Below, in pieces: positions 1-64,000 of a stretch of 64,000 nucleotides of DNA (within the stretch, counting starts at the first letter, position 1; the number at the start of each line of letters is the position of its first letter). Under the pieces are notes generated by a model. That model was not told the DNA's origin. It saw only the letters and a program-made list of their open reading frames with translations, and did not search any database. The stretch is from Modestobacter excelsi (GTDB lineage Bacteria > Actinomycetota > Actinomycetes > Mycobacteriales > Geodermatophilaceae): positions 1-64,000 of the forward strand of contig NZ_SJEX01000014.1 in NCBI RefSeq assembly GCF_005930495.1, written 5' to 3'. Both the position numbers and the translations under genes were made by a program.

Positions 1-320
1 GTCGCCGGTGGCGTCGCCGAGGACGGCGAGGCCGGTGCCGCACGCGGTGACCGGGATGTCGACGTCGATGGCCGGCGCCCCGCTGGTGTCCCCGCTGGTG
101 GCCGGGGTGGTGGCGGGCGCAGTGCAGTCGCCGGTGGCGTCGCCGAGGACGGCGAGGCCGGTGCCGCACGCGGTGACCGGGATGTCGACGTCGATGGCCG
201 GCGCCCCGCTGGTGTCCCCGCTGGTGGCCGGGGTGGTGGCGGGCGCAGTGCAGCTGCCGGTGGCGTCGCCGAGGACGGCGAGGCCGGTGCCGCACGCGGT
301 CACCGGCACGTCGACGTCTG
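1..320. repeat. 126-bp tandem repeats inside the chaplin-like gene
   Basis: Positions 1-126 and 127-252 are identical base for base. A third copy starts at 253 with two changes in its first bases and diverges after about 300. The period equals 42 codons, so copy number can change without breaking the frame. The array may continue beyond the left edge. Confidence 0.95.
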
Positions 321-783
321 CGAGGGAGCCGCCGCCTCCGGTGCCCGTCGCCGGCGGGGCGGTCGGGCTGTTCGCGGTTGCCTCCCCGAGGACGGCGACC
401 GCGTTGCCGGTGACCGTCACCGGCACGTCGACGCCCACGAGCGAGCCCGCCGACGAGCTCGCCGTCGGCGCGGCAGAGGGCTCGGCGTCCGGCTGCACGA
501 CGTCGATCCCCGCGACGTCCGCCGCGTTCCCGCTGATCGTGATGGGCACGGTCAGGCTGACCGCCCCGAGGTCGGCGGCGAGGGTGCCGTCGAGGGCGGG
601 CAGGTCGATCTCTGCCGGGGTGCTGCCGGCCGTTCCGAGGACGGCCAGGGCGTTGTCGGTGACGGTGACCGGGACGGTCACGTCGGCCACGCCGCCGTCG
701 GCCGAGGCGATGCCGGTGCCGAGCGCCAGCAGGCTGCCGGTGAACAGGCCCGTCTGCAGGGCGCGCTTCATCCACACGTTCAT
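1..783 (-). CDS. Chaplin-like secreted repeat protein (3' end beyond window)
   Basis: The gene runs off the left edge, so no stop codon is visible; about 261 residues are seen. The N-terminus MNVWMKRALQTG with a hydrophobic stretch ending in IASADG is a signal peptide. The mature part repeats a short unit, first without cysteine (VPVTVTGNAVAVLGEA type, three copies), then with two cysteines (PVTACGTGLAVLGDATG followed by C, at least three copies) joined by Ala/Thr/Pro linkers. The pattern of a beta-prone segment with a Gly-Asn or Gly-Thr turn and paired cysteines resembles the chaplin domain of aerial-hyphae surface proteins. A role on the cell surface or in hydrophobic coating is inferred. 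The last units are encoded by perfect 126-bp repeats. Confidence 0.8.
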   Translation of the reverse strand, partial: MNVWMKRALQTGLFTGSLLALGTGIASADGGVADVTVPVTVTDNALAVLGTAGSTPAEIDLPALDGTLAADLGAVSLTVPITISGNAADVAGIDVVQPDAEPSAAPTASSSAGSLVGVDVPVTVTGNAVAVLGEATANSPTAPPATGTGGGGSLADVDVPVTACGTGLAVLGDATGSCTAPATTPATSGDTSGAPAIDVDIPVTACGTGLAVLGDATGDCTAPATTPATSGDTSGAPAIDVDIPVTACGTGLAVLGDATGD

Positions 784-889
784 GAGAGGTGTCCTTCTCG
801 AGGGTGGTGCCGGACTGAGGGGGACCGGTCCCGTCCGAGGGCGGGCCGGGTGGTGCCGCACGGTCAGCGCAGGGCTGACGGCGGCGGAC

Positions 890-1834
890 TCAGTCGGGCG
901 AGAAGGAGGGCTCGAAGGAGGCGGGACGGGCCGGTCGGGACCCGGTCCCGGGCGCCGCAGCGAGGGCGGCACCGAGCACCGTCCGCGGAGAAGAGGAGAG
1001 GTCGACCGGCGTCTGGTCACCGGAGGAGGAACCGGACCCTGCGGACGACGCGGGCGCGGACGTGGCGGGCAGGCCCGTCGGCGCAGCGGGCGCGGACCGT
1101 CCCGGCGTCGCCGGCACGTCCGAAGCGGCGAGGACCTCGTCCGTGGACGCCGGAGCAACCGACAGGGCCTTCGCCGGGGACGGCGCCGAGCCGTCGACCG
1201 TGTCGGCGACGGTCTCCGAGGGCGTCGCAACGGGCGGCGCGACGTCGGCGGGAGCTCCCGCCGTGGCGGGCACCGGGGCACCATCGCCGGTCGGCTCGGT
1301 CACCTGGGACACGGCCGGGGCGACGACGTCCTCGACCACGTCCTCGACGACGTCCTCGACGACGTCCTCGACGACCGGCTCGACCACGCCGCCGACGACC
1401 GGTGCGACGACCTGGTCGACGACCGGGACGACGACCGGGACGACGACGTCGTCCACCACCGGGACCACGACCTGGTCGACGACGGGCACGACGACCTGGT
1501 CCACGACGGGCACGACGACCTGGTCCACGACCGGGACGACGACCTGCTGCACCGTCGGCGCCATGACGTCGGTGACGACCGGCGTCACGACGGGGCTGAC
1601 CACCGGGACCGCCACCTGCTGCGTCACCGGTGCGACCACCCCGCCGACCGGCGCGAGCAGGTCGGAGGCGAGTGAGACCACCGGGCCGGGCGCAGGAGCG
1701 ACCTCCGCAGAGGCGGTCGAGGCGGCCGAGCCGAGCAGCCACAGGCCGGTGCCGACGCCGGCGAGCACCAGTGCCCGGCCGGCGGAGCGGCGGTGGCGGC
1801 GTCGCGGACGGACAGCGGGCGCGTCCTCGGTCAT
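890..1834 (-). CDS. Secreted valine/proline-rich repeat protein (PVVDQVV repeats)
   Basis: The product has 314 residues. The start at 1834 is chosen over an ATG 18 bases upstream because GGGGAGG lies five bases before it. An Arg-rich N-terminus is followed by a hydrophobic segment (VLAGVGTGLWLLGSAAS) and an ASA-like cleavage site, so export is likely. Residues 60-185 are built of units such as VVVPVVDQV and VVEDVVED with a period of seven to eight residues; the rest is Ala/Pro/Ser-rich. I do not recognise a named family. It lies just upstream of the chaplin-like gene on the same strand, which suggests a shared role in the cell envelope or aerial growth (inference). The repeats could form a beta-solenoid or an amphipathic fibre. 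Confidence 0.75.
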   Translation of the reverse strand: MTEDAPAVRPRRRHRRSAGRALVLAGVGTGLWLLGSAASTASAEVAPAPGPVVSLASDLLAPVGGVVAPVTQQVAVPVVSPVVTPVVTDVMAPTVQQVVVPVVDQVVVPVVDQVVVPVVDQVVVPVVDDVVVPVVVPVVDQVVAPVVGGVVEPVVEDVVEDVVEDVVEDVVAPAVSQVTEPTGDGAPVPATAGAPADVAPPVATPSETVADTVDGSAPSPAKALSVAPASTDEVLAASDVPATPGRSAPAAPTGLPATSAPASSAGSGSSSGDQTPVDLSSSPRTVLGAALAAAPGTGSRPARPASFEPSFSPD

Positions 1835-1970
1835 GCCACCTCCCCACTCCATGTGATCGGACTCTCACGACCAGTGAACAGGCTGCTGCCCGATCCGGCA
1901 GCCCGGAACAGGTCGCCCGATCAGGTGGACCTGCTCCCCAGCGGGATCACGGAGCGTCAGCCCGGGCGGG

Positions 1971-2708
1971 CTACAGCGGGACGGCCAGCCCTTCGGGGCT
2001 GGGCTGCTGCAGGGCCTCGGCGATGTCGGCCCGCATCGGTTCGAGCCCGGTGCCGGCGAGGACGACGTCACGGGCGAAGGTGTGCCAGCGGGCGGCGCGT
2101 CGGATCATCGAGTGCCCGCCGGCGATGGTGAAGCGGGCGACCCGCGCGCCGGCCCGTCGGGCGCGGACGGCGTGGTCGAAGGAGAGCCGGGCGGGGACCC
2201 AGCGGTCGCCGCGGCCGTGCAGGATGGCCACGGTCTGGCCGCGCAGCTGCATCACCGGCTCGCCCGGTGGCGTCCACGGGGCCAGCGCGCAGACGGCGGT
2301 GACCGACGGCTCGCCGCCGGCGCGGAGGGCGGCCCGACCGCCCATGGAGTGCCCGACCAGCACGATCGGGACGTCGGTGCCGTGCTGCTCGCGGAGCCGT
2401 TCGACCGCCCAGCGAACGTCCTGGAAGGCGTCGGCGGCCTCCCCGTTCCAGCCGGCGACGCGGTAGCGGACCAGGGCCGTGCCGATCCCCCGGTGCGCCG
2501 CGGAGGCGTGCACGAACTGGTCGATCGCGCGTATCCGGACCAGCGAGAGGGCGCGCTCCCGGGGCGGCTCGACGCTGGCGACGGTGCCGCCGTGGCAGAA
2601 CAGCGCGAGGCCCCGGGTCTCGCCCTGCGCAGCGCGTTGCTCGAGGACCGGGACGAGCGGGTCGGGGCGGTCGGCGTCGGGTGTGGGGAACGGTGGCTGG
2701 GCGTCCAC
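1971..2708 (-). CDS. Alpha/beta-fold hydrolase
   Basis: This 245-residue protein has the nucleophile elbow GHSMGG at residues 119-124 (Ser121). Asp168 (HGRGDRW) and His199 (AGGHSMI) fit the other two members of the catalytic triad. An oxyanion region CHGG is at 38-41. The GTG start has AAGGA five bases upstream. The fold predicts a cytoplasmic serine esterase or related hydrolase; the substrate cannot be told. The next gene upstream on the same strand is a small membrane protein 63 bases away, so the two may be cotranscribed. Confidence 0.88.
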   Translation of the reverse strand: MDAQPPFPTPDADRPDPLVPVLEQRAAQGETRGLALFCHGGTVASVEPPRERALSLVRIRAIDQFVHASAAHRGIGTALVRYRVAGWNGEAADAFQDVRWAVERLREQHGTDVPIVLVGHSMGGRAALRAGGEPSVTAVCALAPWTPPGEPVMQLRGQTVAILHGRGDRWVPARLSFDHAVRARRAGARVARFTIAGGHSMIRRAARWHTFARDVVLAGTGLEPMRADIAEALQQPSPEGLAVPL

Positions 2709-2771
2709 GGTGTCCTTCGGTGTCGGCGGATGCGGTCGTGCGGCGGCCGCGACGGAGCCCCGACCGGCGCG

Positions 2772-2978
2772 TCAGCGACCGCGGCGGGGCTTGCCTCCCA
2801 GCTTGACGCGTGCCCGGTCGCCGACGTCGCCGGCCCTGAGCAGGCCGTTGCTCACGGCGGTCGGGCCGTTGCGCTTCTGCAGGGCCAGCCCGAGGCGGCG
2901 GAGCAGGCCGGTGGCCAGCGGGGCGAGGACGGTGAGCAGGACCCACATGCGGAACCGGCGGGTGAGGAAGAGCCACAT
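2772..2978 (-). CDS. Small hypothetical membrane protein
   Basis: It is 68 residues long. Residues 1-25 (MWLFLTRRFRMWVLLTVLAP) form one hydrophobic segment with internal arginines, and the C-terminal half is strongly basic, ending KLGGKPRRGR. This looks like a single-pass or membrane-associated protein with a cytoplasmic basic tail. I do not recognise the family. Codon use is typical of real genes here, and it fills the gap between two same-strand genes. Confidence 0.6.
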   Translation of the reverse strand: MWLFLTRRFRMWVLLTVLAPLATGLLRRLGLALQKRNGPTAVSNGLLRAGDVGDRARVKLGGKPRRGR

Positions 2979-3037
2979 GATCAGGACTCTGCCCGGATCG
3001 TCGACCGGTCAACCGGACCGCGTCCGCAGGCCCCCGA

Positions 3038-4057
3038 TCAGCTCGGGTCGGGTGCGAGGCGGACGACCATCTTCCCGGTGTTGCCCCCGCTCAGCAGCGC
3101 CCGGAAGGCGTCCACCGCGGAGTCCAGCCCCTCGACGACGGTCTCCCGCACCACCAGCGACCCCTCGCGCAGCCAGCCCGACACGGCCGGGACGAACTCC
3201 GGGCGCAGGTCGGAGTGCGAGCTCACGATGAACCCGCGCAGCGACAGCTGCTTGCCCACGACGAGGCCCAGGTTCCGTGGTCCCGGCGGCGCGCTGACCG
3301 CGTTGTAGTTCGAGATCGACCCGCACAGCGCGGCCCGCCCGAACGTCCGGAACGCGGTGATCGCCGCCTCCAGGTGCTCACCGCCGACGTTGTCGAAGAA
3401 CACGTCGATCCCGTCCGGGGCGACACCGGCGAGCAGTTCGGCGACCGGGCCGTCGTGGTAGTCGAAGGCCGCGTCGAAGCCGATGGACCGCAGCCAGGCG
3501 ACCTTCTCCGGCGTCCCGGCGCTGCCGACGACCCGTGAGGCCCCGCGCAGCCGGGCGAACTGGCCGACCAGGCTGCCCACCGCGCCGGCCGCCCCCGACA
3601 CGAACACCGTGTCGCCGGACTGGAAGGACGCCAGCCGGAACAGCCCCGCCCACGCGGTGAGCCCGGGCATGCCGAGCACGCCGAGGTACAGCGACAGCGG
3701 CAGGCCGGGCAGCGGCTGGACCACCGACACGTGGGCGGCCGGCAGCACGGCGACGTCCCGCCAGCCTGCACCGTGCAGCACGAGCGCGCCCTCGGGCACG
3801 TCGTCCGACCGCGACGAGACGACCTGCCCGATCGCTCCGCCCTGCATCGTCTCGCCGAGCTCCCAGCTCGCGGCGTAGGACTTGACCGCGCTCATCCGCC
3901 CCCGCATGTACGGGTCGACCGACATCGCGATCGTCCGGACGACGACCTCGCCGGGCTGGGGGTCCGGGCGCTCGAGGGTCACCAGGGCGAAGTCGTCGTC
4001 CACCGGCTCGCCGTGCGGACGGCGGACCAGCTGCCACTCGCGGGTCGCGATGCTCAC
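3038..4057 (-). CDS. NADP-dependent oxidoreductase (MDR, leukotriene B4 dehydrogenase-like)
   Basis: The product has 339 residues. The GTG at 4057 is chosen because it overlaps the stop of the upstream SDR gene as GTGA and starts the typical sequence VSIATREWQLVRRP. The cofactor motif AAGAVGSLVGQFA marks the NAD(P)-binding Rossmann fold. PYMRGRM near residue 50 is typical of zinc-independent medium-chain reductases of the prostaglandin reductase/curcumin reductase group. These enzymes reduce the double bond of alpha,beta-unsaturated carbonyls with NADPH. The coupled SDR suggests sequential redox steps on one substrate (inference). Confidence 0.9.
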   Translation of the reverse strand: MSIATREWQLVRRPHGEPVDDDFALVTLERPDPQPGEVVVRTIAMSVDPYMRGRMSAVKSYAASWELGETMQGGAIGQVVSSRSDDVPEGALVLHGAGWRDVAVLPAAHVSVVQPLPGLPLSLYLGVLGMPGLTAWAGLFRLASFQSGDTVFVSGAAGAVGSLVGQFARLRGASRVVGSAGTPEKVAWLRSIGFDAAFDYHDGPVAELLAGVAPDGIDVFFDNVGGEHLEAAITAFRTFGRAALCGSISNYNAVSAPPGPRNLGLVVGKQLSLRGFIVSSHSDLRPEFVPAVSGWLREGSLVVRETVVEGLDSAVDAFRALLSGGNTGKMVVRLAPDPS

Positions 4058-4821
4058 CGCGGGAAGTCCGGCTCGTTGCGCGGGACCACGAACACCTCGG
4101 GCACGAAGCTGGTGTCCGGCATCGTGACCATCGTCAGCACCATCCGGGCGACGTCGGCCGGCGGCATCATCCGGTGTGCCGGGATCCCCCAGCGCTCCAT
4201 CATCGGGGTGTCCATCGCGGCCGGCACGATGCTGTGCACCCGGGCCGGGAACGGGGTCTCCGCACCGTCGGCGTCCACGGTCGCCTTCTCCCGGAGCTCC
4301 CGCTGGATGCACCGGGTGGCGCTGCGGAACGCGGCCTTGGAGCTGTTGTAGGCGATCGCCCCGGCTCCGGAGGTCACCGCGGACAGCGAGGTCACGTGCA
4401 CGACGTCGGCGACGGTGCCCGCCGGCCGGTGCTGCACCACCTTGAGGAACTCGCTGGTCAGGAACACCGGCCCCTCGCAGTTGACCGCGTGCACCATCCG
4501 GTAGTCGGCGAGGTCGATGTCGGTGATGTAGCCCGGCCGGTCGATGCCCGCGACGTTGACCAGCAGGTCGAAGGCGTCGCCGTGCCGGGCGAACAGGTCG
4601 GTGACCACCCGGCGGCGCGCGTCGTCGTCGGTGACGTCGAGCGGGACCACCTCGGCAGCGTCGCCGATCTCGGCCCGGGTCTTCTCCGCCCCGGCGGTGT
4701 CGATGTCGCCCAGCACCACGGTGGCGCCGGCCTCGGCCAGCGCGGCGGCGACCGCGCGGCCCAGCCCGCTCGCGGCTCCGGTCACCAGGGCCACCCGACC
4801 CGACAGCTGCTCTGTGCTCAT
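4054..4821 (-). CDS. SDR family oxidoreductase
   Basis: This 255-residue classical short-chain dehydrogenase has TGAASGLG (cofactor binding) at about residues 14-21, NVAG at about 90, and the catalytic Ser...YNSSK set (VTSLSAVTSG then AYNSSKAAF). The ATG at 4821 begins MSTEQLSGRVALVTG, the usual SDR start. It is the first gene of a two-gene operon, and its stop overlaps the GTG of the MDR reductase. The substrate is unknown. A divergent methyltransferase begins 226 bases away; the gap shows nothing beyond putative promoter space. Confidence 0.9.
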   Translation of the reverse strand: MSTEQLSGRVALVTGAASGLGRAVAAALAEAGATVVLGDIDTAGAEKTRAEIGDAAEVVPLDVTDDDARRRVVTDLFARHGDAFDLLVNVAGIDRPGYITDIDLADYRMVHAVNCEGPVFLTSEFLKVVQHRPAGTVADVVHVTSLSAVTSGAGAIAYNSSKAAFRSATRCIQRELREKATVDADGAETPFPARVHSIVPAAMDTPMMERWGIPAHRMMPPADVARMVLTMVTMPDTSFVPEVFVVPRNEPDFPR

Positions 4822-5047
4822 GTGCTCCCGTTCCTCATCCGCCGAAGTGGCCACAATGGCGGACGGCGACCGTTGCTGCAGCGCGGACCTGCTCCCGGAC
4901 ATGATCTTCTCCCGGGGCCACGACCCAGCCGGCGTCCCCCGACGGCAGGCAGACCGCCGTCTTCGGCGCCGGCTGCTCCTGGGGTGTCGAGAAGGGGCGG
5001 GGGCCCCTGGAGGTTGGCCGCCCCGGCGGCTGGGGGAAGGTGGACCC

Positions 5048-6172
5048 GTGGACGCAGCCGAACTGTTCGCCCAACTGCGTCGTGAGCCCGACGTCGACGC
5101 CCCCGACCTGGTCGCGGTCGACGCCACCGACCGGCTGCTCCTGGACGAGGCCGCGACCGACCTCGCCGCGCACCCCGGCGCCGTGGTCGTGCTCGACGAC
5201 GGCCACGGCGCGCTCACCCTCGGCGCCGTCGCGCTGCACGGCGCCACCGACGTCCGGGTGCACCAGGACCTGCTGGTCGGTGAGCTGGCGCTGGCGGCCA
5301 ACGCCGAGCGGACCGGGCTCACCGGGGCGTACCGCTCGGTGCCGGAACTGGACGCCGACCTGCTGCGCGGCGCCCGGGTGGTGCTGGCGAAGGCCCCCAA
5401 GAGCCTGGACGCGCTGCGGGAGCTGGTCCAGGTGGTGGCCACCGGCGCGGACCCCGAGGTGACGCTGTACGTGGGCGGCCGGGTCAAGCACATGACGCTC
5501 GGCATGAACGACGTGCTGGCCGAGGGCTTCACCGACGTGCACGCCACCCTGGCCCGGCAGAAGTCCCGGGTGCTCGTCGCCCGCGGCCCCCGCCCGGTGC
5601 AGAGCTCCTTCCCGGTCTGCCGGGAGCACGCCGACCTCGGCCTCACCGTCTGTTCGCACGGTGCGGCGTTCGCCGGGGTCAAGGTCGACCGTGGCACCCG
5701 GGCGCTGCTGGGTGCGCTCCCCGGCGCCGTCCCCGACGCCGCGACGGCGGTCGACCTCGGCTGCGGTACCGGGGTCCTGGCGGTCGCGCTGGCCGCGGCC
5801 CGGCCCGGGCTGTCGGTCGTCGGCGTGGACCAGTCGGCGGCCGCGGTGGCCTCGGCGGCGGCGACGGTCGCCGCCAACGGGCTGGCCGACCGGGTGCGGG
5901 TCGTCCGGGACGACGCCGCCGGCAGCCTCGAGGAGGGCAGCGTCGACCTGGTGGTCTGCAACCCGCCGTTCCACGCCGGCGTCGCGGTCTCCGAGACCCT
6001 CGCCCACCGGCTGTTCGCGGGAGCGGCCCGGGTGCTCCGACCCGGTGGCGAGCTGTGGTGCGTCTACAACAGCCACCTGCCGCACCGGAACGCGCTGCGC
6101 CGCATCGTCGGCCCCACCCGCCAGGTCACCCGCGACCCCACGTTCACGGTCACGGCCAGCACCCGGTCCTGA
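5048..6172 (+). CDS. Class I methyltransferase, RlmG/RsmC-like
   Basis: The 374-residue protein has a degenerate N-terminal half (residues 1-200) and a C-terminal SAM-dependent domain with [14 protein letters not shown] (motif I) and VVCNPPFH (the NPPF/Y motif of N-methylating RNA enzymes). This two-lobed layout is that of the rRNA guanine-N2 methyltransferases RsmC and RlmG. The likely job is N2 methylation of a guanine in rRNA, but which guanine cannot be read from sequence. The GTG at 5048 is preceded by GGGGGAAGG and starts the conserved region. It appears monocistronic. Confidence 0.85.
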
Positions 6173-6302
6173 ACCCCCGACGACCACCGGAACGAGAAGG
6201 TCCGCCGGAACTCCGCAGGACGGCTTGAGGACGTCGACGGGCGGTCGAACCTCCCGGCATCGACGGTGCCACCCCACTCACGTCGCTGCCCGAGGAGACC
6301 CC

Positions 6303-7880
6303 ATGTCCTGGTGGACCGACCGCCCGCTCGGCGTCAAGCTGTCCGCCCTGGTGGGGGCCGGGTCCCTCGCGCTCGGGGTCTTCGGTGTCATCGCCGTCAC
6401 CGCCCTGCAGGACACCGGCGAGCGCACCGACGAACTGCTGCTGACCACCACGGCGACCGGCTCGGCGCTCGAGGCGGACATGATGCACGACGCCGTCCGG
6501 GGTGACGTGCTGCAGGCGTTGCTCGACGGCGGCGGCAGCCAGTACGCCTCCGCGGTCAGCGACCTGCAGGACCACGCCGCGACGCTGCAGTCCTCGCTGG
6601 CCGCCGTCCGGGAGGGTGGCCTGGGTCGGGACGTCGCCGCGGCCGTCGACTCGGTGGCCGAGGAGGTCGACGCCTACCTGACCTCCGGACGGCAGGTCGT
6701 CACCCTCGCGGGCACCGACCGGGTCACCGCGGTCGCCGCCTACCCGCAGTTCCGCCGCGCCTTCGAGGAACTCGAGCGGGCGCTCCCGGCGGTGAGCGAC
6801 GCCGTCGGCGCCCAGGCCGCAGCGGCGGCCACGGAGAGCCGGCAACAGCGCGAGTCGGCGATCGCCTCCGCGATCACCGTCGGCATCGGCGCCGTCCTGG
6901 TGCTCAGCGTGCTCGGCTGGGTGGTGACCCGGTCGGTGGTGCGCCCGCTGCGGCGGGTGCGCGCTGTCGTCGCCGGCCTGGCCACCGGCGACCTGCGCGG
7001 CAGCACCGGCATCACCAGCACCGATGAGGTCGGGGCCATCGCCACCGCGCTGGAGGCCTCGATGGGGACGATGCGCGGGCTGCTCACCACGATCGGGGAC
7101 AGCTCCACCACCCTCGCCTCGGCGACCGAGGAGCTCTCGGCGACCGCGGAGGACATGACCCGGCTGGCGGGGGAGTCGGCGACGCAGACCGGCCGGGTCG
7201 CCGCCACCGCCGAGCAGGTGTCGGGGAACGTGCAGACGGTGGCGGCCGGCACCGACCAGATGGGCAGCTCGATCCGGGAGATCGCCCAGAACGCGGCCGA
7301 CGTCGCCCGGATCGCCGGTCAGGCCGTCGGAGCGGCCGAGTCGGCCACCGCGACCGTGGGCAAGCTGGGTGAGTCCTCGACGGAGATCGCCACCGTGGTC
7401 GGGGTGATCACCTCGATCGCCGAGCAGACCAACCTGCTGGCTCTCAACGCCACGATCGAGGCCGCCCGCGCCGGCGAGGCCGGCAAGGGCTTCGCCGTGG
7501 TCGCCAACGAGGTCAAGGAGCTGGCGCAGGAGACCGCGAAGGCGACCCAGGACATCACCGCCCGGGTGGAGGGCATCCAGGCCGACACCCGCGGTGCGGT
7601 CGCGGCCATCGGCGAGATCGCCGCGGTCATCGCCCGGATCAACGACGCCCAGGGGACCATCGCCGCCGCCGTGGAGGAGCAGACGGCGACGGCCGCCGAG
7701 ATGAGCCGCAGCGTCTCCGAGGCCGCCTCCGGGGTCAGGCAGATCGCCGGCAGCGCCGGGGCGGTGGCCGAGGCCACCAGCTCCACCACCCGGGCGATGG
7801 CCGACGCCCAGCTGGCCATCGACGAGACGGCCCGGCTCGCCGCCGAGCTCAGCACCGCCGTCGGCCGGTTCCGCTGCTGA
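6303..7880 (+). CDS. Methyl-accepting chemotaxis protein
   Basis: The product has 525 residues. TM1 is at about 11-34, then a periplasmic-side helical sensor of about 150 residues, TM2 at about 187-208 and a HAMP domain at about 209-262. The signalling domain at 300-520 has the highly conserved hairpin tip [19 protein letters not shown]. The sensor is short and helical, of the four-helix-bundle type; no ligand can be inferred. No cheA, cheW or flagellar genes are in the window, so this receptor works with components encoded elsewhere. Downstream is a stem-loop element. Confidence 0.95.
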
Positions 7881-7890
7881 CACCCTGACG

Positions 7891-7945
7891 GAGGACCTCG
7901 CCCCGCCCACTCCCCGCAGGCTCGGGGCAGGACCTGGACGGGGCC
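7891..7945. repeat. Stem-loop intergenic element, copy 1 (downstream of chemoreceptor)
   Basis: It contains CCCCGCAGGCTCGGGG in the middle and ends with GGACGGGGCC. The layout matches the other copies (16758-16810, 37481-37534, 63691-63750) although its left outer arm is less regular. The position after a stop codon suggests a transcription terminator or mRNA 3'-end structure. Confidence 0.55.
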
Positions 7946-7982
7946 TTTCCCGTCGGGCGGAGGAGGGACACACTCGTCGGGC

Positions 7983-9065
7983 ATGACGACGACGTCAGCG
8001 CCTCCGCTCCCTCCCCTGGCCGACCGGATGCTCGCCGCGCTGCTGGGCAGCGCGGAGATCGCCGCGGTTGCCCTGGGGCACCGGCTCGGCTGGTACCGCT
8101 GCCTCGCGGACTGCTCCCCGCTCACCGCGGCGGAGCTGGCCGACCGCACCGGCACCGACGCGCGCTACGCCCGGGAGTGGCTCGAGCAACAGGCGGTCGC
8201 CGGCTACCTGGCGGTCGAGGATCCGAGCGCGCCGCCCGACGACCGGCGGTTCTCCCTGCCCGACGAGCACCGCGCCGTGCTCGTCGACGAGTTGGACCCG
8301 CTGTACCTGATGCCGCTGGCCGACGCCACGGTCGCCTTCGTCCGGCACGTTCCGCACCTTGCCCAGGTGTACCGGGGGATGCGCACGCTGTCCTGGGCGG
8401 ACCTGGGCGACGAGGTCCGGGACGCTCAGGCCGCGGCGAACCGGCCCTTCCTGACCGGCGCGCTGGTCGAGGAGGTGCTCCCCGCCGTCCCGGGTGTGGA
8501 CGACGTCCTCCGGACCTCCGGCCGGGTGGCCGACGTCGGGTGCGGCTACGGCTGGTCCAGCATCGCCATGGCCCGCCGGTGGCCCGCCGCCCAGGTGGAC
8601 GGCTTCGACGTCGACGAGCCCTCGGTGCAGCGCGGCCGCCGGCACGCGGTCGAGGCGGGCGTCGCCGAGCGGGTCACGTTCAGCACCGAGGACATCCGGG
8701 AGCTGGAGGCCTCGGCCGCCTACGACCTGGTCACTGCGATCGAGTGCGTGCACGACCTGCCCGACCCGGTCGGGGTGCTGTCCGCGATGCGCCGGCTGGT
8801 CCGCCCCGGCGGGACGGTGCTGGTGGTCGACGAGGCGGTGGCCGAGGAGTTCACCGCACCCGGCGATGAGGTCGAGCGGCTGATGTACGGCTACAGCCTG
8901 CTCTGCTGCCTGCCCGACGGTCGGTCCCATGACCCGTCCGCGGCCACCGGCACGGTGATGCGCCCGGCCCTGTTGCGCCGGTACGCACGTGAGGCCGGCT
9001 TCAGCGACGTGGAGGTCCTCCCCATCGACGCCGGCTTCTTCCGGGTCTACCGCCTAGTGACCTGA
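7983..9065 (+). CDS. SAM-dependent methyltransferase with N-terminal winged helix
   Basis: It has 360 residues. Residues 1-90 resemble the winged-helix dimerisation domain of O-methyltransferases (LTAAELADRTG, then YAREWLEQQAVAGYL). The catalytic domain has VADVGCGYGWSSIAMA (motif I) and a post-motif I acidic residue in VDGFDVDEPS. A small-molecule methyl transfer is expected; the acceptor is unknown. The last 12 bases overlap the convergent phosphoribosyltransferase gene. Confidence 0.85.
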   Translation: MTTTSAPPLPPLADRMLAALLGSAEIAAVALGHRLGWYRCLADCSPLTAAELADRTGTDARYAREWLEQQAVAGYLAVEDPSAPPDDRRFSLPDEHRAVLVDELDPLYLMPLADATVAFVRHVPHLAQVYRGMRTLSWADLGDEVRDAQAAANRPFLTGALVEEVLPAVPGVDDVLRTSGRVADVGCGYGWSSIAMARRWPAAQVDGFDVDEPSVQRGRRHAVEAGVAERVTFSTEDIRELEASAAYDLVTAIECVHDLPDPVGVLSAMRRLVRPGGTVLVVDEAVAEEFTAPGDEVERLMYGYSLLCCLPDGRSHDPSAATGTVMRPALLRRYAREAGFSDVEVLPIDAGFFRVYRLVT

Positions 9066-9611
9066 GCCGCTCAGGCCCTGCTGCAGGGACCCGCCGCGAG
9101 CCTGCGGGTGGTGGGGGGCAGCAGGGTCCTTCGTCACCGGCGGCAGGGTGGACCACGGGAAGTCGATCCACGCGTCGGTCCTCTTCCACGTGTAGTCGCA
9201 GCGCACCAGCGAGCGCGGCTTCTCGTAGACGACGGCGGTGCGCACCTCGGTGACGTGACCGGCGCAGAAGTCCTTGACCAGCTCGAGGGTCCTGCCGGTG
9301 TCGGCGACGTCGTCGGCGATGAGCACCGTGGTGCCGCGCAGGTCGACGACGTCGAGGGTCGGCGGCAGGACCACCGGCAGCTCCAGCCGCTCGTCGATGC
9401 CGGTGTAGAACTCGACGTTCATCACGAAGAGGTTCTTCACGTCCAGCGCGTAGCCCAGCGCCCCGCCGAGGAACAGCCCGCCGCGGGCGATGGACAGGAT
9501 GATGTCGGGCTCGAAGCCGCTGTCGGCGACCTGCTGCGCGAGTTCCCGGGCAGCCCGCCCGAAGTCGGAGTAGCTCAGGGTCTCGCGGTCGGCCTCGGCA
9601 GCTGCGCTCAC
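9054..9611 (-). CDS. Phosphoribosyltransferase domain protein
   Basis: The 185-residue product carries the PRPP-binding signature VLIADDVADTGRT and the upstream IARGGLFLGGAL loop, as in xanthine/hypoxanthine phosphoribosyltransferase-like proteins of actinobacteria. The GTG at 9611 overlaps the rhodopsin stop codon as GTGA, so the two genes are translationally coupled. The domain should end near residue 155 (WSTLPPV); the last 25 or so residues (TKDPAAPHHPQ and on) are encoded by a stem-loop repeat element and look like accidental read-through. Salvage of a purine base is the family role, but the substrate is not shown by the sequence. Confidence 0.88.
   Translation of the reverse strand: MSAAAEADRETLSYSDFGRAARELAQQVADSGFEPDIILSIARGGLFLGGALGYALDVKNLFVMNVEFYTGIDERLELPVVLPPTLDVVDLRGTTVLIADDVADTGRTLELVKDFCAGHVTEVRTAVVYEKPRSLVRCDYTWKRTDAWIDFPWSTLPPVTKDPAAPHHPQARGGSLQQGLSGSGH
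9071..9131. repeat. Stem-loop intergenic element, copy 2 (inside the 3' end of the phosphoribosyltransferase gene)
   Basis: Read on the minus strand it begins GACGAAGGACCC, as does the copy at 63691. Its outer arms are CCCTGCTG and CAGCAGGG instead of CCCCGTCC and GGACGGGG, so both arms changed together. The core is CCGCAGGCTCGCGG. Compensatory changes support a selected hairpin. Confidence 0.6.
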
Positions 9612-10498
9612 CGGTGGATCGTCGCAGCCGGCGCGACGGCCGGCAGCACGGCGTCGCTCTTGTGCACGTCGCTCACCCAGACCGGCTCCGGATGGGTCTC
9701 GCGGCCCGCCATGACGTCCTCGGCGGTGCGCAGCTTCGCGACCTTGTGCACCAGCACCCCGAAGCCGACCTTGGCCAGCACGTCGGCCGCCGAGTAGGCC
9801 AGCTGCATGGTCGTCAGCCAGGTCGAGGTCACGTCGGCGAACACCGGTACGGCGTAGACCAGCGGGTACACGCCGAAGGTGGCCAGCAGCACGATGGCGG
9901 CGTTGCGCAGGCTGACCGCGGCCTCCGCGCCCATGGTCGGCAACGACTCCTGGACCGCCCTCACCAGCGCGAGGTACAGGTAGGCGAAGAAGACCGTGCT
10001 GATCAGCCCCCAGGTGACCAGTGCCGTGGTGCTGCGGCCGGAGTCCAGCACCTGGGAGCCGAGGTACCCGGTGAGGATCATCAGGAAGGCCGCGGTCATC
10101 GTGCTGGCCCGCAGCGCCCGGGCCCGCGCCCCGGCGATCGAGCACACCGCGAGCAGCTCGACGGTCAGCAGCGGCACGGTGACCGACCAGTCGATGTAGC
10201 GCGGCGACAACGACAGCCGTGCCTCCTCGTTGGGCACGTAGACGTCGCCGGCCAGGTCGAAGCCGCTGCCCCAACGGACGAACAGGACGGCGTAGGACAG
10301 CGTGGCCACCGCCCCGATGCACAGCCCGGCGTAGGCAGAGGGGCGGTAGCGGGCCCCCAGCTCCTCGCGGCTGGTCCAGGTGTAGAGGGTGTAGGCCAGC
10401 AGGGCGAACCCGGCCGCCACCAGAGCGAACTCGACGAGGTCGTACTCGCCCAGCGTCATGGTCTGCAGCTCGGGCGTCGGGGTGTCGGCCAGCTCCAC
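9608..10498 (-). CDS. Microbial rhodopsin, predicted outward proton pump
   Basis: The 296-residue protein has seven hydrophobic helices. Helix C reads RYIDWSVTVPLLTVE with Asp103 (Schiff-base counterion), Thr107 and Glu114 (proton donor), the DTE set of proton pumps. Helix G has Asp239 and the retinal lysine Lys243 with the correct spacing of four. Leu111 sits at the tuning site that is Leu in green-absorbing proteorhodopsins. The usual helix-F tryptophan (Trp182 of bacteriorhodopsin) aligns with Phe208, and the histidine partner of the counterion in proteorhodopsins is not seen. The GTG start has GGAGAGACC just before it. It is coupled to a phosphoribosyltransferase gene; no retinal-forming dioxygenase is nearby. 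Confidence 0.93.
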   Translation of the reverse strand: MELADTPTPELQTMTLGEYDLVEFALVAAGFALLAYTLYTWTSREELGARYRPSAYAGLCIGAVATLSYAVLFVRWGSGFDLAGDVYVPNEEARLSLSPRYIDWSVTVPLLTVELLAVCSIAGARARALRASTMTAAFLMILTGYLGSQVLDSGRSTTALVTWGLISTVFFAYLYLALVRAVQESLPTMGAEAAVSLRNAAIVLLATFGVYPLVYAVPVFADVTSTWLTTMQLAYSAADVLAKVGFGVLVHKVAKLRTAEDVMAGRETHPEPVWVSDVHKSDAVLPAVAPAATIHR

Positions 10499-10559
10499 GG
10501 TCTCTCCGGGGGTCGGGGTGCGGCCGGGCTCAGCCGATCGCCCTCTACCCCGCCACCGG

Positions 10560-11465
10560 TCAGCAGAACCCGGGCGTGCCCAGCCAGGCGGCGGGGGCGG
10601 CCGGGACGTCGTCCCGCAGGACCGCCCCCTCGATCAGCCCGTACGGCCGGTCGTCGGCGTGGTAGACCACCGCGCCCGGCCCGTCGAGGACGTTGTCCAG
10701 CCCGAAGGCGGACAGGTCCTGCAGGAAGTGGTGCTTGTTCGGCATCGAGAACCGGACCTCGGCGACGTCGCCGTGCTGCTCGAGCACCGCCTCCCCCATC
10801 GCGTACAGCGTCTGCTGCAGGGCGAGGGAGTGGGTGCCGGCGAAGGTCTCCAGCAGCGTCGTCCGGACGGCGTCGTGGGTGGCGTTCCAGTCCAGGTCGG
10901 TGCCGGTGTACCGCCAGCGGGCGGTCACGGCGGTGGCCAGGATCCGGTCGGTCGTCTCCGGGAGCGTCGTGTACCGGTCGCGCGGGAAGCCCCAGAACTC
11001 CGACCCGGTCGTCTTGAGGACGACGAGGTCGGTCAGCCCGGCCAGGACGTGCACGTCCCCGCCGTCGACCGTCACCACCGCCGTCCGCACCTCCCCGCCG
11101 GCCCGCCGGAAGGCGTGGTCGTGCGGCACACCGCCGACGGCGATCCGGTCCCAGCCGTAGGACTCGATCGCCACCCGCGCGCCGCTGACCCACTCGTAGG
11201 AGCCGGCGAGGTGCCGGGCCAACCGCAGGCCGAACTCCTCCGGTGAGCCGATGCCGTCGCGGGCGAAGGCGAAGACGGTGTTCTTCTGCGCGTCGGTGGT
11301 CAGCACGTGCCCGTTGTCGCCGGCGGTGTGCGCGGCCGCGAAGTCACCGCGCAGGGCGGAGCTGACGTTGAGGTCGACCAACGAGTGGCGGGGGGTCGAG
11401 CGGTCGACCGCGACGACGCGGACCTCCGCCTTCCCGTACTGGTTGGGCCCGAGGACGATCGCCAT
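10560..11465 (-). CDS. pucL: Urate oxidase
   Basis: The 301-residue cofactor-free urate oxidase converts urate to 5-hydroxyisourate. The catalytic Lys (YGKAEVR, residue 12), Thr region (TTDAQKNTVF) and His (PNKHHFLQDL) are present, and the length is normal. It lies 60 bases downstream of uraH on the same strand, so the three urate genes form one operon in the order uraD-uraH-pucL. The product would be handled directly by the two upstream enzymes to give (S)-allantoin. Confidence 0.97.
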   Translation of the reverse strand: MAIVLGPNQYGKAEVRVVAVDRSTPRHSLVDLNVSSALRGDFAAAHTAGDNGHVLTTDAQKNTVFAFARDGIGSPEEFGLRLARHLAGSYEWVSGARVAIESYGWDRIAVGGVPHDHAFRRAGGEVRTAVVTVDGGDVHVLAGLTDLVVLKTTGSEFWGFPRDRYTTLPETTDRILATAVTARWRYTGTDLDWNATHDAVRTTLLETFAGTHSLALQQTLYAMGEAVLEQHGDVAEVRFSMPNKHHFLQDLSAFGLDNVLDGPGAVVYHADDRPYGLIEGAVLRDDVPAAPAAWLGTPGFC

Positions 11466-11525
11466 GCGCGCACTCTCTCCGCTCGACGTTGCTGCGAGGT
11501 TTCCCGTGGAACCGAGCTGACCCCG

Positions 11526-11843
11526 CTAGCTCCCGCGGTAGGTCGAGTAGCTGAACGGGGAGAGCAGCAGGGGCACGTGGTGGTGCTCGGTGGGCTCCCG
11601 GACGGCGAAGGTCAGCACCACCTCCGGCCAGAACGTCTCCCGGCCCTGCGCCTCCGACCACGCGCCGGTGGCGAACACGAGCCGGTGCGGGCCGGCGGCG
11701 GTCGCGTCCTCGGTCAGCCGGCACCGCCCGTCGGCGTCGGTCGTGCCGCTGGCGACCACGCCGTCGGCGTCCAGGAGCTGGACCGTGATCCCCGCAGCGG
11801 GGCGGCCGAGGACGGCGTCCAGCACGTGCGTCGACACGCTCAT
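11526..11843 (-). CDS. uraH: 5-hydroxyisourate hydrolase
   Basis: This 105-residue transthyretin-like protein has the N-terminal signature STHVLD and the C-terminal YRGS tetrapeptide that defines hydroxyisourate hydrolases. It hydrolyses 5-hydroxyisourate to OHCU as the second step of urate breakdown. Its ATG overlaps the uraD stop codon as ATGA, so the two proteins are made together. Confidence 0.97.
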   Translation of the reverse strand: MSVSTHVLDAVLGRPAAGITVQLLDADGVVASGTTDADGRCRLTEDATAAGPHRLVFATGAWSEAQGRETFWPEVVLTFAVREPTEHHHVPLLLSPFSYSTYRGS

Positions 11844-12367
11844 GGCGCCCCGTTCTCCATCAGCCGGCGCACCCGCAGCGCGGTGATCTCGGCCAGCTGC
11901 TGTGTCACCTCGGCCCGCTCGACCTCCACGTCGTTGTCCAGCCGGCGGTGCAGCTCGGCCAGCATCTCCTCCGCCGACCGGCCCGCGGCGCGGATCAGGA
12001 ACACGTGGTGGAAGCGCTGCTCGTACGCCCGGTTGCCGGCCAGCACGGCGGCCTTCAGCTCGACGTCGGCGGCGGTCATCCCGTTCTGCTCCCGCCGCGA
12101 CGACCGGGCCTCGGGGCTGGATCCGGTGACCCGGTCACCGATCCGTGGGTGGGCGGTCAGCGCGATCGCGACCTCCTCCCACGGCAGCCCTCGGCTGACC
12201 TGCTCCACCCGCCGCACCAGGGTGTCGACGTCCGGGTACGGCCGGCCGACCGCCACCTCGGTCGCGAACCGTGGCGCGGCGTTGATCGCCTGCAGCACGT
12301 CCTCGACCTGCTCGACCGGTTCGGAGTTGAAGCGCGTGAGGGCAGCGGGGACGGCGGGCTCGGCCAC
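11840..12367 (-). CDS. uraD: OHCU decarboxylase
   Basis: The 175-residue protein has the family motif HPRIGDR with the catalytic His, and FHHVFLIRAAGRS near the C-terminal third. It decarboxylates 2-oxo-4-hydroxy-4-carboxy-5-ureidoimidazoline to (S)-allantoin. It starts with GTG and is the first gene of the uraD-uraH-pucL operon. The promoter must lie in the 51-base gap shared with the divergent DUF6986 gene. Confidence 0.96.
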   Translation of the reverse strand: MAEPAVPAALTRFNSEPVEQVEDVLQAINAAPRFATEVAVGRPYPDVDTLVRRVEQVSRGLPWEEVAIALTAHPRIGDRVTGSSPEARSSRREQNGMTAADVELKAAVLAGNRAYEQRFHHVFLIRAAGRSAEEMLAELHRRLDNDVEVERAEVTQQLAEITALRVRRLMENGAP

Positions 12368-12418
12368 GTGGGAGAGGATGCCAGCTCGCGACCCCGGTCA
12401 GGAGACAACGGAGGCACG

Positions 12419-13660
12419 GTGATCCCCGAGCACGTCCTCGCCGCACTCGACCAGCAGCTGGCGCCCGTGGACGCCGCCCGGCTGGCCGCCTACCCGGGCG
12501 AGTCCCCGGCCCGGCAGCCGGTGCACACCTGCTACGTCCCGGCCGACGCCGTCGTCCCCGGGCTGGTGTCCGCCTGGGGTGCGACCGCGCTCGCCGCGCT
12601 CGACGAGCACGGCCTGCCCGACCTCGACCTGGACCCCGGCCTGGTCGCCGAGGTGCTGCCCCGGGTGCGCCGCAAGCTGGCCGCCGAGCCCGTCGAGGAC
12701 CTGCGGGTCGACGCCGAGGACGGCTACCGGGGACCCCCGGAGGCCGAGGACGACGACGTCCGGGCCGCCGCCGCCGTCCTGGCCGCCGAGGCGACGCTGT
12801 CGCCGTTCCTGGGGATCCGGGCCAAGTCCCTGGAGGAGCCCACCCGTCGGCGCGGCGTCCGCAGCCTGGACCTGTTCCTGACCGGGCTGGCCGCGGCCGG
12901 CCGGGAGCGGGCCGTCGTCACCCTGCCCAAGGTCACCGCCGTCGAGCAGGTCACCGCGTTCCTGCCGGTCCTCGACGCGCTGCAGCGGACCAGCGGGCTC
13001 GCGCTGGACCTGGAGCTGCAGGTGGAGACGCCGCAGGCGGTGCTGGGCGCGGACGGGACGGCGACGCTGGCCCGGATGCTGCACGCCGGGCAGGGCCGGG
13101 TCACCGGCCTGCACTACGGCACCTACGACTACAGCGCCTCGCTGGGCATCGCCGCGGCCCACCAGGCCTCCGACCACCCCGCGGCCGACGCCGCGAAGCA
13201 GGCCATGCAGGTGGCCGTCGCCGGAACGGGCGCGCGCGCCGTCGACGGGTCGACCAACGTGCTCCCGGTGGGGTCGACGGCGGCGGTGCACGCCGCCTGG
13301 CGGGTGCACGCCGGTCTGGTCCGCCGGGCCCTCGAGCGGGGCTTCTACCAGGGCTGGGACCTGCATCCCGCCCAGCTGGTCACCCGGTACGTGGCCACCT
13401 ACGCCTTCTTCCGGTCCGCGCTGCCGGCCGCGGCCGCCCGGCTGACCGCGTACGTGAGCCGGGTCGAGGGGGGCGTGCTCGACGAACCGGCCACCGCGCG
13501 GGCGCTGGCCACCGTGGTGCTGCGCGGGCTGGACTGCGGCGCCCTCGACGTCGCCGAGGTCGAGTCGGCGACCGGCCTGGACCGGGCCGCCCTGGACGGC
13601 CTGGCCGGCCGGCGGCGCTGCGCCGGGCACGGCGACACGCCGACGCGGGTCTTCACGTAG
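12419..13660 (+). CDS. DUF6986 family protein (HpcH/HpaI aldolase-like)
   Basis: The product has 413 residues. The GTG at 12419 follows GGAGG. Segments such as DAEDGYRG, FLGIRAKSLEE, VVTLPKV and LELQVETPQAVLG fit a TIM-barrel of the citrate lyase beta/malate synthase-like superfamily, with acidic metal-binding residues. The family is mostly actinobacterial and has no assigned reaction. Its divergent position 51 bases from the urate operon suggests a linked job in purine or glyoxylate metabolism, for example use of glyoxylate released from allantoin (inference). Confidence 0.85.
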   Translation: MIPEHVLAALDQQLAPVDAARLAAYPGESPARQPVHTCYVPADAVVPGLVSAWGATALAALDEHGLPDLDLDPGLVAEVLPRVRRKLAAEPVEDLRVDAEDGYRGPPEAEDDDVRAAAAVLAAEATLSPFLGIRAKSLEEPTRRRGVRSLDLFLTGLAAAGRERAVVTLPKVTAVEQVTAFLPVLDALQRTSGLALDLELQVETPQAVLGADGTATLARMLHAGQGRVTGLHYGTYDYSASLGIAAAHQASDHPAADAAKQAMQVAVAGTGARAVDGSTNVLPVGSTAAVHAAWRVHAGLVRRALERGFYQGWDLHPAQLVTRYVATYAFFRSALPAAAARLTAYVSRVEGGVLDEPATARALATVVLRGLDCGALDVAEVESATGLDRAALDGLAGRRRCAGHGDTPTRVFT

Positions 13661-13810
13661 CGTGAACCTCGAGGCAAACGCGCAGGCCGACAGCGCGTCC
13701 GGACCCGGTGCCCGGCCGCTGCGGGGGTCGGTTGCGGTCCGCACGGGGCCGGTGATCGAGAATGCGACGGGTCGTCGAGGTCCCCGTGTCCCGGGAGAGG
13801 AGTGCTGCCA

Positions 13811-14752
13811 GTGACCGCCAGCCCGGTCGTCCCCACCGGGGTCCCCGAGCACGAGCTCCTCGTCGTCGACTCGGACGAGGAGCTGCGCAGCGCCGCCGCG
13901 GCCTTCCTCGGCGAGGGCCGGGCCGGCGGTGACCTGATGCGCGCCTCGCTCCCCGGCTGGCTGGTCGACGAGCTCGCGCCCACGCTGCCCGAGGTCACCT
14001 TCACCGCCGCGGAACGGGCGGTGTGGCGGCGGGAACCGGACCTCATCGGGTCGATCCGCACGGTCGCCACCGAGTGCGCGCCGCGCCGCTACCGGCTGCT
14101 GAGCCTGGTCACCGCCCCAGGAGGCCGTGCCTGGGACGAGCGCCGCCGCTGCGAGGCGATCACCAACCTGGCCTACGGGGGGCAGGCGGTCTCCATCCTC
14201 TGCCTGTACGACCGCCGGACGGCGCCGGAGGCGGCGCTGGCCGCCGCGGCCGCGACCCATCCGCACCTGCGCACCGGGCGGCACGGCCGCCAGGTCAACC
14301 CCCGGTACCGGGACCCCCGCGCGTACCTCGACGGGCTGGACGTCCCCGAGGAGCCCGTCCAGCGGACCGCGCCGGTGCTCGCGGTCGACGCCGCGCCGTC
14401 CCTGCCGCAGCTGCGGCACCAGCTCCGTGCCGCCCTCCGCGGCCGGGCGGGGGACCGGGACACCGAGGAGGACTTCCACCTGGCGGTCAGCGAGATCGCG
14501 GCGAACGCGTTCCGGCACGGCTCCCCGCCGGTGTCCGCCCGGCTGTGGGCCGTCCCGGACCGGCTGGTCTGCACGATCACCGATGCGGGCACGAGCTACC
14601 GCGACGCCACGGCCGGGTACCAGCCGGCCCACGGGGACGACCTCTCCCGCGGCGGCATGGGCCTCTGGCTCGCCCGCAAGCTGTGCGACCACGTCGACCT
14701 CGTCCGCGGGCCCGCGGGGTTGACCGTCCGGCTGGTCACCGCGCTCCGCTGA
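13811..14752 (+). CDS. MEDS domain plus HATPase anti-sigma regulatory protein
   Basis: The 313-residue protein has a MEDS-type sensory domain at about 10-165 (ELLVVDSDEEL, then YGGQAVSILCLYDRR) and a GHKL ATPase domain at about 190-310 with the N-box SEIAANAFRHG and the G-box GGMGLWLA. No histidine phosphoacceptor domain lies between them, so it is an RsbW-like serine kinase/anti-sigma factor rather than a sensor histidine kinase. The start at 13811 is placed by GAGAGGAG; a GTG nine bases upstream is the alternative. STAS (16829) and SpoIIE (58370, 60175) genes elsewhere in the window could be partners. Confidence 0.85.
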   Translation: MTASPVVPTGVPEHELLVVDSDEELRSAAAAFLGEGRAGGDLMRASLPGWLVDELAPTLPEVTFTAAERAVWRREPDLIGSIRTVATECAPRRYRLLSLVTAPGGRAWDERRRCEAITNLAYGGQAVSILCLYDRRTAPEAALAAAAATHPHLRTGRHGRQVNPRYRDPRAYLDGLDVPEEPVQRTAPVLAVDAAPSLPQLRHQLRAALRGRAGDRDTEEDFHLAVSEIAANAFRHGSPPVSARLWAVPDRLVCTITDAGTSYRDATAGYQPAHGDDLSRGGMGLWLARKLCDHVDLVRGPAGLTVRLVTALR

Positions 14753-14759
14753 GCCGGGC

Positions 14760-15311
14760 TCAGCCGAGCTGCCGGACCACCCGGGCCGGGTTGCCGACGG
14801 CGAGGACGCCGGCGGGCAGGTCCTTGGTCACGACCGCGCCGGCCCCCACGACGGTGCCCGCGCCGATCGTCACGCCGGGCAGCACGATCACGCCGCCGCC
14901 CAGCCAGACGTCGTCGGCGAGGGTGATCGGCGCCGAGCCCTCCCAGCCCTCGCGGCGGCGGCCGACGTCCAGCGGGTGGGTGGCGGTGAGGAACTGGCAG
15001 TTCGGGCCGATCTGCACGAAGTCCCCCACGGTGATCCGGCCGACGTCGAGGAAGACCGCGCCCCAGTTGACGAAGACGTTGGCGCCGACTGTGACGTTGT
15101 AGCCGTAGTCGCAGCGCAGCTCGGGGCGGATCGTGGTGTTGACCCCGACCGAGCCGAACAGCTCGGTGAGCAGCTCCCTGCGGCGGTCGTGCTCCGGCTC
15201 GGCGTTGTACCGGGCGGTCAGCTCGGCCGCCCGGCGGCCGTCGGCGCGCAGGTCGGGGTCGTTGGCCTTGTACTCCTGGCCGGCCAGCATCCGGTCCTTC
15301 ATCTCGCCCAT
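14760..15311 (-). CDS. Maltose/galactoside-type sugar O-acetyltransferase
   Basis: The 183-residue protein starts with the Mac domain (MLAGQEYKANDPDL) followed by a left-handed parallel beta-helix of hexapeptide repeats (ITVGDFVQIG, VTIGAGTVVGAGAVV). The catalytic His lies in TATHPLD. It transfers acetyl from acetyl-CoA to a sugar hydroxyl. The length is normal for the Maa/LacA/NodL group. It is convergent with the MEDS gene at seven bases distance. Confidence 0.93.
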   Translation of the reverse strand: MGEMKDRMLAGQEYKANDPDLRADGRRAAELTARYNAEPEHDRRRELLTELFGSVGVNTTIRPELRCDYGYNVTVGANVFVNWGAVFLDVGRITVGDFVQIGPNCQFLTATHPLDVGRRREGWEGSAPITLADDVWLGGGVIVLPGVTIGAGTVVGAGAVVTKDLPAGVLAVGNPARVVRQLG

Positions 15312-15336
15312 CCCGGCACGGTAGCGGCCGCCGGAT

Positions 15337-15354
15337 GTACCTCAGCCCTAAGGT
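15337..15354. promoter_or_regulatory. Operator-like site shared with hyuA and fdrA, site 1
   Basis: GTACCTCAGCCCTAAGGT lies directly before the NmrA-like ATG at 15356. Its reverse complement differs at only two of 18 positions from the site before hyuA (22609-22626). It is an imperfect palindrome with ACCTCAG and CTAAGGT arms, a format bound by MarR-type dimers; a MarR gene is the second gene of this operon. Confidence 0.5.
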
Positions 15355-15355
15355 G

Positions 15356-16225
15356 ATGGCTGTGATCGTGGTGACCGCGGCGGGCGGGTCCACCGGGACG
15401 GCGGTGGTGCGGGCGCTGCGCGCCCGTGGCCGGTCGGTGCGCGCGGTGGTCGGCCGGCGCGGTCCGCGACCGGAGCTCACCGCGCTCGGCGCGGACGTCG
15501 TCGTCGCCGAGCTGGGCCGGCCGATGACCTGGTCGGGCGTCCTCGCGGGGGCCGAGGCGCTGTACCTGATCTGGCCGAACTTCGACCCCGACGAGGCCGA
15601 CGGCGCACCGGCGCTGTTCGCCCAGGCCCGCCGGGCCGGGCTCCCGCGGTTGGTCTACCACTCGGTGCTGCGCCCCCAGCTGCGGGTCATGCCGCACCAC
15701 GCGGCCAAGGACCGCGCTGAGGAGGCGCTGGACGCCAGCGGCCTGCGGTCCTGGCGGGTGCTGCAGCCGTGCGCCTACGCCGACAACCTCGACGGCCAGC
15801 TCGCGGCGGTGCGGGACGGCGGGGTGCTGCGGAGCCCCTGGGGCCTGCGGACGGCGCAGTCGCTCGTCGACCTGCGGGACGTCGCCGAGGCCGCGGCGGT
15901 GCTGCTGACCGAGGACGGGCTGGACGGCGGCACGTTCGAGGCCGCCGGCCCCGAGGCGCTGACCGCTCCCCGGATCGCCCAGCTGGTCGGCGAGCGGCTC
16001 GGGCGTGCGGTGCGGGCCGAGGACGTCGTCCCGAGCGGGGAGGTGCCCACCTCCTACGCCGCCCGCTGCCGCCGGACGATGTTCGACCACTACCGGGCGC
16101 ACGGGTTCACCGGCAGCCCCCGGGTGCTCACCGACCTGCTCGGCCGCACTCCGCGGAGCTACGCCGAGCACCTGGCCGACCTGGACCTCGGCGAGCCCGG
16201 CCACCGCGATCGGATGCCGGCGTGA
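15356..16225 (+). CDS. NmrA-like NAD(P)-binding protein
   Basis: The 289-residue protein starts with a Rossmann motif VTAAGGSTGTAVVRAL, a GxxGxxG variant of the NmrA/atypical SDR type. There is no catalytic Tyr-x3-Lys set. Such proteins act as quinone or other oxidoreductases, or as redox-sensing regulators. The ATG at 15356 is chosen over an upstream ATG at 15335 because it begins the Rossmann strand; AAGG lies just before it. It overlaps the downstream MarR gene as GTGA. The operator-like site abuts the start codon. Confidence 0.87.
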   Translation: MAVIVVTAAGGSTGTAVVRALRARGRSVRAVVGRRGPRPELTALGADVVVAELGRPMTWSGVLAGAEALYLIWPNFDPDEADGAPALFAQARRAGLPRLVYHSVLRPQLRVMPHHAAKDRAEEALDASGLRSWRVLQPCAYADNLDGQLAAVRDGGVLRSPWGLRTAQSLVDLRDVAEAAAVLLTEDGLDGGTFEAAGPEALTAPRIAQLVGERLGRAVRAEDVVPSGEVPTSYAARCRRTMFDHYRAHGFTGSPRVLTDLLGRTPRSYAEHLADLDLGEPGHRDRMPA

Positions 16226-16752
16226 GCGACCGGGCCGGCGGGGACGCGATGGACGAGATCCTCCAGCAGTGGGCGCGGGAGCGCCCGGACCTGGACTGCT
16301 CGCCGATGGGCGTCATCGGCCGGATCAGCCAGCTGCAGCGTGAGGTCTTCCTGGCCCAGCGGGCCACCTTCGCCCGGCACGGGCTGGACGCGCCGTCCTT
16401 CGACGTCCTCGCCGCGCTGCGCCGGGCGGGGGAGCCCTACCAGCTCACCCCGACCGCGCTGATGCGCACCGCGCTGGTCACCTCCGGGGCGATCACCCAG
16501 CGGCTGGACCGGCTGGAGGAGAAGGGGCTGATCACCCGGGGGCGCAGCGACGCCGACGGGCGGGCCGTCGTCGTCACGCTGACCGACGCCGGCCGGACGG
16601 CGCTGGACACGGCCCTGCCCGACCACCTCGAGACCGAGCGGGACATGCTCGCCGGCCTGACCGACGACGAGCGCGACCAGCTGGGAGCCCTGCTCCGCCG
16701 CTGGCTGGTGGCGCTCGGCCGGGTCCCCGGAAGCGTCCCCGACCCCTCCTGA
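16222..16752 (+). CDS. MarR family transcriptional regulator
   Basis: It has 176 residues from the coupled GTG at 16222; an ATG at 16249 (MDEILQQW) is the alternative. The winged-helix region reads PTALMRTALVTSGAITQRLDR with the wing LITRGRSDADGR, and long N- and C-terminal dimerisation helices flank it. It is coupled to the NmrA-like enzyme and probably represses its own operon through the site at 15337-15354. The same sequence before hyuA and between the molybdenum hydroxylase and fdrA makes it a candidate regulator of those operons too (inference). Confidence 0.92.
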   Translation: MSDRAGGDAMDEILQQWARERPDLDCSPMGVIGRISQLQREVFLAQRATFARHGLDAPSFDVLAALRRAGEPYQLTPTALMRTALVTSGAITQRLDRLEEKGLITRGRSDADGRAVVVTLTDAGRTALDTALPDHLETERDMLAGLTDDERDQLGALLRRWLVALGRVPGSVPDPS

Positions 16753-16757
16753 GAAAA

Positions 16758-16810
16758 CACCCCGTCCCCCTCACGCCTCGCAAGCTCGGCGCGAGCCTCT
16801 GGACGGGGCG
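16758..16810. terminator. Stem-loop intergenic element, copy 3 (after marR)
   Basis: Outer arms CCCCGTCC (16760-16767) and GGACGGGG (16801-16808) enclose CCTCGCAAGCTCGG. It lies between the convergent MarR and STAS genes and could terminate both. It matches the element at 37481-37534 (opposite orientation) across nearly its full length. Confidence 0.65.
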
Positions 16811-16828
16811 GGACTACGTCCCAGCAAC

Positions 16829-17224
16829 TTAGGAGTGCTCGCGGGGGCGGTGGGTGGCCTCGTGCACGTCCTCGGGGGCGTCCGGACGGCGGTCGATCAC
16901 GGTGAACCGGTGCCACAGGCCGCTCAGCTGCAGCGGGCGGGTGACGGAGTCGTCCCCGACGACCAGCGCCAGCTCGATGCCGCGCGGCTGGCACATCTTC
17001 TGCACCTGCACCAGCGTGGACAGCCCGGCGGAGTTCAGGAAGGTGACCCGACGGGTGTCCAGCTGGACCCGGCGGAGCTGGGGCGCGCCGAGCAGCAGGT
17101 CGGTCATCGCCCGCACCAACGGGCGGCGGGCCCCCTCGGTCAGCTCACCGGTCAGCGTGATCTCCGCTGCGTGCGCGTCCTGCGCGGTGACCTCGACGTC
17201 GACGCTGACTTCCGGTTCGTCCAT
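16829..17224 (-). CDS. STAS domain anti-sigma factor antagonist
   Basis: The 131-residue protein is a single STAS domain with the conserved VTFLNSAGLSTLV loop, where the first Ser after Asn is the likely phosphorylation site. The ATG at 17224 (MDEPEVSV) is preferred over an ATG 45 bases upstream because GGAAGGA lies before it. It would bind an RsbW-type kinase when unphosphorylated, releasing a sigma factor. The MEDS/HATPase protein at 13811 is a nearby candidate partner. Confidence 0.88.
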   Translation of the reverse strand: MDEPEVSVDVEVTAQDAHAAEITLTGELTEGARRPLVRAMTDLLLGAPQLRRVQLDTRRVTFLNSAGLSTLVQVQKMCQPRGIELALVVGDDSVTRPLQLSGLWHRFTVIDRRPDAPEDVHEATHRPREHS

Positions 17225-17273
17225 GGCCCTGTCCTTCCCGGTGCTCGGACGGATCATGCTGAGGACCACGTTC

Positions 17274-17813
17274 TCACAGGGACGGCTGCTGCTCCGAGAG
17301 CAGCAGCAGGCTGTAGGCGGCCAGCGAGGGGCCGTCGGTGAAGCGGCCGTCGCGCACCATCGCCCGGAACTCGGTCTCCGGGACGAACGCCGTCCTCATG
17401 TCCGCCTCCGTGGCCTCGCGCGCGGTGGGCCCCGGGCTCAGCCCGGTGGCCAGCCAGACGTCGAACTCCTGCGTGGACAGCCCCGGCGCCAGGTCCAGGT
17501 GCCCGAGGTGCCGGAACCCGTCGGCCCGCAGGCCGGTCTCCTCGGCGAGCTCGGCCCGGCCCAGCTGCTCGGCCGTCCCGTCCGCGCCGGCTGTCCAGGT
17601 GCCCTGCGGGAACTCCCACGCCCGGCGGCCGAGCGGGTGCCGGAACTGCTCGACCAGCCAGAACCCGTCTCGCTCGACCGGGATCACCAGCCCGAAGTGC
17701 GGCTTCTCGACGACGCCGTACACGCCGGTCGACCCGTCCTCGCGGACGACGTCGTCCTCCCGCACCCGGATCCACGGGTTCCGGTACACCTCCCGGCTGC
17801 TCGTCGTCCGCAT
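17274..17813 (-). CDS. NUDIX hydrolase
   Basis: It has 179 residues from the ATG at 17813. The Nudix box is recognisable as AEQLGRAELAEETGLRADG, lacking some of the canonical leading Gly region but with the REL-x-EET core as RAELAEETG. The N-terminal VYRNPWIRVREDDV and the EFPQGTW strand are typical of ADP-ribose/NDP-sugar pyrophosphatases. It hydrolyses a nucleoside diphosphate linked to another group; the exact substrate is unknown. A divergent DUF1992 gene starts 33 bases away, so they share a promoter region. Confidence 0.88.
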   Translation of the reverse strand: MRTTSSREVYRNPWIRVREDDVVREDGSTGVYGVVEKPHFGLVIPVERDGFWLVEQFRHPLGRRAWEFPQGTWTAGADGTAEQLGRAELAEETGLRADGFRHLGHLDLAPGLSTQEFDVWLATGLSPGPTAREATEADMRTAFVPETEFRAMVRDGRFTDGPSLAAYSLLLLSEQQPSL

Positions 17814-17846
17814 GCGACCTAGCCTCGCAGACGAGGAGGGGCACCG

Positions 17847-18332
17847 ATGACGGAGCGCAAGCCGCAGGGCATGACCTTCGAGACGTGGGTCGAGCAGCAG
17901 ATCCGCCGCGCGCACGACGAGGGCGCCTTCGACGGGCTGTCCCTGGCCGGCAAGCCGTTGCCCCGCCGTGACCGGGAGAAGTCCAGCTACGAGTGGGCGC
18001 TGGAGTGGGCCAGGCGCGAGGAGGGCGACGTCGGGGCGATGCTGCCCACCGGGCTGGCCCTGCGCAAGGAGCGGGAGGAGCTGCCCGCGCTCATCGAGCG
18101 GCAGACGTCCGAGGTCGCCGTCCGGGCGCTCGTCGTGGCGCACAACGAGCGGGTCGACCAGTACTACCGGCGGCCCGTGGAGGGCGTGTGGGTCCCGGTC
18201 GGGATGCCCGACGTCGAGGAGATGGTCGAGGAGTGGCGGCGCACCCGGCCGGCCGCCGTCGCGGAGCCCGACCCCGCGCCGGCGCCCCCGCCGTCCCGCC
18301 GTCGTGGCTGGTGGCGCCGCCGCGCGGACTGA
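17847..18332 (+). CDS. DUF1992 family protein (DnaJ-homologue subfamily C member 28-like)
   Basis: The 161-residue protein carries the family core: WVEQQIRRAHDEGAFDGL, followed by GKPLP and a helical NERVDQYYRRP segment. Members occur from bacteria to eukaryotes (DNAJC28 C-terminal part) without a known reaction. The C-terminus is a Pro/Arg-rich low-complexity tail. It probably acts in the cytoplasm. Confidence 0.87.
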   Translation: MTERKPQGMTFETWVEQQIRRAHDEGAFDGLSLAGKPLPRRDREKSSYEWALEWARREEGDVGAMLPTGLALRKEREELPALIERQTSEVAVRALVVAHNERVDQYYRRPVEGVWVPVGMPDVEEMVEEWRRTRPAAVAEPDPAPAPPPSRRRGWWRRRAD

Positions 18333-18335
18333 GGC

Positions 18336-18479
18336 TCAGCCCTCCTCGTCGTCCTCGCTCCGCGCCTCCTCGGCGTGGTGGGCGGCGAGCTCGCGGGTGG
18401 CCATGCCACCGGTGCCGCCCTCGTCGTGCTGCCCGGGGTGCAGGTTCGGTTCCTCGGCCTGGTGCGCTGGCTCGGTCAC
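18336..18479 (-). CDS. Possible small acidic protein
   Basis: A 47-residue reading frame starts at a GTG: VTEPAHQAEEPNLHPG with an acidic end EEARSEDDEEG. The composition is hydrophilic and acidic, and no family is recognised. The ribosome-binding site is poor, and the convergent DUF1992 gene ends 4 bases away. It could be a genuine small protein or a chance frame. Confidence 0.35.
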   Translation of the reverse strand: MTEPAHQAEEPNLHPGQHDEGGTGGMATRELAAHHAEEARSEDDEEG

Positions 18480-18522
18480 GTCGTCCGACCCTGCCCGGAC
18501 CCCGGCTGACCTGCCACCTGCA

Positions 18523-18564
18523 CGAGTTGAGCTCTGCTCCACATGTGGAGCAGAGCTCAACTCG
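18523..18564. repeat. Perfect 42-bp palindrome
   Basis: Arms of 21 bp (18523-18543 and 18544-18564) are exact reverse complements with no spacer; the centre is CCACATGTGG. It lies between the end of hyuB (18577) and the small acidic frame. There is no T-run, so it is not a classical intrinsic terminator, but it could still form a cruciform or hairpin at the operon end. Confidence 0.9.
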
Positions 18565-18576
18565 CCGGGACCCCTC

Positions 18577-20454
18577 CTACAGGAGGTCGAACTCGTTGTG
18601 GGTCGCGCCGCCGGCGAGCAGTGCGTAGCCCGGACCGCGGTCGAAGAACGGCTCCACCGCAGGGCGGTCGGCGCGCATCGACGCCCGCAGCGCCTCGGTC
18701 GCCCCGTGGTCCGCGGTGCCGTCCCCGGCCACGACCACGCCGTAGTCGGCCCGGGCGCCGGCCACCGACACCTTGCGCCACGCGATGTCCCGCAGCACCT
18801 CCTCGACCGGGCGGTCCAGCGGGTCACCCCAGCCACCACCGCCGGTGGTCCGCACCCGGACGACGGTGCCCGCGCGCAGCGGCTCGGCGTCGGCCAGCGC
18901 GTCGACCTCGTGCTCGTCCGGCCCGCCCGGGTCGACCGTGATCGAGAACGGGCGGCCGGCCTTGCCGCCGTTGACGCCCCAGCAGGACAGGATCGAGCGG
19001 TCCGCGATGGACATGAAGTGCGCGTCGCGGAGCACCCGGATGTCCTTCTCGTACCCGCAGCCGCCGCGGTACCGCCCCGGTCCACCGGAGTCCACCGCCA
19101 GGCCCAGCCGCTCGATCCGCAGCGGGAAGCGGGACTCGGTGAACTCGGTCGGCAGGTTCCGGGAGTCCGGGACGACGTGGATGGTGTCCTCGCCGTCGGC
19201 GTAGTACCGCCCGCCGGAGCCGCCGCCGAGCACCTCCCGCATCAGGTAGGGCTCGCCGTTGGCGTCGGTGCCGTAGACGCCGGTGTACCGGATCGTCTCC
19301 TGGTCAGCGGGCATCCGTCCGCCGGTCGCCTTGGCCAGCACCCCGGCCAGCACGCCGAGCAGCCGCAGGATCACGAACGTCCGCGCGTTGGTCGGCGCCG
19401 GGAAGATCGGGGTGAGCAGCGTGCCCTTCTCCGGGAACCGCATCTCGATCAGCGGGACGACGCCCTCGTTCACGTCGAGCTGGGCCATCCGCTCCGGGGT
19501 GGCGGCCAGGTTCCGCAGGACCGGCGCCAGCCACTTCTTGAGGAAGTTGCCGTCGGCGTAGTCGCCGCAGTGGTTGATCGGCCCCTTCGCCTGCGGTCCG
19601 GTGCCGGTGAAGTCGATGACCAGCGGTACGTCGGCCGAGCTGTCCATGGTCAGCGTGATCCGCTGCCGGTGCAGCTGGGGCGCCTCCACGCCGTCGTGCT
19701 CGGCGTAGTCCTCCCACACGTAGGAGCCGTCCGGGATCTGGGACAGGATCTCCCGCCGGTAGACCTCGGTCGAGCTGCTCAGGATCGACTCGAAGCAGGC
19801 CTCCACCGCCTCGACGCCGTACCGGTCGAACAGCTCGCCGAGCCGCCGCGCGCCGGCCAGGCAGGCCGAGCACTCGGCGTCGAGGTCCGCGGCCAGCGAG
19901 TCGGGCATCCGCGAGTTCCGGGTCATGATCGTCAGTGCGGCCTCGTTGCGGACGCCGCGGTCCCACAGCTTGATCGGGGGGACCATCAGGCCCTCCTCGA
20001 ACACGCTGGTGGCCGCCGACGGCATCGAGCCGGGCACCGCGCCGCCGATGTCGTCGTGGTGGCCGAACGCCTGGATGAAGGCGACCACCTCCGGGGTGCC
20101 GTCCGGGACTCCCTGAGGGGACGACTGAGCGAACACCGGCACCGTCACGCACAGGTCGGGCAGGTGGCCGATGCCCCCCTCGGACAGGTAGACGTCGTTG
20201 TGGAAGAAGACGTCGCCGGGGTTCATCGTGTCGATCGGGTGGTCGCGGACGACCGGGTGCACCAGCGCCGAGTAGGACCGCCCGGTGAGCTTGCGCAGCT
20301 GCCGGTCGTGGATGCCGGCCCGGAAGTCGTGGGCGTCGCGGATCATCGGCGAGCGCGAGGTGCGCCCGATCGACGTCTCGACCTCCTTCTCGATCGCCGC
20401 CAGCGTGCCGGCGACGATCTCCACCAGGACCGGGTCGGCGGCGGGCTTGGTCAC
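18577..20454 (-). CDS. hyuB: Hydantoinase B/oxoprolinase subunit
   Basis: The 625-residue protein belongs to the HyuB family. Landmarks are TSIGRTSRSPMIRD, MNPGDVFFHNDVYL, the GHHDDIGG histidine/aspartate motif near residue 150, and GGGSGGR and GGGGWGDP in the C-terminal half. With HyuA it forms an ATP-dependent amidohydrolase that opens cyclic amides such as N-methylhydantoin or 5-oxoproline. It starts with GTG preceded by GAGGAG and follows hyuA by 73 bases. The substrate cannot be fixed from sequence; purine-derived cyclic amides fit the neighbourhood. Confidence 0.92.
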   Translation of the reverse strand: MTKPAADPVLVEIVAGTLAAIEKEVETSIGRTSRSPMIRDAHDFRAGIHDRQLRKLTGRSYSALVHPVVRDHPIDTMNPGDVFFHNDVYLSEGGIGHLPDLCVTVPVFAQSSPQGVPDGTPEVVAFIQAFGHHDDIGGAVPGSMPSAATSVFEEGLMVPPIKLWDRGVRNEAALTIMTRNSRMPDSLAADLDAECSACLAGARRLGELFDRYGVEAVEACFESILSSSTEVYRREILSQIPDGSYVWEDYAEHDGVEAPQLHRQRITLTMDSSADVPLVIDFTGTGPQAKGPINHCGDYADGNFLKKWLAPVLRNLAATPERMAQLDVNEGVVPLIEMRFPEKGTLLTPIFPAPTNARTFVILRLLGVLAGVLAKATGGRMPADQETIRYTGVYGTDANGEPYLMREVLGGGSGGRYYADGEDTIHVVPDSRNLPTEFTESRFPLRIERLGLAVDSGGPGRYRGGCGYEKDIRVLRDAHFMSIADRSILSCWGVNGGKAGRPFSITVDPGGPDEHEVDALADAEPLRAGTVVRVRTTGGGGWGDPLDRPVEEVLRDIAWRKVSVAGARADYGVVVAGDGTADHGATEALRASMRADRPAVEPFFDRGPGYALLAGGATHNEFDLL

Positions 20455-20509
20455 TTCTCCTCCTCGCTGGCGCTCGTCGGCGAACTGGCCAACGGTGCTC
20501 TGTCTCCGC

Positions 20510-20531
20510 GTGACCTCGCAAGCTCGGTCAC
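20510..20531. repeat. Short stem-loop with CTCGCAAGCTCG core, copy 4 (hyuA-hyuB gap)
   Basis: GTGACC and GGTCAC arms enclose TCGCAAGCTC. It overlaps the hyuA stop codon and shares the loop core of the longer elements but lacks their outer arms. It could tune expression of hyuB relative to hyuA. Confidence 0.5.
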
Positions 20532-22600
20532 TGGTTGGACTCCTTGGTGAGCAGCAGGTTCCCGAACCGGTCGACGGTCGCGGCGAAGCCGGGGTGGACG
20601 GGGACGGTCGAGCCGAACTCCTCGACGACCGCCGGGCCGACGACGACGTCGCCGGGCCCGAGGTCGGGCCGCCAGTGCAGCGGCGCCTCCGCCCAGTCGT
20701 CGAAGAACACCCGCCGGGTGCCGGTGACGGACCGGTCCACCCCGCCTTCCCGGCTCTTGAGCTCGACGATGTCCGGACGGCGGATCGGCCCGATGCCGCT
20801 CACCCGCAGGTTCACCCACTCCACCGCCTGGCGCGGGTCGGCCGCGAAGTCGTAGCCGTAGAGCCGGGAGTGCGCGGCGTGGAACGCGGTCGCGACGGCG
20901 TCCAGCGCGGCGGCGTCGAGCGCGCCGTCCGCGACCGGGACCCGCACCTCGAACGCCTGGCCCACGTAGCGCAGGTCGGCCGTGCGCTGCATCCGCTGCT
21001 GGTCGCGGGCGAAGCCCTCCTCGTCCAGCGCCGCGGCGGCTTGGGTCTCCAGGGCGGCGAAGGCGTCGGCCACGGCGGCGGGGGAGAGGTCCGCGTGCCG
21101 GGACACCATGGTCTGCACGTAGTCGTTGCGGACGTCGACGGTCAGCAGCCCGAAGGCGCTGACGTTCCCCGGGTTCGGTGGCACCAGGGTGCGGGGGAGG
21201 CCGAGGACGTCCATCAGCCGGCAGGCGAGCAGCGACCCGGAGCCGCCGAAGGTGGTGAGCGTGAAGTCGCGGACGTCCAGGCCGCGGGCGACGGTGACCT
21301 GGCGCAGCGCGTTGGCCTGGTTCCAGGCGGAGATCTCCAGGATGCCGGTGGCCAGCTGCTCCACGCCCATGCCGAGCTCGCCGCCGAGCCGCTCGAGCCC
21401 GGCCCGGGCGGCGTCGACCGACAGCGGGATCTCCCCGCCGAGCAGGTGCGGGGGGATCCGGCCGAGGACGACGTGCGCGTCGGTGACGGTCGGCTCCGTG
21501 CCACCGTTGTCGTAGCAGATCGGACCAGGGTCGGCGCCCGCCGACCGCGGCCCCACCTTGAGCGTGCCCTCGGGGGAGAGCCAGGCGATGGAGCCGCCGC
21601 CGGCGCCAACGGTGACCACGTCGATCATCGGGATCTTGGACGGGTACTCGCCGACCGAGCCCTCGGTGGTCAGCGTCGGCTCGCCGTCGATCACCACGGT
21701 GACGTCGGTCGAGGTCCCGCCGCCGTCGCAGGTGAGCACCCGGTCGAAGCCGGCCGTGCCGGCGATCAGCGCCGCACCCAGGGCACCCGCGGCCGGGCCG
21801 GAGAGCATCGTGGTGATCGGCTGGTGCACCACCTCGGCCGCGCTGAGCACGCCGCCGTTGCTCTTCATCACGTAGAAGGGGACGTCGGGGGCGATCTCGT
21901 CGAGCCGCCGGCGGATGTTGGTGACGTAGGCGCCCACCTTGGGCTTGACCGCCGCGTCGACCAGGGTGGTGACCGAGCGTTCGTACTCGCGGTACTCGCG
22001 GAGCACCTGCGAGCTGATCGACACGACGGCGCCGGGGTGCTCGGCCCGCAGCACGTCGAGCATCGCCCGCTCGTGGGAGTCGTCCGCGTAGGCGTGCAGG
22101 AAGCAGACGCCGACGGTGGTGATGCCGGCGTCCCGGAAGAACCGGGCGGCGGCGACGGCGTCCTCGGTGGAGAACGGGCGGACCTCGGCGCCGGAGACGT
22201 CCAGCCGGCCGCGGACGGTGCGCACCAGGTCGGCCGGCACGATCCGCGGCGGCTTGACCCAGAAGTAGCTGTTCCCGTAGCCGTCGGGCACCGACTGGCG
22301 GGCGATCTCCAGCACCGACTCGTAGCCCTCGGTGGTGATGAAGCCGATCCGGTCCAGCTTGCCCTCGAGCAGCTGGTTGGTGGCGACCGTCGTCCCGTGG
22401 CTCACCGCGGTGACGGCGCTGCCGTCCAGGCCCAGCTGGCCGAGCACCTTCTGGACGCCGGTGAGGAAGCCGTCGGCGGGGTCGGCCGGGGTGGACGGCG
22501 TCTTGGTCGTGGCCACCTCGCCGGTGTCCTCGTCGACGGCGACGACGTCGGTGAACGTGCCCCCGGTGTCGATCCCGATGCGGACGCGGCGAGCGCTCAT
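20528..22600 (-). CDS. hyuA: Hydantoinase A/oxoprolinase subunit
   Basis: The 690-residue product has the ATPase (acetate/sugar kinase/Hsc70-like) fold. The phosphate-binding start IGIDTGGTFTDVV is at residues 8-20, VSHGTTVATNQLL follows, and the second phosphate loop is CDGGGTSTDV. The domain order is Hydant_A_N then Hydantoinase_A. The ATG at 22600 is the family start. It couples ATP hydrolysis to cyclic amide opening with HyuB. The operator-like site 22609-22626 lies nine bases upstream of the start codon, so a bound repressor would block transcription or early elongation (inference). Confidence 0.93.
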   Translation of the reverse strand: MSARRVRIGIDTGGTFTDVVAVDEDTGEVATTKTPSTPADPADGFLTGVQKVLGQLGLDGSAVTAVSHGTTVATNQLLEGKLDRIGFITTEGYESVLEIARQSVPDGYGNSYFWVKPPRIVPADLVRTVRGRLDVSGAEVRPFSTEDAVAAARFFRDAGITTVGVCFLHAYADDSHERAMLDVLRAEHPGAVVSISSQVLREYREYERSVTTLVDAAVKPKVGAYVTNIRRRLDEIAPDVPFYVMKSNGGVLSAAEVVHQPITTMLSGPAAGALGAALIAGTAGFDRVLTCDGGGTSTDVTVVIDGEPTLTTEGSVGEYPSKIPMIDVVTVGAGGGSIAWLSPEGTLKVGPRSAGADPGPICYDNGGTEPTVTDAHVVLGRIPPHLLGGEIPLSVDAARAGLERLGGELGMGVEQLATGILEISAWNQANALRQVTVARGLDVRDFTLTTFGGSGSLLACRLMDVLGLPRTLVPPNPGNVSAFGLLTVDVRNDYVQTMVSRHADLSPAAVADAFAALETQAAAALDEEGFARDQQRMQRTADLRYVGQAFEVRVPVADGALDAAALDAVATAFHAAHSRLYGYDFAADPRQAVEWVNLRVSGIGPIRRPDIVELKSREGGVDRSVTGTRRVFFDDWAEAPLHWRPDLGPGDVVVGPAVVEEFGSTVPVHPGFAATVDRFGNLLLTKESNQ

Positions 22601-22608
22601 GGGCAGAA

Positions 22609-22626
22609 ACCTTAGCGCTGAGATAC
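22609..22626. promoter_or_regulatory. Operator-like site shared with NmrA-MarR and fdrA, site 2
   Basis: ACCTTAGCGCTGAGATAC lies just upstream of hyuA. It is the same sequence, apart from two positions, as the reverse complement of site 1 (15337-15354), and shares TTAGCGCTGAG and the following RTAC with site 3 (54362-54379). Confidence 0.5.
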
Positions 22627-22719
22627 CTGTACCGGAAGGGCGCACCGATGAACTCCGTGTCGGCCGGCAGTCCGGAACGGCATGGACGACGACCTGCCGA
22701 CCGCCCTCGAGGAGGACCC

Positions 22720-23094
22720 GTGCCCGACCGACCCCGGATGAGCCTGACCAGCACCGTGCTCGGCACCCCGGACCCGCGGGGTCTCGCCCGGTTCTACGCC
22801 GAGCTGCTCGGCTGGCCGATCGAGACCGACGAGCCGGAGTGGGTGACGCTGCGCCCGGGCGGGCCGGGCCTGTCCTTCCAGCTGGAGCGCGACCACGTGC
22901 CGCCGACCTGGCCGCAGCGCCCCGGCGACCAGCAGATGCAGCTGCACCTGGACGTGCGGGTCGAGGACCTGGTCGCGGCGACCGCCTTCGCGCAGTCGCT
23001 GGGCGCCCAGGTGGCCGAGTTCCAGCCCCAGGACGACGTGCGGGTGCTGCTGGACCCGGCCGGCCACCCGTTCTGCCTCTTCGTGGCCGGCTGA
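22720..23094 (+). CDS. VOC (glyoxalase/bleomycin-resistance fold) protein
   Basis: The 124-residue protein has the two beta-alpha-beta-beta-beta modules of the VOC fold (GTPDPRGLARFYAELLGW and, in the second half, DPAGHPFCLFVAG). Acidic and His residues suitable for metal binding are present, but the function is not predictable. The GTG at 22720 is preferred because GGAGG precedes it; the ATG at 22738 is the alternative. Confidence 0.8.
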   Translation: MPDRPRMSLTSTVLGTPDPRGLARFYAELLGWPIETDEPEWVTLRPGGPGLSFQLERDHVPPTWPQRPGDQQMQLHLDVRVEDLVAATAFAQSLGAQVAEFQPQDDVRVLLDPAGHPFCLFVAG

Positions 23095-23185
23095 GTCACT
23101 CGTCCGGCGGACCGGCCAGCTCCCTGGCGCGGATCACGGACAGGTCGCCCAGGCCGCGGAGGTCGCGTCCCTGTTGACCCACCTC

Positions 23186-23199
23186 GGTTCAGGGTTCAG
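23186..23199. promoter_or_regulatory. Direct repeat GGTTCAG x2 before the HxlR gene
   Basis: Two 7-bp copies stand head to tail, followed by ACTCAG, just upstream of the GTG at 23210. It may be the autoregulatory site of the HxlR protein or part of its promoter. Confidence 0.3.
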
Positions 23200-23209
23200 A
23201 CTCAGCACC

Positions 23210-23635
23210 GTGGACAACGCTGTAGCGCAGGTGCTCGGCCTGGTGGGGGAGCGCTGGGCCCTGCTCGTCGTCCGGGAGGTGTCCCTCGGCCTGCGGCGGT
23301 TCAACGAGCTCGAGGCCGCCACCCGCGCGCCGCGCGCCGTGCTGTCGGACCGGCTGCGCCGGCTGACCGACGCCGGGGTCCTGCGCACCCGTCCCTACGT
23401 CGTCCCGGGCAGCCGGGCGCGCTCCGAGTACGTGCTCACCGATGCCGGCTACGACCTGCTGCCGCTGCTGGCGGCGGTGTCGGACTGGGGCGAGCGGCAC
23501 CTGGGCGCCGGCTCGCCGCCGGACGTCGTCTACCGGCACGGCGGCTGCGGCGGCCGGGTGACCGCCCGGCTGGTGTGCGACTGCGGCGAGGAGGCCGGCC
23601 CGCAGGACCGGCTCGTCGCCCAGGTCAACCGATGA
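23210..23635 (+). CDS. HxlR family transcriptional regulator
   Basis: The 141-residue protein has the HxlR winged helix: LVGERWALLVVREVSLGLRR, then the recognition helix region RAVLSDRLRRLTDAGVL. The usual redox cysteine near the N-terminus is absent; C-terminal cysteines (GGCGGRV, CDCGEE) could bind metal or sense oxidants. The start is uncertain: GTG 23210 fits the family start, while a TTG at 23174 would add 12 residues. The thioredoxin gene follows after 20 bases, which suggests a thiol-redox operon. Confidence 0.85.
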   Translation: MDNAVAQVLGLVGERWALLVVREVSLGLRRFNELEAATRAPRAVLSDRLRRLTDAGVLRTRPYVVPGSRARSEYVLTDAGYDLLPLLAAVSDWGERHLGAGSPPDVVYRHGGCGGRVTARLVCDCGEEAGPQDRLVAQVNR

Positions 23636-23655
23636 GGACCGACCGAGGAGCTGCC

Positions 23656-23988
23656 ATGTCCCTGACCGCCACCACCGACCGGACGTTCGTCGACGACGTG
23701 CTGATGAGCCCGACGCCGGTGCTCGTCGAGTTCACCGCCGACTGGTGCCCGCCGTGCAGGATGATCGCCCCGGTCCTCGAGCGGATCGCCCAGGAGCAGG
23801 CCGGGCGGCTCCGGGTCGTGTCGCTCGACGTCGACACCAACCCGGAGACCACCCGGGCCTACGGCGTGCTCGGCATGCCGACCATGTCGCTGTTCGTCGG
23901 CGGGCGGGTCGTCGCGCAGGTCACCGGGGCCCGTCCGCAGGTGCAGCTCATGAAGGAGTTCGAGCCGCACCTCCCCGCGCGGGTCTAG
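23656..23988 (+). CDS. Thioredoxin
   Basis: The 110-residue protein is a single thioredoxin domain with the active site WCPPC at about residues 31-35 (the canonical sequence is WCGPC), and the cis-proline in GMPTMSLF. GAGGAG precedes the ATG. The Pro in the active site may shift the redox potential relative to housekeeping thioredoxin. It is probably cotranscribed with the HxlR regulator. The end overlaps the convergent hydrolase by four bases. Confidence 0.92.
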   Translation: MSLTATTDRTFVDDVLMSPTPVLVEFTADWCPPCRMIAPVLERIAQEQAGRLRVVSLDVDTNPETTRAYGVLGMPTMSLFVGGRVVAQVTGARPQVQLMKEFEPHLPARV

Positions 23989-24806
23989 CCCGCAGCAGGC
24001 GCCGTCACCCCGAGGCGTTCCCGCAGGAACGTCGTCACCTGCCCCCGGGCCTCGTGCGTCGGGTGGCCCGGGGTGTCGGCGTCCTTGCTGGTGAGCACCA
24101 TGTGCTCGTTCCGGCCGATGCCGGCGGCGTTGCCGGGCCGGGAGTTCAGCGCGATGGGCAGCCAGCCGTCGCCGAAGGCGGCGCGCAGCGAGCGGAACCG
24201 GTCGGTGGGCGAGGCGCTGTCCTCGCTGAAGCGCAGACCCATCAGGCACAGACCCTCGGTCTGCACCCGGGCGGAGATGGCGTCCCGCTCCCGGTCGGAC
24301 ATCCCCAGGTCGCGGCGCCGCCCGGCGGTGACCGGGATCGGCAGCGACGGCTGGCTGGCCACCGGCGCCAGGACGACGGGGTCGACCGCCGACGCGAGTG
24401 CGAAGCCGCCGCTGAAGCACATGCCGATCACCCCGACGCCGGGGCCGCCCACCCGGTCGTGCACGCGGCGCGCGACGGCCCGGACGTACTCGGCGACCGG
24501 CCGGTCGGCCCGCTTCGCGAAGGCGCGGAACTCCCGACTGATGCAGGCCGAGGCGAAGCTGCGCGCCGCGTAGCCGGGGTTCATCGGCCGGCCGGGGTCC
24601 CCGAACAGCGAGATGACGGTGACGGTGAACCCGGCCTCGACCAGGTGGTCGGCCAGTCCCATCACCTCGGGTGTCATGCCGGGGATCTCGGGCAGCAGCA
24701 CGACGCCGGGCCCGGACCCGCGGGTGTAGAGGTCGTGGGTGATGCCAGCGTTGGTGAAGGACTCGGTGGCCCACCCGGCGACTGCGGACGATGACGGCTC
24801 TGTCAT
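23985..24806 (-). CDS. Dienelactone hydrolase family protein
   Basis: It has 273 residues from the ATG at 24806 (MTEPSSSAV); an in-frame ATG at 24824 is possible. The nucleophile motif is GMCFSGG, with Cys as in dienelactone hydrolases. PEIPGMTPEV near residue 45 is the family's oxyanion loop with its Glu. These enzymes hydrolyse lactones in aromatic degradation, and many actinobacterial members have unknown substrates. Confidence 0.88.
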   Translation of the reverse strand: MTEPSSSAVAGWATESFTNAGITHDLYTRGSGPGVVLLPEIPGMTPEVMGLADHLVEAGFTVTVISLFGDPGRPMNPGYAARSFASACISREFRAFAKRADRPVAEYVRAVARRVHDRVGGPGVGVIGMCFSGGFALASAVDPVVLAPVASQPSLPIPVTAGRRRDLGMSDRERDAISARVQTEGLCLMGLRFSEDSASPTDRFRSLRAAFGDGWLPIALNSRPGNAAGIGRNEHMVLTSKDADTPGHPTHEARGQVTTFLRERLGVTAPAAG

Positions 24807-24958
24807 CGGCTGATCGTGGAGCATCCGGGCCGATCGGTCGAGTCCTCCGTCCGGATGTGTTCCTCGGTGTCGGTCCGGCGGCGATGACTTCCCCGCGCCA
24901 GCGGCGTCTGGAGTGCAGGGCCGCCGACCTGCGGCGGCTGCGATCCCGGAGGTCTGCC

Positions 24959-25582
24959 ATGCGTCCGCTCGTCGTCACCCAGTTCCTCACCCTCGACGGG
25001 GTCGCCCAGGCCCCCGGGGGCCCGGAGGAGGACACCTCCGGCGGGTTCCGGTACGGCGGGTGGGTGGTGCCGCACTTCGACGACCCGATGGGGCGGCAGA
25101 TCGACGAGTGGTTCGCCGGCGCCCAGGACTTCCTGCTCGGCCGCGGCACCTACGAGATCTTCGCCGCCTGGTGGCCGAAGGCGCCCACCGAGGACGACCC
25201 GATCGCCCGGGCGCTCAACACGCTGCCCAAGCACGTCGCCTCGCGCACCCTGCAGTCGGTGGACTGGGACGGCGCCCGGCTGATCGAGGGCGACGTCGTG
25301 GACGCCGTCCGGGCGCTGAAGGCGCAGGACGGCGGGGAGCTGCAGGTGCACGGCAGCCCGGGGCTGACCCAGACGCTGCTGGCCGCCGACCTGGTCGACG
25401 AGCTGCGGCTGATCGTCTTCCCGGTCACGCTCGGCACCGGCAAGCGGCTGTTCGGCGAGGGCACGATGCCCCGCGGCTGGCGGTTGACCTCCTCGACGGG
25501 CACCCCGACCGGCGCCCTGATCGCCACCTACCAGCGGGCCGGCGACGTCGACACCGGGACGATGACCCCCGAGCAGGTCTGA
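24959..25582 (+). CDS. Dihydrofolate reductase family protein (RibD C-terminal-like)
   Basis: The 207-residue protein starts RPLVVTQFLTLDGVAQAPGG, the usual beginning of the YwjB/RibD_C-type family, and has the LLGRGTYEIFAAWWP cofactor segment and VHGSPGLTQTLL. It binds NADPH in a DHFR-like fold; the substrate is unknown and it is unlikely to be the housekeeping DHFR. Confidence 0.9.
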   Translation: MRPLVVTQFLTLDGVAQAPGGPEEDTSGGFRYGGWVVPHFDDPMGRQIDEWFAGAQDFLLGRGTYEIFAAWWPKAPTEDDPIARALNTLPKHVASRTLQSVDWDGARLIEGDVVDAVRALKAQDGGELQVHGSPGLTQTLLAADLVDELRLIVFPVTLGTGKRLFGEGTMPRGWRLTSSTGTPTGALIATYQRAGDVDTGTMTPEQV

Positions 25583-25589
25583 GGTCGCA

Positions 25590-25634
25590 GGCCCGGCCGC
25601 CGCACCGCCCGCCGCGGAGGGCGGCCGCCGGGCC
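25590..25634. terminator. GC-rich hairpin between convergent genes
   Basis: GGCCCGGC near 25590 can pair with GCCGGGCC near 25634 around a GC-rich loop. It lies between the stops of the DHFR-like and MarR genes. Pairing is imperfect and there is no T-run. Confidence 0.4.
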
Positions 25635-25645
25635 CGTCGCTGAGG

Positions 25646-26062
25646 TCAGTCGGTCAGCGCGCGCAGGATCCGGGCCAGCTCGGCGCGGTCGGCGGCCGAC
25701 AGCCGGGCGAACAGCTCGGCGGAGTCCGCGGCGCGCGCGTCGTCCACCTCGCGCTGCACCTGCCGGCCGGCCTCGGTGACGGTGAGCACCACGGCCCGCC
25801 GGTCGGTCGGGTCGGCCGCGCGCTCCACCAGGCCGCGCTCCTGCAGCCCGTCGGCGACCTCGGTCGCCGAACGGGGTGCGATCCGCAGCGCCTCGGCGAG
25901 CTCGGACAGCCGGACGCCGTCGCCGGAGCTGACCACCCGCAAGGCCCGCGCCTGGTGCGGCGACAGGTCCCAGGGGGTGAGGACCGCGCCGAACCGGCGG
26001 CGGAGCGTCCGGGCGGCCCGCATCAGCAGGTCGCCGAGGGCCGCCGTCCCGTCCTCCGTCAT
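25646..26062 (-). CDS. MarR family transcriptional regulator of the adjacent ABC exporter
   Basis: The 138-residue protein has the MarR winged helix (LAEALRIAPRSATEVADGL and the wing VERAADPTDRRAV). It is divergent from an ABC exporter with a strong inverted repeat between them (26081-26117), the classical layout of a drug-responsive repressor controlling itself and its pump. The inducer is unknown. Confidence 0.92.
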   Translation of the reverse strand: MTEDGTAALGDLLMRAARTLRRRFGAVLTPWDLSPHQARALRVVSSGDGVRLSELAEALRIAPRSATEVADGLQERGLVERAADPTDRRAVVLTVTEAGRQVQREVDDARAADSAELFARLSAADRAELARILRALTD

Positions 26063-26080
26063 GCGGGAATGGTAGCGCTG

Positions 26081-26117
26081 ATGGTGCGGTTACCACACCG
26101 TGAGGTAACCTCACCAT
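26081..26117. promoter_or_regulatory. Inverted repeat operator between marR and the ABC exporter
   Basis: ATGGTGCGGTTACC (26081-26094) and GGTAACCTCACCAT (26104-26117) are reverse complements with one mismatch, separated by nine bases. The site ends 22 bases before the exporter start and begins 18 bases before the MarR start, so a bound dimer could block both promoters. Confidence 0.75.
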
Positions 26118-26139
26118 CGATCCGGGAAGGGGTGGTCGC

Positions 26140-27975
26140 TTGGACGACGACACCGTGCAGGGCCGTGCAGGCGGGGGTCGCAGCGGCGGCCGGCCGGACC
26201 CGGCCGACAAGGCCCAGCTCGAGCGCTCGCCCGTCCGCTGGAGCCGCGTGGCCGGGCTGTTCCGCCCGTTCCGCTGGCAGCTGACCCTGGTGGTCGCGCT
26301 GATCGTGGCCTCCTCGGCCATCGCGCTCGCCACGCCGTTCCTCGTCCGGCTGGTCATCGACGAGGCACTCCCGCAGCAGGACGTGCGGCTGCTCGCCTGG
26401 GCCGTCGCCGGCATGGTCGCCGTCACCGCGGTGACCGCCGTCCTCGGCGTGCTGCAGACCTGGCTGTCCACGACCGTCGGCCAGCACGTCATGCACGGCC
26501 TGCGCACGTCGGTCTTCGCCCACCTGCAGCGCCAGTCGCTGGGTTTCTTCACCCGCACCAAGGGCGGCGAGGTGCAGTCGCGGCTGACCAACGACATCGG
26601 CGGCATGCAGTCGGTGGTCACCTCGACCGCCACCTCCTTCGCCTCCAACGCCACCACGGTCGTCGGCACGGCGTTGGCCATGGCCGCGCTGAGCTGGCGG
26701 CTGTCCCTGCTCTCCCTCGTCGTCCTGCCGCCGGCCATCTGGCTGACCCGCAAGGTGGCGCGGATGCGGCGCACCATCACCGCCCAGCGCCAGCGCCACC
26801 TCGCCGACCTGAACACCCAGGTCGAGGAGGGCCTCAGCGTCAGCGGCGTGCTGCTCGGCAAGACCCTCGGCGCGGGTCCCGCGCAGTCCCGGCGCTTCGC
26901 CGGGACGTCGGACGACCTGGTCGGGCTCGAGGTCCGCTCCCAGCTCGCCGGTCGCTGGCGGATGGCCACCATGAGCATCGTGTTCGCCGGCATCCCGGCG
27001 CTGATCTACCTGGCCGCCGGGCTGCCCGCGACGTCGGGCGGCATGACCATCGGCACGCTGGTCGCGTTCACCGCGCTGCAGGGCAACCTGTTCCGCCCGC
27101 TGATGGGCCTGCTGGACATCGGTGTCGCGCTGACCGCCTCGATGGCCCTGTTCAGCCGGGTGTTCGAGTACCTCGACCTGACCGTCGACATCGACGACCC
27201 TGCGCACCCCGTCCCGCTGACCGACGTCCGCGGCGAGGTCCGGTTCGACCACGTCGGCTTCCGCTACGACGACAGCTACGGAGCCGCGCTGGACGACGTC
27301 GACCTCGCCGTCCCCGCCGGCGCCACCCTCGCGCTGGTGGGCGAGACCGGCTCGGGCAAGAGCACGCTGGCCTCGCTCGTCGCCCGGCTCAACGACCCGA
27401 CGACCGGCCGGGTGACGATCGACGGCGTCGACGTCCGGGACGTGGCGCTCGCCGACCTGGCCCGGGTGGTCGGCGTCGTCTCCCAGGAGACCTACCTGCT
27501 GCACGGCACCATCCGGGAGAACCTGCGGCACGCCGAGCCCGACGCCACCGACGCGGAGATGGTCGACGCGGCCCGCCGGGCCCAGGTGCACGACGTGATC
27601 GCCGCGCTGCCCGACGGCTACGACACCGTGGTGGGCGCCCGTGGGCACCGGTTCTCCGGCGGGGAGAAGCAGCGGCTGGCCATCGCCCGCACGCTGCTCC
27701 GCGACCCGCGCGTCCTGGTGCTCGACGAGGCCACCAGCGCGCTGGACAACACGACCGAGCGCGCGGTGCAGGCCGCGCTGGACGAGGCGAGCCGCGGCCG
27801 GACGACGATCACCATCGCCCACCGGCTCTCCACCGTCCGGGACGCCGACCTGATCGCCGTCCTGGCGCACGGCCGGGTCGTCGAGCAGGGCACCCACGAC
27901 GAGCTGATCGCCCTCGGTGGGCGGTACGCCGAGCTGGCCGGGGCCGCCGAGCGCGAGGCCGTGCTCGCGGCCTGA
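26140..27975 (+). CDS. ABC transporter, fused permease-ATPase exporter
   Basis: The 611-residue half-transporter has six membrane helices (about 45-330) and one ATPase domain with Walker [11 protein letters not shown]-loop SQETYLL, signature FSGGEKQRL, Walker [13 protein letters not shown] and the His switch AHRLST. It works as a homodimer and probably exports a lipophilic compound or drug. The TTG at 26140 is placed by GGGAAGGGG; a GTG five codons later is the alternative start. It is regulated by the divergent MarR. Confidence 0.92.
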
Positions 27976-27980
27976 GACGA

Positions 27981-28017
27981 CGACGGCCGCCGTCCCGACC
28001 CGGGACGGCGGCCGTCG
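27981..28017. terminator. Bidirectional terminator hairpin
   Basis: There is a perfect 17-bp stem (27981-27997 with 28001-28017) and a three-base loop, between the stops of the exporter and the convergent SDR gene. No T-run follows, as is common in this genome. Confidence 0.8.
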
Positions 28018-28023
28018 CGGTGG

Positions 28024-28845
28024 TCAGCCCTGGGCGACCTTGGAGACGTGCTCCCACTCGCGCCACTCGGCCAGCCGGGACTCGTAGTCGCGGGTGGCGA
28101 TGCCCAGCGGGCCGTCCCCGAAGAAGACCCGCAGCGGCGGGTTCTCCGCGTCGACGACCGCCAGGACGGCGGCGCGGCTGGCCGTCGGGTCGCCCGGCGT
28201 GGCCACGCGGGCCTTGCGCTGCTCGGCGGCCTTCTCCCGGTAGGTGTCGTAGGCCGGGTTCGACTGCGCGTGCTTGGCGGAGGCGCCACCCCAGTCGGTG
28301 GAGAACCCGCCCGGCTCGATCAGCGTGACCTTGATGCCGAAGTCGGCGACCTCGGCGGCCAGCGACTGGCTGAACGCCTCGAGCGCCCACTTGGAGGCGT
28401 TGTAGATGCCGATGTTCGGGAACGCGGAGATCCCGCCGATGCTCGACACCTGCAGGAAGTGCCCCGAACCCTGCTCGCGCAGGTAGGGCAGCGCCGCCTG
28501 GGTGACGAACAGCGCGCCGAACACGTTGGTGTCGAACTGCGCCCGCGCCTCGGCCTCGGAGATCTCCTCGATCATCCCGAACTGGCCGTAGCCGGCGTTG
28601 TTGACGACGACGTCGAGCCGGCCGAAGTGCTCGTGGGCCTGCGCGACGGCCGCGAACACGGCGGCCCGGTCGTCGACGTCGAGCTTGATCGGCAGCACGC
28701 TGTCGCCGAACTGCTGCACCAGGTCGTCCAGGGACGACGTGTCGCGGGCGGTGGCGGCGACGCTGTCGCCGCGCTCGAGGGCCGCGATCGACCACTCCTT
28801 GCCGAAGCCGCGCGACGCGCCGGTGATGAACCAGGTCTTGGCCAT
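28024..28845 (-). CDS. SDR family oxidoreductase
   Basis: The 273-residue protein has TGASRGFG at about 8-15, NNAG (VVVNNAGYGQFG) at about 86, and catalytic Ser (VSSIGG) and Tyr-x3-Lys (YNASK). It is of the cis-retinol dehydrogenase-like type with an extended C-terminus. AGAGGAA precedes the ATG. It is divergent from an old yellow enzyme gene, with a perfect 24-bp palindrome in the shared 144-base gap. Together the two could handle reactive carbonyls. Confidence 0.9.
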   Translation of the reverse strand: MAKTWFITGASRGFGKEWSIAALERGDSVAATARDTSSLDDLVQQFGDSVLPIKLDVDDRAAVFAAVAQAHEHFGRLDVVVNNAGYGQFGMIEEISEAEARAQFDTNVFGALFVTQAALPYLREQGSGHFLQVSSIGGISAFPNIGIYNASKWALEAFSQSLAAEVADFGIKVTLIEPGGFSTDWGGASAKHAQSNPAYDTYREKAAEQRKARVATPGDPTASRAAVLAVVDAENPPLRVFFGDGPLGIATRDYESRLAEWREWEHVSKVAQG

Positions 28846-28915
28846 GGGTGCTGTTCCTCTCGTAGAGCGTCCGGGGTCTCCCAGCGCACAGCACCGTGGT
28901 TGTGTTCCGCCCTGC

Positions 28916-28939
28916 TCGCCGAAGGCATGCCTTCGGCGA
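28916..28939. promoter_or_regulatory. Perfect 24-bp palindrome between the SDR and old yellow enzyme genes
   Basis: The centre is GAAGGCATGCCTTC, extended on both sides to 12-bp arms without mismatch. It lies 71 bases from the SDR start and 84 or 51 bases from the possible reductase starts. The position suggests an operator for a dimeric regulator, possibly a TetR or LysR type not encoded here. Confidence 0.6.
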
Positions 28940-29022
28940 AACTCGGGACGGCGGGGCGTGACGCGCGCCGCAGTCGGTGCCGTCCCGGAATGGTGAGCCT
29001 GCGCAACCACCTTGTCCCTGGC

Positions 29023-30099
29023 ATGGACTTGTTCTCCCCCGTCACCCTCGGCGACATCGAGCTCGCCAACCGCGTCGTCATGGCCCCGTTGACCCGCCTG
29101 CGGTCCGGTTCGGCCGGCGTCCCCGGTGACCTCGTCGTCGAGCACTACCGCCAGCGGGCCGGCCTCGGCCTGATCATCACCGAGGGCACCTACCCGAACG
29201 CCGAGTCGCGGGCCTACCCCGGCCAGCCCGGCATCGCCACCGACGAGCAGGCGGCCGGCTGGCGCCGGGTCGCTGACGCGGTGCACGCCGAGGGTGGCCG
29301 GATCGTCATGCAGGTGATGCACGGCGGCCGCGTCTCGCATCCCGACATCACCGGCACCGACCGGATCGTCGCGCCCTCGGCCATCGCCATCCAGGGCGAG
29401 GCGCACACCGCCACCGGCAAGGTGCCCTACCCGGTGCCGCACGCGCTGACCACCGAGGAGGTCCGCAGCACGCTGGCCGACATCGTGGCCGCGTCCACGC
29501 GCGCCGTCGAGGCGGGCCTGGACGGCGTCGAGGTGCACAGCGCCAACGGCTACCTGCTGCACGAGTTCCTGTCGCCGAACACCAACCAGCGCACCGATGA
29601 GTACGGCGGCACGCCGGAGAACCGGGCGCGCGCCGTTCTCGAGGTCGTCACCGCGATCGCCGCGGAGATCGGCGCCGGCAAGGTCAGCATCCGCATCTCC
29701 CCGATGCACCACGTCCAGGGGATGCACGAGGTCGACGAGGCCGACGTCCGCGCGACCTACGGCCACCTGCTCGACGCCCTCCGCCCGCTGGGCCTGGCCT
29801 ACGCGTCGGTGCTGCACTCCGACCCGGCCGGGGAGCTCGTCCAGGAGCTGCGCCGCCGGTTCGACGGCCCGTGGATCGCCAACAGCGGCTTCGGCACGGT
29901 GACCACCCGCGAGGAGGCCGTTGCGCTGATCGACGCCGCGCACGCCGATGCGGTCGCCGTCGGCCGCCCGGTCATCGCCAACCCCGACCTGGTCGAGCGG
30001 TGGGCGGGTCAGCACCCGGAGAACGAGCCGGACGCCGCGACGTTCTACGCCGCTGGCGCCGAGGGCTACACCGACTACCCGGTGCTCGCCCAGAGCTGA
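29023..30099 (+). CDS. Alkene reductase (old yellow enzyme family)
   Basis: It has 358 residues from the ATG at 29023 (MDLFSPVTLG); an ATG at 28990 would add 11. This FMN barrel has VVMAPLTRLRS near the start, the HGGRVSH loop, the substrate-binding pair in VEVHSANGYLLHEFLSP, and C-terminal FMN phosphate residues (VAVGRPVIANP). It reduces activated C=C bonds with NAD(P)H. No clear ribosome-binding site precedes 29023. It ends facing the polyketide operon, with a hairpin between. Confidence 0.92.
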   Translation: MDLFSPVTLGDIELANRVVMAPLTRLRSGSAGVPGDLVVEHYRQRAGLGLIITEGTYPNAESRAYPGQPGIATDEQAAGWRRVADAVHAEGGRIVMQVMHGGRVSHPDITGTDRIVAPSAIAIQGEAHTATGKVPYPVPHALTTEEVRSTLADIVAASTRAVEAGLDGVEVHSANGYLLHEFLSPNTNQRTDEYGGTPENRARAVLEVVTAIAAEIGAGKVSIRISPMHHVQGMHEVDEADVRATYGHLLDALRPLGLAYASVLHSDPAGELVQELRRRFDGPWIANSGFGTVTTREEAVALIDAAHADAVAVGRPVIANPDLVERWAGQHPENEPDAATFYAAGAEGYTDYPVLAQS

Positions 30100-30112
30100 G
30101 CAGTTCCGCACC

Positions 30113-30149
30113 CGAGGGGCCCGGCAGCCGTCCGCTGCCGGACCCCTCG
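30113..30149. terminator. Bidirectional terminator at the end of the polyketide operon
   Basis: Arms 30113-30128 and 30134-30149 pair with one mismatch around a five-base loop (GAGGGG...CGGCAGC with GCTGCCG...CCCCTC). It lies between the stops of the convergent reductase and monooxygenase genes. Confidence 0.75.
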
Positions 30150-30159
30150 AGGTCTGCGG

Positions 30160-33015
30160 TCAGCCGGCGAAGACCCCCGCCAGGTGCTCCCGCACCACGG
30201 CGTCGGTCACCACCCGGGTGCGGAGGCCGACGTGCCCGTCGGGCCGCACCAGGTACGCCGCCGTCCCGCTGTCCGGGACGCCGTAGGCGGCGGCGAAGCC
30301 GCCCTGCGCGTCCCGGACGACCGGCAGGTCGACCAGCGGCGGCACCGTGGCGTCCGGGGCTGCGACCAGGTAGGGGTGCACCTGGCCCTGGGTCGACTGC
30401 CGGACCGACGCGGCCAGCTTCTCCAGTGCCGCGAGGTCCTCCTCGCCGACCCCGGCACCGGCGTACAGCAGCAGGGTCGCGTGCGTCCCGCGGGTCAGGT
30501 CGAACAGCCGGAGGTCGTGCGCGACGCCGAAGCGGCGCAGCCCCAGGACGTCCGGCGCCCGGTACCCGGGCTGCGGACCACCGGCGAAGCCCTCCCGGTC
30601 GGTCACCTCCCCGACCAGCGGGCTCCCGGCGTAGTTCATCGTCATCTGCATCTCGAGCAGGAACTGCGCCTTCTCGTCCTCCATGTCCATCTCGTCGGTG
30701 AACGCGATGGCGACGGCGCGGTCGACGATCGCCTTGCCCGCCGGACGCCGCTCGGCGTCGTAGCTGTCGAGCAGACCCGGCGCGGCCAGCCCCCGGACGG
30801 CGAGCGCGAGCTTCCAGCCCAGGTTCCAGGCGTCCTGGATCCCGGTGTTCATGCCCTGCCCACCGGCCGGTGGGTGCAGGTGCGCGGCGTCCCCGGCGAC
30901 GAAGACCCGGCCCTCCCGGTACCGGTCGACGATCCCGTGCTTGACCCGGAAGATCGACGACCAGCGCAGGTTGCTCGCGGTCGCGCCCGCCGGCCCCACG
31001 TCGTCGATCGCCGCCTGGATGTCGGCGAGCGTCGGCGGGGTGTACTCCTGCCAGAACCCGGGTGGCACCACGCCCGAGCCGATCGTCTTCTGCAGCGGCT
31101 CGGGGGCCAGCGTGGCGATCCGGTAGCGGTTGCGGCCCTTGAGCGGGACGCAGACCAGCATGCCGGTGAACGCACCGTCCTCCTCGATCCGCACCCAGCG
31201 GACCAGGTGACCCGGCGGCATGTCCCAGTCGACGTCGACGTCGCCCAGCATGAACAGCTGCGGGAACATCGACACCCCGCCCTCGAAGTCCAGCCCGAGC
31301 CCGGCCCGCACCACGCTGTGCGCACCGTCGCAGCCGACCAGGTACTGCGCCCGGGTGGTCTCGGTCTCCCCCGACGGGAGCCGCAGCTGCGCGGTGACCC
31401 CGTCGTCGTCCTGGCTGAAGCCGACCAGCTCCACCCCGCGCTCGACGGCGACGCCGTGCGCGAGCAGCCTCGCGGTGAGCAGCCGCTCGGTGTCGTACTG
31501 GGGGAGCCCCAGGTGGGCGTAGGGGAGCTCGTCGAGGCCGGCCCAGTCGACCTGGTGGGTCTGCTTGCCGTTGACGAACACCGTCTGCCCGTGCAGCCAG
31601 ATCCCGGCGTCCATCGCCTCGGCGACGATGCCCTGGTCCTCCCAGATCTCCATCGTCCGGCAGTGGATGCCGATCGCCTTGTCCGCCTGGGTCGCCGCCT
31701 GCGCCCGCTTGTCGACGACGCGGACGGCGATGCCCCGGCGGGCGAGCTCCAGGGCGTGGGTCAGCCCGGCCGGGCCGGCACCGGCCACGAGCACCTCGAC
31801 GTCCCCGCCGACGGTGCGCGGGGTGATCGGCCCCGGGACGGGTGCGGCGGCGTGCTGCGTGCCCGGCGCCTCGACGAACTCCTGCACGGGTGCACTGGGC
31901 ACCGGCGCGGGCTCGACCGGCGCGGACACCCGCGGCGCCGGGGCCGGTGCCGCAGCCGCGACCGGTGCGGCCGCGACCGGCTGGGCCGGACCGGTGGACC
32001 CGGCGGCCGGCTCGGGGAGCGGCCAGCCGCCGCCACCGGCCTCCACCGGGCGGTAGCGGATCTCGAAGTGCCGGCGGTTGAACTCGACCGACAGCCAGCG
32101 GATCAGCGCTGCGCTCTGGTCGGCGTGCGAGGGGTCGTCGACCCAGGTGATGAAGTCCTGCTCGGACTCCCACTCGGCGAAGATGTGGTACCTCGGCGCG
32201 CCGATCTCCTTGAGCAGCTCCTCCCGGATCAGCCCGGGCGTGCCGCGCAGGGTGGCGGTCGTCCTGGCGTAGGCGGCCTCGAAGGCATCCTCCTCGCCCG
32301 GCTCGACCCGGGTGCTGATGTCGATCCGGACGTGCGGTCGCGTCGTCGGCTCCGCCGACCCGCCACCGGCCTCGGCCGGACGGTGCCGGATCTCGTAGTG
32401 CTGGCGGTTGAACTCCACCGACAGCCAGCGGATCAGCGCGGCGCTCTGGTCGGCGTGCGAGGGGTCGTCGACCCAGGTGATGAAGTCCTGCTCGGACTCC
32501 CACTCGGCGAAGATGTGGTACCTCGGCGCGCCGATCTCCTTGAGCAGCTCCTCCCGGATCAGCCCGGGGGTGCCGCGCAGGGTGGCGGTGGTCCTGGCGT
32601 AGGCGGCCTCGAAGGCCTCCTCCTGGCCCTCGTCGACCCGGGTGCTGATGTCGATCCGGACGTGCGGCGGCCGGTCGTCCTCGGCGGGCTGCCCGCCGTC
32701 GACGGTGTACAGCAGCTCGTAGGTGCTGCGTGACGCGTCCTCCCGCAGCTCGCGCAGCGCCTCGGTGAGCGTCTCCCGGGCACTGCTGCGGCCGAACGCG
32801 TCGACCGCGGCACGGTCGACCCAGTCGCTGGTGATCACGAAGGTCCGCGGGTCGTCGGCGTCGCGCACGAGCTCCTGCCGCAGGTTGCCGGGGACCTTGC
32901 TGATCTCCGCCGCCGCCCGCCGCCAGTTCTGCTCGAACTCCGCCTCGCACCCCTCCCGCGTGCGCATCCGCAACAGGGTGCGCACCACCGGGGCCTTCTC
33001 GGTCGCTGCCGTCAT
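30160..33015 (-). CDS. Triple-ABM FAD-dependent aromatic monooxygenase
   Basis: The 951-residue protein has three ABM (antibiotic biosynthesis monooxygenase, ferredoxin-like) domains at about 8-105, 116-210 and 226-320, a Pro/Ala linker at about 321-415, an FAD hydroxylase of the PheA/TfdB-UbiH group (GAGPAG at 422-427, and the FAD motif GDAAHLHPPAGGQGMN), and a thioredoxin-like C-terminal domain. Single ABM proteins oxidise polyketide quinols to quinones without cofactor, and the FAD enzymes hydroxylate aromatic rings, so two late oxidations may be joined in one chain (inference). ABM domains 2 and 3 are almost identical. The gene is last in the operon, with an ATGA overlap with the chain-length factor gene. 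Confidence 0.93.
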   Translation of the reverse strand: MTAATEKAPVVRTLLRMRTREGCEAEFEQNWRRAAAEISKVPGNLRQELVRDADDPRTFVITSDWVDRAAVDAFGRSSARETLTEALRELREDASRSTYELLYTVDGGQPAEDDRPPHVRIDISTRVDEGQEEAFEAAYARTTATLRGTPGLIREELLKEIGAPRYHIFAEWESEQDFITWVDDPSHADQSAALIRWLSVEFNRQHYEIRHRPAEAGGGSAEPTTRPHVRIDISTRVEPGEEDAFEAAYARTTATLRGTPGLIREELLKEIGAPRYHIFAEWESEQDFITWVDDPSHADQSAALIRWLSVEFNRRHFEIRYRPVEAGGGGWPLPEPAAGSTGPAQPVAAAPVAAAAPAPAPRVSAPVEPAPVPSAPVQEFVEAPGTQHAAAPVPGPITPRTVGGDVEVLVAGAGPAGLTHALELARRGIAVRVVDKRAQAATQADKAIGIHCRTMEIWEDQGIVAEAMDAGIWLHGQTVFVNGKQTHQVDWAGLDELPYAHLGLPQYDTERLLTARLLAHGVAVERGVELVGFSQDDDGVTAQLRLPSGETETTRAQYLVGCDGAHSVVRAGLGLDFEGGVSMFPQLFMLGDVDVDWDMPPGHLVRWVRIEEDGAFTGMLVCVPLKGRNRYRIATLAPEPLQKTIGSGVVPPGFWQEYTPPTLADIQAAIDDVGPAGATASNLRWSSIFRVKHGIVDRYREGRVFVAGDAAHLHPPAGGQGMNTGIQDAWNLGWKLALAVRGLAAPGLLDSYDAERRPAGKAIVDRAVAIAFTDEMDMEDEKAQFLLEMQMTMNYAGSPLVGEVTDREGFAGGPQPGYRAPDVLGLRRFGVAHDLRLFDLTRGTHATLLLYAGAGVGEEDLAALEKLAASVRQSTQGQVHPYLVAAPDATVPPLVDLPVVRDAQGGFAAAYGVPDSGTAAYLVRPDGHVGLRTRVVTDAVVREHLAGVFAG
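32050..32670. repeat. 330-bp tandem duplication (ABM domains 2 and 3)
   Basis: Two copies at about 32050-32340 and 32380-32670 have an exact offset of 330 bases (110 codons) and only scattered base differences over the inner 200 bases. The near-identity at synonymous sites points to a recent duplication or ongoing gene conversion. Confidence 0.92.
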
Positions 33016-34253
33016 GCTGCCTGCTCCTCCTGGTGTCGGCGCAGCACCAGGCTGCTGTTGAAGCCCCCGAAGCCACGGGCGAGGACGACGACGGTCCCGA
33101 CGTCCTGCACCCGGTTCTGCTGCACGAGGTCGACACCCGGCGCGTCGACCGGGTCGTCGAGGTGGGCGGTGCCGGGCACGATGCCGTCCCGGATGGCCAG
33201 CAGCGCGGTCGCCACGTTGAGCGCCGAGCCACCGGCCATCAGCCGCCCGGTCCAGGACGAGGGGGCCGTCACCGGTACCGGTGTGGCCCGCCCGCCGAAG
33301 ACCCGCTGGAGCGCCTCGAGCTCCAGCGCGTCCAGCTCGGGCACCCCGGCCCCGTCGGCGAGGACCAGGTCGACCTCGTCCGGCGTCACCCCGGCGTCGG
33401 CCAGGGAGAGCCGGATCGCCCGGGCGTACTGGGTGGCGTCGGGTGCGGGGTCCTCGTGGTGGTGGGCGTCGTGCGTGGCGCCGTAGCCGGCGACCTCGCC
33501 CCAGACCTGCCGTGCGCCCCGGGCGCGGGCGGCGCCCGGCTCCTCCAGCAGCAGGATCGCGCCGCCCTCGCCGATCACGTGACCGTTGGCCCGGTGGTCG
33601 AACGGCTTGTAGGCGTCCTCGGGCCGGGTCGCCGTCGACAGCCGGCCGCTGGTCGCCTGGCACAGGAGCGCGTACGGCGTCACGCCGGCCTCGGTGCCGC
33701 CGACCAGGACGGCGGGCGTGCCGCGGCGCGCGACCCGGCGGGCCCAGCCGATGCTGTCCAGCCCGCCCGCGCCCTCGCTGACCACCACGCCGGAGGGGCC
33801 CTTGTAGCCGTCGCGGATGGAGAGCTGCCCGGTGCTGGCCGCGTAGAACCAGGCGATCGACTGGTAGGCGCCGACCGACTTGGGTCCCTTCGCCCACAGC
33901 CCCTGGATCTCGTGCTGGCTGAACTCGTTGCCGCCGGAGCCGGCCGCCAGGAACACCGAGGTCGCGTAGGCGTCCTCGGGCGCCTCGTAGCCCGCGTCCT
34001 GCGCGGCCAGCGTCGCGGCCGCCAGCGACGTCCAGGTCCAGCGGTCGGTCTGCACCATCAGCTGCGGCGCCACGAACGCCTTCGGGTCGAAGTCGCGGAT
34101 CTGCCCGGCCAGCGTCACGCCGTACTGGTCGGTGTCGAAGCCCTCGATCGGCCGGATGGCCGGCTCCCCGCGGACGAGGGAGGACCAGTGCGCCTCGACG
34201 CCGACGCCGGTGGGGGCGACGACGCCGATCCCGGTCACCAGCAGCCCGGTCAT
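33012..34253 (-). CDS. Type II polyketide chain-length factor (KS-beta)
   Basis: The 413-residue ketosynthase-fold protein has no active-site Cys. The corresponding loop reads [14 protein letters not shown], so Gly161 replaces the Gln that most chain-length factors carry here and that has been linked to malonyl decarboxylation. It forms a heterodimer with KS-alpha and sets chain length. The ATG overlaps the KS-alpha stop and its own stop overlaps the next ATG (ATGA both times). The product length cannot be deduced from sequence alone. Confidence 0.93.
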
Positions 34254-35554
34254 GCGCTCCTCCTCGTCGGGGAGGCCAGCACGATCGCCGACTGGAAGCC
34301 GCCGAAGCCGCTGCCGACCGACAGTGCGACGTCCACCTTCTGCTCGCGGGCGGTGTTGGGCACGTAGTCCAGGTCGCACTCGGGGTCGGGCACCCCGTAG
34401 TTGGCCGTCGGCGGCACCACGCCGCGCTTGACCGCCAGCGCGGTGGCGGCGATCTCGATCGACCCGATCGCGCCGAGCGAGTGCCCGACCATCGACTTGA
34501 TCGAGCTCATCGACACCTGCTGGGCGGTCGGGCCCAGGCTGCGCTTGACCGCGGCGGTCTCGTGGCGGTCGTTCTGCTTCGTGCCCGAGCCGTGGGCGTT
34601 GACGTAGCCGACCTCGTCGGGGTCGATCCGGCCCTGGTCCAACGCCAGCCCGATGGCCTCGGCCATCTCGATGCCGTCGGGCCGCAGACCGGTCATGTGG
34701 AAGGCGTTGCACCGGTTGGCGTAGCCGCTGACCTCGCAGTACACCTCCGCGCCGCGCTGCCGGGCGTGGTCGAGCTCCTCCAGCACCAGCACCGCGGCAC
34801 CCTCGCCCATGACGAAGCCGTCCCGGCGGGCGTCGAAGGGCTTGGAGGCGTGCTCGGGGTCGGCGTTGTTGGCGGTCGTCGCCCGGATGGTGTCGAAGCA
34901 GGCCATCGAGATCGGGGAGATGGGGGCGTCGCTGGCCCCGGCGATCACCACGTCGGCGTCGCCGTCCTCGATCAGCTGGGCGCCGTAGCCGACCGCGTCG
35001 ATGCCCGAGGTGCAGCCGGTGGAGACCACGGTGGCCGGCCCGTGGGCGCCGAAGCGCACCGCCAGCTCGGTGGCCCCGCAGCTGGGCACCAGCGCCTGGT
35101 GCAGGAACCGAGTGGCGTACCGCGGGTCGACCAGCCAGTGCTTCCCCGCGTCGCTGACCGCGACGTACTCGTTCTCCAGCCGCATGGTCGCCCCGACCGC
35201 GCTGCCCAGGGTCACCCCGACCCGGTCCGGGTCCGGGGCGTCGTCCGCGCCGCCGGCCCCGAAGGTCAGCCCGCTGTCCGCGACGGCCTCGTCGGCGGCC
35301 ACCATCGCCATCTGCACGAACCGGTCGTTGCGGTGCACCTCGTGGGCGGTCAGGCCCAGCTTGCGCCCGTCGAAGTCGACCTCGGCCGCCACCTGCGAGC
35401 GGAAGCGGCTCGGGTCGAAGAAGGTGATCCGCCGGGTCGCCGTCCGGCCGGCGGTGATCATCTCCCAGAAGCCCTCGCGGCCCATCGAGCCGGGGGCGAC
35501 CACGCCGATGCCGGTGATGACGACCCGGCGTCCCGAGGGGGTGGGGGTGCTCAC
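34250..35554 (-). CDS. Type II polyketide ketosynthase (KS-alpha)
   Basis: The 434-residue protein has active-site Cys181 in [12 protein letters not shown] and the two catalytic histidines His321 ([11 protein letters not shown]) and His358 ([12 protein letters not shown]). It condenses malonyl units on the acyl carrier protein as a dimer with the chain-length factor. The GTG start overlaps the cupin stop codon. In most type II clusters the ACP follows KS-beta, whereas here it lies five genes upstream. Confidence 0.97.
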
Positions 35555-35982
35555 CGGACGCCCATCGAGCCAGGCGAGGGCTCGGTGTCGACGTGGCCGA
35601 GCTCGGGCCGGGGGGCCAGCGGCCCGGCGAGGAAGACGAAGAACGCCGTCTCCGCGCCGTCGTTGACGATGCGGTGTCGCACCCCGATCGGGATGTGCAC
35701 GGCCGACTCGCCGCCCAGCCGGCGCTCCTCGCCGTCCAGGGTCACCAGCACGTCGCCGGAGACGCAGTAGAGGAACTCCTCCGAGTACGGGTGCCAGTGC
35801 TCGGTGACGACCTCCCCCGGCTCGAGGGTGAGCGTGCCCATGAACCCGGCGGTGGCGCCCACGCTGGTCGGCGAGAGCAGCACTCGGATGTCACCGCCGC
35901 GACGGCGGTTGGGGACCGCGTCGGCCCGGGACACGGTGGGCCCGCAGCGCACCTTCGCCGTGGGGTGCTGGATCGTCGTCAT
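35551..35982 (-). CDS. Cupin-domain polyketide cyclase (TcmJ/WhiE-ORFII-like)
   Basis: The 143-residue single cupin has [15 protein letters not shown] as the metal-binding motif 1 and [13 protein letters not shown] as motif 2. Cupins of this kind accompany spore-pigment and tetracenomycin-type clusters and assist cyclisation or oxidation. The ATG overlaps the stop of the acyltransferase homologue, and its own stop overlaps the KS-alpha GTG. Confidence 0.9.
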
Positions 35983-36947
35983 CTCTCTCCTCCGGTGGGG
36001 GCCGGGCCCGTCAGCGCGGGTTCCGGGAGTGCGGTGGGGGTGAGCGCACCGGGCGCGGTGGCCAGGTGCAGCGGGAGGTCCGGGTGGACCTGGCGGATCA
36101 GCGGGCCGAGGGTGGGCACGGGGCCCACCTCCACGACCCAGGTGGCACCGGCCCCGACCAGCGCGCGCGAGGTCGCCTCCCACTGCACCGGCGAGGTCAG
36201 GTGCGCCCGCAGGCACCGGGCCAGGTGGTCCGGGTCGCGGGTCGGCCGGCCGTCGGCGTTGGGCACCACCGGGACGTCCGGGACGGACCAGTCCAGGTCG
36301 GCGAGGGGTGCGGCGAGGTGGTCGGCGACGGACTGCATCAGCGGGCCGTGGCAGGCGGCCCGCCCGGGGAGCCGGACCATGTCCAGCCCGGCTGCGGTGA
36401 CGGCCGTGCGCGCCTGCTCCAGCTCCTCCCGGCTGCCGGAGAGCACCACCTGCGCCGGGCCGTCGAGGGAGGCCACGCTCAGCCCGCCGGCCGCCAGCTC
36501 GGTGACCACCGCGCGGGCGACCTCCGCGGCTCCGGGGCCGACGACGGCGGCCATGCCCGCACACGAGGGGCGCGGCGCGTGCGCCAGCGCCTCCGCGCGC
36601 CAGTCGACGAACGCCACCACCTGGTCCAGCGGCAGGGCGCCGGCGGCGACCAGCGCCGCGTACTCCCCGACGCCGTGCCCCGCGACGACGACCGGCCGCA
36701 GACCGGCGGCGACCAGGCTGCGGTACCCCGCGACCCCGGTCACGACCGCCGTCAGGTGCGCAGCCACCGGGTCGCAGAGGTTGAGCGGGTCACCCCACCA
36801 CGGGACGACGTCCCGGCCCAGCACGTCCGAGGCCTCGGCCACGACGTCCCGGGCGGCCTCGTCGCCGAGCCAGGCGTCGAGGGCGCCGGGGCGGGCGCTG
36901 CCCTCACCCGGGAGGACGACCGCGGCCCCCGGGGCGAGGTCGGTCAC
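35979..36947 (-). CDS. Acyltransferase homologue (FabD-like) lacking the catalytic serine
   Basis: The 322-residue protein has the fold of malonyl-CoA:ACP transacylases. Arg117 (VDWRAEAL) and His200 (CHGPLMQ) match catalytic residues, but the nucleophile motif GHSxGE reads GHGVGE at 90-95, with Gly92 in place of Ser; the codon is GGC. The N-terminal oxyanion motif PGQGS reads PGEGS. It may be a non-catalytic partner, act through another residue, or act as a hydrolase-like editor. It is coupled by GTGA to the upstream cyclase and by ATGA to the cupin. Confidence 0.88.
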   Translation of the reverse strand: MTDLAPGAAVVLPGEGSARPGALDAWLGDEAARDVVAEASDVLGRDVVPWWGDPLNLCDPVAAHLTAVVTGVAGYRSLVAAGLRPVVVAGHGVGEYAALVAAGALPLDQVVAFVDWRAEALAHAPRPSCAGMAAVVGPGAAEVARAVVTELAAGGLSVASLDGPAQVVLSGSREELEQARTAVTAAGLDMVRLPGRAACHGPLMQSVADHLAAPLADLDWSVPDVPVVPNADGRPTRDPDHLARCLRAHLTSPVQWEATSRALVGAGATWVVEVGPVPTLGPLIRQVHPDLPLHLATAPGALTPTALPEPALTGPAPTGGER

Positions 36948-37438
36948 GTCGTCGGCTCCGCGTGCCTGGCGGCGGCCTCCACCTTGTCCCGGATGACGGC
37001 CATCTGGACCTTGCTGTTCGCGTCGATGCGCTCGGTCATGCCGGCCGTGTCGATCGGCGCCTCGGGCCGCATCCGGAAGTCCTGCTGCCACCGCATCCGG
37101 GTGCCGGTGCCCTCCGGCGCGTAGTTCCACCGGATGTCCATGAACTCGAAGGGGCCGGGCTCGACCCGCTTCGCCACGACCTCGTGGGCGGCCTCGTCCA
37201 GGGTGCGCTCGGAGATCCAGCTCCACACCCGGCCGGACTCGTCGGGGTGCATCTTGAGCCGGAACCGGAACGTCGAGCCGTGCTGGGCGAGCATCTCCAC
37301 CTCGGCGTACTCGGTGAAGAGGTCCGGCCAGGTCGTCAGGTCGTTGGTCATCCGCCAGACGTGGTCGATGTCCGCGTCGATGAAGATCGAGTTGTCGGTG
37401 TGGCCGACGGTCCGGCTGTCGTTCTCGAGGGTGCTCAT
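36944..37438 (-). CDS. SRPBCC aromatase/cyclase
   Basis: The 164-residue single-domain START-fold protein (IDADIDHVWRMTNDLTTWPD at the N-terminus, SWISERTLD in the core) is similar to the WhiE-ORFVI/TcmN-N-terminal aromatase/cyclases that direct first-ring formation. The ATG at 37438 has GGAGGACC before it. It is the first gene after an intra-operon stem-loop element and a 100-base gap following the ACP, so it may start a second translational block. Confidence 0.9.
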   Translation of the reverse strand: MSTLENDSRTVGHTDNSIFIDADIDHVWRMTNDLTTWPDLFTEYAEVEMLAQHGSTFRFRLKMHPDESGRVWSWISERTLDEAAHEVVAKRVEPGPFEFMDIRWNYAPEGTGTRMRWQQDFRMRPEAPIDTAGMTERIDANSKVQMAVIRDKVEAAARHAEPTT

Positions 37439-37480
37439 CTGGGTCCTCCGGCTGGCTGCCTGGGTCAGGGGGTCGGGCAC

Positions 37481-37534
37481 GGCCCCGTCCGGGGGCTCGC
37501 GCCGAGCGTGCGGGGCGTGACGGGGACGGGGTCC
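37481..37534. repeat. Stem-loop intergenic element, copy 5 (inside the polyketide operon)
   Basis: On the minus strand it reads like the copy at 16758-16810 over nearly its whole length; outer arms CCCCGTCC and GGACGGGG lie at 37483-37490 and 37524-37531. It sits just after the ACP stop, splitting the operon into an acyl-supply half and a chain-building half, and could attenuate or process the transcript. Confidence 0.65.
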
Positions 37535-37538
37535 TCCC

Positions 37539-37793
37539 TCAGGCCATCTGCGACTGCGCCGAGGAGACGGTCGCGACGATCTCGCCCAGCGTGTAGCGGT
37601 CGGGGTCGTCGTCGGGCATCTCGGTGCCGAACCGGTCGTGCAGCTCGGTCTGCATGGACAGGAAGGCCAGCGAGTCCAGCCCGATGTCGGCGAAGTGGGC
37701 GTCGGGGTCGGTGGTGCGCGACTCCGGGGGGAGCCCGGCCTTCTCGGAGAGCAGGTCCATCAGGTCGTCGAGGGTGAACGAGGTGTCGGGCAT
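37539..37793 (-). CDS. Acyl carrier protein (internal start within the AccC-ACP frame)
   Basis: The 84-residue ACP has the phosphopantetheine site DIGLDSLAF with Ser41. The ATG at 37793 is preceded by GAGAGGAA at a good distance, so it can be translated by itself as well as part of the AccC fusion in the same frame. It carries the growing poly-beta-keto chain. The gene lies five genes before KS-alpha. Confidence 0.85.
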   Translation of the reverse strand: MPDTSFTLDDLMDLLSEKAGLPPESRTTDPDAHFADIGLDSLAFLSMQTELHDRFGTEMPDDDPDRYTLGEIVATVSSAQSQMA

Positions 37794-39281
37794 GGCGGTG
37801 TTCCTCTCAGGGGTGGGTGGACGGGACGGCCCCGGCCGGTCGCTGCCGGACGGTGCCGGGACGAGCTGCAGCGACCCGTGGGCGGCGGGCATGGGCGCCG
37901 TCGGGGTCGCCGCGAGGGCAGCTGCGGAGACCAGGAGCTCGGGCAGGCTGCGGTCGAGGAACTCGATGTCGTGCCGGTCGGCGCGCACGTCGGGGTGGCG
38001 GAGCATCGCCCGTTGCAGGGCGATGGTGGTGTGCAGCGCCGGCCCCTCGACCCGCAGCTCGGCCAGTGCCCGGTCCATCCGCCGGACCGCCTGGTCGCGG
38101 TCGGGGGCCCAGACGACGAGCTTGCCCAGCAGCGAGTCGTAGTGCGGGCTCACGTCGTCGCCCTGCCGGTAGCCGGTGTCGAACCGGGTCCACGGCCCGC
38201 CGGGGACCTGCAGGACGTCGAGGTGGCCGGGGGCGGGGGCGAAGCCGCGGGCCGGGTCCTCGGCGTTGATCCGGCACTCGATCGCGGCGCCGCGGGTCAC
38301 CACGTCCTCCTGCTGCAGCTGCAGCCGCCGGCCACCGGCGACCAGCAGCTGCTCCCGGACGAGGTCGACGCCGGTGAGGGCCTCGGTGACCGGGTGCTCG
38401 ACCTGGATGCGGGCGTTCATCTCCATGAAGTACGCGCCGGCGCCGTCGACCAGGAACTCCATGGTCCCGGCGCCGGTGAACCCCACCGACAGCGCACCGC
38501 GCACCGCGAGGGCGCCGAGGTCGGCGCGCTGCTCGGGGGAGAGGTGGGCCGCGGGCCCCTCCTCCAGCAGCTTCTGGTGGCGGCGCTGCAGCGAGCAGTC
38601 GCGCTCACCGAGGTGGATCCCCGCGCCGTGCCCGTCGCAGAGCACCTGCACCTCCACGTGCCGGGCGCGGCTCAGGTAGCGCTCCACGTAGACGGTCGGG
38701 TCGCGGAACACCGCGCGGGCGACCGCGCGGGTGGTGGCGAAGGCCTCGGCGAACTCCCCCGGCGCCGACACGACCGTCATCCCGCGCCCGCCGCCGCCGG
38801 CCGCCGCCTTGATGATCACCGGGTAGCCGATCTCGTCGGCGATCGCCAGCCCCTCCTCCGCCGTCCGGACCGGCTCGACCACCCCGGGCAGCAGCGGCAG
38901 GCCGGCGTCGGCCATCAGCCGGCGGGCGGTGGCCTTGTTGCCCATCTGCTGCATGACCTCCGGCGGCGGACCGACGAAGGTGAGCCCCTCGATGTCGCAG
39001 ATCTCGGCGAAGTCGGGGTCCTCGGACAGGAACCCGTAGCCCGGGTGGACGGCGTCCGCGCCGGTGCGCAGCGCGGCCTCGATCAGGTTGGGCACGTGCA
39101 GGTAGCTGCGCCGGGGGGCGGGCGGGCCGATGTGCACCGCCTCGTCGGCCATCGCCACCACCGCGGAGTCCCGGTCGGAGGTGGAGTAGGTGGCGACCAC
39201 CTCGATGCCCAGCTCCCGGCAGGCGCGGGCGATCCGGACGGCGATCTCGCCGCGGTTGGCGATGAGCAGCCGGCTGATCAC
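37539..39281 (-). CDS. accC: Biotin carboxylase fused in frame to acyl carrier protein (AccC-ACP)
   Basis: The open frame encodes 580 residues without a stop. Residues 1-450 are a complete biotin carboxylase: LLIANRGEIAVRIARACREL, the ATP-grasp glycine loop KAAAGGGGRGM, and EMNARIQVEHPVTEALTG. A Pro/Ser-rich stretch of about 40 residues follows, then an ACP (see 37539-37793). The GTG start overlaps the accB stop as GTGA. It carboxylates biotin on AccB for malonyl-CoA synthesis. A separate ribosome-binding site before the ACP means free ACP may also be made. A frameshift error in the linker is the main alternative. Confidence 0.85.
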   Translation of the reverse strand: MISRLLIANRGEIAVRIARACRELGIEVVATYSTSDRDSAVVAMADEAVHIGPPAPRRSYLHVPNLIEAALRTGADAVHPGYGFLSEDPDFAEICDIEGLTFVGPPPEVMQQMGNKATARRLMADAGLPLLPGVVEPVRTAEEGLAIADEIGYPVIIKAAAGGGGRGMTVVSAPGEFAEAFATTRAVARAVFRDPTVYVERYLSRARHVEVQVLCDGHGAGIHLGERDCSLQRRHQKLLEEGPAAHLSPEQRADLGALAVRGALSVGFTGAGTMEFLVDGAGAYFMEMNARIQVEHPVTEALTGVDLVREQLLVAGGRRLQLQQEDVVTRGAAIECRINAEDPARGFAPAPGHLDVLQVPGGPWTRFDTGYRQGDDVSPHYDSLLGKLVVWAPDRDQAVRRMDRALAELRVEGPALHTTIALQRAMLRHPDVRADRHDIEFLDRSLPELLVSAAALAATPTAPMPAAHGSLQLVPAPSGSDRPGPSRPPTPERNTAMPDTSFTLDDLMDLLSEKAGLPPESRTTDPDAHFADIGLDSLAFLSMQTELHDRFGTEMPDDDPDRYTLGEIVATVSSAQSQMA

Positions 39282-39814
39282 TGCGCGGCCACCGTCGGGC
39301 GCAGGTACATGAGGACCTGCCCGTACTCCACCGACTCGGCGTCCCCGGCGAGGACCTCGGTGACGACCCCCGCCTCGTCGGCCACGATCGGGTTCATCAG
39401 CTTCATCGCCTCGACGATCCCGAGCGTCTGGCCGGGCTCGACGGTGTCGCCGACCCGGACGAACGGGTCGGCGTCCGGGGACGGGGCGACGTAGAAGGTC
39501 CCGACCAGGGGCGCCGGGACGGCGACGACGTCGTCCGGGACGGCCGGCCCGGCGGCGTCGGCCGGGACGTCCCGGCCGGCCGGTGCGCTGCGCAGCGCGC
39601 CCCCGCCCTCGCCGGCGGGGCGGTCCTCGGCCGCCCACTCGACCTCGATCGCGGTGTCGCCGCTGCGCACGGTGAGCCGGCGCAGGTCGCCGGGCAGGCT
39701 GCGGGCCAGCTCGACCACCTCGTTGCTCAGCGACCGGGTGGTGTCGTCCGGCGGCAGCGGGGCGCCGCTCAGCGTCGGCCGGGGGGTGAACTCCGTCGGG
39801 TGCACGGTCAGCAC
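39278..39814 (-). CDS. accB: Biotin carboxyl carrier protein
   Basis: The 178-residue protein has an N-terminal helical segment, a Pro/Ala-rich linker and a C-terminal biotinyl domain with EAMKLM and biotinyl Lys138; APLVGTFYVAPSPDADPFV is the typical domain start. The GTG at 39814 overlaps the end of the accDA gene by seven bases; a GTG at 39805 is possible. It shuttles carboxybiotin between AccC and AccDA. Confidence 0.92.
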   Translation of the reverse strand: MLTVHPTEFTPRPTLSGAPLPPDDTTRSLSNEVVELARSLPGDLRRLTVRSGDTAIEVEWAAEDRPAGEGGGALRSAPAGRDVPADAAGPAVPDDVVAVPAPLVGTFYVAPSPDADPFVRVGDTVEPGQTLGIVEAMKLMNPIVADEAGVVTEVLAGDAESVEYGQVLMYLRPTVAAQ

Positions 39815-41556
39815 CCCGCCGGGACGACGGGCTGCAGCGTGCGCATGCGGCGGCCGGCGTTCCCGTCCATGCCGGACAACCGGCGGGAGCGTTCGGCCAG
39901 CAGGGTGGCCACGTCGGCCCGGGACAGCTCGTCCAGTTCGCGGAGGAGCGCCGCGCGGAGCAGGTCCGCTGCCGCGACCGGGTCGGTGTGCGCGCCGCCC
40001 GGTGGTTCGGGGACGACGGAGGTTGCGATGCCCGACCGGAACAGGTGGGTGGCGCCCAGCTGCATGGCCCGCGCCGCGGCGGGGGCCGCCGTCGCCGTCC
40101 GCCACAGGATGGCCGCGCACCCCTCGGGGCTGATCACCGACAGGTAGGCGTTCTCCAGGACCAGCAGCCGGTCCGAGGTGCACAGCGCCAGCGCGCCACC
40201 GCTGCCGCCCTCGCCGGTGACCACGGCGACGACGGGGACCCGCAGCCGGCTGCTGCGCATGATGATCTCGGCGATCGCGTGGGACTGCCCGCGCTCCTCC
40301 GCCTCCGGTCCCGGGTGCGCCCCGGGGGTGTCGACGAGGGTGACGACCGGCAGCCGGTGGGCCTCGGCGTGCCCCAGCAGGCGCAGCGCCTTGCGGTAGC
40401 CCTCGGGGTGCGGCATCCCGAAGTTGTGGGCGACCCGCTCGCGGACCGAGTGCCCCTTCTCGTGGCCGATCACCACGACCGGACGGCCCCCGATGGAGGC
40501 GACCCCGCCCACCACGGCGGGGTCGTCGCCGAAGGCCCGGTCGCCGTGCAGCTCGACGAAGTCGTCGAAGGCGGTGTGCAGGTAGTCCAGCGTGGTCGGC
40601 CGGTCCGCGACCCGCGCCCGCTGGACGACCTCCCAGGGATCGCTCTCCGCCGGCGGGGGCTCGGGCCCTTCGGCCCACGCAGGCTCCGGCTCGCCGGCCG
40701 GTTCGTCCTCGGCCGGGACGCCGGCGCGGTCGCGGCCGTGCAGCGTGAGCAGCCGGATGAGCACCGGCCGCAGGTCCGCCCGGCTCTCGACCCGGTCCAC
40801 CAGGCCGTGGGCGAGCAGGAACTCCGAGGTCTGGAAGTCGCGGGGGAGCTCGGCGCGGATCGTCTCCTGGACCACGCGCGGGCCGGCGAAGCCCACGTGC
40901 GCGCCGCGTTCCCCGATGAGCACCGACGCGAGAGTCGCGAAGGAGGCGGAGACGCCGCCGTAGGTGGGGTCGGTGAGCACGCAGACCGAGAGCAGCCCGG
41001 CCTCGTGCAGCCGTCCGAAGGCCTCGCTGGCGCGGGCCATCTGGAACAGCGAGAAGACGCCCTCCTGCATCCGGGCGCCGCCGCTGGCGCAGACGACCAC
41101 CAGCGGCCGGCTCCGCTCCAGCGCCAGCGCGGCGGCCTCGCTCACCCGCCGGCCCACCTCGACGCCCATGCTGCCGCCCAGGAAGCCGAAGTCCATGACG
41201 GCGAGCACCAGGGGTGTCCCGCCGATCCGCGCCTCGCCCACCAGGACCGCCTCGGACTCCCCGGAGCGGTGCGCGGCGTCGCGGAGCCGCTCGGGGTAGG
41301 GGCGCAGGTCGGTGAAGGCCAGCGGGTCGGAGTCCCCGCGGGGGACCTCGGTCTCGGTGAAGCTCCCGGCGTCGACGAGCATGTCGATCCGGGCCCGGGC
41401 GCTGAGCCGCAGGTGGTGCTCGCACTCCGGGCAGACGTGCAGGTTGCGCTCCAGCCGCTTGTGGTAGAGCAGCCAGCCGCAGGCCGGGCAGGAGGTCCAG
41501 CCGGCGTGAACCGGTGCGGCGGGCACGCCGGGTGTCGTCAACGAGGAACGGGTCAT
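39808..41556 (-). CDS. accDA: Acetyl-CoA carboxylase carboxyltransferase, fused beta and alpha subunits
   Basis: In the 582-residue fusion, residues 1-290 are AccD with a zinc ribbon (CPAC and CPEC pairs) and the acyl-CoA crotonase fold; residues about 320-582 are AccA (FDDFVELHGDRAFGDDPAVV, then TLVDTPGAHPGPEAEERGQ). It transfers carboxyl from AccB to acetyl-CoA. Dedicated prokaryote-type ACCase genes occur in some type II polyketide clusters as a malonyl-CoA supply. It follows the TcmI-like cyclase by 29 bases. Confidence 0.93.
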   Translation of the reverse strand: MTRSSLTTPGVPAAPVHAGWTSCPACGWLLYHKRLERNLHVCPECEHHLRLSARARIDMLVDAGSFTETEVPRGDSDPLAFTDLRPYPERLRDAAHRSGESEAVLVGEARIGGTPLVLAVMDFGFLGGSMGVEVGRRVSEAAALALERSRPLVVVCASGGARMQEGVFSLFQMARASEAFGRLHEAGLLSVCVLTDPTYGGVSASFATLASVLIGERGAHVGFAGPRVVQETIRAELPRDFQTSEFLLAHGLVDRVESRADLRPVLIRLLTLHGRDRAGVPAEDEPAGEPEPAWAEGPEPPPAESDPWEVVQRARVADRPTTLDYLHTAFDDFVELHGDRAFGDDPAVVGGVASIGGRPVVVIGHEKGHSVRERVAHNFGMPHPEGYRKALRLLGHAEAHRLPVVTLVDTPGAHPGPEAEERGQSHAIAEIIMRSSRLRVPVVAVVTGEGGSGGALALCTSDRLLVLENAYLSVISPEGCAAILWRTATAAPAAARAMQLGATHLFRSGIATSVVPEPPGGAHTDPVAAADLLRAALLRELDELSRADVATLLAERSRRLSGMDGNAGRRMRTLQPVVPAGC

Positions 41557-41585
41557 GACTGCCTCTCAACCGCGTACCGCCGCCC

Positions 41586-41954
41586 TCACTCGGGCGACGA
41601 GGTCCAGTGGTAGAAGCGACGGGCCATCGCGTCCTGCGGTGAGCGCCAGTTCGGGTCGTAGGGCTCGATGTAGGGCTTGAGCTCGTCGCTCACCGACCGG
41701 AAGGCCGGCAACGACTGCGCGATCTGCATCGACTCCGACGGCGGCCGGTCGAAGCCGATCAGGTGCACGTAGAGGCCGTGGAACTGGAAGAGCGACCGGT
41801 GCCGCACCCCGATGTCGTGGGGCATGGACGTCGCGTCCGAGCGGCCGAAGACGGCGGCCACCTCGTCCGCGTCGCGGGGGTCCATCTTCGCGATGATCAT
41901 CGTCTCGTGCACGGGTGCTCCTGCGGCGGTGGGCGGGAAGAACCGGATCGACAC
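41586..41954 (-). CDS. TcmI family type II polyketide cyclase
   Basis: The 122-residue single ferredoxin-like domain has the family features MIIAKMDPRDADEVAAVF, HDIGVRHRSLFQFHGLYVHL and a C-terminal ARRFYHW. TcmI-type enzymes cyclise the last ring of tetracenomycin-like polyketides. It is the first gene of the polyketide operon; its promoter must lie in the 347-base gap shared with the LuxR-type regulator. Confidence 0.92.
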   Translation of the reverse strand: MSIRFFPPTAAGAPVHETMIIAKMDPRDADEVAAVFGRSDATSMPHDIGVRHRSLFQFHGLYVHLIGFDRPPSESMQIAQSLPAFRSVSDELKPYIEPYDPNWRSPQDAMARRFYHWTSSPE

Positions 41955-42301
41955 GGCAGACGCTAGGGCGGCTCCGGTGCTCCGGGCATCGGCCGCAGGG
42001 GCCGTTCTGGAGGGCCACCGGAGGTGGCGGGGCGGGGGTGGGCCCTCCGCCTCAGGGAGCGCGACCGCACCCCGGACCGAGCCCGTGTCCCCCGCCGTCT
42101 GGCCGTCGGCTCTGCCACCCGGGGCGGGTTCTCCCGACTCTCCGTGGGGTCGGACCCCCTACCCGGGTATGAACCGTCGGTCCGTCCCCGGGCAACGCGC
42201 GGTCGACTGTGGCGCTGACCTGGGGGTGTCCCCTAGCTTCCCGGTGACACCGACGTAGGTGGGCTCGGCAACGGGTGCCGTCCGGAGCGGAGTTGACACG
42301 C
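41955..42301. promoter_or_regulatory. Divergent promoter region of polyketide operon and regulator
   Basis: There is no gene in this 347-base stretch. It holds short inverted repeats such as GGGGTCGGACCCC (near 42148) and GGGGTGTCCCC (near 42225), both plausible regulator sites. A convincing -35/-10 pair could not be assigned by eye in this GC-rich DNA. Confidence 0.45.
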
Positions 42302-43075
42302 ATGAGCGGCGACCCGTTGTTCGGTACGGCCGGTGATGCCACGGGGGGTGGTCGTGTGCTTTCCGAGAGTGGTGACGGGGTGGTGACACCGCCCGCGGGG
42401 GTGCCGGTCCAGGTGCTCATCTGCGATGACCACGAGGTGCTCCGGCACGGTCTGCGCACGGTGCTGCTCCGCGCGCCGGACCTCACCGTCGTCGCCGAGG
42501 CGGCCGGCGCTGCCGAAGCCCTCGCCCTCGCCACGAGCGCGCGGCCGGACGTGACCGTGATCGGTCTCGGGGCGCACGGACCGGTCGTCCAGGAGCTCGT
42601 CCGGGCGTTGACCGCGATGGGCATCCGGGTCGTGCTGCTCGGCGAGCCCGGCGCCGGCAGCGACCTCATCGACGCGCTCCAGGCAGGGGCGAGCGGGTAC
42701 GTGCACACCACCGTGACCCCGCAGCGCCTCATCGACGGCGTGCGGGCCGTGGCGCAGGGCGAGACGGTGCTCGACGCGGCCGCGACGGGGGAGCTGCTGC
42801 ACCGTCTCGACGACGCGCCCCGGTCGGGCGACGGCGGGCCGGCCCTGCACAGCGGGCCGTTGACCGCGCGCCAGCAGACCGTCTCCCGGCTGGTCGCCGA
42901 GGGCCTGACCAACGCGGAGATCGCCGACCGGCTCAACGTCAGCCGGGCGACGGTCAAGGGCCACATCACCGTCGCCCTGCGTCGCCTGGGGCTCCGCGAC
43001 CGGACGCAGCTGGCGATCCACTTCCACCGGTCGACCAGGCCCGACGGTCGCGGACCAGGCTCGTCGAGGGGCTGA
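42302..43075 (+). CDS. LuxR-type regulator with degenerate receiver (1)
   Basis: The 257-residue protein has a receiver-like domain (about 35-155) and a C-terminal LuxR helix-turn-helix (LTARQQTVSRLVAEGLTNAEIAD). The acidic pair ICDDHE is kept, but the phosphoacceptor Asp reads Gly (VTVIGLG), and the switch Thr and Lys are also lost. Such atypical regulators of antibiotic clusters respond to ligands rather than phosphate. It is divergent from the polyketide operon and followed by a paralogue. The ATG at 42302 is preferred over an in-frame GTG at 42275. Confidence 0.9.
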   Translation: MSGDPLFGTAGDATGGGRVLSESGDGVVTPPAGVPVQVLICDDHEVLRHGLRTVLLRAPDLTVVAEAAGAAEALALATSARPDVTVIGLGAHGPVVQELVRALTAMGIRVVLLGEPGAGSDLIDALQAGASGYVHTTVTPQRLIDGVRAVAQGETVLDAAATGELLHRLDDAPRSGDGGPALHSGPLTARQQTVSRLVAEGLTNAEIADRLNVSRATVKGHITVALRRLGLRDRTQLAIHFHRSTRPDGRGPGSSRG

Positions 43076-43263
43076 GCGGCTCCGGAGCGGAACGACACGC
43101 CGCGTGCCTGTTCCACTGTGCATCTGCTGTGTCCGGGGTCGACGAAGGCGAGGACGCGGGACCAGTTGTTCGCTACGGTCTGTGCACCGTTGAGACGGAC
43201 GAGTGTCGGATCCACCCTCCGGTGGGGGGTGGCGTCGCCGCTCGCAGGACAGGGGGAGTCCTC

Positions 43264-44082
43264 ATGACCACGGACCACGGAGGGTCTCGGACGAGCCACG
43301 GCAGGCTGACCCTGCGCGCCCCCACGGACGAGGGGAGGAGTCGCTCTCTCCTGCGGGACGTGGCGCGCGCCCCTGGGCTGCGGGACACCGAGCTCCCCCT
43401 CCGGCCGCGCACGACCCGGCCACCGCGGACCCTGGTGCGGGTGCTGCTGTGCGAGGACCAGGAGGTCTTCCGGCTCGGCCTGCGGGTGGTCCTCGAGGCG
43501 CAGCCGGACATCGCCGTCGTCGCCGAGACCAGCCAGCTCCAGGAGGCGGTCGAGGTCACCGACGGCCCCGGCACGCAGGTGGTCGTCGTGCGGCAGGGCC
43601 TCCTGGGCGGTTCCAGCCTGCCGCTGCTGCGGGACCTCTGCCAGCGCGGAGCCGGGGTGCTGGTGCTCGCCGAGATGGGTGACCGGCCCGACTCCGGCAT
43701 GATGGAGGTGCTCCAGGCCGGGGTCCGGGGCTTCCTGCCGCGCCGGGCTGCGGCGTGCCGGCTCGTGGAGGCCGTCCGCGCGCTCGCCCGCAAGGAGACC
43801 GCGCTCGACTCCGCGGTGGCCAGCCAGCTCGTGCGCTACCTGACCGGGGACGCCGCCCAGGCCGACTGCGGGGGGCGGGCGCTCGACCGGCTCACCGAGC
43901 GGCAGCGCGACGTGGCCGCGCTGGTGGCCGAGGGGCTCAGCAACGAGGAGATCGCCAGCCGGCTGTTCCTGAGCCCGGCGACGGTCAAGAGCCACCTCAC
44001 CGCGGTGATGCGCCGCCTGGACGTCCGCACCCGCACCCAGCTGGCGATCCTGCTCAACCGCGACCACTCGCCCGCCGCCTGA
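43264..44082 (+). CDS. LuxR-type regulator with degenerate receiver (2)
   Basis: The 272-residue paralogue of the preceding gene has a receiver-like domain with CEDQEV and Arg in place of the phosphoacceptor Asp (VVVVRQGLL), then a LuxR domain (LTERQRDVAALVAEGLSNEEIAS). The ATG at 43264 follows GGGGGAG. Two unlike substitutions at the same site show that both proteins have abandoned phosphorylation. The pair may act as a heterodimer on the polyketide promoter (inference). The 188 bases before it hold no gene. Confidence 0.9.
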   Translation: MTTDHGGSRTSHGRLTLRAPTDEGRSRSLLRDVARAPGLRDTELPLRPRTTRPPRTLVRVLLCEDQEVFRLGLRVVLEAQPDIAVVAETSQLQEAVEVTDGPGTQVVVVRQGLLGGSSLPLLRDLCQRGAGVLVLAEMGDRPDSGMMEVLQAGVRGFLPRRAAACRLVEAVRALARKETALDSAVASQLVRYLTGDAAQADCGGRALDRLTERQRDVAALVAEGLSNEEIASRLFLSPATVKSHLTAVMRRLDVRTRTQLAILLNRDHSPAA

Positions 44083-44125
44083 CGGAGGAGTCGCCTCGCC
44101 ACCTGGAGGCTCCCGCCGGGGGCCG

Positions 44126-45034
44126 TCAGGTGACGTCGCGGCGGGTGAGGAGCAGGCCGGTCAGCGCGGTGAAGACGACGAGGAACCCGGCCAGCACCCA
44201 TGCCGCCTGGCCGCCGTCGACGATGGCCGCGACCCCCGGGGTGCGCAGCTCCGCGTGGTCCCCGGCCAGCGCGGCCACCAGCGACCCGGCGTTGACCCCG
44301 GGCAGCGCCGCCTGCGCCGCGTCGAAGACACCGAGCAGGGGCGCGGCGACGTTGACGATGAGGTTCTCCACGGCCAGCACCCACACCAGCCCCAGCCCGA
44401 TCGGCAGCGCGGTGCTCCGCAGCGCCGTTCCCAGCAGCATGCCCAGCACGCCCCAGGTGGTGGCGATGAGCAGCCCGCCGCCGAAGCCGCGGACCAGCTG
44501 GGCGGCGCTGGGCCAGTCGACGGTCGCAGAGGCGCCGGTGGCGATCGCCCAGCTCACCAGGGCGGTGAACAGGAAGCTCAGCAGCACGGTCCCGGCCAGC
44601 ACCACGATCAGCGCCAGCAGCTGGCCGGCGAGCAGCGTCAGCCGGCGGGGACCCTGACCCAGCAGCGTCTTGAGCGTTCCCCAGCCGTACTCGCTGCCGG
44701 CCAGCAGGGCGCCGAGGGTCAGCAGCAGGGCCCCACCGAACAGCGGCAGCCCGGAGAGCGTGTTCTCCACCAGCCGGTCGGGCAGCGTGCTCGCCAGCAG
44801 CGCCTCCGGCGGACTGCCCTCGTAGGACGCGCCGCGCCGGTAGCTGACGTAGGGGATGAGCGTGCTGAACACCAGCTGCAGCGCGGGCCACAACCCGAGC
44901 AGCACCCAGGTGGCCGGGCGCCGCAGCAGCTTGAGCAGCTCTGCCGAGACGATCGCCCCGAGCGACCCCACGGTCCGGGTCCGGGCCGAGGGGGCACCGC
45001 GCTCCGGCGTCCTGGTGTCCGTCGCTGTGCTCAT
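44126..45034 (-). CDS. ABC-2 type transporter permease
   Basis: The 302-residue protein has about six membrane helices (AIVSAELLKLLRRPATWVLLG start, C-terminal AWVLAGFLVVFTALTGLLLT). It pairs with the ATPase encoded immediately upstream (ATGA overlap). Such pairs export lipids, peptides or antibiotics; being next to the polyketide cluster, it could export its product or give self-resistance, but the gene order does not prove this. Confidence 0.9.
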   Translation of the reverse strand: MSTATDTRTPERGAPSARTRTVGSLGAIVSAELLKLLRRPATWVLLGLWPALQLVFSTLIPYVSYRRGASYEGSPPEALLASTLPDRLVENTLSGLPLFGGALLLTLGALLAGSEYGWGTLKTLLGQGPRRLTLLAGQLLALIVVLAGTVLLSFLFTALVSWAIATGASATVDWPSAAQLVRGFGGGLLIATTWGVLGMLLGTALRSTALPIGLGLVWVLAVENLIVNVAAPLLGVFDAAQAALPGVNAGSLVAALAGDHAELRTPGVAAIVDGGQAAWVLAGFLVVFTALTGLLLTRRDVT

Positions 45035-46023
45035 CGGACGGCGCTCTCGGGCAGCTGCCGCCGGGACCGCCCGGGAGGCGCATCGGTCGGGGGTGCGGCA
45101 CCGAGCTCGGACCCGGTCATCTGCAGGAAGACCTCCTCCAGGGTCTGCACCTCCTGGCGCAGCCCGGTCACGTCGACGTCGGCCATGACCAGCGCGCGGT
45201 TGACCCGCGCGGTGTCCTCCGGCCCGGCCTGGACGACCAGGACGCCGTCCTCCACCGACACCCGGTCGGCGCCCAGCAGCCCGGCGGTGACCGCGGCGGC
45301 CTCCTCCAGCGGCTCGGCCTCCACCACCAGGCGGCGCAGCCCGAGCAGCTCGCCGACGCTGCTCTCGACGACCAGGCGCCCGGCGGAGATCACCGCCACC
45401 CGGTCGCAGACCTGCTCGACCTCGCCGAGGAGATGGCTGGACAGCACGACCGTGCAGCCGTCGGCGGACAGCCGGCGCAGCAGGGCGCGCATGTCGGTGA
45501 TGCCGGCCGGGTCCAGCCCGTTGGTGGGCTCGTCGAGGATGACCAGCTCGGGGTCCTTGAGCAGCGCCGCGGCGACCCCGAGCCGCTGCTTCATGCCCAG
45601 CGAGTAGGTGCTGTACCGGTCGCCGGCGCGATCGGTGAGGGCCACGGTGCCCAGCACCAGGTCGACCCGGCTGGACGGGGCCCCGGCGTACCGGGCGAGG
45701 ACGCGGAGGTTGTCCCGGCCGGAGAGGTAGGGGTAGAAGCCGGGGCCCTCGATGAGCGCGCCGACCCGGACCGCCGACGAGCCCGCCGGCCGGTCCAGCA
45801 CCGTCGCGCTGCCGCTGGTCGGCCGGATCAACCCCAGCAGGGCCCGCAGGGTCGTGGTCTTGCCGGCACCGTTCGGGCCGAGGAAGCCGTAGACCTCCCC
45901 GCGACGCACGGTGAGGGACAGGTCGTCCACGACGGTGCGGGCGCCGTAGCGCTTGGTGAGCCCGTCCAGCACGACGACCTCGTCGCCGGCCCTGCCCCCG
46001 ACGCTCTCCTGCACAGGCTGCAT
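45031..46023 (-). CDS. ABC transporter ATP-binding protein
   Basis: It has 330 residues from the ATG at 46023 (MQPVQESVGG); in-frame starts further upstream are unlikely. It has Walker A GPNGAGKTTT, the signature YSLGMKQRL, Walker B LVILDEPTNGLD and SSHLLGEVEQ. The C-terminal extension is that of DrrA/CcmA-type drug exporters. It works with the ABC-2 permease in one operon. Confidence 0.93.
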   Translation of the reverse strand: MQPVQESVGGRAGDEVVVLDGLTKRYGARTVVDDLSLTVRRGEVYGFLGPNGAGKTTTLRALLGLIRPTSGSATVLDRPAGSSAVRVGALIEGPGFYPYLSGRDNLRVLARYAGAPSSRVDLVLGTVALTDRAGDRYSTYSLGMKQRLGVAAALLKDPELVILDEPTNGLDPAGITDMRALLRRLSADGCTVVLSSHLLGEVEQVCDRVAVISAGRLVVESSVGELLGLRRLVVEAEPLEEAAAVTAGLLGADRVSVEDGVLVVQAGPEDTARVNRALVMADVDVTGLRQEVQTLEEVFLQMTGSELGAAPPTDAPPGRSRRQLPESAVR

Positions 46024-46134
46024 GGCCGGACTGTGCTCCCGCCCGCAGAGCCCTGTCGACCGCTGCGCCGGGCGTGGCGCGACGTTTCCCCCCGGAGGAC
46101 GGGGGTGTCCGGCCCGCGGTGCACCTGGGTGCTC

Positions 46135-46230
46135 CGACCTGGGACACGACCCGGGCACGACCCAGGTCGCACCTCCCCCGCCCCGCAGGTCGCGTTTGCC
46201 ACCTCAGGTGGGCTCAGGAGTCGACTCCTG
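46135..46230. promoter_or_regulatory. Inverted repeats between the ABC ATPase and beta-helix genes
   Basis: The 321-base gap 46024-46344 holds no gene. It contains CGACCTGGG (46135-46143) paired with CCCAGGTCG (46161-46169), the 13-mer CCACCTCAGGTGG (46199-46211) and the 16-bp palindrome CAGGAGTCGACTCCTG (46215-46230). These are candidate operator sites for the divergent genes. Confidence 0.5.
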
Positions 46231-46344
46231 TCGTCTGGGCTCGGTCGGTCGCGTCCTCGAAGGTGGTCCTCGCCAATCGGCCAGGTCCGGAGTCCTCTCC
46301 GCACCGGCTCGTCGACCAGAGCGGCTCGATACGGGAGGGCTGTC

Positions 46345-47631
46345 ATGCGCAACACCAGCAAGGTCGGGAAGGTACGAGGTCCATGGGGGGCCCGCAGTCG
46401 AGCGGTCGTGGTGGCCGCGGGGTTGATGCTCGCCGCCCTGCCCGCGAGTGCTGCGGTGGCCGGCGGGCACGGGCACGGGGGCTCCACCCTGGTGGTGCAC
46501 CGGGGTGAGTCCATCCAGGCGGCGGTGAACGCGGCCCGGTCCGGGGACACCATCAGGATCGAGGCGGGCAACTACCGGGAGGCCGTCTGCGTCGACCACA
46601 AGGGCCTGACCATCGTCGGGGCCGGCGCCGGCGCGACGACGATCAGCTGGCCGAGGTGGAACAACGTCGCGGACCTGCCGACCGCCACGCCCACCCCCTG
46701 CTGGGAGGCCCAGGAGGCCGCGGACGCCGAGGACGACCCGAGCACGTTGAACGACGACGTCTCCGGCCTGTTCTTCCTCTACCCCGACGCTCCGGTCACC
46801 GTCAGCGGCCTGACCACCAAGAACCACCCGGCGAGCGGGATCGCCACCTGGGGCGCCAACGGGTACGCCGTCCACGACACCGCCGGCATCGGGCACGAGC
46901 GGTACGGCGTGATGGCCGCGGCGTCGAAGAACATCTCGATGTCGAACAACCACGAGAAGGGCGTCACGCGGGCTGCTCCGGTCTACGCGGGCACCGCCGG
47001 GGTCGGCCTCCAGGACTCCGACGCCGCGGCGGCGGACATCCTGGGCAACTACGTCGAGGGTTACAACCTGGGCGTCTTCGTCCGCGAGTCGCGTGGCGGC
47101 GAGATCGCCGGGAACACCGTCACCGGGAACTGCGTGGGGATCCTGTTCTTCGACGACTCCGCCACGGAGGTGCCGAACACCAACGGCCACGTCCACGGCG
47201 GCGACTTCACGATCCACGACAACACGTCGGTGGCCAACAACCGGTACTGCATCGCCGGTCGTGACGGCAGCCAGCGCGTCTCCGGGGTCGGGGTGTCCAT
47301 CACGAACGCCGACCACGTGAAGGTCGTCAACAACACCATCACGGGCAACCACCCGGTCGTCCCGGCCGGTGAGGCCCCCATCAACTACCCGCCGGCCGGT
47401 CTGAACCTGATCAGCTTCGCGCCCCCGCCCGGGACCAGCCCGCCCGGTGCCGAGGACCCGGGTCTGGTCGAGCACATCAAGGTGATCGGCAACCACTTCG
47501 CCGACAACCAGCCGGTCGACATCTGGCTGACCCGTCCCATCCCGGGCACCCTGCTCCTGGAGCCCGGCCCGGGGATCGTGTTCCGGGACAACCAGTGCAC
47601 GACGAGTGACCCGGCAGGGCTCTGCGGCTGA
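46345..47631 (+). CDS. Secreted right-handed beta-helix protein
   Basis: It has 428 residues. The N-terminus has arginines, then VVVAAGLMLAALPASAAVAGG, a clear signal peptide. Residues 50-420 form parallel beta-helix repeats with Asn-rich turns (SMSNNHEKG, VVNNTITGN, VIGNHFADN), as in NosD/pectate-lyase-like proteins. The first turns GESIQAAVNAARSGDTIRI are characteristic. It probably binds or cleaves a polysaccharide outside the cell; catalytic residues are not obvious. GGGAGGG precedes the ATG, and a strong hairpin follows. Confidence 0.9.
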   Translation: MRNTSKVGKVRGPWGARSRAVVVAAGLMLAALPASAAVAGGHGHGGSTLVVHRGESIQAAVNAARSGDTIRIEAGNYREAVCVDHKGLTIVGAGAGATTISWPRWNNVADLPTATPTPCWEAQEAADAEDDPSTLNDDVSGLFFLYPDAPVTVSGLTTKNHPASGIATWGANGYAVHDTAGIGHERYGVMAAASKNISMSNNHEKGVTRAAPVYAGTAGVGLQDSDAAAADILGNYVEGYNLGVFVRESRGGEIAGNTVTGNCVGILFFDDSATEVPNTNGHVHGGDFTIHDNTSVANNRYCIAGRDGSQRVSGVGVSITNADHVKVVNNTITGNHPVVPAGEAPINYPPAGLNLISFAPPPGTSPPGAEDPGLVEHIKVIGNHFADNQPVDIWLTRPIPGTLLLEPGPGIVFRDNQCTTSDPAGLCG

Positions 47632-47650
47632 CCGCACGCTCCGCTGAACG

Positions 47651-47684
47651 CCGAGGCCCCTTCCCGTCCGGGAAGGGGCCTCGG
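47651..47684. terminator. Terminator hairpin after the beta-helix gene
   Basis: A perfect 16-bp stem (47651-47666 with 47669-47684) begins 20 bases after the stop codon. The tip is so tight that the inner pairs will open into a loop. Confidence 0.8.
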
Positions 47685-47788
47685 TGCGTCCGCCGGCTGT
47701 GACGAGGGCTGCAGTCGGGAAGGGAACCGGGGGCGGGCACGCTGGCCGAGGTCGACCGACGCAACGGAACAGGACGGACCCGCACCGC

Positions 47789-49264
47789 ATGAGCAGCACC
47801 CGACGTCGCGCGCACCACCAGGTCACCTTCGCGGTGCTGACGACGGGGGTGATCGCGTTCGCGCTCCTGCAGTCGCTGGTGACCCCGGTCCTGCCGACCC
47901 TCGAGGCGGCGCTGGGCACCGACCAGTCCGACGTCACCTGGGTGCTGACCGCCTACCTGCTCTCGGCCTCGATCTCCACGCCCGTCCTCGGCCGGCTCGG
48001 GGACATGCGGGGCAAGAAGCGGATGTTCGTCCTCGCGCTGGCCGCGCTGGCGCTCGGCTGCCTGCTCGCCGCGCTGGCCACCAACCTGACCGTGATGATC
48101 ATCGCCCGGGTGGTCCAGGGCATCGGCGGCGGCGTGCTCCCGCTGGCGTTCGGCATCATCCGCGACGAGTTCCCGCGCGAGAAGGTCGCCGGTGCGGTCG
48201 GCGCCATCTCCGCGCTGATCGCCGTCGGCGCCGGGGTGGGCCTGGTCGTGGCCGGCCCGATCGTCAACGCGCTGAGCTACCACTGGCTGTTCTGGCTGCC
48301 GCTGGTGGTGCTGGTGATCGCCGCGCTGGCCGCCCAGTTCCTGGTCCCCGAGTCCCCGGTGCGCACGGCCGGCTCGATCAACTGGCCCGCCGCCCTGCTG
48401 CTGTCGGCCTGGCTGGTGGCGCTGCTGCTCGCGGTGAGCCAGGCGCCGTCCTGGGGTTGGGGCTCGGCGTCGGTGCTCGGCCTGCTCGCCGCGGCCGTCG
48501 TCCTCGCCGTCCTGTGGGTCGTCGTGGAGTCCCGCTCCGCCCAGCCGCTGATCGACATGCGGATGATGCGGATCCGCGCCGTCTGGGCGACCAACCTGGT
48601 CGCGCTGCTGTTCGGCGTCGCGATGTACGCGGCCTTCGCCTTCCTGCCGCAGTTCCTGCAGACGCCGTCCGCGGCGGGGTACGGGTTCGGCTCGACGGTG
48701 ACCGCGTCCGGGCTGCTGCTGCTCCCGCAGACGATCGCCTCCTTCGTCCTCGGCCTGGTGTCGGGCGCGCTGGCGCAGCGGATCGGCTCCAAGCTCGTGC
48801 TGGTGATCGGCACGCTGGTGTCCGCTGCGGGCTACCTGGTCTTCGCGCTGGCACACGACTCGCAGGGCGAGGTGCTCATCGGCTCCACCGTGATGGGCGC
48901 CGGCTTCGGGCTGGCGTTCGCCGCCATGTCGAACCTGATCGTGGCCGCCGTGCAGCCCTCGCAGACCGGCGTGGCCAGCGGGATGAACGCCAACATCCGC
49001 ACCATCGGCGGGTCGATCGGTGCCGCCGTCATGGCATCGGTGGTCACCGCGGACGCCGGCCCCAGCGGGCTGCCCGCGGAGTCCGGGTACACCAACGGCT
49101 TCTTCATGCTCACCGGCGCGCTGGTGCTGGCCGCGCTGGCGGCGCTGCTCATCCCGGCCGTGCGCCGGGACCCGCAGACGCACGTCGAGCCGGACGTCGA
49201 GCTGCGCCACCCCGAGGCCGCGCTGGTCGCGGGCGCGACCCTGGTCGGCGACGAGTCCGAGTGA
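47789..49264 (+). CDS. MFS transporter, DHA2 (14-helix) drug exporter family
   Basis: The 491-residue protein has 14 hydrophobic helices. Motif A is GRLGDMRGKKRMF after helix 2, and motif C-like GAGVGLVVAGPIV is in helix 5, marking a proton-coupled antiporter. It probably exports drugs or a metabolite. The ATG at 47789 is preceded by AGGACGG. No regulator gene is directly adjacent. Confidence 0.92.
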   Translation: MSSTRRRAHHQVTFAVLTTGVIAFALLQSLVTPVLPTLEAALGTDQSDVTWVLTAYLLSASISTPVLGRLGDMRGKKRMFVLALAALALGCLLAALATNLTVMIIARVVQGIGGGVLPLAFGIIRDEFPREKVAGAVGAISALIAVGAGVGLVVAGPIVNALSYHWLFWLPLVVLVIAALAAQFLVPESPVRTAGSINWPAALLLSAWLVALLLAVSQAPSWGWGSASVLGLLAAAVVLAVLWVVVESRSAQPLIDMRMMRIRAVWATNLVALLFGVAMYAAFAFLPQFLQTPSAAGYGFGSTVTASGLLLLPQTIASFVLGLVSGALAQRIGSKLVLVIGTLVSAAGYLVFALAHDSQGEVLIGSTVMGAGFGLAFAAMSNLIVAAVQPSQTGVASGMNANIRTIGGSIGAAVMASVVTADAGPSGLPAESGYTNGFFMLTGALVLAALAALLIPAVRRDPQTHVEPDVELRHPEAALVAGATLVGDESE

Positions 49265-49277
49265 CACGCTCGGGGGC

Positions 49278-49565
49278 ATGAGCTCCCGGTCCTGGATGTC
49301 GCTGTGGTCGCAGGGCTCGGCGCTGTCGATCGCCTCGGAGGGATCGTTCCTCTCGATCGGCAGCGTCGGGTCGTTCCTGTCCGTGGGCAGCATCGGCTCG
49401 TCCACGTCGCTGTTCTCGGCGTTCAGCTGGCTGTCGGTGGGCTCGGCGCTGTCCGCCCAGTCGGTCGGGTCCGTGCTGTCCTGGCGGTCGGTCGGGGGCG
49501 CCCGGTCGGCGGGCCGCGTCGCCGCGGCCGCCGCGCTCGGCCTGGCCCTGGCCGGACGGCGCTGA
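49278..49565 (+). CDS. Small protein with serine at every third residue
   Basis: The 95-residue protein has Ser at positions 2, 5, 8 and so on to 71 without a break (24 Ser-x-x triads), with Gly, Val, Ile, Leu and Phe between, e.g. SIGSVGSFLSVGS. The tail (RVAAAAALGLALAGRR) is a short hydrophobic helix ending in arginines. GGGGG precedes the ATG. It resembles no family I can name; a beta-solenoid with Ser ladders or a membrane-anchored fibre is possible. It is followed after one base by a broken DUF1801 gene. The periodicity at protein level with varied codons supports real translation. Confidence 0.65.
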   Translation: MSSRSWMSLWSQGSALSIASEGSFLSIGSVGSFLSVGSIGSSTSLFSAFSWLSVGSALSAQSVGSVLSWRSVGGARSAGRVAAAAALGLALAGRR

Positions 49566-49566
49566 C

Positions 49567-49713
49567 GTGCCCGCCACCGTGGAGGAGCACCTGGCCGGTC
49601 TGCCCGACGACGTCCGGGCCCGGCTGGAGGCGGTCCGCCGGGTCGTGCACGAGGTGGTCCCGGAGGCGGGCGAGACGATCAGCTACGCGATGCCGACGTC
49701 CACCCTGGACTGA
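49567..49713 (+). pseudogene. Truncated DUF1801 gene
   Basis: The frame encodes 48 residues from a GTG: VPATVEEHLAGLPDDVRARL leading to ETISYAMPT, which matches the first third of DUF1801 (about 110-130 residues) and then stops at TGA right after the conserved ISY-x-MP motif. The remainder of the domain is not found downstream. It is probably a decayed gene. Confidence 0.6.
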
Positions 49714-49740
49714 CGAGCCGGCCGGCGCACACCCCCTCGG

Positions 49741-50394
49741 TCAGCTGCGGCGGCCGAGGAGGTAGCCGACCCAGACGCCGAGCAGGGTGAGCAGGCCACC
49801 ACCGGCAGCGCCGACCAGCAGGGGCCGCGCCTCGGCCGGCACCCAGCCGCTCGCGGCAGCCGGGGCCTTGGCGTAGGTCACCGGAGCGGCAGGGACGGCC
49901 TGGGACGTTCCCGCGGGCACGTCCTGGGCGACCGGCGCCACCTCGGCCACCACGTTGGGCGCGGACAGCTCCTTGTCCACCGCGGCGAAGAACTGGCCGG
50001 CCATCCGCTTGGCGACACCGGTGATCATCCGCTGGCCCACCCCGGCCACCGCACCGCCGACCACGGCGTCCGCCGACCAGGTCAGCTCGGTGCCCTCACC
50101 CGACGGCCACAGGGTGATCTGCACCGTCGCCCGCACCGAGCCCGGCCCGCCGGAGCCCGAGGCGTGCATGACGTAGGACTTCGGGAAGGCGAGGTCCGAC
50201 AGGCGCACCTCGCCGGAGTACTTCCCGCGGACGGCGCCGACGCCGGCCGAGACCGCCATCGTGTAGCTGTTCTCGCCGACCTGCTGCAGGCTCTCGCAGC
50301 CCGGGATGGTCCGCGCCAGCACCGCCGGGTCGGTGATCACCGCCCAGACCTGCTCGGGCGCCGCCGAGAGCACCGCACTGCCGTCCAGGTTCAC
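49741..50394 (-). CDS. coxG: CoxG-like SRPBCC protein with C-terminal membrane anchor
   Basis: The 217-residue protein has a CoxG/START domain at 1-145 (SAAPEQVWAVITDPAVLARTIPGC at the start), an Ala/Pro linker and a C-terminal helix (LLVGAAGGGLLTLLGVWVG). CoxG recruits CO dehydrogenase to the membrane and helps electron transfer in Oligotropha-like systems; homologues go with many molybdenum hydroxylases. The GTG overlaps the stop of the large-subunit gene, so it belongs to the operon. Confidence 0.9.
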   Translation of the reverse strand: MNLDGSAVLSAAPEQVWAVITDPAVLARTIPGCESLQQVGENSYTMAVSAGVGAVRGKYSGEVRLSDLAFPKSYVMHASGSGGPGSVRATVQITLWPSGEGTELTWSADAVVGGAVAGVGQRMITGVAKRMAGQFFAAVDKELSAPNVVAEVAPVAQDVPAGTSQAVPAAPVTYAKAPAAASGWVPAEARPLLVGAAGGGLLTLLGVWVGYLLGRRS

Positions 50395-52814
50395 GCCATC
50401 GCTCCAGTCGCGTTCGTGGGTCCAACGGTGTTCGTCACCTGGTCCGCGTCCGAGCGCACCAGGTCGTACAGCTCCGTGGGCGAGATCGGCATCGCCGCGA
50501 TCCGCCGTCCCACCGCGTCCTCGATCGCCGAGGCGATCGCCGCCGACCCGGGGATCACGCCGGCCTCGCCGGCGCCCTTGAGGCCCAGCGGGTTCAGCGG
50601 CGACGCCGTCTCCTGGTGGTCGATCACCACGTCGGGCACCTCGGAGGCGTAGGGCATCAGGAAGTCCATGAACGAGGCGTTCTGCAGCTGCCCGTCCCGG
50701 TCGTAGGCCATCCGCTCGTACAGCGCCCCGCCCACGCCCTGCGCGACGCCGCCGTGGACCTGGCCCTCGACGATCATCGGGTTCACCACGTTGCCGCAGT
50801 CGTGCACCACCGCGTAGTCGACGACCTCGATCTCCCAGGTCATCGGGTCGATCTCCACCACCGCGGCGTGCGCGCCGGAGGCGAACGTCGACCGCACCGG
50901 GGAGTAGTAGTCGGTGTGCTCCAGACCCGGCGCGTCACCGGCGGCGACCGGCGGCTTGGAGTCGTCGCCCGGCCCGGCGAACTGCGTCGCCTGCTTGGCC
51001 GCCTCGTCGAAGGCGTAGCGCAGCGGGTTGGACAGCACCGCGACCGTGCGCAGCGGGATCGAGGCGCCCGGCGTCCCCTTGACCTGGACCAGCCCCTCGT
51101 CGATCTCCAGGTCACCGGGGTCGACCTCGAGGACGTCGGCGGCGATCCGCAGCGCCTTCTCCTTCACACCCCGCGCCGCCAGCGCGACGGCGTTGCCGCT
51201 CATCACCGCGGCCCGGGAGGCGAAGGTCCCGACGGCGTACCCGAACCGGCGGGTGTCCCCGGTGGTGACCTCGACGTCCTCCATCGGGACCCCGAGCTCG
51301 GAGGCGACCAGCTGGGCGAAGACGGTCTCGTGCCCCTGCCCCTGCGAGGTCAGCCCGGTGGAGACCAGCACCTTGCCGCTGCCCAGCACCTGCACGTGCC
51401 CGCCCTCGTACGGGCCGGGCCCGGTGCCCTCGACGTACATCGCCATGCCGATGCCGAGGTGCCGGCCGCGCGCGCGGGCCTCGGTGCGGCGATCCTCGAA
51501 GGAGTCCCAGTGCACCAGGGCCTTGAGCTTGTCCATCAGCCCGACGTAGTCGCCCGAGTCGTAGACGACCGGCCGGCCGTCCTGGAACGTGAGGTGGTGG
51601 TCGTAGGGGAACTGGTCGGCCTGGATGAGGTTGCGCAGCCGCACCTCGGCCCGGTCCAGCCCGCGCTCCTGGGCGATCCGGTCCATCGCCCGCTCCATCG
51701 CGAAGCAGCCCTGCGGCCGCCCCGCCCCGCGGTACGGCGTCACGATCACCGTGTTGGTGAAGACGCTCTCCACCTGCACGCGGTACACCGGGACCACGTA
51801 GGGGCCGACCAGCTGGGTCGCGGTCACGATCGGGACGATGATCCCGTAGGGGGTGTAGGCGCCGTTGTCGTGCCAGATGTGGACGTCGAGGGCGGTGATC
51901 CGCCCGTCGTCGTCGTAGCCGACGGTCACCTCCTGGCGCTGCTGCCGCTCGTGCGCCGAGGAGGTGAAGTGCTCGCGGCGGTCCTCGCTCCACTTGACCT
52001 CGTGGCCGAGCAGCCGGGCCGCCATCGGGACCAGCAGCTCCTCGGGCCACGGGTGCACGATCTTCACCCCGAAGCCGCCGCCGACGTCGGGCGCGATGAC
52101 CTCGACCCGCTCCAGCGAGAGCTGCAGCTTCGCCGCGATCGCCGCGCGCACCGACGTCGAGGCCTGGGTGCTGGTGTAGACCCGCAGCGAGGAGTCGTCG
52201 CCGTCCCAGCGCGCGTGCACGCCCTTGCCCTCCATGGGCATGGCGGCGCTGCGCTCGAAGTACTGGGTGAACGACAGCGTGTGCGGCGAGGCGGCCAGGG
52301 CCGGCTCGACGTCGCCGGTCTCCTGGTGGTGCCGGGCCGCGACGTTGTCCGGGACGTCGTCGTGGACGGCGTGCACCGCCGCGCGCGCCGCGTCGACGCC
52401 GACGACGACCGGCAGCTCCTCGTAGGTCACCGCGATCTTGTCCAGGGCGTCCTCGGCGACGTACCGGTCGGTGGCGACCACCATGACCACGGCCTCGCCG
52501 ACGTGGTGGACCACGTCCTTGGCCAGCGGGTACCCGGTGCGCGGGGAGGTGAGCTGGGGGTGCGGGATGAGCACCGGCAGCGGCTCGGCCATCGGGCCGA
52601 CCAGGTCCTCGTAGGTGTAGACCGCCAGCAGGCCCTCGACGTCCACCGCCGCGGTGACGTCGACGTCGACGATCCGGGCGTGCGCGTAGGGGCTGCGGAG
52701 GAACGCCGCCGCGTACGCCGACGAGCCGATGTCGTCGAGGTAGCGACCCTGGCCGGTGATCAGCCGGGCGTCCTCGCGCCGACGGACCGGCTCCCCGAAC
52801 AGCTTGGTGGTCAC
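50391..52814 (-). CDS. Molybdenum hydroxylase large subunit (xanthine dehydrogenase/CoxL family, form II type)
   Basis: The 807-residue protein has a molybdopterin cytosine dinucleotide-type catalytic domain. The active-site loop reads PYRGAGRPQ, as in form II/CoxL-like enzymes, and lacks the AYxCSFR loop of true CO dehydrogenase. GQGHET and the late GxGEAG-type KGAGEAGVIPG with the base-catalyst Glu are present. It hydroxylates an N-heterocycle or aldehyde using water. The GTG overlaps the small-subunit stop. Confidence 0.92.
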   Translation of the reverse strand: MTTKLFGEPVRRREDARLITGQGRYLDDIGSSAYAAAFLRSPYAHARIVDVDVTAAVDVEGLLAVYTYEDLVGPMAEPLPVLIPHPQLTSPRTGYPLAKDVVHHVGEAVVMVVATDRYVAEDALDKIAVTYEELPVVVGVDAARAAVHAVHDDVPDNVAARHHQETGDVEPALAASPHTLSFTQYFERSAAMPMEGKGVHARWDGDDSSLRVYTSTQASTSVRAAIAAKLQLSLERVEVIAPDVGGGFGVKIVHPWPEELLVPMAARLLGHEVKWSEDRREHFTSSAHERQQRQEVTVGYDDDGRITALDVHIWHDNGAYTPYGIIVPIVTATQLVGPYVVPVYRVQVESVFTNTVIVTPYRGAGRPQGCFAMERAMDRIAQERGLDRAEVRLRNLIQADQFPYDHHLTFQDGRPVVYDSGDYVGLMDKLKALVHWDSFEDRRTEARARGRHLGIGMAMYVEGTGPGPYEGGHVQVLGSGKVLVSTGLTSQGQGHETVFAQLVASELGVPMEDVEVTTGDTRRFGYAVGTFASRAAVMSGNAVALAARGVKEKALRIAADVLEVDPGDLEIDEGLVQVKGTPGASIPLRTVAVLSNPLRYAFDEAAKQATQFAGPGDDSKPPVAAGDAPGLEHTDYYSPVRSTFASGAHAAVVEIDPMTWEIEVVDYAVVHDCGNVVNPMIVEGQVHGGVAQGVGGALYERMAYDRDGQLQNASFMDFLMPYASEVPDVVIDHQETASPLNPLGLKGAGEAGVIPGSAAIASAIEDAVGRRIAAMPISPTELYDLVRSDADQVTNTVGPTNATGAMA

Positions 52815-53332
52815 CGGGCCGCCTGCTCCCGCATCGAGGCCGCGGCGTACCGGCAGGCCTTCTTGATGTTCGCGTAGCCGGTGCACCGGCAGAGGTTGCC
52901 GCCCACCAGCTCGTCGACCTCCTCGTCGGTGATCTCCACCGAGGCGTCCCGGGCGTCCAGGCCGGCGGCGATCGTGGTCAGGAAACCCGGCGTGCAGAAC
53001 CCGCACTGCAGGGCGTGGCACTCCCGGAACGCCTCCTGGATCGGGTGCAGCACCTGACCGCCCTGGTGGTCGGGCCGGGAGAGCCCCTCGACCGTGGTCA
53101 CCTGGCGGCCGTCGACCTGGACGGCGAGCACCAGGCAGGAGCGGGTCGGTTCGCCGTCGACCAGCACCGTGCACGAGCCGCAGACCCCGTGCTCGCAGCC
53201 CACGTGGGTGCCGGTCAGCCCGAACTCGTGCCGCAGCGCGTCGGACAGCAGCCAGCGGACCGGGACGGTTGCTTCACGTGGAACACCGTTGAGGACCACG
53301 GTGATGGTCCGCTCCGTGTGGACGGCGCTCAT
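52811..53332 (-). CDS. Molybdenum hydroxylase [2Fe-2S] small subunit
   Basis: The 173-residue protein carries the plant-type cluster CEHGVCGSC plus a further Cys, and the second cluster CGFCTPG and CRCTGY. It passes electrons from the molybdenum centre to FAD. It is coupled by GTGA to the large subunit and follows the FAD subunit by 79 bases. Confidence 0.95.
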   Translation of the reverse strand: MSAVHTERTITVVLNGVPREATVPVRWLLSDALRHEFGLTGTHVGCEHGVCGSCTVLVDGEPTRSCLVLAVQVDGRQVTTVEGLSRPDHQGGQVLHPIQEAFRECHALQCGFCTPGFLTTIAAGLDARDASVEITDEEVDELVGGNLCRCTGYANIKKACRYAAASMREQAAR

Positions 53333-53411
53333 CGCTCGACTCCGCACTCGTTCCGCTCCTCGGTCGCTGGCGCTCCCTGCGGTGCTCGCTCCCGCGTCGT
53401 CCTCGCGGCGG

Positions 53412-54284
53412 TCATGCGGTCCTCCCTGCGGCTTCGGCCGCAGCCTGGGCCAGCGTCCGTCCGGTGAGCGTGCCGACCAGCAGCCGCCGGTAGTCCGCGC
53501 TGGCGTGCAGGTCGCCGTCGGGGTCGACCAGCCCGCGGGCCAGCTCGCCGGCGGCGGCCCAGTCCGCGCTGTCGACCGGCTTGCCGGCGACCGCGTCGGT
53601 GAGGTCGTGCACCTCGGGCACCAGCCCGACGGAGAGGTACGCCGCCCGGGCGCTCGCCACCCGCCGGTCCGCGTCGAGGGTGACGACGACGCCCGCCCCG
53701 CAGACCGCGTAGTCGCCCTTGCGCCGGGCGATCTCGGCGAACGCGGTGCCCGAGCGCGCCGGCAGCGCGGGGAAGAAGGCATCGAGGACGACGGCCGGCC
53801 CGTGCACCGAGGTCTCCAGCGGGCCGACGAAGAAGTCGCGCCAGCCGACGGTCTCCCGCCCGCCCGGGGTGGCGACCGTGACCGACCCGTCGGTCAGCGC
53901 CAGCACGGAGGTCAGCTCGCCGGAGGGGTCGGCGTGCGCGATCGAGCCGACCGTCGTCCCCCGGTTGCGGATCGCGGGGTGCGCGACGTTCGCCGTCGCC
54001 CGGCCCAGCAGCGGCTGGACGGCGGCGGCCTCGGTGGAGCCCAGCAGCGCGACGTGCCGCACCAGCGCGCCCACCCGCACGCCGTCCCGGGTGGCCTCGA
54101 TGCCGTCCAGCCCGGGCACCCGGTTGATGTCGACCAGCGTGGTCGGCGCGGCCAGGCGCATGGAGAGCAGGGGCAGCAGCGACTGGCCACCGGCCAGCAC
54201 CTTGGCGCCCTCGTCCGCGGCGAGGACGTCGAGGGCGTCCTCGACCGTCGTCGGGTCGGCGTAGCCGAACGGGGCGGGCTTCAC
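53412..54284 (-). CDS. Molybdenum hydroxylase FAD-binding medium subunit
   Basis: The 290-residue protein has the FAD motifs AGGQSLLPLLSMR (residues 31-43) and TVGSIAHADPSGEL, typical of CoxM/XdhB. It passes electrons to an external acceptor. It is the first gene of the M-S-L-coxG operon; the start region faces fdrA across a 150-base gap with operator-like sites. Confidence 0.94.
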   Translation of the reverse strand: MKPAPFGYADPTTVEDALDVLAADEGAKVLAGGQSLLPLLSMRLAAPTTLVDINRVPGLDGIEATRDGVRVGALVRHVALLGSTEAAAVQPLLGRATANVAHPAIRNRGTTVGSIAHADPSGELTSVLALTDGSVTVATPGGRETVGWRDFFVGPLETSVHGPAVVLDAFFPALPARSGTAFAEIARRKGDYAVCGAGVVVTLDADRRVASARAAYLSVGLVPEVHDLTDAVAGKPVDSADWAAAGELARGLVDPDGDLHASADYRRLLVGTLTGRTLAQAAAEAAGRTA

Positions 54285-54361
54285 CGGGTGCCGTCACCTC
54301 CGAGCAGTCCTGCACGAGCGGGGGAAGGCACGACTCTGTCACCGCGACCTGTGACACGGAA

Positions 54362-54409
54362 GTACCTCAGCGCTAAATCTTCGAGGGGTGAGTCCCTCAC
54401 CGCTAAGAG
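54362..54409. promoter_or_regulatory. Tandem operator-like sites between the molybdenum hydroxylase and fdrA (site 3)
   Basis: GTACCTCAGCGCTAAATC (54362-54379) shares 15 contiguous positions of the common TTAGSGCTGAGRTAC with sites 1 and 2. A weaker second copy, GTCCCTCACCGCTAAGAG, at 54392-54409 agrees at about 14 of 18 positions. The pair sits in the middle of the divergent gap. Confidence 0.5.
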
Positions 54410-54434
54410 GTCCTCTCGGGTAACGTCCCGCCAG

Positions 54435-55907
54435 GTGAACGACAGCCAGGGCGTCCGGCACGTCTTCCTGCGGAGCGGCGTCTACGCCGACTCGGTCCGC
54501 CTGATGCAGGTCAGCCGGGAGATCGGCGCCCGGGACGGCGTCAGCGCCGTGCTGGTCGCGATGGCCACGCCGCTGAACCTCGAGCTGGCCGCCGGCATGG
54601 GCCTGGCGCCCGACGGCGAGGCGAAGCCCGACCAGCTGCTCATCGCGCTCACCGCCACCGACGACGCCGAGCTGACCGCCGCGGTCGCCGCCGTCGAGGC
54701 CGCGCTGGCGCACCGCGAGAGGTCCGGCGACGTGCAGACCATCCCCGCGCGGACCATCGGTGCCGGGCTGGCCGACGCGACCGACCCCGCGCTGGCGATC
54801 ATCAGCGTGCCTGGCCCGTACGCCGCCGCCGAGGCCGCCGACGCCATCGCCGCGGGGCGCAGCGTGCTGGTGTTCAGCGACGGCGTGCCGGTCGAGCAGG
54901 AGATCGCGCTCAAGCAGGCGGCGCACGAGGCCGGCGTCCTGGTGATGGGCCCGGACTGCGGCACCGCGATCGTCTCCGGCGTCGCCCTCGGCTTCGCCAA
55001 CGTCGTCCGGCCCGGCCCGGTCGGCCTGGTCGCGGCCAGCGGGACCGGCGCGCAGCAGGTCAGCTGCCTGCTCGACGCCGCCGGCGTGGGCGTCTCGCAC
55101 GTCCTCGGCGTCGGTGGCCGCGACCTGTCCGAGGCGGTCGGCGGGCTGGCCACGCTCGACGCCCTCGCCGCGCTGGACGCCGACCCGTCGACCGAGCGGG
55201 TGCTGCTGGTCTCCAAGCCCCCGGCCGCCGCGGTCGCGGCGCGGGTGCGCGAGGCGGCCGACCGGCTGTCGGTGCCGGTCCGCTCGGCGGTGCTGTCGGT
55301 GGAGTCCCCCGACCTCACCGCCGCGGTGGAGGCGCTCCTCGGCGACCTGGGCGTCGCCGTCCCGGAGTGGCCGAGCCGCCCCGGGACCGCCGACGCGGTG
55401 CCGCCCGGCGCCGTGCTGAAGGGCTTCTACTCCGGCGGCACGCTGGCCGACGAGGCGATGCTGATCGCCGCCCCGGTGCTCGGCGACATCCGGTCGAACA
55501 CCCCGCTGCGGCCCGAGCTCGACCTCGGCACCGACCTGCGCGCCGCGGGGTCGGTGGTCGTCGACTTCGGCGACGACGCCCTGACCGTGGGCCGCGCGCA
55601 CCCGATGATCGACCCGACGCTGCGGCTGGAGGCGATCGCCGCGCTGGCGGCCGGCGGGGAGCCCGCCGTCCTGCTGCTCGACGTCGTCCTCGGCCACGGC
55701 GCCGACCCCGACCCGGCGGCCAGCCTCGGGCCCGCGCTGCAGGCGGCCGGCCTGCCGACCGTCGTCGCGCTGGTCGGTACCGAGGGTGACCCGCAGGGCT
55801 GGTCCCGGCAGGCCGACGCCCTCGCCGAGGCCGGTGCCGCGGTCTTCGCCAGCAACGCCACCGCCACCCGGTACGCCCTCAGCCTGATCGGAGACGGCCA
55901 TGAGTGA
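54435..55907 (+). CDS. fdrA: FdrA/AllF-like protein (oxamate carbamoyltransferase component)
   Basis: The 490-residue protein has the succinyl-CoA synthetase-like fold: VFSDGVPVEQEIALK, VMGPDCGTAIVSGVALGF and GLVAASGTGAQQV match the FdrA family. In E. coli, FdrA (AllF) with YlbE (AllG) and YlbF (AllH) makes the oxamate carbamoyltransferase of anaerobic allantoin breakdown. The GTG at 54435 starts the conserved HVFLRSGVYADSVRLM strand; its ribosome-binding site is weak. It overlaps the ylbE gene by eight bases. Confidence 0.9.
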   Translation: MNDSQGVRHVFLRSGVYADSVRLMQVSREIGARDGVSAVLVAMATPLNLELAAGMGLAPDGEAKPDQLLIALTATDDAELTAAVAAVEAALAHRERSGDVQTIPARTIGAGLADATDPALAIISVPGPYAAAEAADAIAAGRSVLVFSDGVPVEQEIALKQAAHEAGVLVMGPDCGTAIVSGVALGFANVVRPGPVGLVAASGTGAQQVSCLLDAAGVGVSHVLGVGGRDLSEAVGGLATLDALAALDADPSTERVLLVSKPPAAAVAARVREAADRLSVPVRSAVLSVESPDLTAAVEALLGDLGVAVPEWPSRPGTADAVPPGAVLKGFYSGGTLADEAMLIAAPVLGDIRSNTPLRPELDLGTDLRAAGSVVVDFGDDALTVGRAHPMIDPTLRLEAIAALAAGGEPAVLLLDVVLGHGADPDPAASLGPALQAAGLPTVVALVGTEGDPQGWSRQADALAEAGAAVFASNATATRYALSLIGDGHE

Positions 55908-57315
55908 CCCCCTCGGCGGCCTGCTGGCCGCCCCGCCGTCGATCGTCGCCGCCGGCGTGGAGGTGTTCTCCACCGCGCTCCGGCAGCAGGGCGTGGCGGT
56001 CACCGACGTCGACTGGCGTCCGCCGGGTTTCGGCGACCCCGAGGACCTCGCCCAGCTGGCGCTGGACCCGCGCCGCGCCGCCGCCAACCGGGTCGCCGTC
56101 GAGCGGGTGCTCGCGGCCGGCTCCGTGCTGGTCGACGTCCGGCCGGCCCGCGAGGTGCTCGACCTGCCCGACCGCACCCTGTTGCACTCCGGCCCGCCGC
56201 TGACCTGGGAGACGGCGTCCGGCCCGATGCGCGGGGCCCTCATGGGCGCCGCCGTGTTCGAGGGCTGGGCGACCGACCCGGACGACGCCGAGCGGGTGCT
56301 GGCCGCCGGCGAGATCAGCCTCGACCCGTGCCACCACCACCGCACCGTCGGCCCGATGGCCGGGGTGACCAGCCCGTCGATGTGGATGTGGTGCCTGCAG
56401 GACCCGGCGAGCGGCGGTCAGGCCTGGTGCAACCTCAACGAGGGCCTGGGCAAGGTGCTGCGGATGGGCGCCTTCAACGAGGAGGTGCAGACCCGGCTGG
56501 CCTGGATGCGCGACGTGCTCGGCCCGGTCCTGTCCGCGGCGGTGCGCAGCCGGCCCGAGCCGCTGGACGTCAAGGCGATCCTGGCGCAGATGCTGCAGAT
56601 GGGCGACGAGGGGCACAACCGCAACCGGGCCGGCTCGCTGATGGCGCTCCGCGAGCTGTCGCCGTCGATCGTCGCCGTCGACGCGCCGTCGAGCGACATC
56701 GCCGAGGTGCTCCGATTCATCGGCGGCAACGAGCACTTCTACCTCAACCTCGGCATGCCGACGGCGAAGCTGGCGATGGACGCCGCCCGCGGGGTGCCCG
56801 GCTCCACGATGGTGACCGTGCTGTCCCGCAACGGCACCGAGTTCGGCATCCAGACCGCCGGCACCGGCGACCGCTGGTTCACCGGCCCCGCCAACACCCC
56901 GGTCGGGCTCTTCCTCGGCGACTACGGGCCCGAGGACGCCAACCCCGACATCGGTGACTCCGCGATCATGGAGGCCTACGGCGTCGGCGGGTTCTCGATG
57001 GCCGCGGCTCCGGCGATCGTCCGGTTCGTCGGCGGCTCGGTGCCGGACGCGCTGGCCACGACCGAGCGGATGTACCAGCTCACGCTGACCGAGAACCCGG
57101 CCATGCAGATCCCGATCATGGGCTTCCGCGGCTCGCCGACCGGGATCGACGTCCTCAAGGTCGCCCGCACCGGCTGGCTGCCGCAGATCAACACCGGGAT
57201 GGCCGGCCGGGTCGCCGGTACCGGCCAGGTCGGCGCCGGCCTGGTCCAGCCGCCCCAGCAGTGCTTCGAGCAGGCACTGGCCGCCCTGGCCGAGGAGTCC
57301 CGCGCCGCCGTCTGA
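55900..57315 (+). CDS. ylbE: YlbE/AllG-like protein (DUF1116)
   Basis: The 471-residue protein is a full-length DUF1116: VDVDWRPPGFGD-like start (VTDVDWRPPGFG), CHHHRTVGPMAG with His residues, and NEHFYLNLGMPTAKL. It is the partner of FdrA in oxamate carbamoyltransferase. The third component (YlbF/DUF2877) and a carbamate kinase are not seen next to it. A hairpin follows. Confidence 0.92.
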   Translation: MSDPLGGLLAAPPSIVAAGVEVFSTALRQQGVAVTDVDWRPPGFGDPEDLAQLALDPRRAAANRVAVERVLAAGSVLVDVRPAREVLDLPDRTLLHSGPPLTWETASGPMRGALMGAAVFEGWATDPDDAERVLAAGEISLDPCHHHRTVGPMAGVTSPSMWMWCLQDPASGGQAWCNLNEGLGKVLRMGAFNEEVQTRLAWMRDVLGPVLSAAVRSRPEPLDVKAILAQMLQMGDEGHNRNRAGSLMALRELSPSIVAVDAPSSDIAEVLRFIGGNEHFYLNLGMPTAKLAMDAARGVPGSTMVTVLSRNGTEFGIQTAGTGDRWFTGPANTPVGLFLGDYGPEDANPDIGDSAIMEAYGVGGFSMAAAPAIVRFVGGSVPDALATTERMYQLTLTENPAMQIPIMGFRGSPTGIDVLKVARTGWLPQINTGMAGRVAGTGQVGAGLVQPPQQCFEQALAALAEESRAAV

Positions 57316-57320
57316 ACTCC

Positions 57321-57343
57321 CCTGCCCGGCGGGACCGGGCAGG
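57321..57343. terminator. Terminator hairpin after ylbE
   Basis: CCTGCCCGG (57321-57329) pairs with CCGGGCAGG (57335-57343) around a five-base loop, six bases after the stop codon. Confidence 0.75.
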
Positions 57344-57459
57344 TCAGGCTGCCGGTCGTGCACGGGTGCTGGCCCCACGGGGACGACGACCAGTCCCGCC
57401 GGTTCAGCGCGCCCGAGGACGAGGCGCCGGATGTCCCCGCGGACAGCTGGTCCGCCCGC

Positions 57460-57497
57460 CCCTGAGGGCCATGTTGGCCATCATGGCGCTCAGGGGT
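57460..57497. repeat. Inverted repeat upstream of the metallothionein-like gene
   Basis: CCCCTGAGGGCCAT (57460-57473) and ATGGCGCTCAGGGG (57484-57497) are reverse complements with one mismatch; the spacer is ten bases and contains GGCCA. It ends 35 bases before the start codon, so it could be a regulatory hairpin in the leader or an operator. Confidence 0.55.
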
Positions 57498-57532
57498 AGT
57501 CCGCCGTCGACGACCACCACCGAGGGGGACCC

Positions 57533-57799
57533 ATGGCCAGCTGCGAGGTCTGCGGCAACGACCACCGGCTCAGCTTCGAGGTGCACGCCGCGGGCGCGGT
57601 GCACACCTTCGACAGCTTCGAGTGCGCCATCCACGCGCTGGCACCGGTCTGCGAGCACTGCGGGGTGAAGGTGGTCGGGCACGGCGTCGAGGCCGACGGC
57701 GTGTTCTTCTGCTGCGCCTCCTGCGCCCGCATGCACGGTGAGCTGGCGAGCGCGGCCGAGCTGGTCGACCACGCGGGGCGCGCACCCGACGAGCGGTGA
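57533..57799 (+). CDS. Prokaryotic metallothionein-like zinc-ribbon protein
   Basis: The 88-residue protein has CEVCGN at the N-terminus, CEHCG in the middle and CCASCARMHG near the C-terminus, with a FECAIHALAP segment between. Seven or more cysteines and several histidines could bind Zn or Cu. The pattern resembles short actinobacterial metallothionein-like proteins. GAGGGGG precedes the ATG. Its stop overlaps the kptA start as GTGA. Confidence 0.82.
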   Translation: MASCEVCGNDHRLSFEVHAAGAVHTFDSFECAIHALAPVCEHCGVKVVGHGVEADGVFFCCASCARMHGELASAAELVDHAGRAPDER

Positions 57800-58335
57800 G
57801 CCCCGCCGACGTCGTCCGGCTCAGCAAGCGGCTGTCCTACGTGCTGCGGCACCGGCCCGACAGCGTCGGGCTGACCCTGGACGACGCCGGCTGGGTCGGT
57901 GTCGACGAGCTGCTCGGTGCCCTGCGGGTGACCCGGTCGCAGCTGGAGGAGGTCGTGGCCCGCAACGACAAGCAGCGGTTCGCCCTCGACGGCAGCGGCA
58001 CCCGGATCCGGGCCAGCCAGGGGCACAGCGTCGGCGTCGCCCTCGGCTACGCCCCGGCGCAGCCGCCCGCCGAGCTCTTCCACGGGACGACCCAGCGCTT
58101 CCTCGCCCGGATCCTGGTCGAGGGCCTGCGCCCGGGCGCCCGGCACGCGGTGCACCTGAGCCCGGACGTCGGGACGGCGCGGGCGGTCGGTGCCCGGCGC
58201 GGGCCGCCCGTCGTGCTGCGGGTGGACGCCGCCGCCATGGTGGCCGAGGGCGCGGTGTTCTCCCGGTCGGCGAACGGGGTCTGGCTGGTCGACGCCGTCC
58301 CACCCGGACACCTGGCGGTGCTCGCCGCGCCCTGA
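57796..58335 (+). CDS. kptA: RNA 2'-phosphotransferase (KptA/Tpt1)
   Basis: The 179-residue protein has the KptA N-terminal segment (LSKRLSYVLRHRPDSVGLTLD) and the ART-like NAD-binding part (HGTTQRFLARILVEGL, HLSPDVGTARAVG). The Arg-His-His-Arg set of the family is recognisable. It moves an RNA 2'-phosphate to NAD. Bacteria lack the fungal tRNA-splicing route, so its native substrate is unclear. It is coupled to the metallothionein-like gene. Confidence 0.93.
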   Translation: MSPADVVRLSKRLSYVLRHRPDSVGLTLDDAGWVGVDELLGALRVTRSQLEEVVARNDKQRFALDGSGTRIRASQGHSVGVALGYAPAQPPAELFHGTTQRFLARILVEGLRPGARHAVHLSPDVGTARAVGARRGPPVVLRVDAAAMVAEGAVFSRSANGVWLVDAVPPGHLAVLAAP

Positions 58336-58369
58336 CCGGTGGCGGATGCCAGCATCCCGTCAGCGGGGG

Positions 58370-60193
58370 ATGAGAGCATGGAGGCGACGGGGAGACCGGG
58401 CGCCGGCAGGGTGGCCCCAGCCCTGCGGTGTGTGCGGAGGTGCCGGGCTGGACGAGCGGTTGGCCGATCTCGTCCTGGCGACCCCGCTCGCCGAGGTCCA
58501 GCGGATGGTCCTCGAGCACGACTGGGCGGCCACCCCGCTGGGTCCCGTCGAGGGCTGGTCGCCCACGCTCCTCTCCACGGTCAGCGCCTGCATGAACTCG
58601 CGCTTCCCCATGTTGCTCATCTGGGGCACGGAGCTGGTCATGCTCTACAACGACGCGTACGCGCCCCTCCTGGGAGCGCGCCACCCGAAGGCCCTCGGCA
58701 GGTCGCTGTCCGACGTCTGGTCCGACATCTGGCCGACCCTGCGCGGCATGGTCGACGAGGTGCACGCCGGCGCCGCCACCTTCAGCGAGGACCTGCTGCT
58801 GGTGACCAGCCGCGACGGGTTCGACGAGGAGACCTTCTTCACCTTCTCGTTCAGCCCGGTGGTGGAGCCCGGCGGTCAGGTCGCCGGGATCCTGGACACG
58901 GTCGTGGAGACGACCGGGCGGGTGCTCGCTGCGCGCCGGATGACCGTCCTGCAGCGGCTGGGCAGCCTGCCGCGCTCGGTGCACGGCGGCACCGCCGCAG
59001 CGTGCGCCGCGGTCCTCGGGGTGCTGGCCGAGGCCCGCGCCGACTGTCCCTTCGGGCTGGTCTACCTGCTCGGCCCGGACGCGCACACCGCGGGACTGGT
59101 GGCCAGCTTCGGCATCGACGGCGACGGCGAGCGGGCGGAACAGCTGTTCCCGGCGCAGGTCCGCGAGGCGATGGCCAGCCGATCGGTCGTCGCCACCTCC
59201 GGGCTGGCGACCGCCCTGCCGGGGTTCTCGTCCGCGCGCGCCAGTCCCGCCGGGGAGGCCGACGTCGACGCCGCCTTCGTGCTGCCGCTGTCCGTGGCCG
59301 GCCAGACCGCGCCGGTCGGCGCCATCGTGCTCGGCGCCAGCCCGCACCTGCGGATCGACGCGGACTACCGGTCCTTCCTCACGCTGGCCGCCGGGCACGT
59401 GTCCGCAGCGGTCACCGATGCCCAGGCCGTCCAGGCCGAGCGCCGCCGGGCCGAGGAGCGGGCCGAGTTCGACAACGCCCGCGCCCAGTTCTTCACCGAG
59501 GTCGCGGTCACCCTGCAGCGCGCCGTCCTCGGGCCGACCGTCCTCCCGGAGGGCTTCGCCGTCCACTACGAGCCGGCCAGCGGCACGCTGGAGGTCGGCG
59601 GCGACTGGTACGACGTGGTCGACCTGCCGGGCAACCGGTACGGCGTGGTGGTGGGCGACGTCGTCGGCCGGGGGCTGCCTGCCGCGGCCGTCATGGGCCA
59701 GCTGCGCAGCGCCATCCGCGCGCTGCTGCTGGAGAGCCACTCGCCGGCGCACGTGCTGGCCGCGCTGGACCGCTTCGCCGAGCTCGTGCCCGGTGCCTCC
59801 TGCAGCACGGTCTTCTGTGCCGTCGTCGACCCGGCCGAGGGCACCATGCGCTACAGCAGCGCCGGTCACGTGCCCGCCATCGTCGTCGACGCCGACGGCG
59901 CCGCGCGGTTCCTCACCGCGGCGGGTTCGCTGCCCCTGGCCGTCGTCGACGACCTCGTGCGGCCCGAGCGCGACGTCGTCCTGACGCCCGGCTCGACCGT
60001 GCTCCTCTACACCGACGGGCTGGTCGAGCGGCGCGACGAGGACCTGGACCAGGGCATGGACCGGGCGGTCGCCGCGGTCGCCGACGGCCGGCACCTGGCC
60101 CCTGCGGCTCTCGCCGAGCTGCTCACCGACCAGCTGCTGTCGGACGCACCCGACGACGACGTCGCCTTCCTGCTCTACCGCACCCCCGCCTGA
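58370..60193 (+). CDS. SpoIIE-type serine phosphatase with PAS and GAF domains
   Basis: It has 607 residues if the ATG at 58370 is the start; the first 25 residues are unconserved and the true start may be later. A PAS domain (about 45-165, WGTELVMLYNDAYAPLLG), a GAF domain (about 195-350) and a PP2C/RsbU phosphatase domain (about 370-600) with GGDWYDVVDL, GDVVGRG and DDDVAFLL follow in order. It dephosphorylates an anti-sigma antagonist in response to a signal. The STAS protein at 16829 is one possible target. It overlaps the convergent phosphatase gene by 19 bases. Confidence 0.88.
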   Translation: MRAWRRRGDRAPAGWPQPCGVCGGAGLDERLADLVLATPLAEVQRMVLEHDWAATPLGPVEGWSPTLLSTVSACMNSRFPMLLIWGTELVMLYNDAYAPLLGARHPKALGRSLSDVWSDIWPTLRGMVDEVHAGAATFSEDLLLVTSRDGFDEETFFTFSFSPVVEPGGQVAGILDTVVETTGRVLAARRMTVLQRLGSLPRSVHGGTAAACAAVLGVLAEARADCPFGLVYLLGPDAHTAGLVASFGIDGDGERAEQLFPAQVREAMASRSVVATSGLATALPGFSSARASPAGEADVDAAFVLPLSVAGQTAPVGAIVLGASPHLRIDADYRSFLTLAAGHVSAAVTDAQAVQAERRRAEERAEFDNARAQFFTEVAVTLQRAVLGPTVLPEGFAVHYEPASGTLEVGGDWYDVVDLPGNRYGVVVGDVVGRGLPAAAVMGQLRSAIRALLLESHSPAHVLAALDRFAELVPGASCSTVFCAVVDPAEGTMRYSSAGHVPAIVVDADGAARFLTAAGSLPLAVVDDLVRPERDVVLTPGSTVLLYTDGLVERRDEDLDQGMDRAVAAVADGRHLAPAALAELLTDQLLSDAPDDDVAFLLYRTPA

Positions 60194-61272
60194 ACCCCCG
60201 GGTGCCGGACGGCGAGCAGCGCCACGTCGTCGTCCACCCGGCCGCCGAGCTCGGCGAGCAGCTCGTCGCAGAGCCGGTCCAGCGGCCCCTGCCCGTGGGC
60301 CTGCACCGCCTGGAGCAGCCAGGCGAAGCCGGCGTCCAGCGGCGCCGTGCGCCGTTCCACCAGCCCGTCGGTGTAGAGGAGCAGCGTGTCGCCGGGGTGC
60401 AGCGCCAGCTCGTGGTCGGAGCGTGCGACGTCGGGGGCGACCCCCAGCAGGCGCTCGGGCGGGCGGTCGAGCAGCTGCACGCGCCCGTCCGCGCAGCGCA
60501 GCACCGGGGGCGGGTGGCCGGCGTTGGACCAGGACACCGTCGCCGTGCCGTCGCGGTCGCGGGAGACGCTGGCGACCGTGACCGTGACCAGGGTGTGCAG
60601 GCCGAGGTCGGCGAGCACCTGGTCCACGGTGCTCAGCACGGTGGCCGGGGAGTCCGCCGCCGACGAGGCGATCGCCCGCAGCATCCCCCGGACCTGGGCC
60701 ATGGTCGCCGCCGCCGGCGCGTCGTGGCCGGCGACGTCGCCGATGACCAGCATCGTCGTCCCGTCGGGCAGCACGAAGGCGTCGTACCAGTCACCGCCCA
60801 CCTGGGCGTGCCGGCCGGCCGGCAGGTACCGCACCGCGGTCGTCAGCCAGTCGACCTCGGGCGGCGGGCCGAGCAGGCTGAGCTGCAGCGTCTCGGCGGT
60901 GCGCAGGGCGGCGCGGTTGGCGGCGGCCTCGGTGCGCAGCTGGGCGAGGTGCGTGTCCCGGCGTACCCGCAGCGTGCACGCGCCCACGGCCAGCACGGTC
61001 GCCACGGTGACCCCCACCAGCCGGATCGACTGGGCCAGCAGCCGCCCCTCGACGTACTGGCCGTCGTAGACGCCGATCAGGGCCGCGGCCAGCAGCGCCA
61101 GCAGGCCGTAGCCCACGGTCGCCCGGCGGCCGAGGGCGGTGGCCGCGAGCAGCGGCGGCATGGTGAGCAGGCCGATCAGCGACTGGCCGCGACCACTGAG
61201 CAGGTCGGCCAGCACGATCGCGGCGAGGACGGCGGCGGGCATGACCCGCTGCACCCGCCTGGACCCGCTCAC
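60175..61272 (-). CDS. Membrane-bound SpoIIE-type serine phosphatase
   Basis: The 365-residue protein has three to four hydrophobic helices at the N-terminus (AAVLAAIVLADLL, VGVTVATVLAVGAC), a short coiled linker, then a PP2C/RsbU domain with GGDWYDAFVL, GDVAGHDAPAAATM and DDDVALLAV. No sensory domain is seen apart from the membrane part. The GTG at 61272 follows GAGGGG. It is a second partner-switching phosphatase next to the PAS-GAF one. Confidence 0.88.
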   Translation of the reverse strand: MSGSRRVQRVMPAAVLAAIVLADLLSGRGQSLIGLLTMPPLLAATALGRRATVGYGLLALLAAALIGVYDGQYVEGRLLAQSIRLVGVTVATVLAVGACTLRVRRDTHLAQLRTEAAANRAALRTAETLQLSLLGPPPEVDWLTTAVRYLPAGRHAQVGGDWYDAFVLPDGTTMLVIGDVAGHDAPAAATMAQVRGMLRAIASSAADSPATVLSTVDQVLADLGLHTLVTVTVASVSRDRDGTATVSWSNAGHPPPVLRCADGRVQLLDRPPERLLGVAPDVARSDHELALHPGDTLLLYTDGLVERRTAPLDAGFAWLLQAVQAHGQGPLDRLCDELLAELGGRVDDDVALLAVRHPGVQAGVR

Positions 61273-61320
61273 CGTGGCGCCCCTCGTCCGTCCGGTTCGT
61301 CGGCCACAACGTAGACGAGC

Positions 61321-62094
61321 GTGCGGCCGGCACCGGAGGACGCGCCCTGCGGCCGCCGGAACACCGCCCTCCCGGCCCGCCTTGCACCCGCCGTGCGCAT
61401 CGACCTCACCGGCCGCGACCCCGGCCGGCTCGAGGGGGCGGCCGACCAGCTTCGGGCCGCCGTCGAGGAGGCGGAGGTGACCACCGTGGCCGGCGACGTC
61501 GTCACCGACGAGGGGACGGCGCACCTGCTGGCAGCGGTCCCGGACGTCGACGTGCTCGTCGACAACCTGGGCGTCTTCGGGGCGCAGCCGGCGCTGGAGG
61601 TCAGCGACGACGAGTGGCGCCGCTACTTCGAGACCAACGTGCTGACCGCCGTCCGGCTCACCCGGTCCTACCTGCCGGGCATGCGGGAGCGCGGCTGGGG
61701 CCGCGTCCAGTACATCGCCAGCGACTCGGCCGTGGTGATCCCGGCCGAGGTGATCCACTACGGCATGTCCAAGACGGCGTTGCTCGCCGTCTCGCGCGGG
61801 TTCGCCAAGGAGGCCGCCGGGTCCGGCGTGACGGTCAACTCGGTGATCGCCGGGCCGACGCACACCGGCGGAGTCGAGGAGTTCGTGCACTCCCTGGTCG
61901 GCGACCAGCTCTCCTGGGACGAGGCGCAGCGGGAGTTCATGCGCCGGCACCGGCCGCAGTCGCTGCTGCAGCGGCTGATCGAGCCCGAGGAGATCGCCTC
62001 CATGTGCGTCCACCTCGCCTCGCCGCTGGCCTCGGCCACGACCGGCGGCGCGCTGCGGGTGGACGGCGGCTACGTGGACGCGATCCTGCCCTGA
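61321..62094 (+). pseudogene. SDR family protein lacking the N-terminal cofactor motif
   Basis: In the 257-residue frame the catalytic part is normal (Ser in ASDSAVV, YGMSK, C-terminal GGALRVDGGYVDA). The first beta-alpha unit with TGxxxGxG is missing: the frame starts with a Pro/Arg-rich 25 residues of no similarity and joins the family at RIDLTGRDPGRLEGAA. NNAG reads DNLG. It has either lost its NAD(P)-binding start by deletion or is translated from a shortened start and is inactive. No matching motif exists in the other frames just upstream. Confidence 0.65.
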
Positions 62095-62192
62095 CGTGCG
62101 ACGTGCGTCGGCGGGACCGCTGCACAGGAAGCCGTGGCAGGCTCCTCGGTCGATGGCACGAGGAGCCGGTCCAGCGCACGCGGAGGTCACCG

Positions 62193-63686
62193 ATGGCAGC
62201 CGATGAACCGTCCCGGCGACCGCTCCCCCCGCAGCTGGACCCCCGCGCCGGACGCTCCGCGCACCCGGCCGGCCCCCACCCGCAGCGGACCGGGCGACCG
62301 GCCGTCGTGGGCCGGGTCGTCGCGGCGGTGCTGAGCCTGACCCTGCTCGCCGGCAGTGGCTGGGGCTGGTACCTCGCCCGGGTGGCCGAGGCCAGCATCG
62401 GCCGCACCGACGCCATCCCCACCGAGGGCAACACCGACGCGCAGGGCAGCGATCACGCCGGGCAGGCGATGAACCTGCTGCTGGTCGGGCGGGACTCGCG
62501 CGCGGGGCTGACGCCCGAGCAGGCCGAGGAGTTCAGCACCGGGGACCCCGAGGGTCTGCTCAACACCGACACGATGATCCTGGTGCACATCCCGGCGGAC
62601 GGTTCGGCCGCGGCGTTCGTCTCCATCCCGCGGGACCTGTACGTGTCGATCCCCGGGTACGGGGAGTCCAAGCTCAACTCCGCCTTCGGTCGCGGGTACG
62701 ACGACGCCGAGGGGTCGGAGGCCGACAAGGAGGCCGCCGGCGCCCGGCTGCTGATCCAGACCATCAGCGGCGTGACCGGCGTCCAGATCGACCACTTCGC
62801 CGAGGTCAACCTGCTGGGGTTCATCAACATCAGCAGCATCGTCGGCGGCGTCGAGGTGAACCTGTGCAAGGCCACCGACGACCCGTTGTCGGGTGCGCAC
62901 TTCGAGGCCGGCGAGCAGACGATCAGCGGCGCCGAGGCCCTCGCCTTCGTCCGGCAGCGGCACGGCCTCAACAGCGAGATCGACCGGCAGGTGCGCCAGC
63001 AGGTCTTCCTCGCCGGGTTGATCCGCAACGTCCTGTCGCAGGACCTGCTGCTCAACCCCGTCAAGCAGCGCCAGGTCATCGAGCAGGTGGGTACCAGCGT
63101 CACGGTCGACGAGGGCCTGGACCTGTTCGACCTGGCCGCTCAGATGCAGTCGGTGCGGCCCGACGAGATCACCTTCCAGACGATCCCCGGACTGGCCGAC
63201 GCCAAGGAGGACGCGGGTGACGTGCTGGAGCCGGTGGACCCCGACGCCCTGAAGGAGTTCTTCGCGTCGTTGAGCGCCACCCCGTCGCCGGCTGCGGCCG
63301 CCCCGTCGGTCGAGGCCGCCGACCCCGCCGACGTCACGGTCAGCGTGCTCAACGGCTCCGGCGTCCCCGGGGCCGCGGCGACCGCCGCCGAGGCGCTCAC
63401 CGAGGCCGGGTTCGACGCCAGCAGCGGCGGCAACGCCGCCGCCACGGACGTCACGACCGTCAGCGCCGCGACCGGGGACGAGGCGCTGGCCGCCGCGGTC
63501 GCGGCCCAGGTCCCCGGCGCCGCCGTGACCGTCGACGACTCGCTCACGTCGGGCACCGTCCAGCTGGTGCTGGGCGCGGACTCCAACGGCATCGGCTCGC
63601 CCGTCAGCGCACCGGTCGCCGACACCCCGGCCGGCACCTACGCCTCCAGCGAGCGCACCGCCGAGGACACCAGCTGCATCGCCTGA
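62193..63686 (+). CDS. LytR-CpsA-Psr family protein with LytR_C domain
   Basis: The 497-residue protein has a cytoplasmic Pro/Arg-rich N-terminus, one membrane helix at about 40-60 (VVAAVLSLTLLAGSGWGWYL), the LCP catalytic domain at about 95-320 (LLVGRDSRAG, DTMILVHIP, SIPRDLYVSIPGYG, ALAFVRQRHG) and a LytR_C domain at about 370-465 (VSVLNGSGVPGAA). LCP enzymes join teichoic acid, arabinogalactan or other glycopolymers to peptidoglycan. CGGAGG precedes the ATG. Confidence 0.94.
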   Translation: MAADEPSRRPLPPQLDPRAGRSAHPAGPHPQRTGRPAVVGRVVAAVLSLTLLAGSGWGWYLARVAEASIGRTDAIPTEGNTDAQGSDHAGQAMNLLLVGRDSRAGLTPEQAEEFSTGDPEGLLNTDTMILVHIPADGSAAAFVSIPRDLYVSIPGYGESKLNSAFGRGYDDAEGSEADKEAAGARLLIQTISGVTGVQIDHFAEVNLLGFINISSIVGGVEVNLCKATDDPLSGAHFEAGEQTISGAEALAFVRQRHGLNSEIDRQVRQQVFLAGLIRNVLSQDLLLNPVKQRQVIEQVGTSVTVDEGLDLFDLAAQMQSVRPDEITFQTIPGLADAKEDAGDVLEPVDPDALKEFFASLSATPSPAAAAPSVEAADPADVTVSVLNGSGVPGAAATAAEALTEAGFDASSGGNAAATDVTTVSAATGDEALAAAVAAQVPGAAVTVDDSLTSGTVQLVLGADSNGIGSPVSAPVADTPAGTYASSERTAEDTSCIA

Positions 63687-63690
63687 CGAA

Positions 63691-63750
63691 GGACCCCGTC
63701 CTCCCCGCCACCCCTCGCAAGCTCGGGGCGGCGGGGCCCTGGACGGGGCC
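63691..63750. terminator. Stem-loop intergenic element, copy 6 (after the LCP gene)
   Basis: Arms CCCCGTCC (63694-63701) and GGACGGGG (63741-63748) enclose an inner stem around CTCGCAAGCTCG. It lies between the convergent LCP gene and the partial gene at the window edge. Confidence 0.7.
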
Positions 63751-63756
63751 GAAGGG

Positions 63757-64000
63757 CTAGACCTCGACGATGGCGGCCACCGGGCCGCCGCCGGACGGGC
63801 CCTGGTGCACCGCGGCCACCGACACGAACACGGCCGGGTCGCCGGTCACCGACGCGGCGACACCGCCCACGGTGGCCTTGATCTGGCGGTGCCAGAACAC
63901 GTCGGAGTCGTCGAGCATCGCGTTGCGGCGGCCGCGGACGTAGCCGGTCGGGTCGGCCTCGCACTTGAGGAAGACGTTGACCAGCTTGTCGCCCAGGTCG
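63757..64000 (-). CDS. C-terminal part of an unrecognised protein (5' end beyond window)
   Basis: Eighty residues are visible, ending at a TAG at 63757. They start [19 protein letters not shown] and end [11 protein letters not shown], with Gly/Val-rich beta segments between. Codon use is normal for the region. I do not recognise a family from this fragment. Confidence 0.7.

Follow-up and report, generated by a model that had tools for sequence, protein, structure and literature searches.

Dedicated multisubunit carboxylases are already known from polyketide synthase clusters. The fun and pks clusters of Lactobacillus reuteri possess one, as does the cluster described here; according to the available parts of that report their AccC is a separate protein of 447 or 459 residues, unlike the fusion presented below (PMC6498181). 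The actinobacterial loci compared in this work resemble our cluster in combining KS-alpha/KS-beta, an ACP and cyclases with cluster-borne accAD, accB and accC. A carrier domain at the C-terminus of a biotin carboxylase is familiar from the alpha subunits of actinobacterial acyl-CoA carboxylases (BC-BCCP, e.g. AccA3), and chains of such alpha subunits appear among the solved-chain matches of the front part of the protein studied here. In contrast to these alpha subunits, the protein studied here ends in a phosphopantetheine ACP, biotin being assigned to a separate AccB: a Biotin_lipoyl match sits on AccB and none is present on the fusion chain. The ACP of the actinorhodin PKS, a free protein, has a homologous carrier domain (2k0x, 1af8; E 4.1e-6), whereas the ACP of our cluster also forms the tail of AccC.

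The sequence-only reading of this DNA knew of no described AccC-ACP fusion, and none was found in the literature searched, in which subscription papers are thinly covered so that absence from print is unproven. The accessible parts of a 2025 review on type II PKS (PMC12664062) mention neither acetyl-CoA carboxylase nor ACP fusion nor biotin, and those of an article from the same year on the engineering of type II ACPs (PMC11744666) lack the words fused, fusion and carboxylase. For Geodermatophilus maliterrae, T2PKS clusters with formicamycin- and xantholipin-like antiSMASH labels are mentioned (PMC12453565), one of which may correspond to our cluster; the available part of a paper on 11 stone isolates yielded no T2PKS passage (PMC9516006).

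The window, i.e. the whole stretch of 64,000 nucleotides analysed, contains a type II, presumably aromatic, PKS operon in the order TcmI-type cyclase, accAD, accB, accC-ACP, SRPBCC cyclase, malonyltransferase homologue, cupin-like ORF (named by reading), KS-alpha, KS-beta and ABM/FAD monooxygenase (Table 1). KS-alpha carries TGCTSG, which we take to be the active-site cysteine stretch, in all 35 orthologous clusters compared. KS-beta is the cysteine-less partner, with EGAGG or EAAGG, presumably at the position of the active-site cysteine, in 34 of 35 clusters and one cluster unmatched by the pattern.

Table 1. Features of the accC-ACP operon; positions refer to the window.
Feature	Positions	Strand	Remarks
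TcmI-type polyketide cyclase	41586..41954	-	Cyclase_polyket
accAD, fused carboxyltransferase beta-alpha	39808..41556	-	ACCA, Carboxyl_trans, Zn_ribbon_ACC
accB (BCCP)	39278..39673	-	Biotin_lipoyl; coordinates are those of the stretch scanned
AccC-ACP fusion ORF, 580 aa	37539..39281	-	GTG start overlapping accB stop (GTGA)
Biotin carboxylase core, residues 1-446	37944..39281	-	Pfam, NF006367, closest solved chains, folded in model
C-terminal tail and linker, residues 447-496	37794..37943	-	residues 463-499 predicted disordered, pLDDT <50
LQLV motif in tail, residues 471-474	37860..37871	-	
Internal Shine-Dalgarno GAGAGGAA for free ACP	37801..37808	-	-9.7 kcal/mol
ACP, 84 aa, internal ATG start	37539..37793	-	PP-binding (Pfam)
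SRPBCC-type polyketide cyclase	36944..37480	-	Polyketide_cyc2
Malonyltransferase homologue, GHG for GHS	35979..36947	-	Acyl_transf_1 on 35979-37016; start codon chosen by reading
Ketosynthase alpha	34250..35554	-	ketoacyl-synt domains; TGCTSG
Ketosynthase beta / chain-length factor	33012..34361	-	Pfam, motif; coordinates are those of the stretch scanned

The claim of the sequence-only reading that the accC frame continues into the ACP without a stop holds: the minus-strand frame from GTG (39281) to TGA (37539) comprises 580 codons without an internal stop, and Pfam recognizes Biotin_carb_N, CPSase_L_D2 and Biotin_carb_C (residues 2-443) as well as PP-binding (residues 506-569) on one and the same translation. 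Among solved chains, the front part most closely matches biotin carboxylases and the back part ACPs, including that of the actinorhodin PKS. The AccC part scores 599.3 bits with NF006367, above the cut-off of 597, and 587.0 with TIGR00514, under the cut-off of 626.5. Its motifs RRHQKL and GGGGRGM are present in 35/35 clusters and EMNARIQVEH in 34/35, and the DSL stretch with the phosphopantetheine serine (37676-37668 on the minus strand, from residue 536) has its DSL in 35/35. An AlphaFold2 model (mean pLDDT 85.3), computed from an alignment of 25 sequences of which only two extend into the ACP, predicts a folded carboxylase and a folded ACP joined by a disordered stretch; the linker is rich in proline and serine. 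The local DNA has about 75% G+C, so the open frame alone is weak evidence; in the region that separates AccC core from ACP core in the 16 fused genes described below, the other two frames contain a stop in only 6 and 4 cases. The evidence that goes beyond chance is comparative, namely the occurrence of the fused frame in many orthologous clusters. A chance open frame in G+C-rich DNA was considered and rejected on the kept phase and the kept internal start, not on the missing stops.

Searches for relatives in 59 genomes and then in 112 of the family, taken to be Geodermatophilaceae, gave 35 orthologous clusters at an E of 1e-150 or better. According to the sequence-only reading, uniformly separate genes in the relatives would have spoken against a fusion; in fact 16 of the 35 clusters, spread over five genus codes, carry the in-frame AccC-ACP fusion (g1: G000, G006, G007, G008, G010; g2: G135; g3: G024; g5: G026, G097, G098, G102, G103, G106, G113, G114; g12: G079), and three of these genomes (G008, G024 and G103) are single contigs. 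In the remaining 19 clusters accC and the ACP gene are separate and all lie in one and the same of the two other phases. There the AccC frame overruns the ribosome-binding site of the ACP gene and ends between 2 bases upstream and 61 bases downstream of the position at which the first ACP start codon begins; a -1 frameshift might conceivably produce the fusion in these clusters too. The third phase, which would extend AccC by 61 to 616 codons beyond the ACP start, is absent from all 35 clusters. Gene order and strand (accAD, accC, ACP, cyclase, AT, KS-alpha, KS-beta) are the same in 34 of 35 clusters, with only the AT match lacking in G118, and in every cluster accB directly precedes accC, the accB stop and the accC start overlapping (RTGA in 34, TGATG in G079).

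A further scan of genome contigs returned at least 80 loci; those listed are mostly AccC relatives of less than 65% identity and include one fused relative. Outside the family 26 accC loci were examined; an ACP match follows downstream in nine, of which eight have separate genes. Among the outgroups, G249 has separate genes with an ATGA overlap, and in five clusters of family code f16 (L165, L166, L167, L179, L181) the genes are likewise separate, the accC stop coinciding with the ribosome-binding site or shortly preceding it. G356 (family code f15) possesses an AccC-ACP fusion of its own (534 aa; L175:4525-6129, minus strand), in which the AccC frame crosses Shine-Dalgarno sequence and ATG into PP-binding. 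Like ours it stands beside accB, accAD and a ketosynthase, but its linker has only about a dozen residues and a KR-type SDR and a flavin oxidase follow downstream. This fusion may be a one-base error, since among the 56 of 249 genomes of its family that gave a match, it alone reaches the ACP.

The fused frame contains a second start. An ATG at 37793-37791 on the minus strand, preceded by GAGAGGAACACCGCC, would yield an 84-residue ACP. The ribosome-binding site and ATG pointed out by the sequence-only reading are thus present, and Shine-Dalgarno sequence and start codon are kept in all 16 fused genes. Interaction energies of -9.0 kcal/mol or stronger precede the ACP start in 35/35 clusters; about 8% of 15283 control codon positions reach this value and the strongest 5% of ATG codons inside AccC cores (n=316) score -11.15 or stronger, so judged by sequence the strength of the site is not unique. 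Fused and separate clusters differ in that the ACP start codon is ATG in 15/16 versus 7/19 cases and that the median Shine-Dalgarno energy is -10.75 versus -9.1 kcal/mol (Mann-Whitney P 5.6e-5, uncorrected for kinship). Stronger internal sites would fit a need for unaided initiation in the fused genes, where no ribosome terminates nearby. Whereas type II PKS usually have a discrete ACP, the ACP is encoded in frame with AccC in 16/35 clusters, this one included, but has its own start site.

Because the internal site is kept and on average stronger in the fused genes, we favour a single gene that gives two products, and we infer that both AccC-ACP and free ACP are made. That one gene could give both had been suggested by the sequence-only reading and is borne out in the sense of two possible products. 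On the whole, a genuine gene fusion that is at the same time a two-product gene, within a type II and presumably aromatic PKS operon, is the probable explanation. Ribosomes coming from accB would translate the biotin carboxylase, the flexible linker and the ACP into an AccC-ACP of about 62 kDa, while others would initiate at the strong internal site and produce the 84-residue ACP, probably the main chain carrier. Synthesis of AccC and ACP would be coupled in the fused as well as in the overlapping arrangement. More speculatively, the tethered ACP could be charged beside the carboxylase.

The most serious alternative, to which we assign somewhat less than an even chance, agrees with the two-product reading and denies only a role of the tether: the AccC frame would have drifted into the ACP frame in a G+C-rich operon of overlapping genes, the ACP tail would be harmless and the nested free ACP would do all the work. 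Conservation of the free-ACP start in all fused genes accords with this explanation, as does the fact that 19/35 relatives are unfused, which also counts against a strict need for the tether. The linker points in the same direction. From dN/dS in close groups (covering 11/16 fused and 14/19 separate clusters), values of 0.42 and 0.29 were obtained for the tail up to a conserved motif in fused and separate groups, respectively, and of 0.62 and 0.73 for the linker after it, the AccC core giving 0.12-0.14 and the ACP 0.40-0.46. By this measure the linker is loosely constrained at the amino acid level in both kinds of groups, and the stronger constraint on tail and linker that was sought in fused clusters was not found within these close groups. 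The motif itself, L[QHS]LV in the predicted-disordered AccC tail, occurs in 33/35 clusters, fused and separate alike, and is possibly a docking motif.

On the other hand, a mere by-product is less easily reconciled with a fused frame that occurs across five genus groups and several linker lengths. On the 35-cluster tree, fused and separate clusters taken together, the distance between motif and ACP start changed at least 13 times and the phase at least twice, both counts being minima. Assuming that two thirds of indels are phase-shifting, about 8.7 phase changes are expected (binomial P about 2e-4, or 1.6e-3 if three phase changes occurred). The linker lengths of G113 and G114 are unsure owing to their non-standard motif. 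Within the fused set alone at least seven length changes took place; phase-keeping there is no test since the set is defined by its phase, and the count for the whole tree was therefore used. The separate clusters kept their one phase through at least five length changes, so that phase-keeping may in part reflect avoidance of long out-of-frame tails. Nevertheless, in 10/16 fused genes AccC would terminate no more than 11 codons from the ACP start if its frame moved to the other overlap phase. Escape from the fusion would thus have been easy, yet as few as two or three such shifts suffice to explain the tree.

The history of the fusion bears on the same question. Unrooted trees without outgroups, built on the joined sequences of AccC core, KS-alpha, KS-beta and AccAD, require at least three changes between the fused and the separate state and leave the direction open. 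In a rooted tree with three outgroups, to which cyclase and ACP core were added, one gain and two losses suffice in 854/1000 bootstrap trees and four changes are needed in 146; a quick tree with seven outgroups needs three changes as well. The position of the root rests on distant outgroups. Our data favour a single gain followed by two losses, the latter again being compatible with a dispensable tether. Most likely, loss of the accC stop gave rise to the fusion once, near the base of the Geodermatophilaceae clusters, and the fused gene was later replaced twice by the overlapping-gene arrangement. Taken together, the genomes argue for a real fusion that is widespread in the family and, if the favoured tree is right, of old origin with two losses, and for an equally real nested ACP start.

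It is improbable that the fusion protein is the sole product and the sole chain carrier and the internal site incidental. This idea draws on the 71,080-base contig of the cluster, in which the PP-binding profile matches no ACP other than the fused one, but it leaves unexplained why internal Shine-Dalgarno sequence and start codon are kept in 16/16 fused genes and are on average stronger than in separate clusters. On another contig an 84-residue ACP frame stands alone, with a ketosynthase and an acyltransferase nearby; this acyltransferase has an intact GHSVG.

A sequencing or assembly error, a missed base in the linker joining two separate genes, which the sequence-only reading had raised because of a stop one frame off just before the ACP (the TGA at 37809-37807 is indeed there), is rejected with near certainty and the observed fusion regarded as genuine, because the same frame is open in independent genomes, namely G006, G007, G008 and G010 (94-97% identical) and those of four other genus groups, single-contig genomes included, and the out-of-frame TGA is absent in G007.

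We turn back to the preferred two-product gene and to the question of how its ACP is charged. The malonyltransferase homologue of the cluster reads GHGVGE (36680-36663, minus strand) instead of GHSxG and thus has no nucleophilic serine. Glycine occupies this position in 33 of the 34 AT-bearing clusters (GHG in 32, GYG in G114); serine is present only in the deep-branching G113. Four of four outgroup ATs have serine, and G026 and G106 lack the histidine as well. With a dN/dS of 0.31 (25 clusters, close groups) the AT gene is under purifying selection, weaker than that on its neighbours, which suggests a maintained pseudo-enzyme. In G118 (L138), the single cluster lacking the AT match, the gap of about 430 bases between cyclase and KS-alpha holds, by reading, an ORF resembling the cupin-like ORF of the window.

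With an AT devoid of its catalytic serine, malonyl loading probably proceeds via housekeeping FabD, self-malonylation of the ACP or some other, unusual route. The physiological role of self-malonylation was called controversial in a 2021 review, and the source of malonate for the ACPs of type II PKS, transacylase or self-malonylation, is at issue (PMC7949117, as far as its available part goes). A tether serving malonyl loading, akin to the tie between malonyl-CoA supply and chain carrier proposed by the sequence-only reading, is an attractive, if speculative, idea. In its full form AccC-ACP would be a loading device: through self-malonylation or with the help of locally recruited FabD, the tethered ACP would be charged at the site of malonyl-CoA production, and this would have allowed the AT to lose its serine and to survive as a non-catalytic docking protein. 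We consider this unlikely though worth stating. The serine was lost in fused and separate clusters alike, so its loss by itself is no proof of a role for the tether; G113 is fused and has kept the serine, so the fusion may predate the loss. Clusters with and without a carboxylase-joined ACP in which the AT nucleophile is lost constitute natural pairs for testing malonate loading, and a carboxylase-carrier fusion, not encountered in the literature searched, could be used as a design in metabolic engineering.

Two further features of the locus were seen. At 30160-33039 on the minus strand, three ABM domains and the FAD monooxygenase share one frame, two of the ABM copies being nearly identical in translation. 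An ABM match within the open frame of the FAD part occurs in 33/35 clusters at a spacing of about 0.75 to 1.3 kb, the exceptions being G103, where the two are not in one frame, and G007, whose examined locus lacks the FAD part. Finally, two adjacent ORFs resembling LuxR-type response regulators, named from reading, lie at 42275-44082 on the plus strand, divergent from the operon, and are possibly regulators of the cluster.
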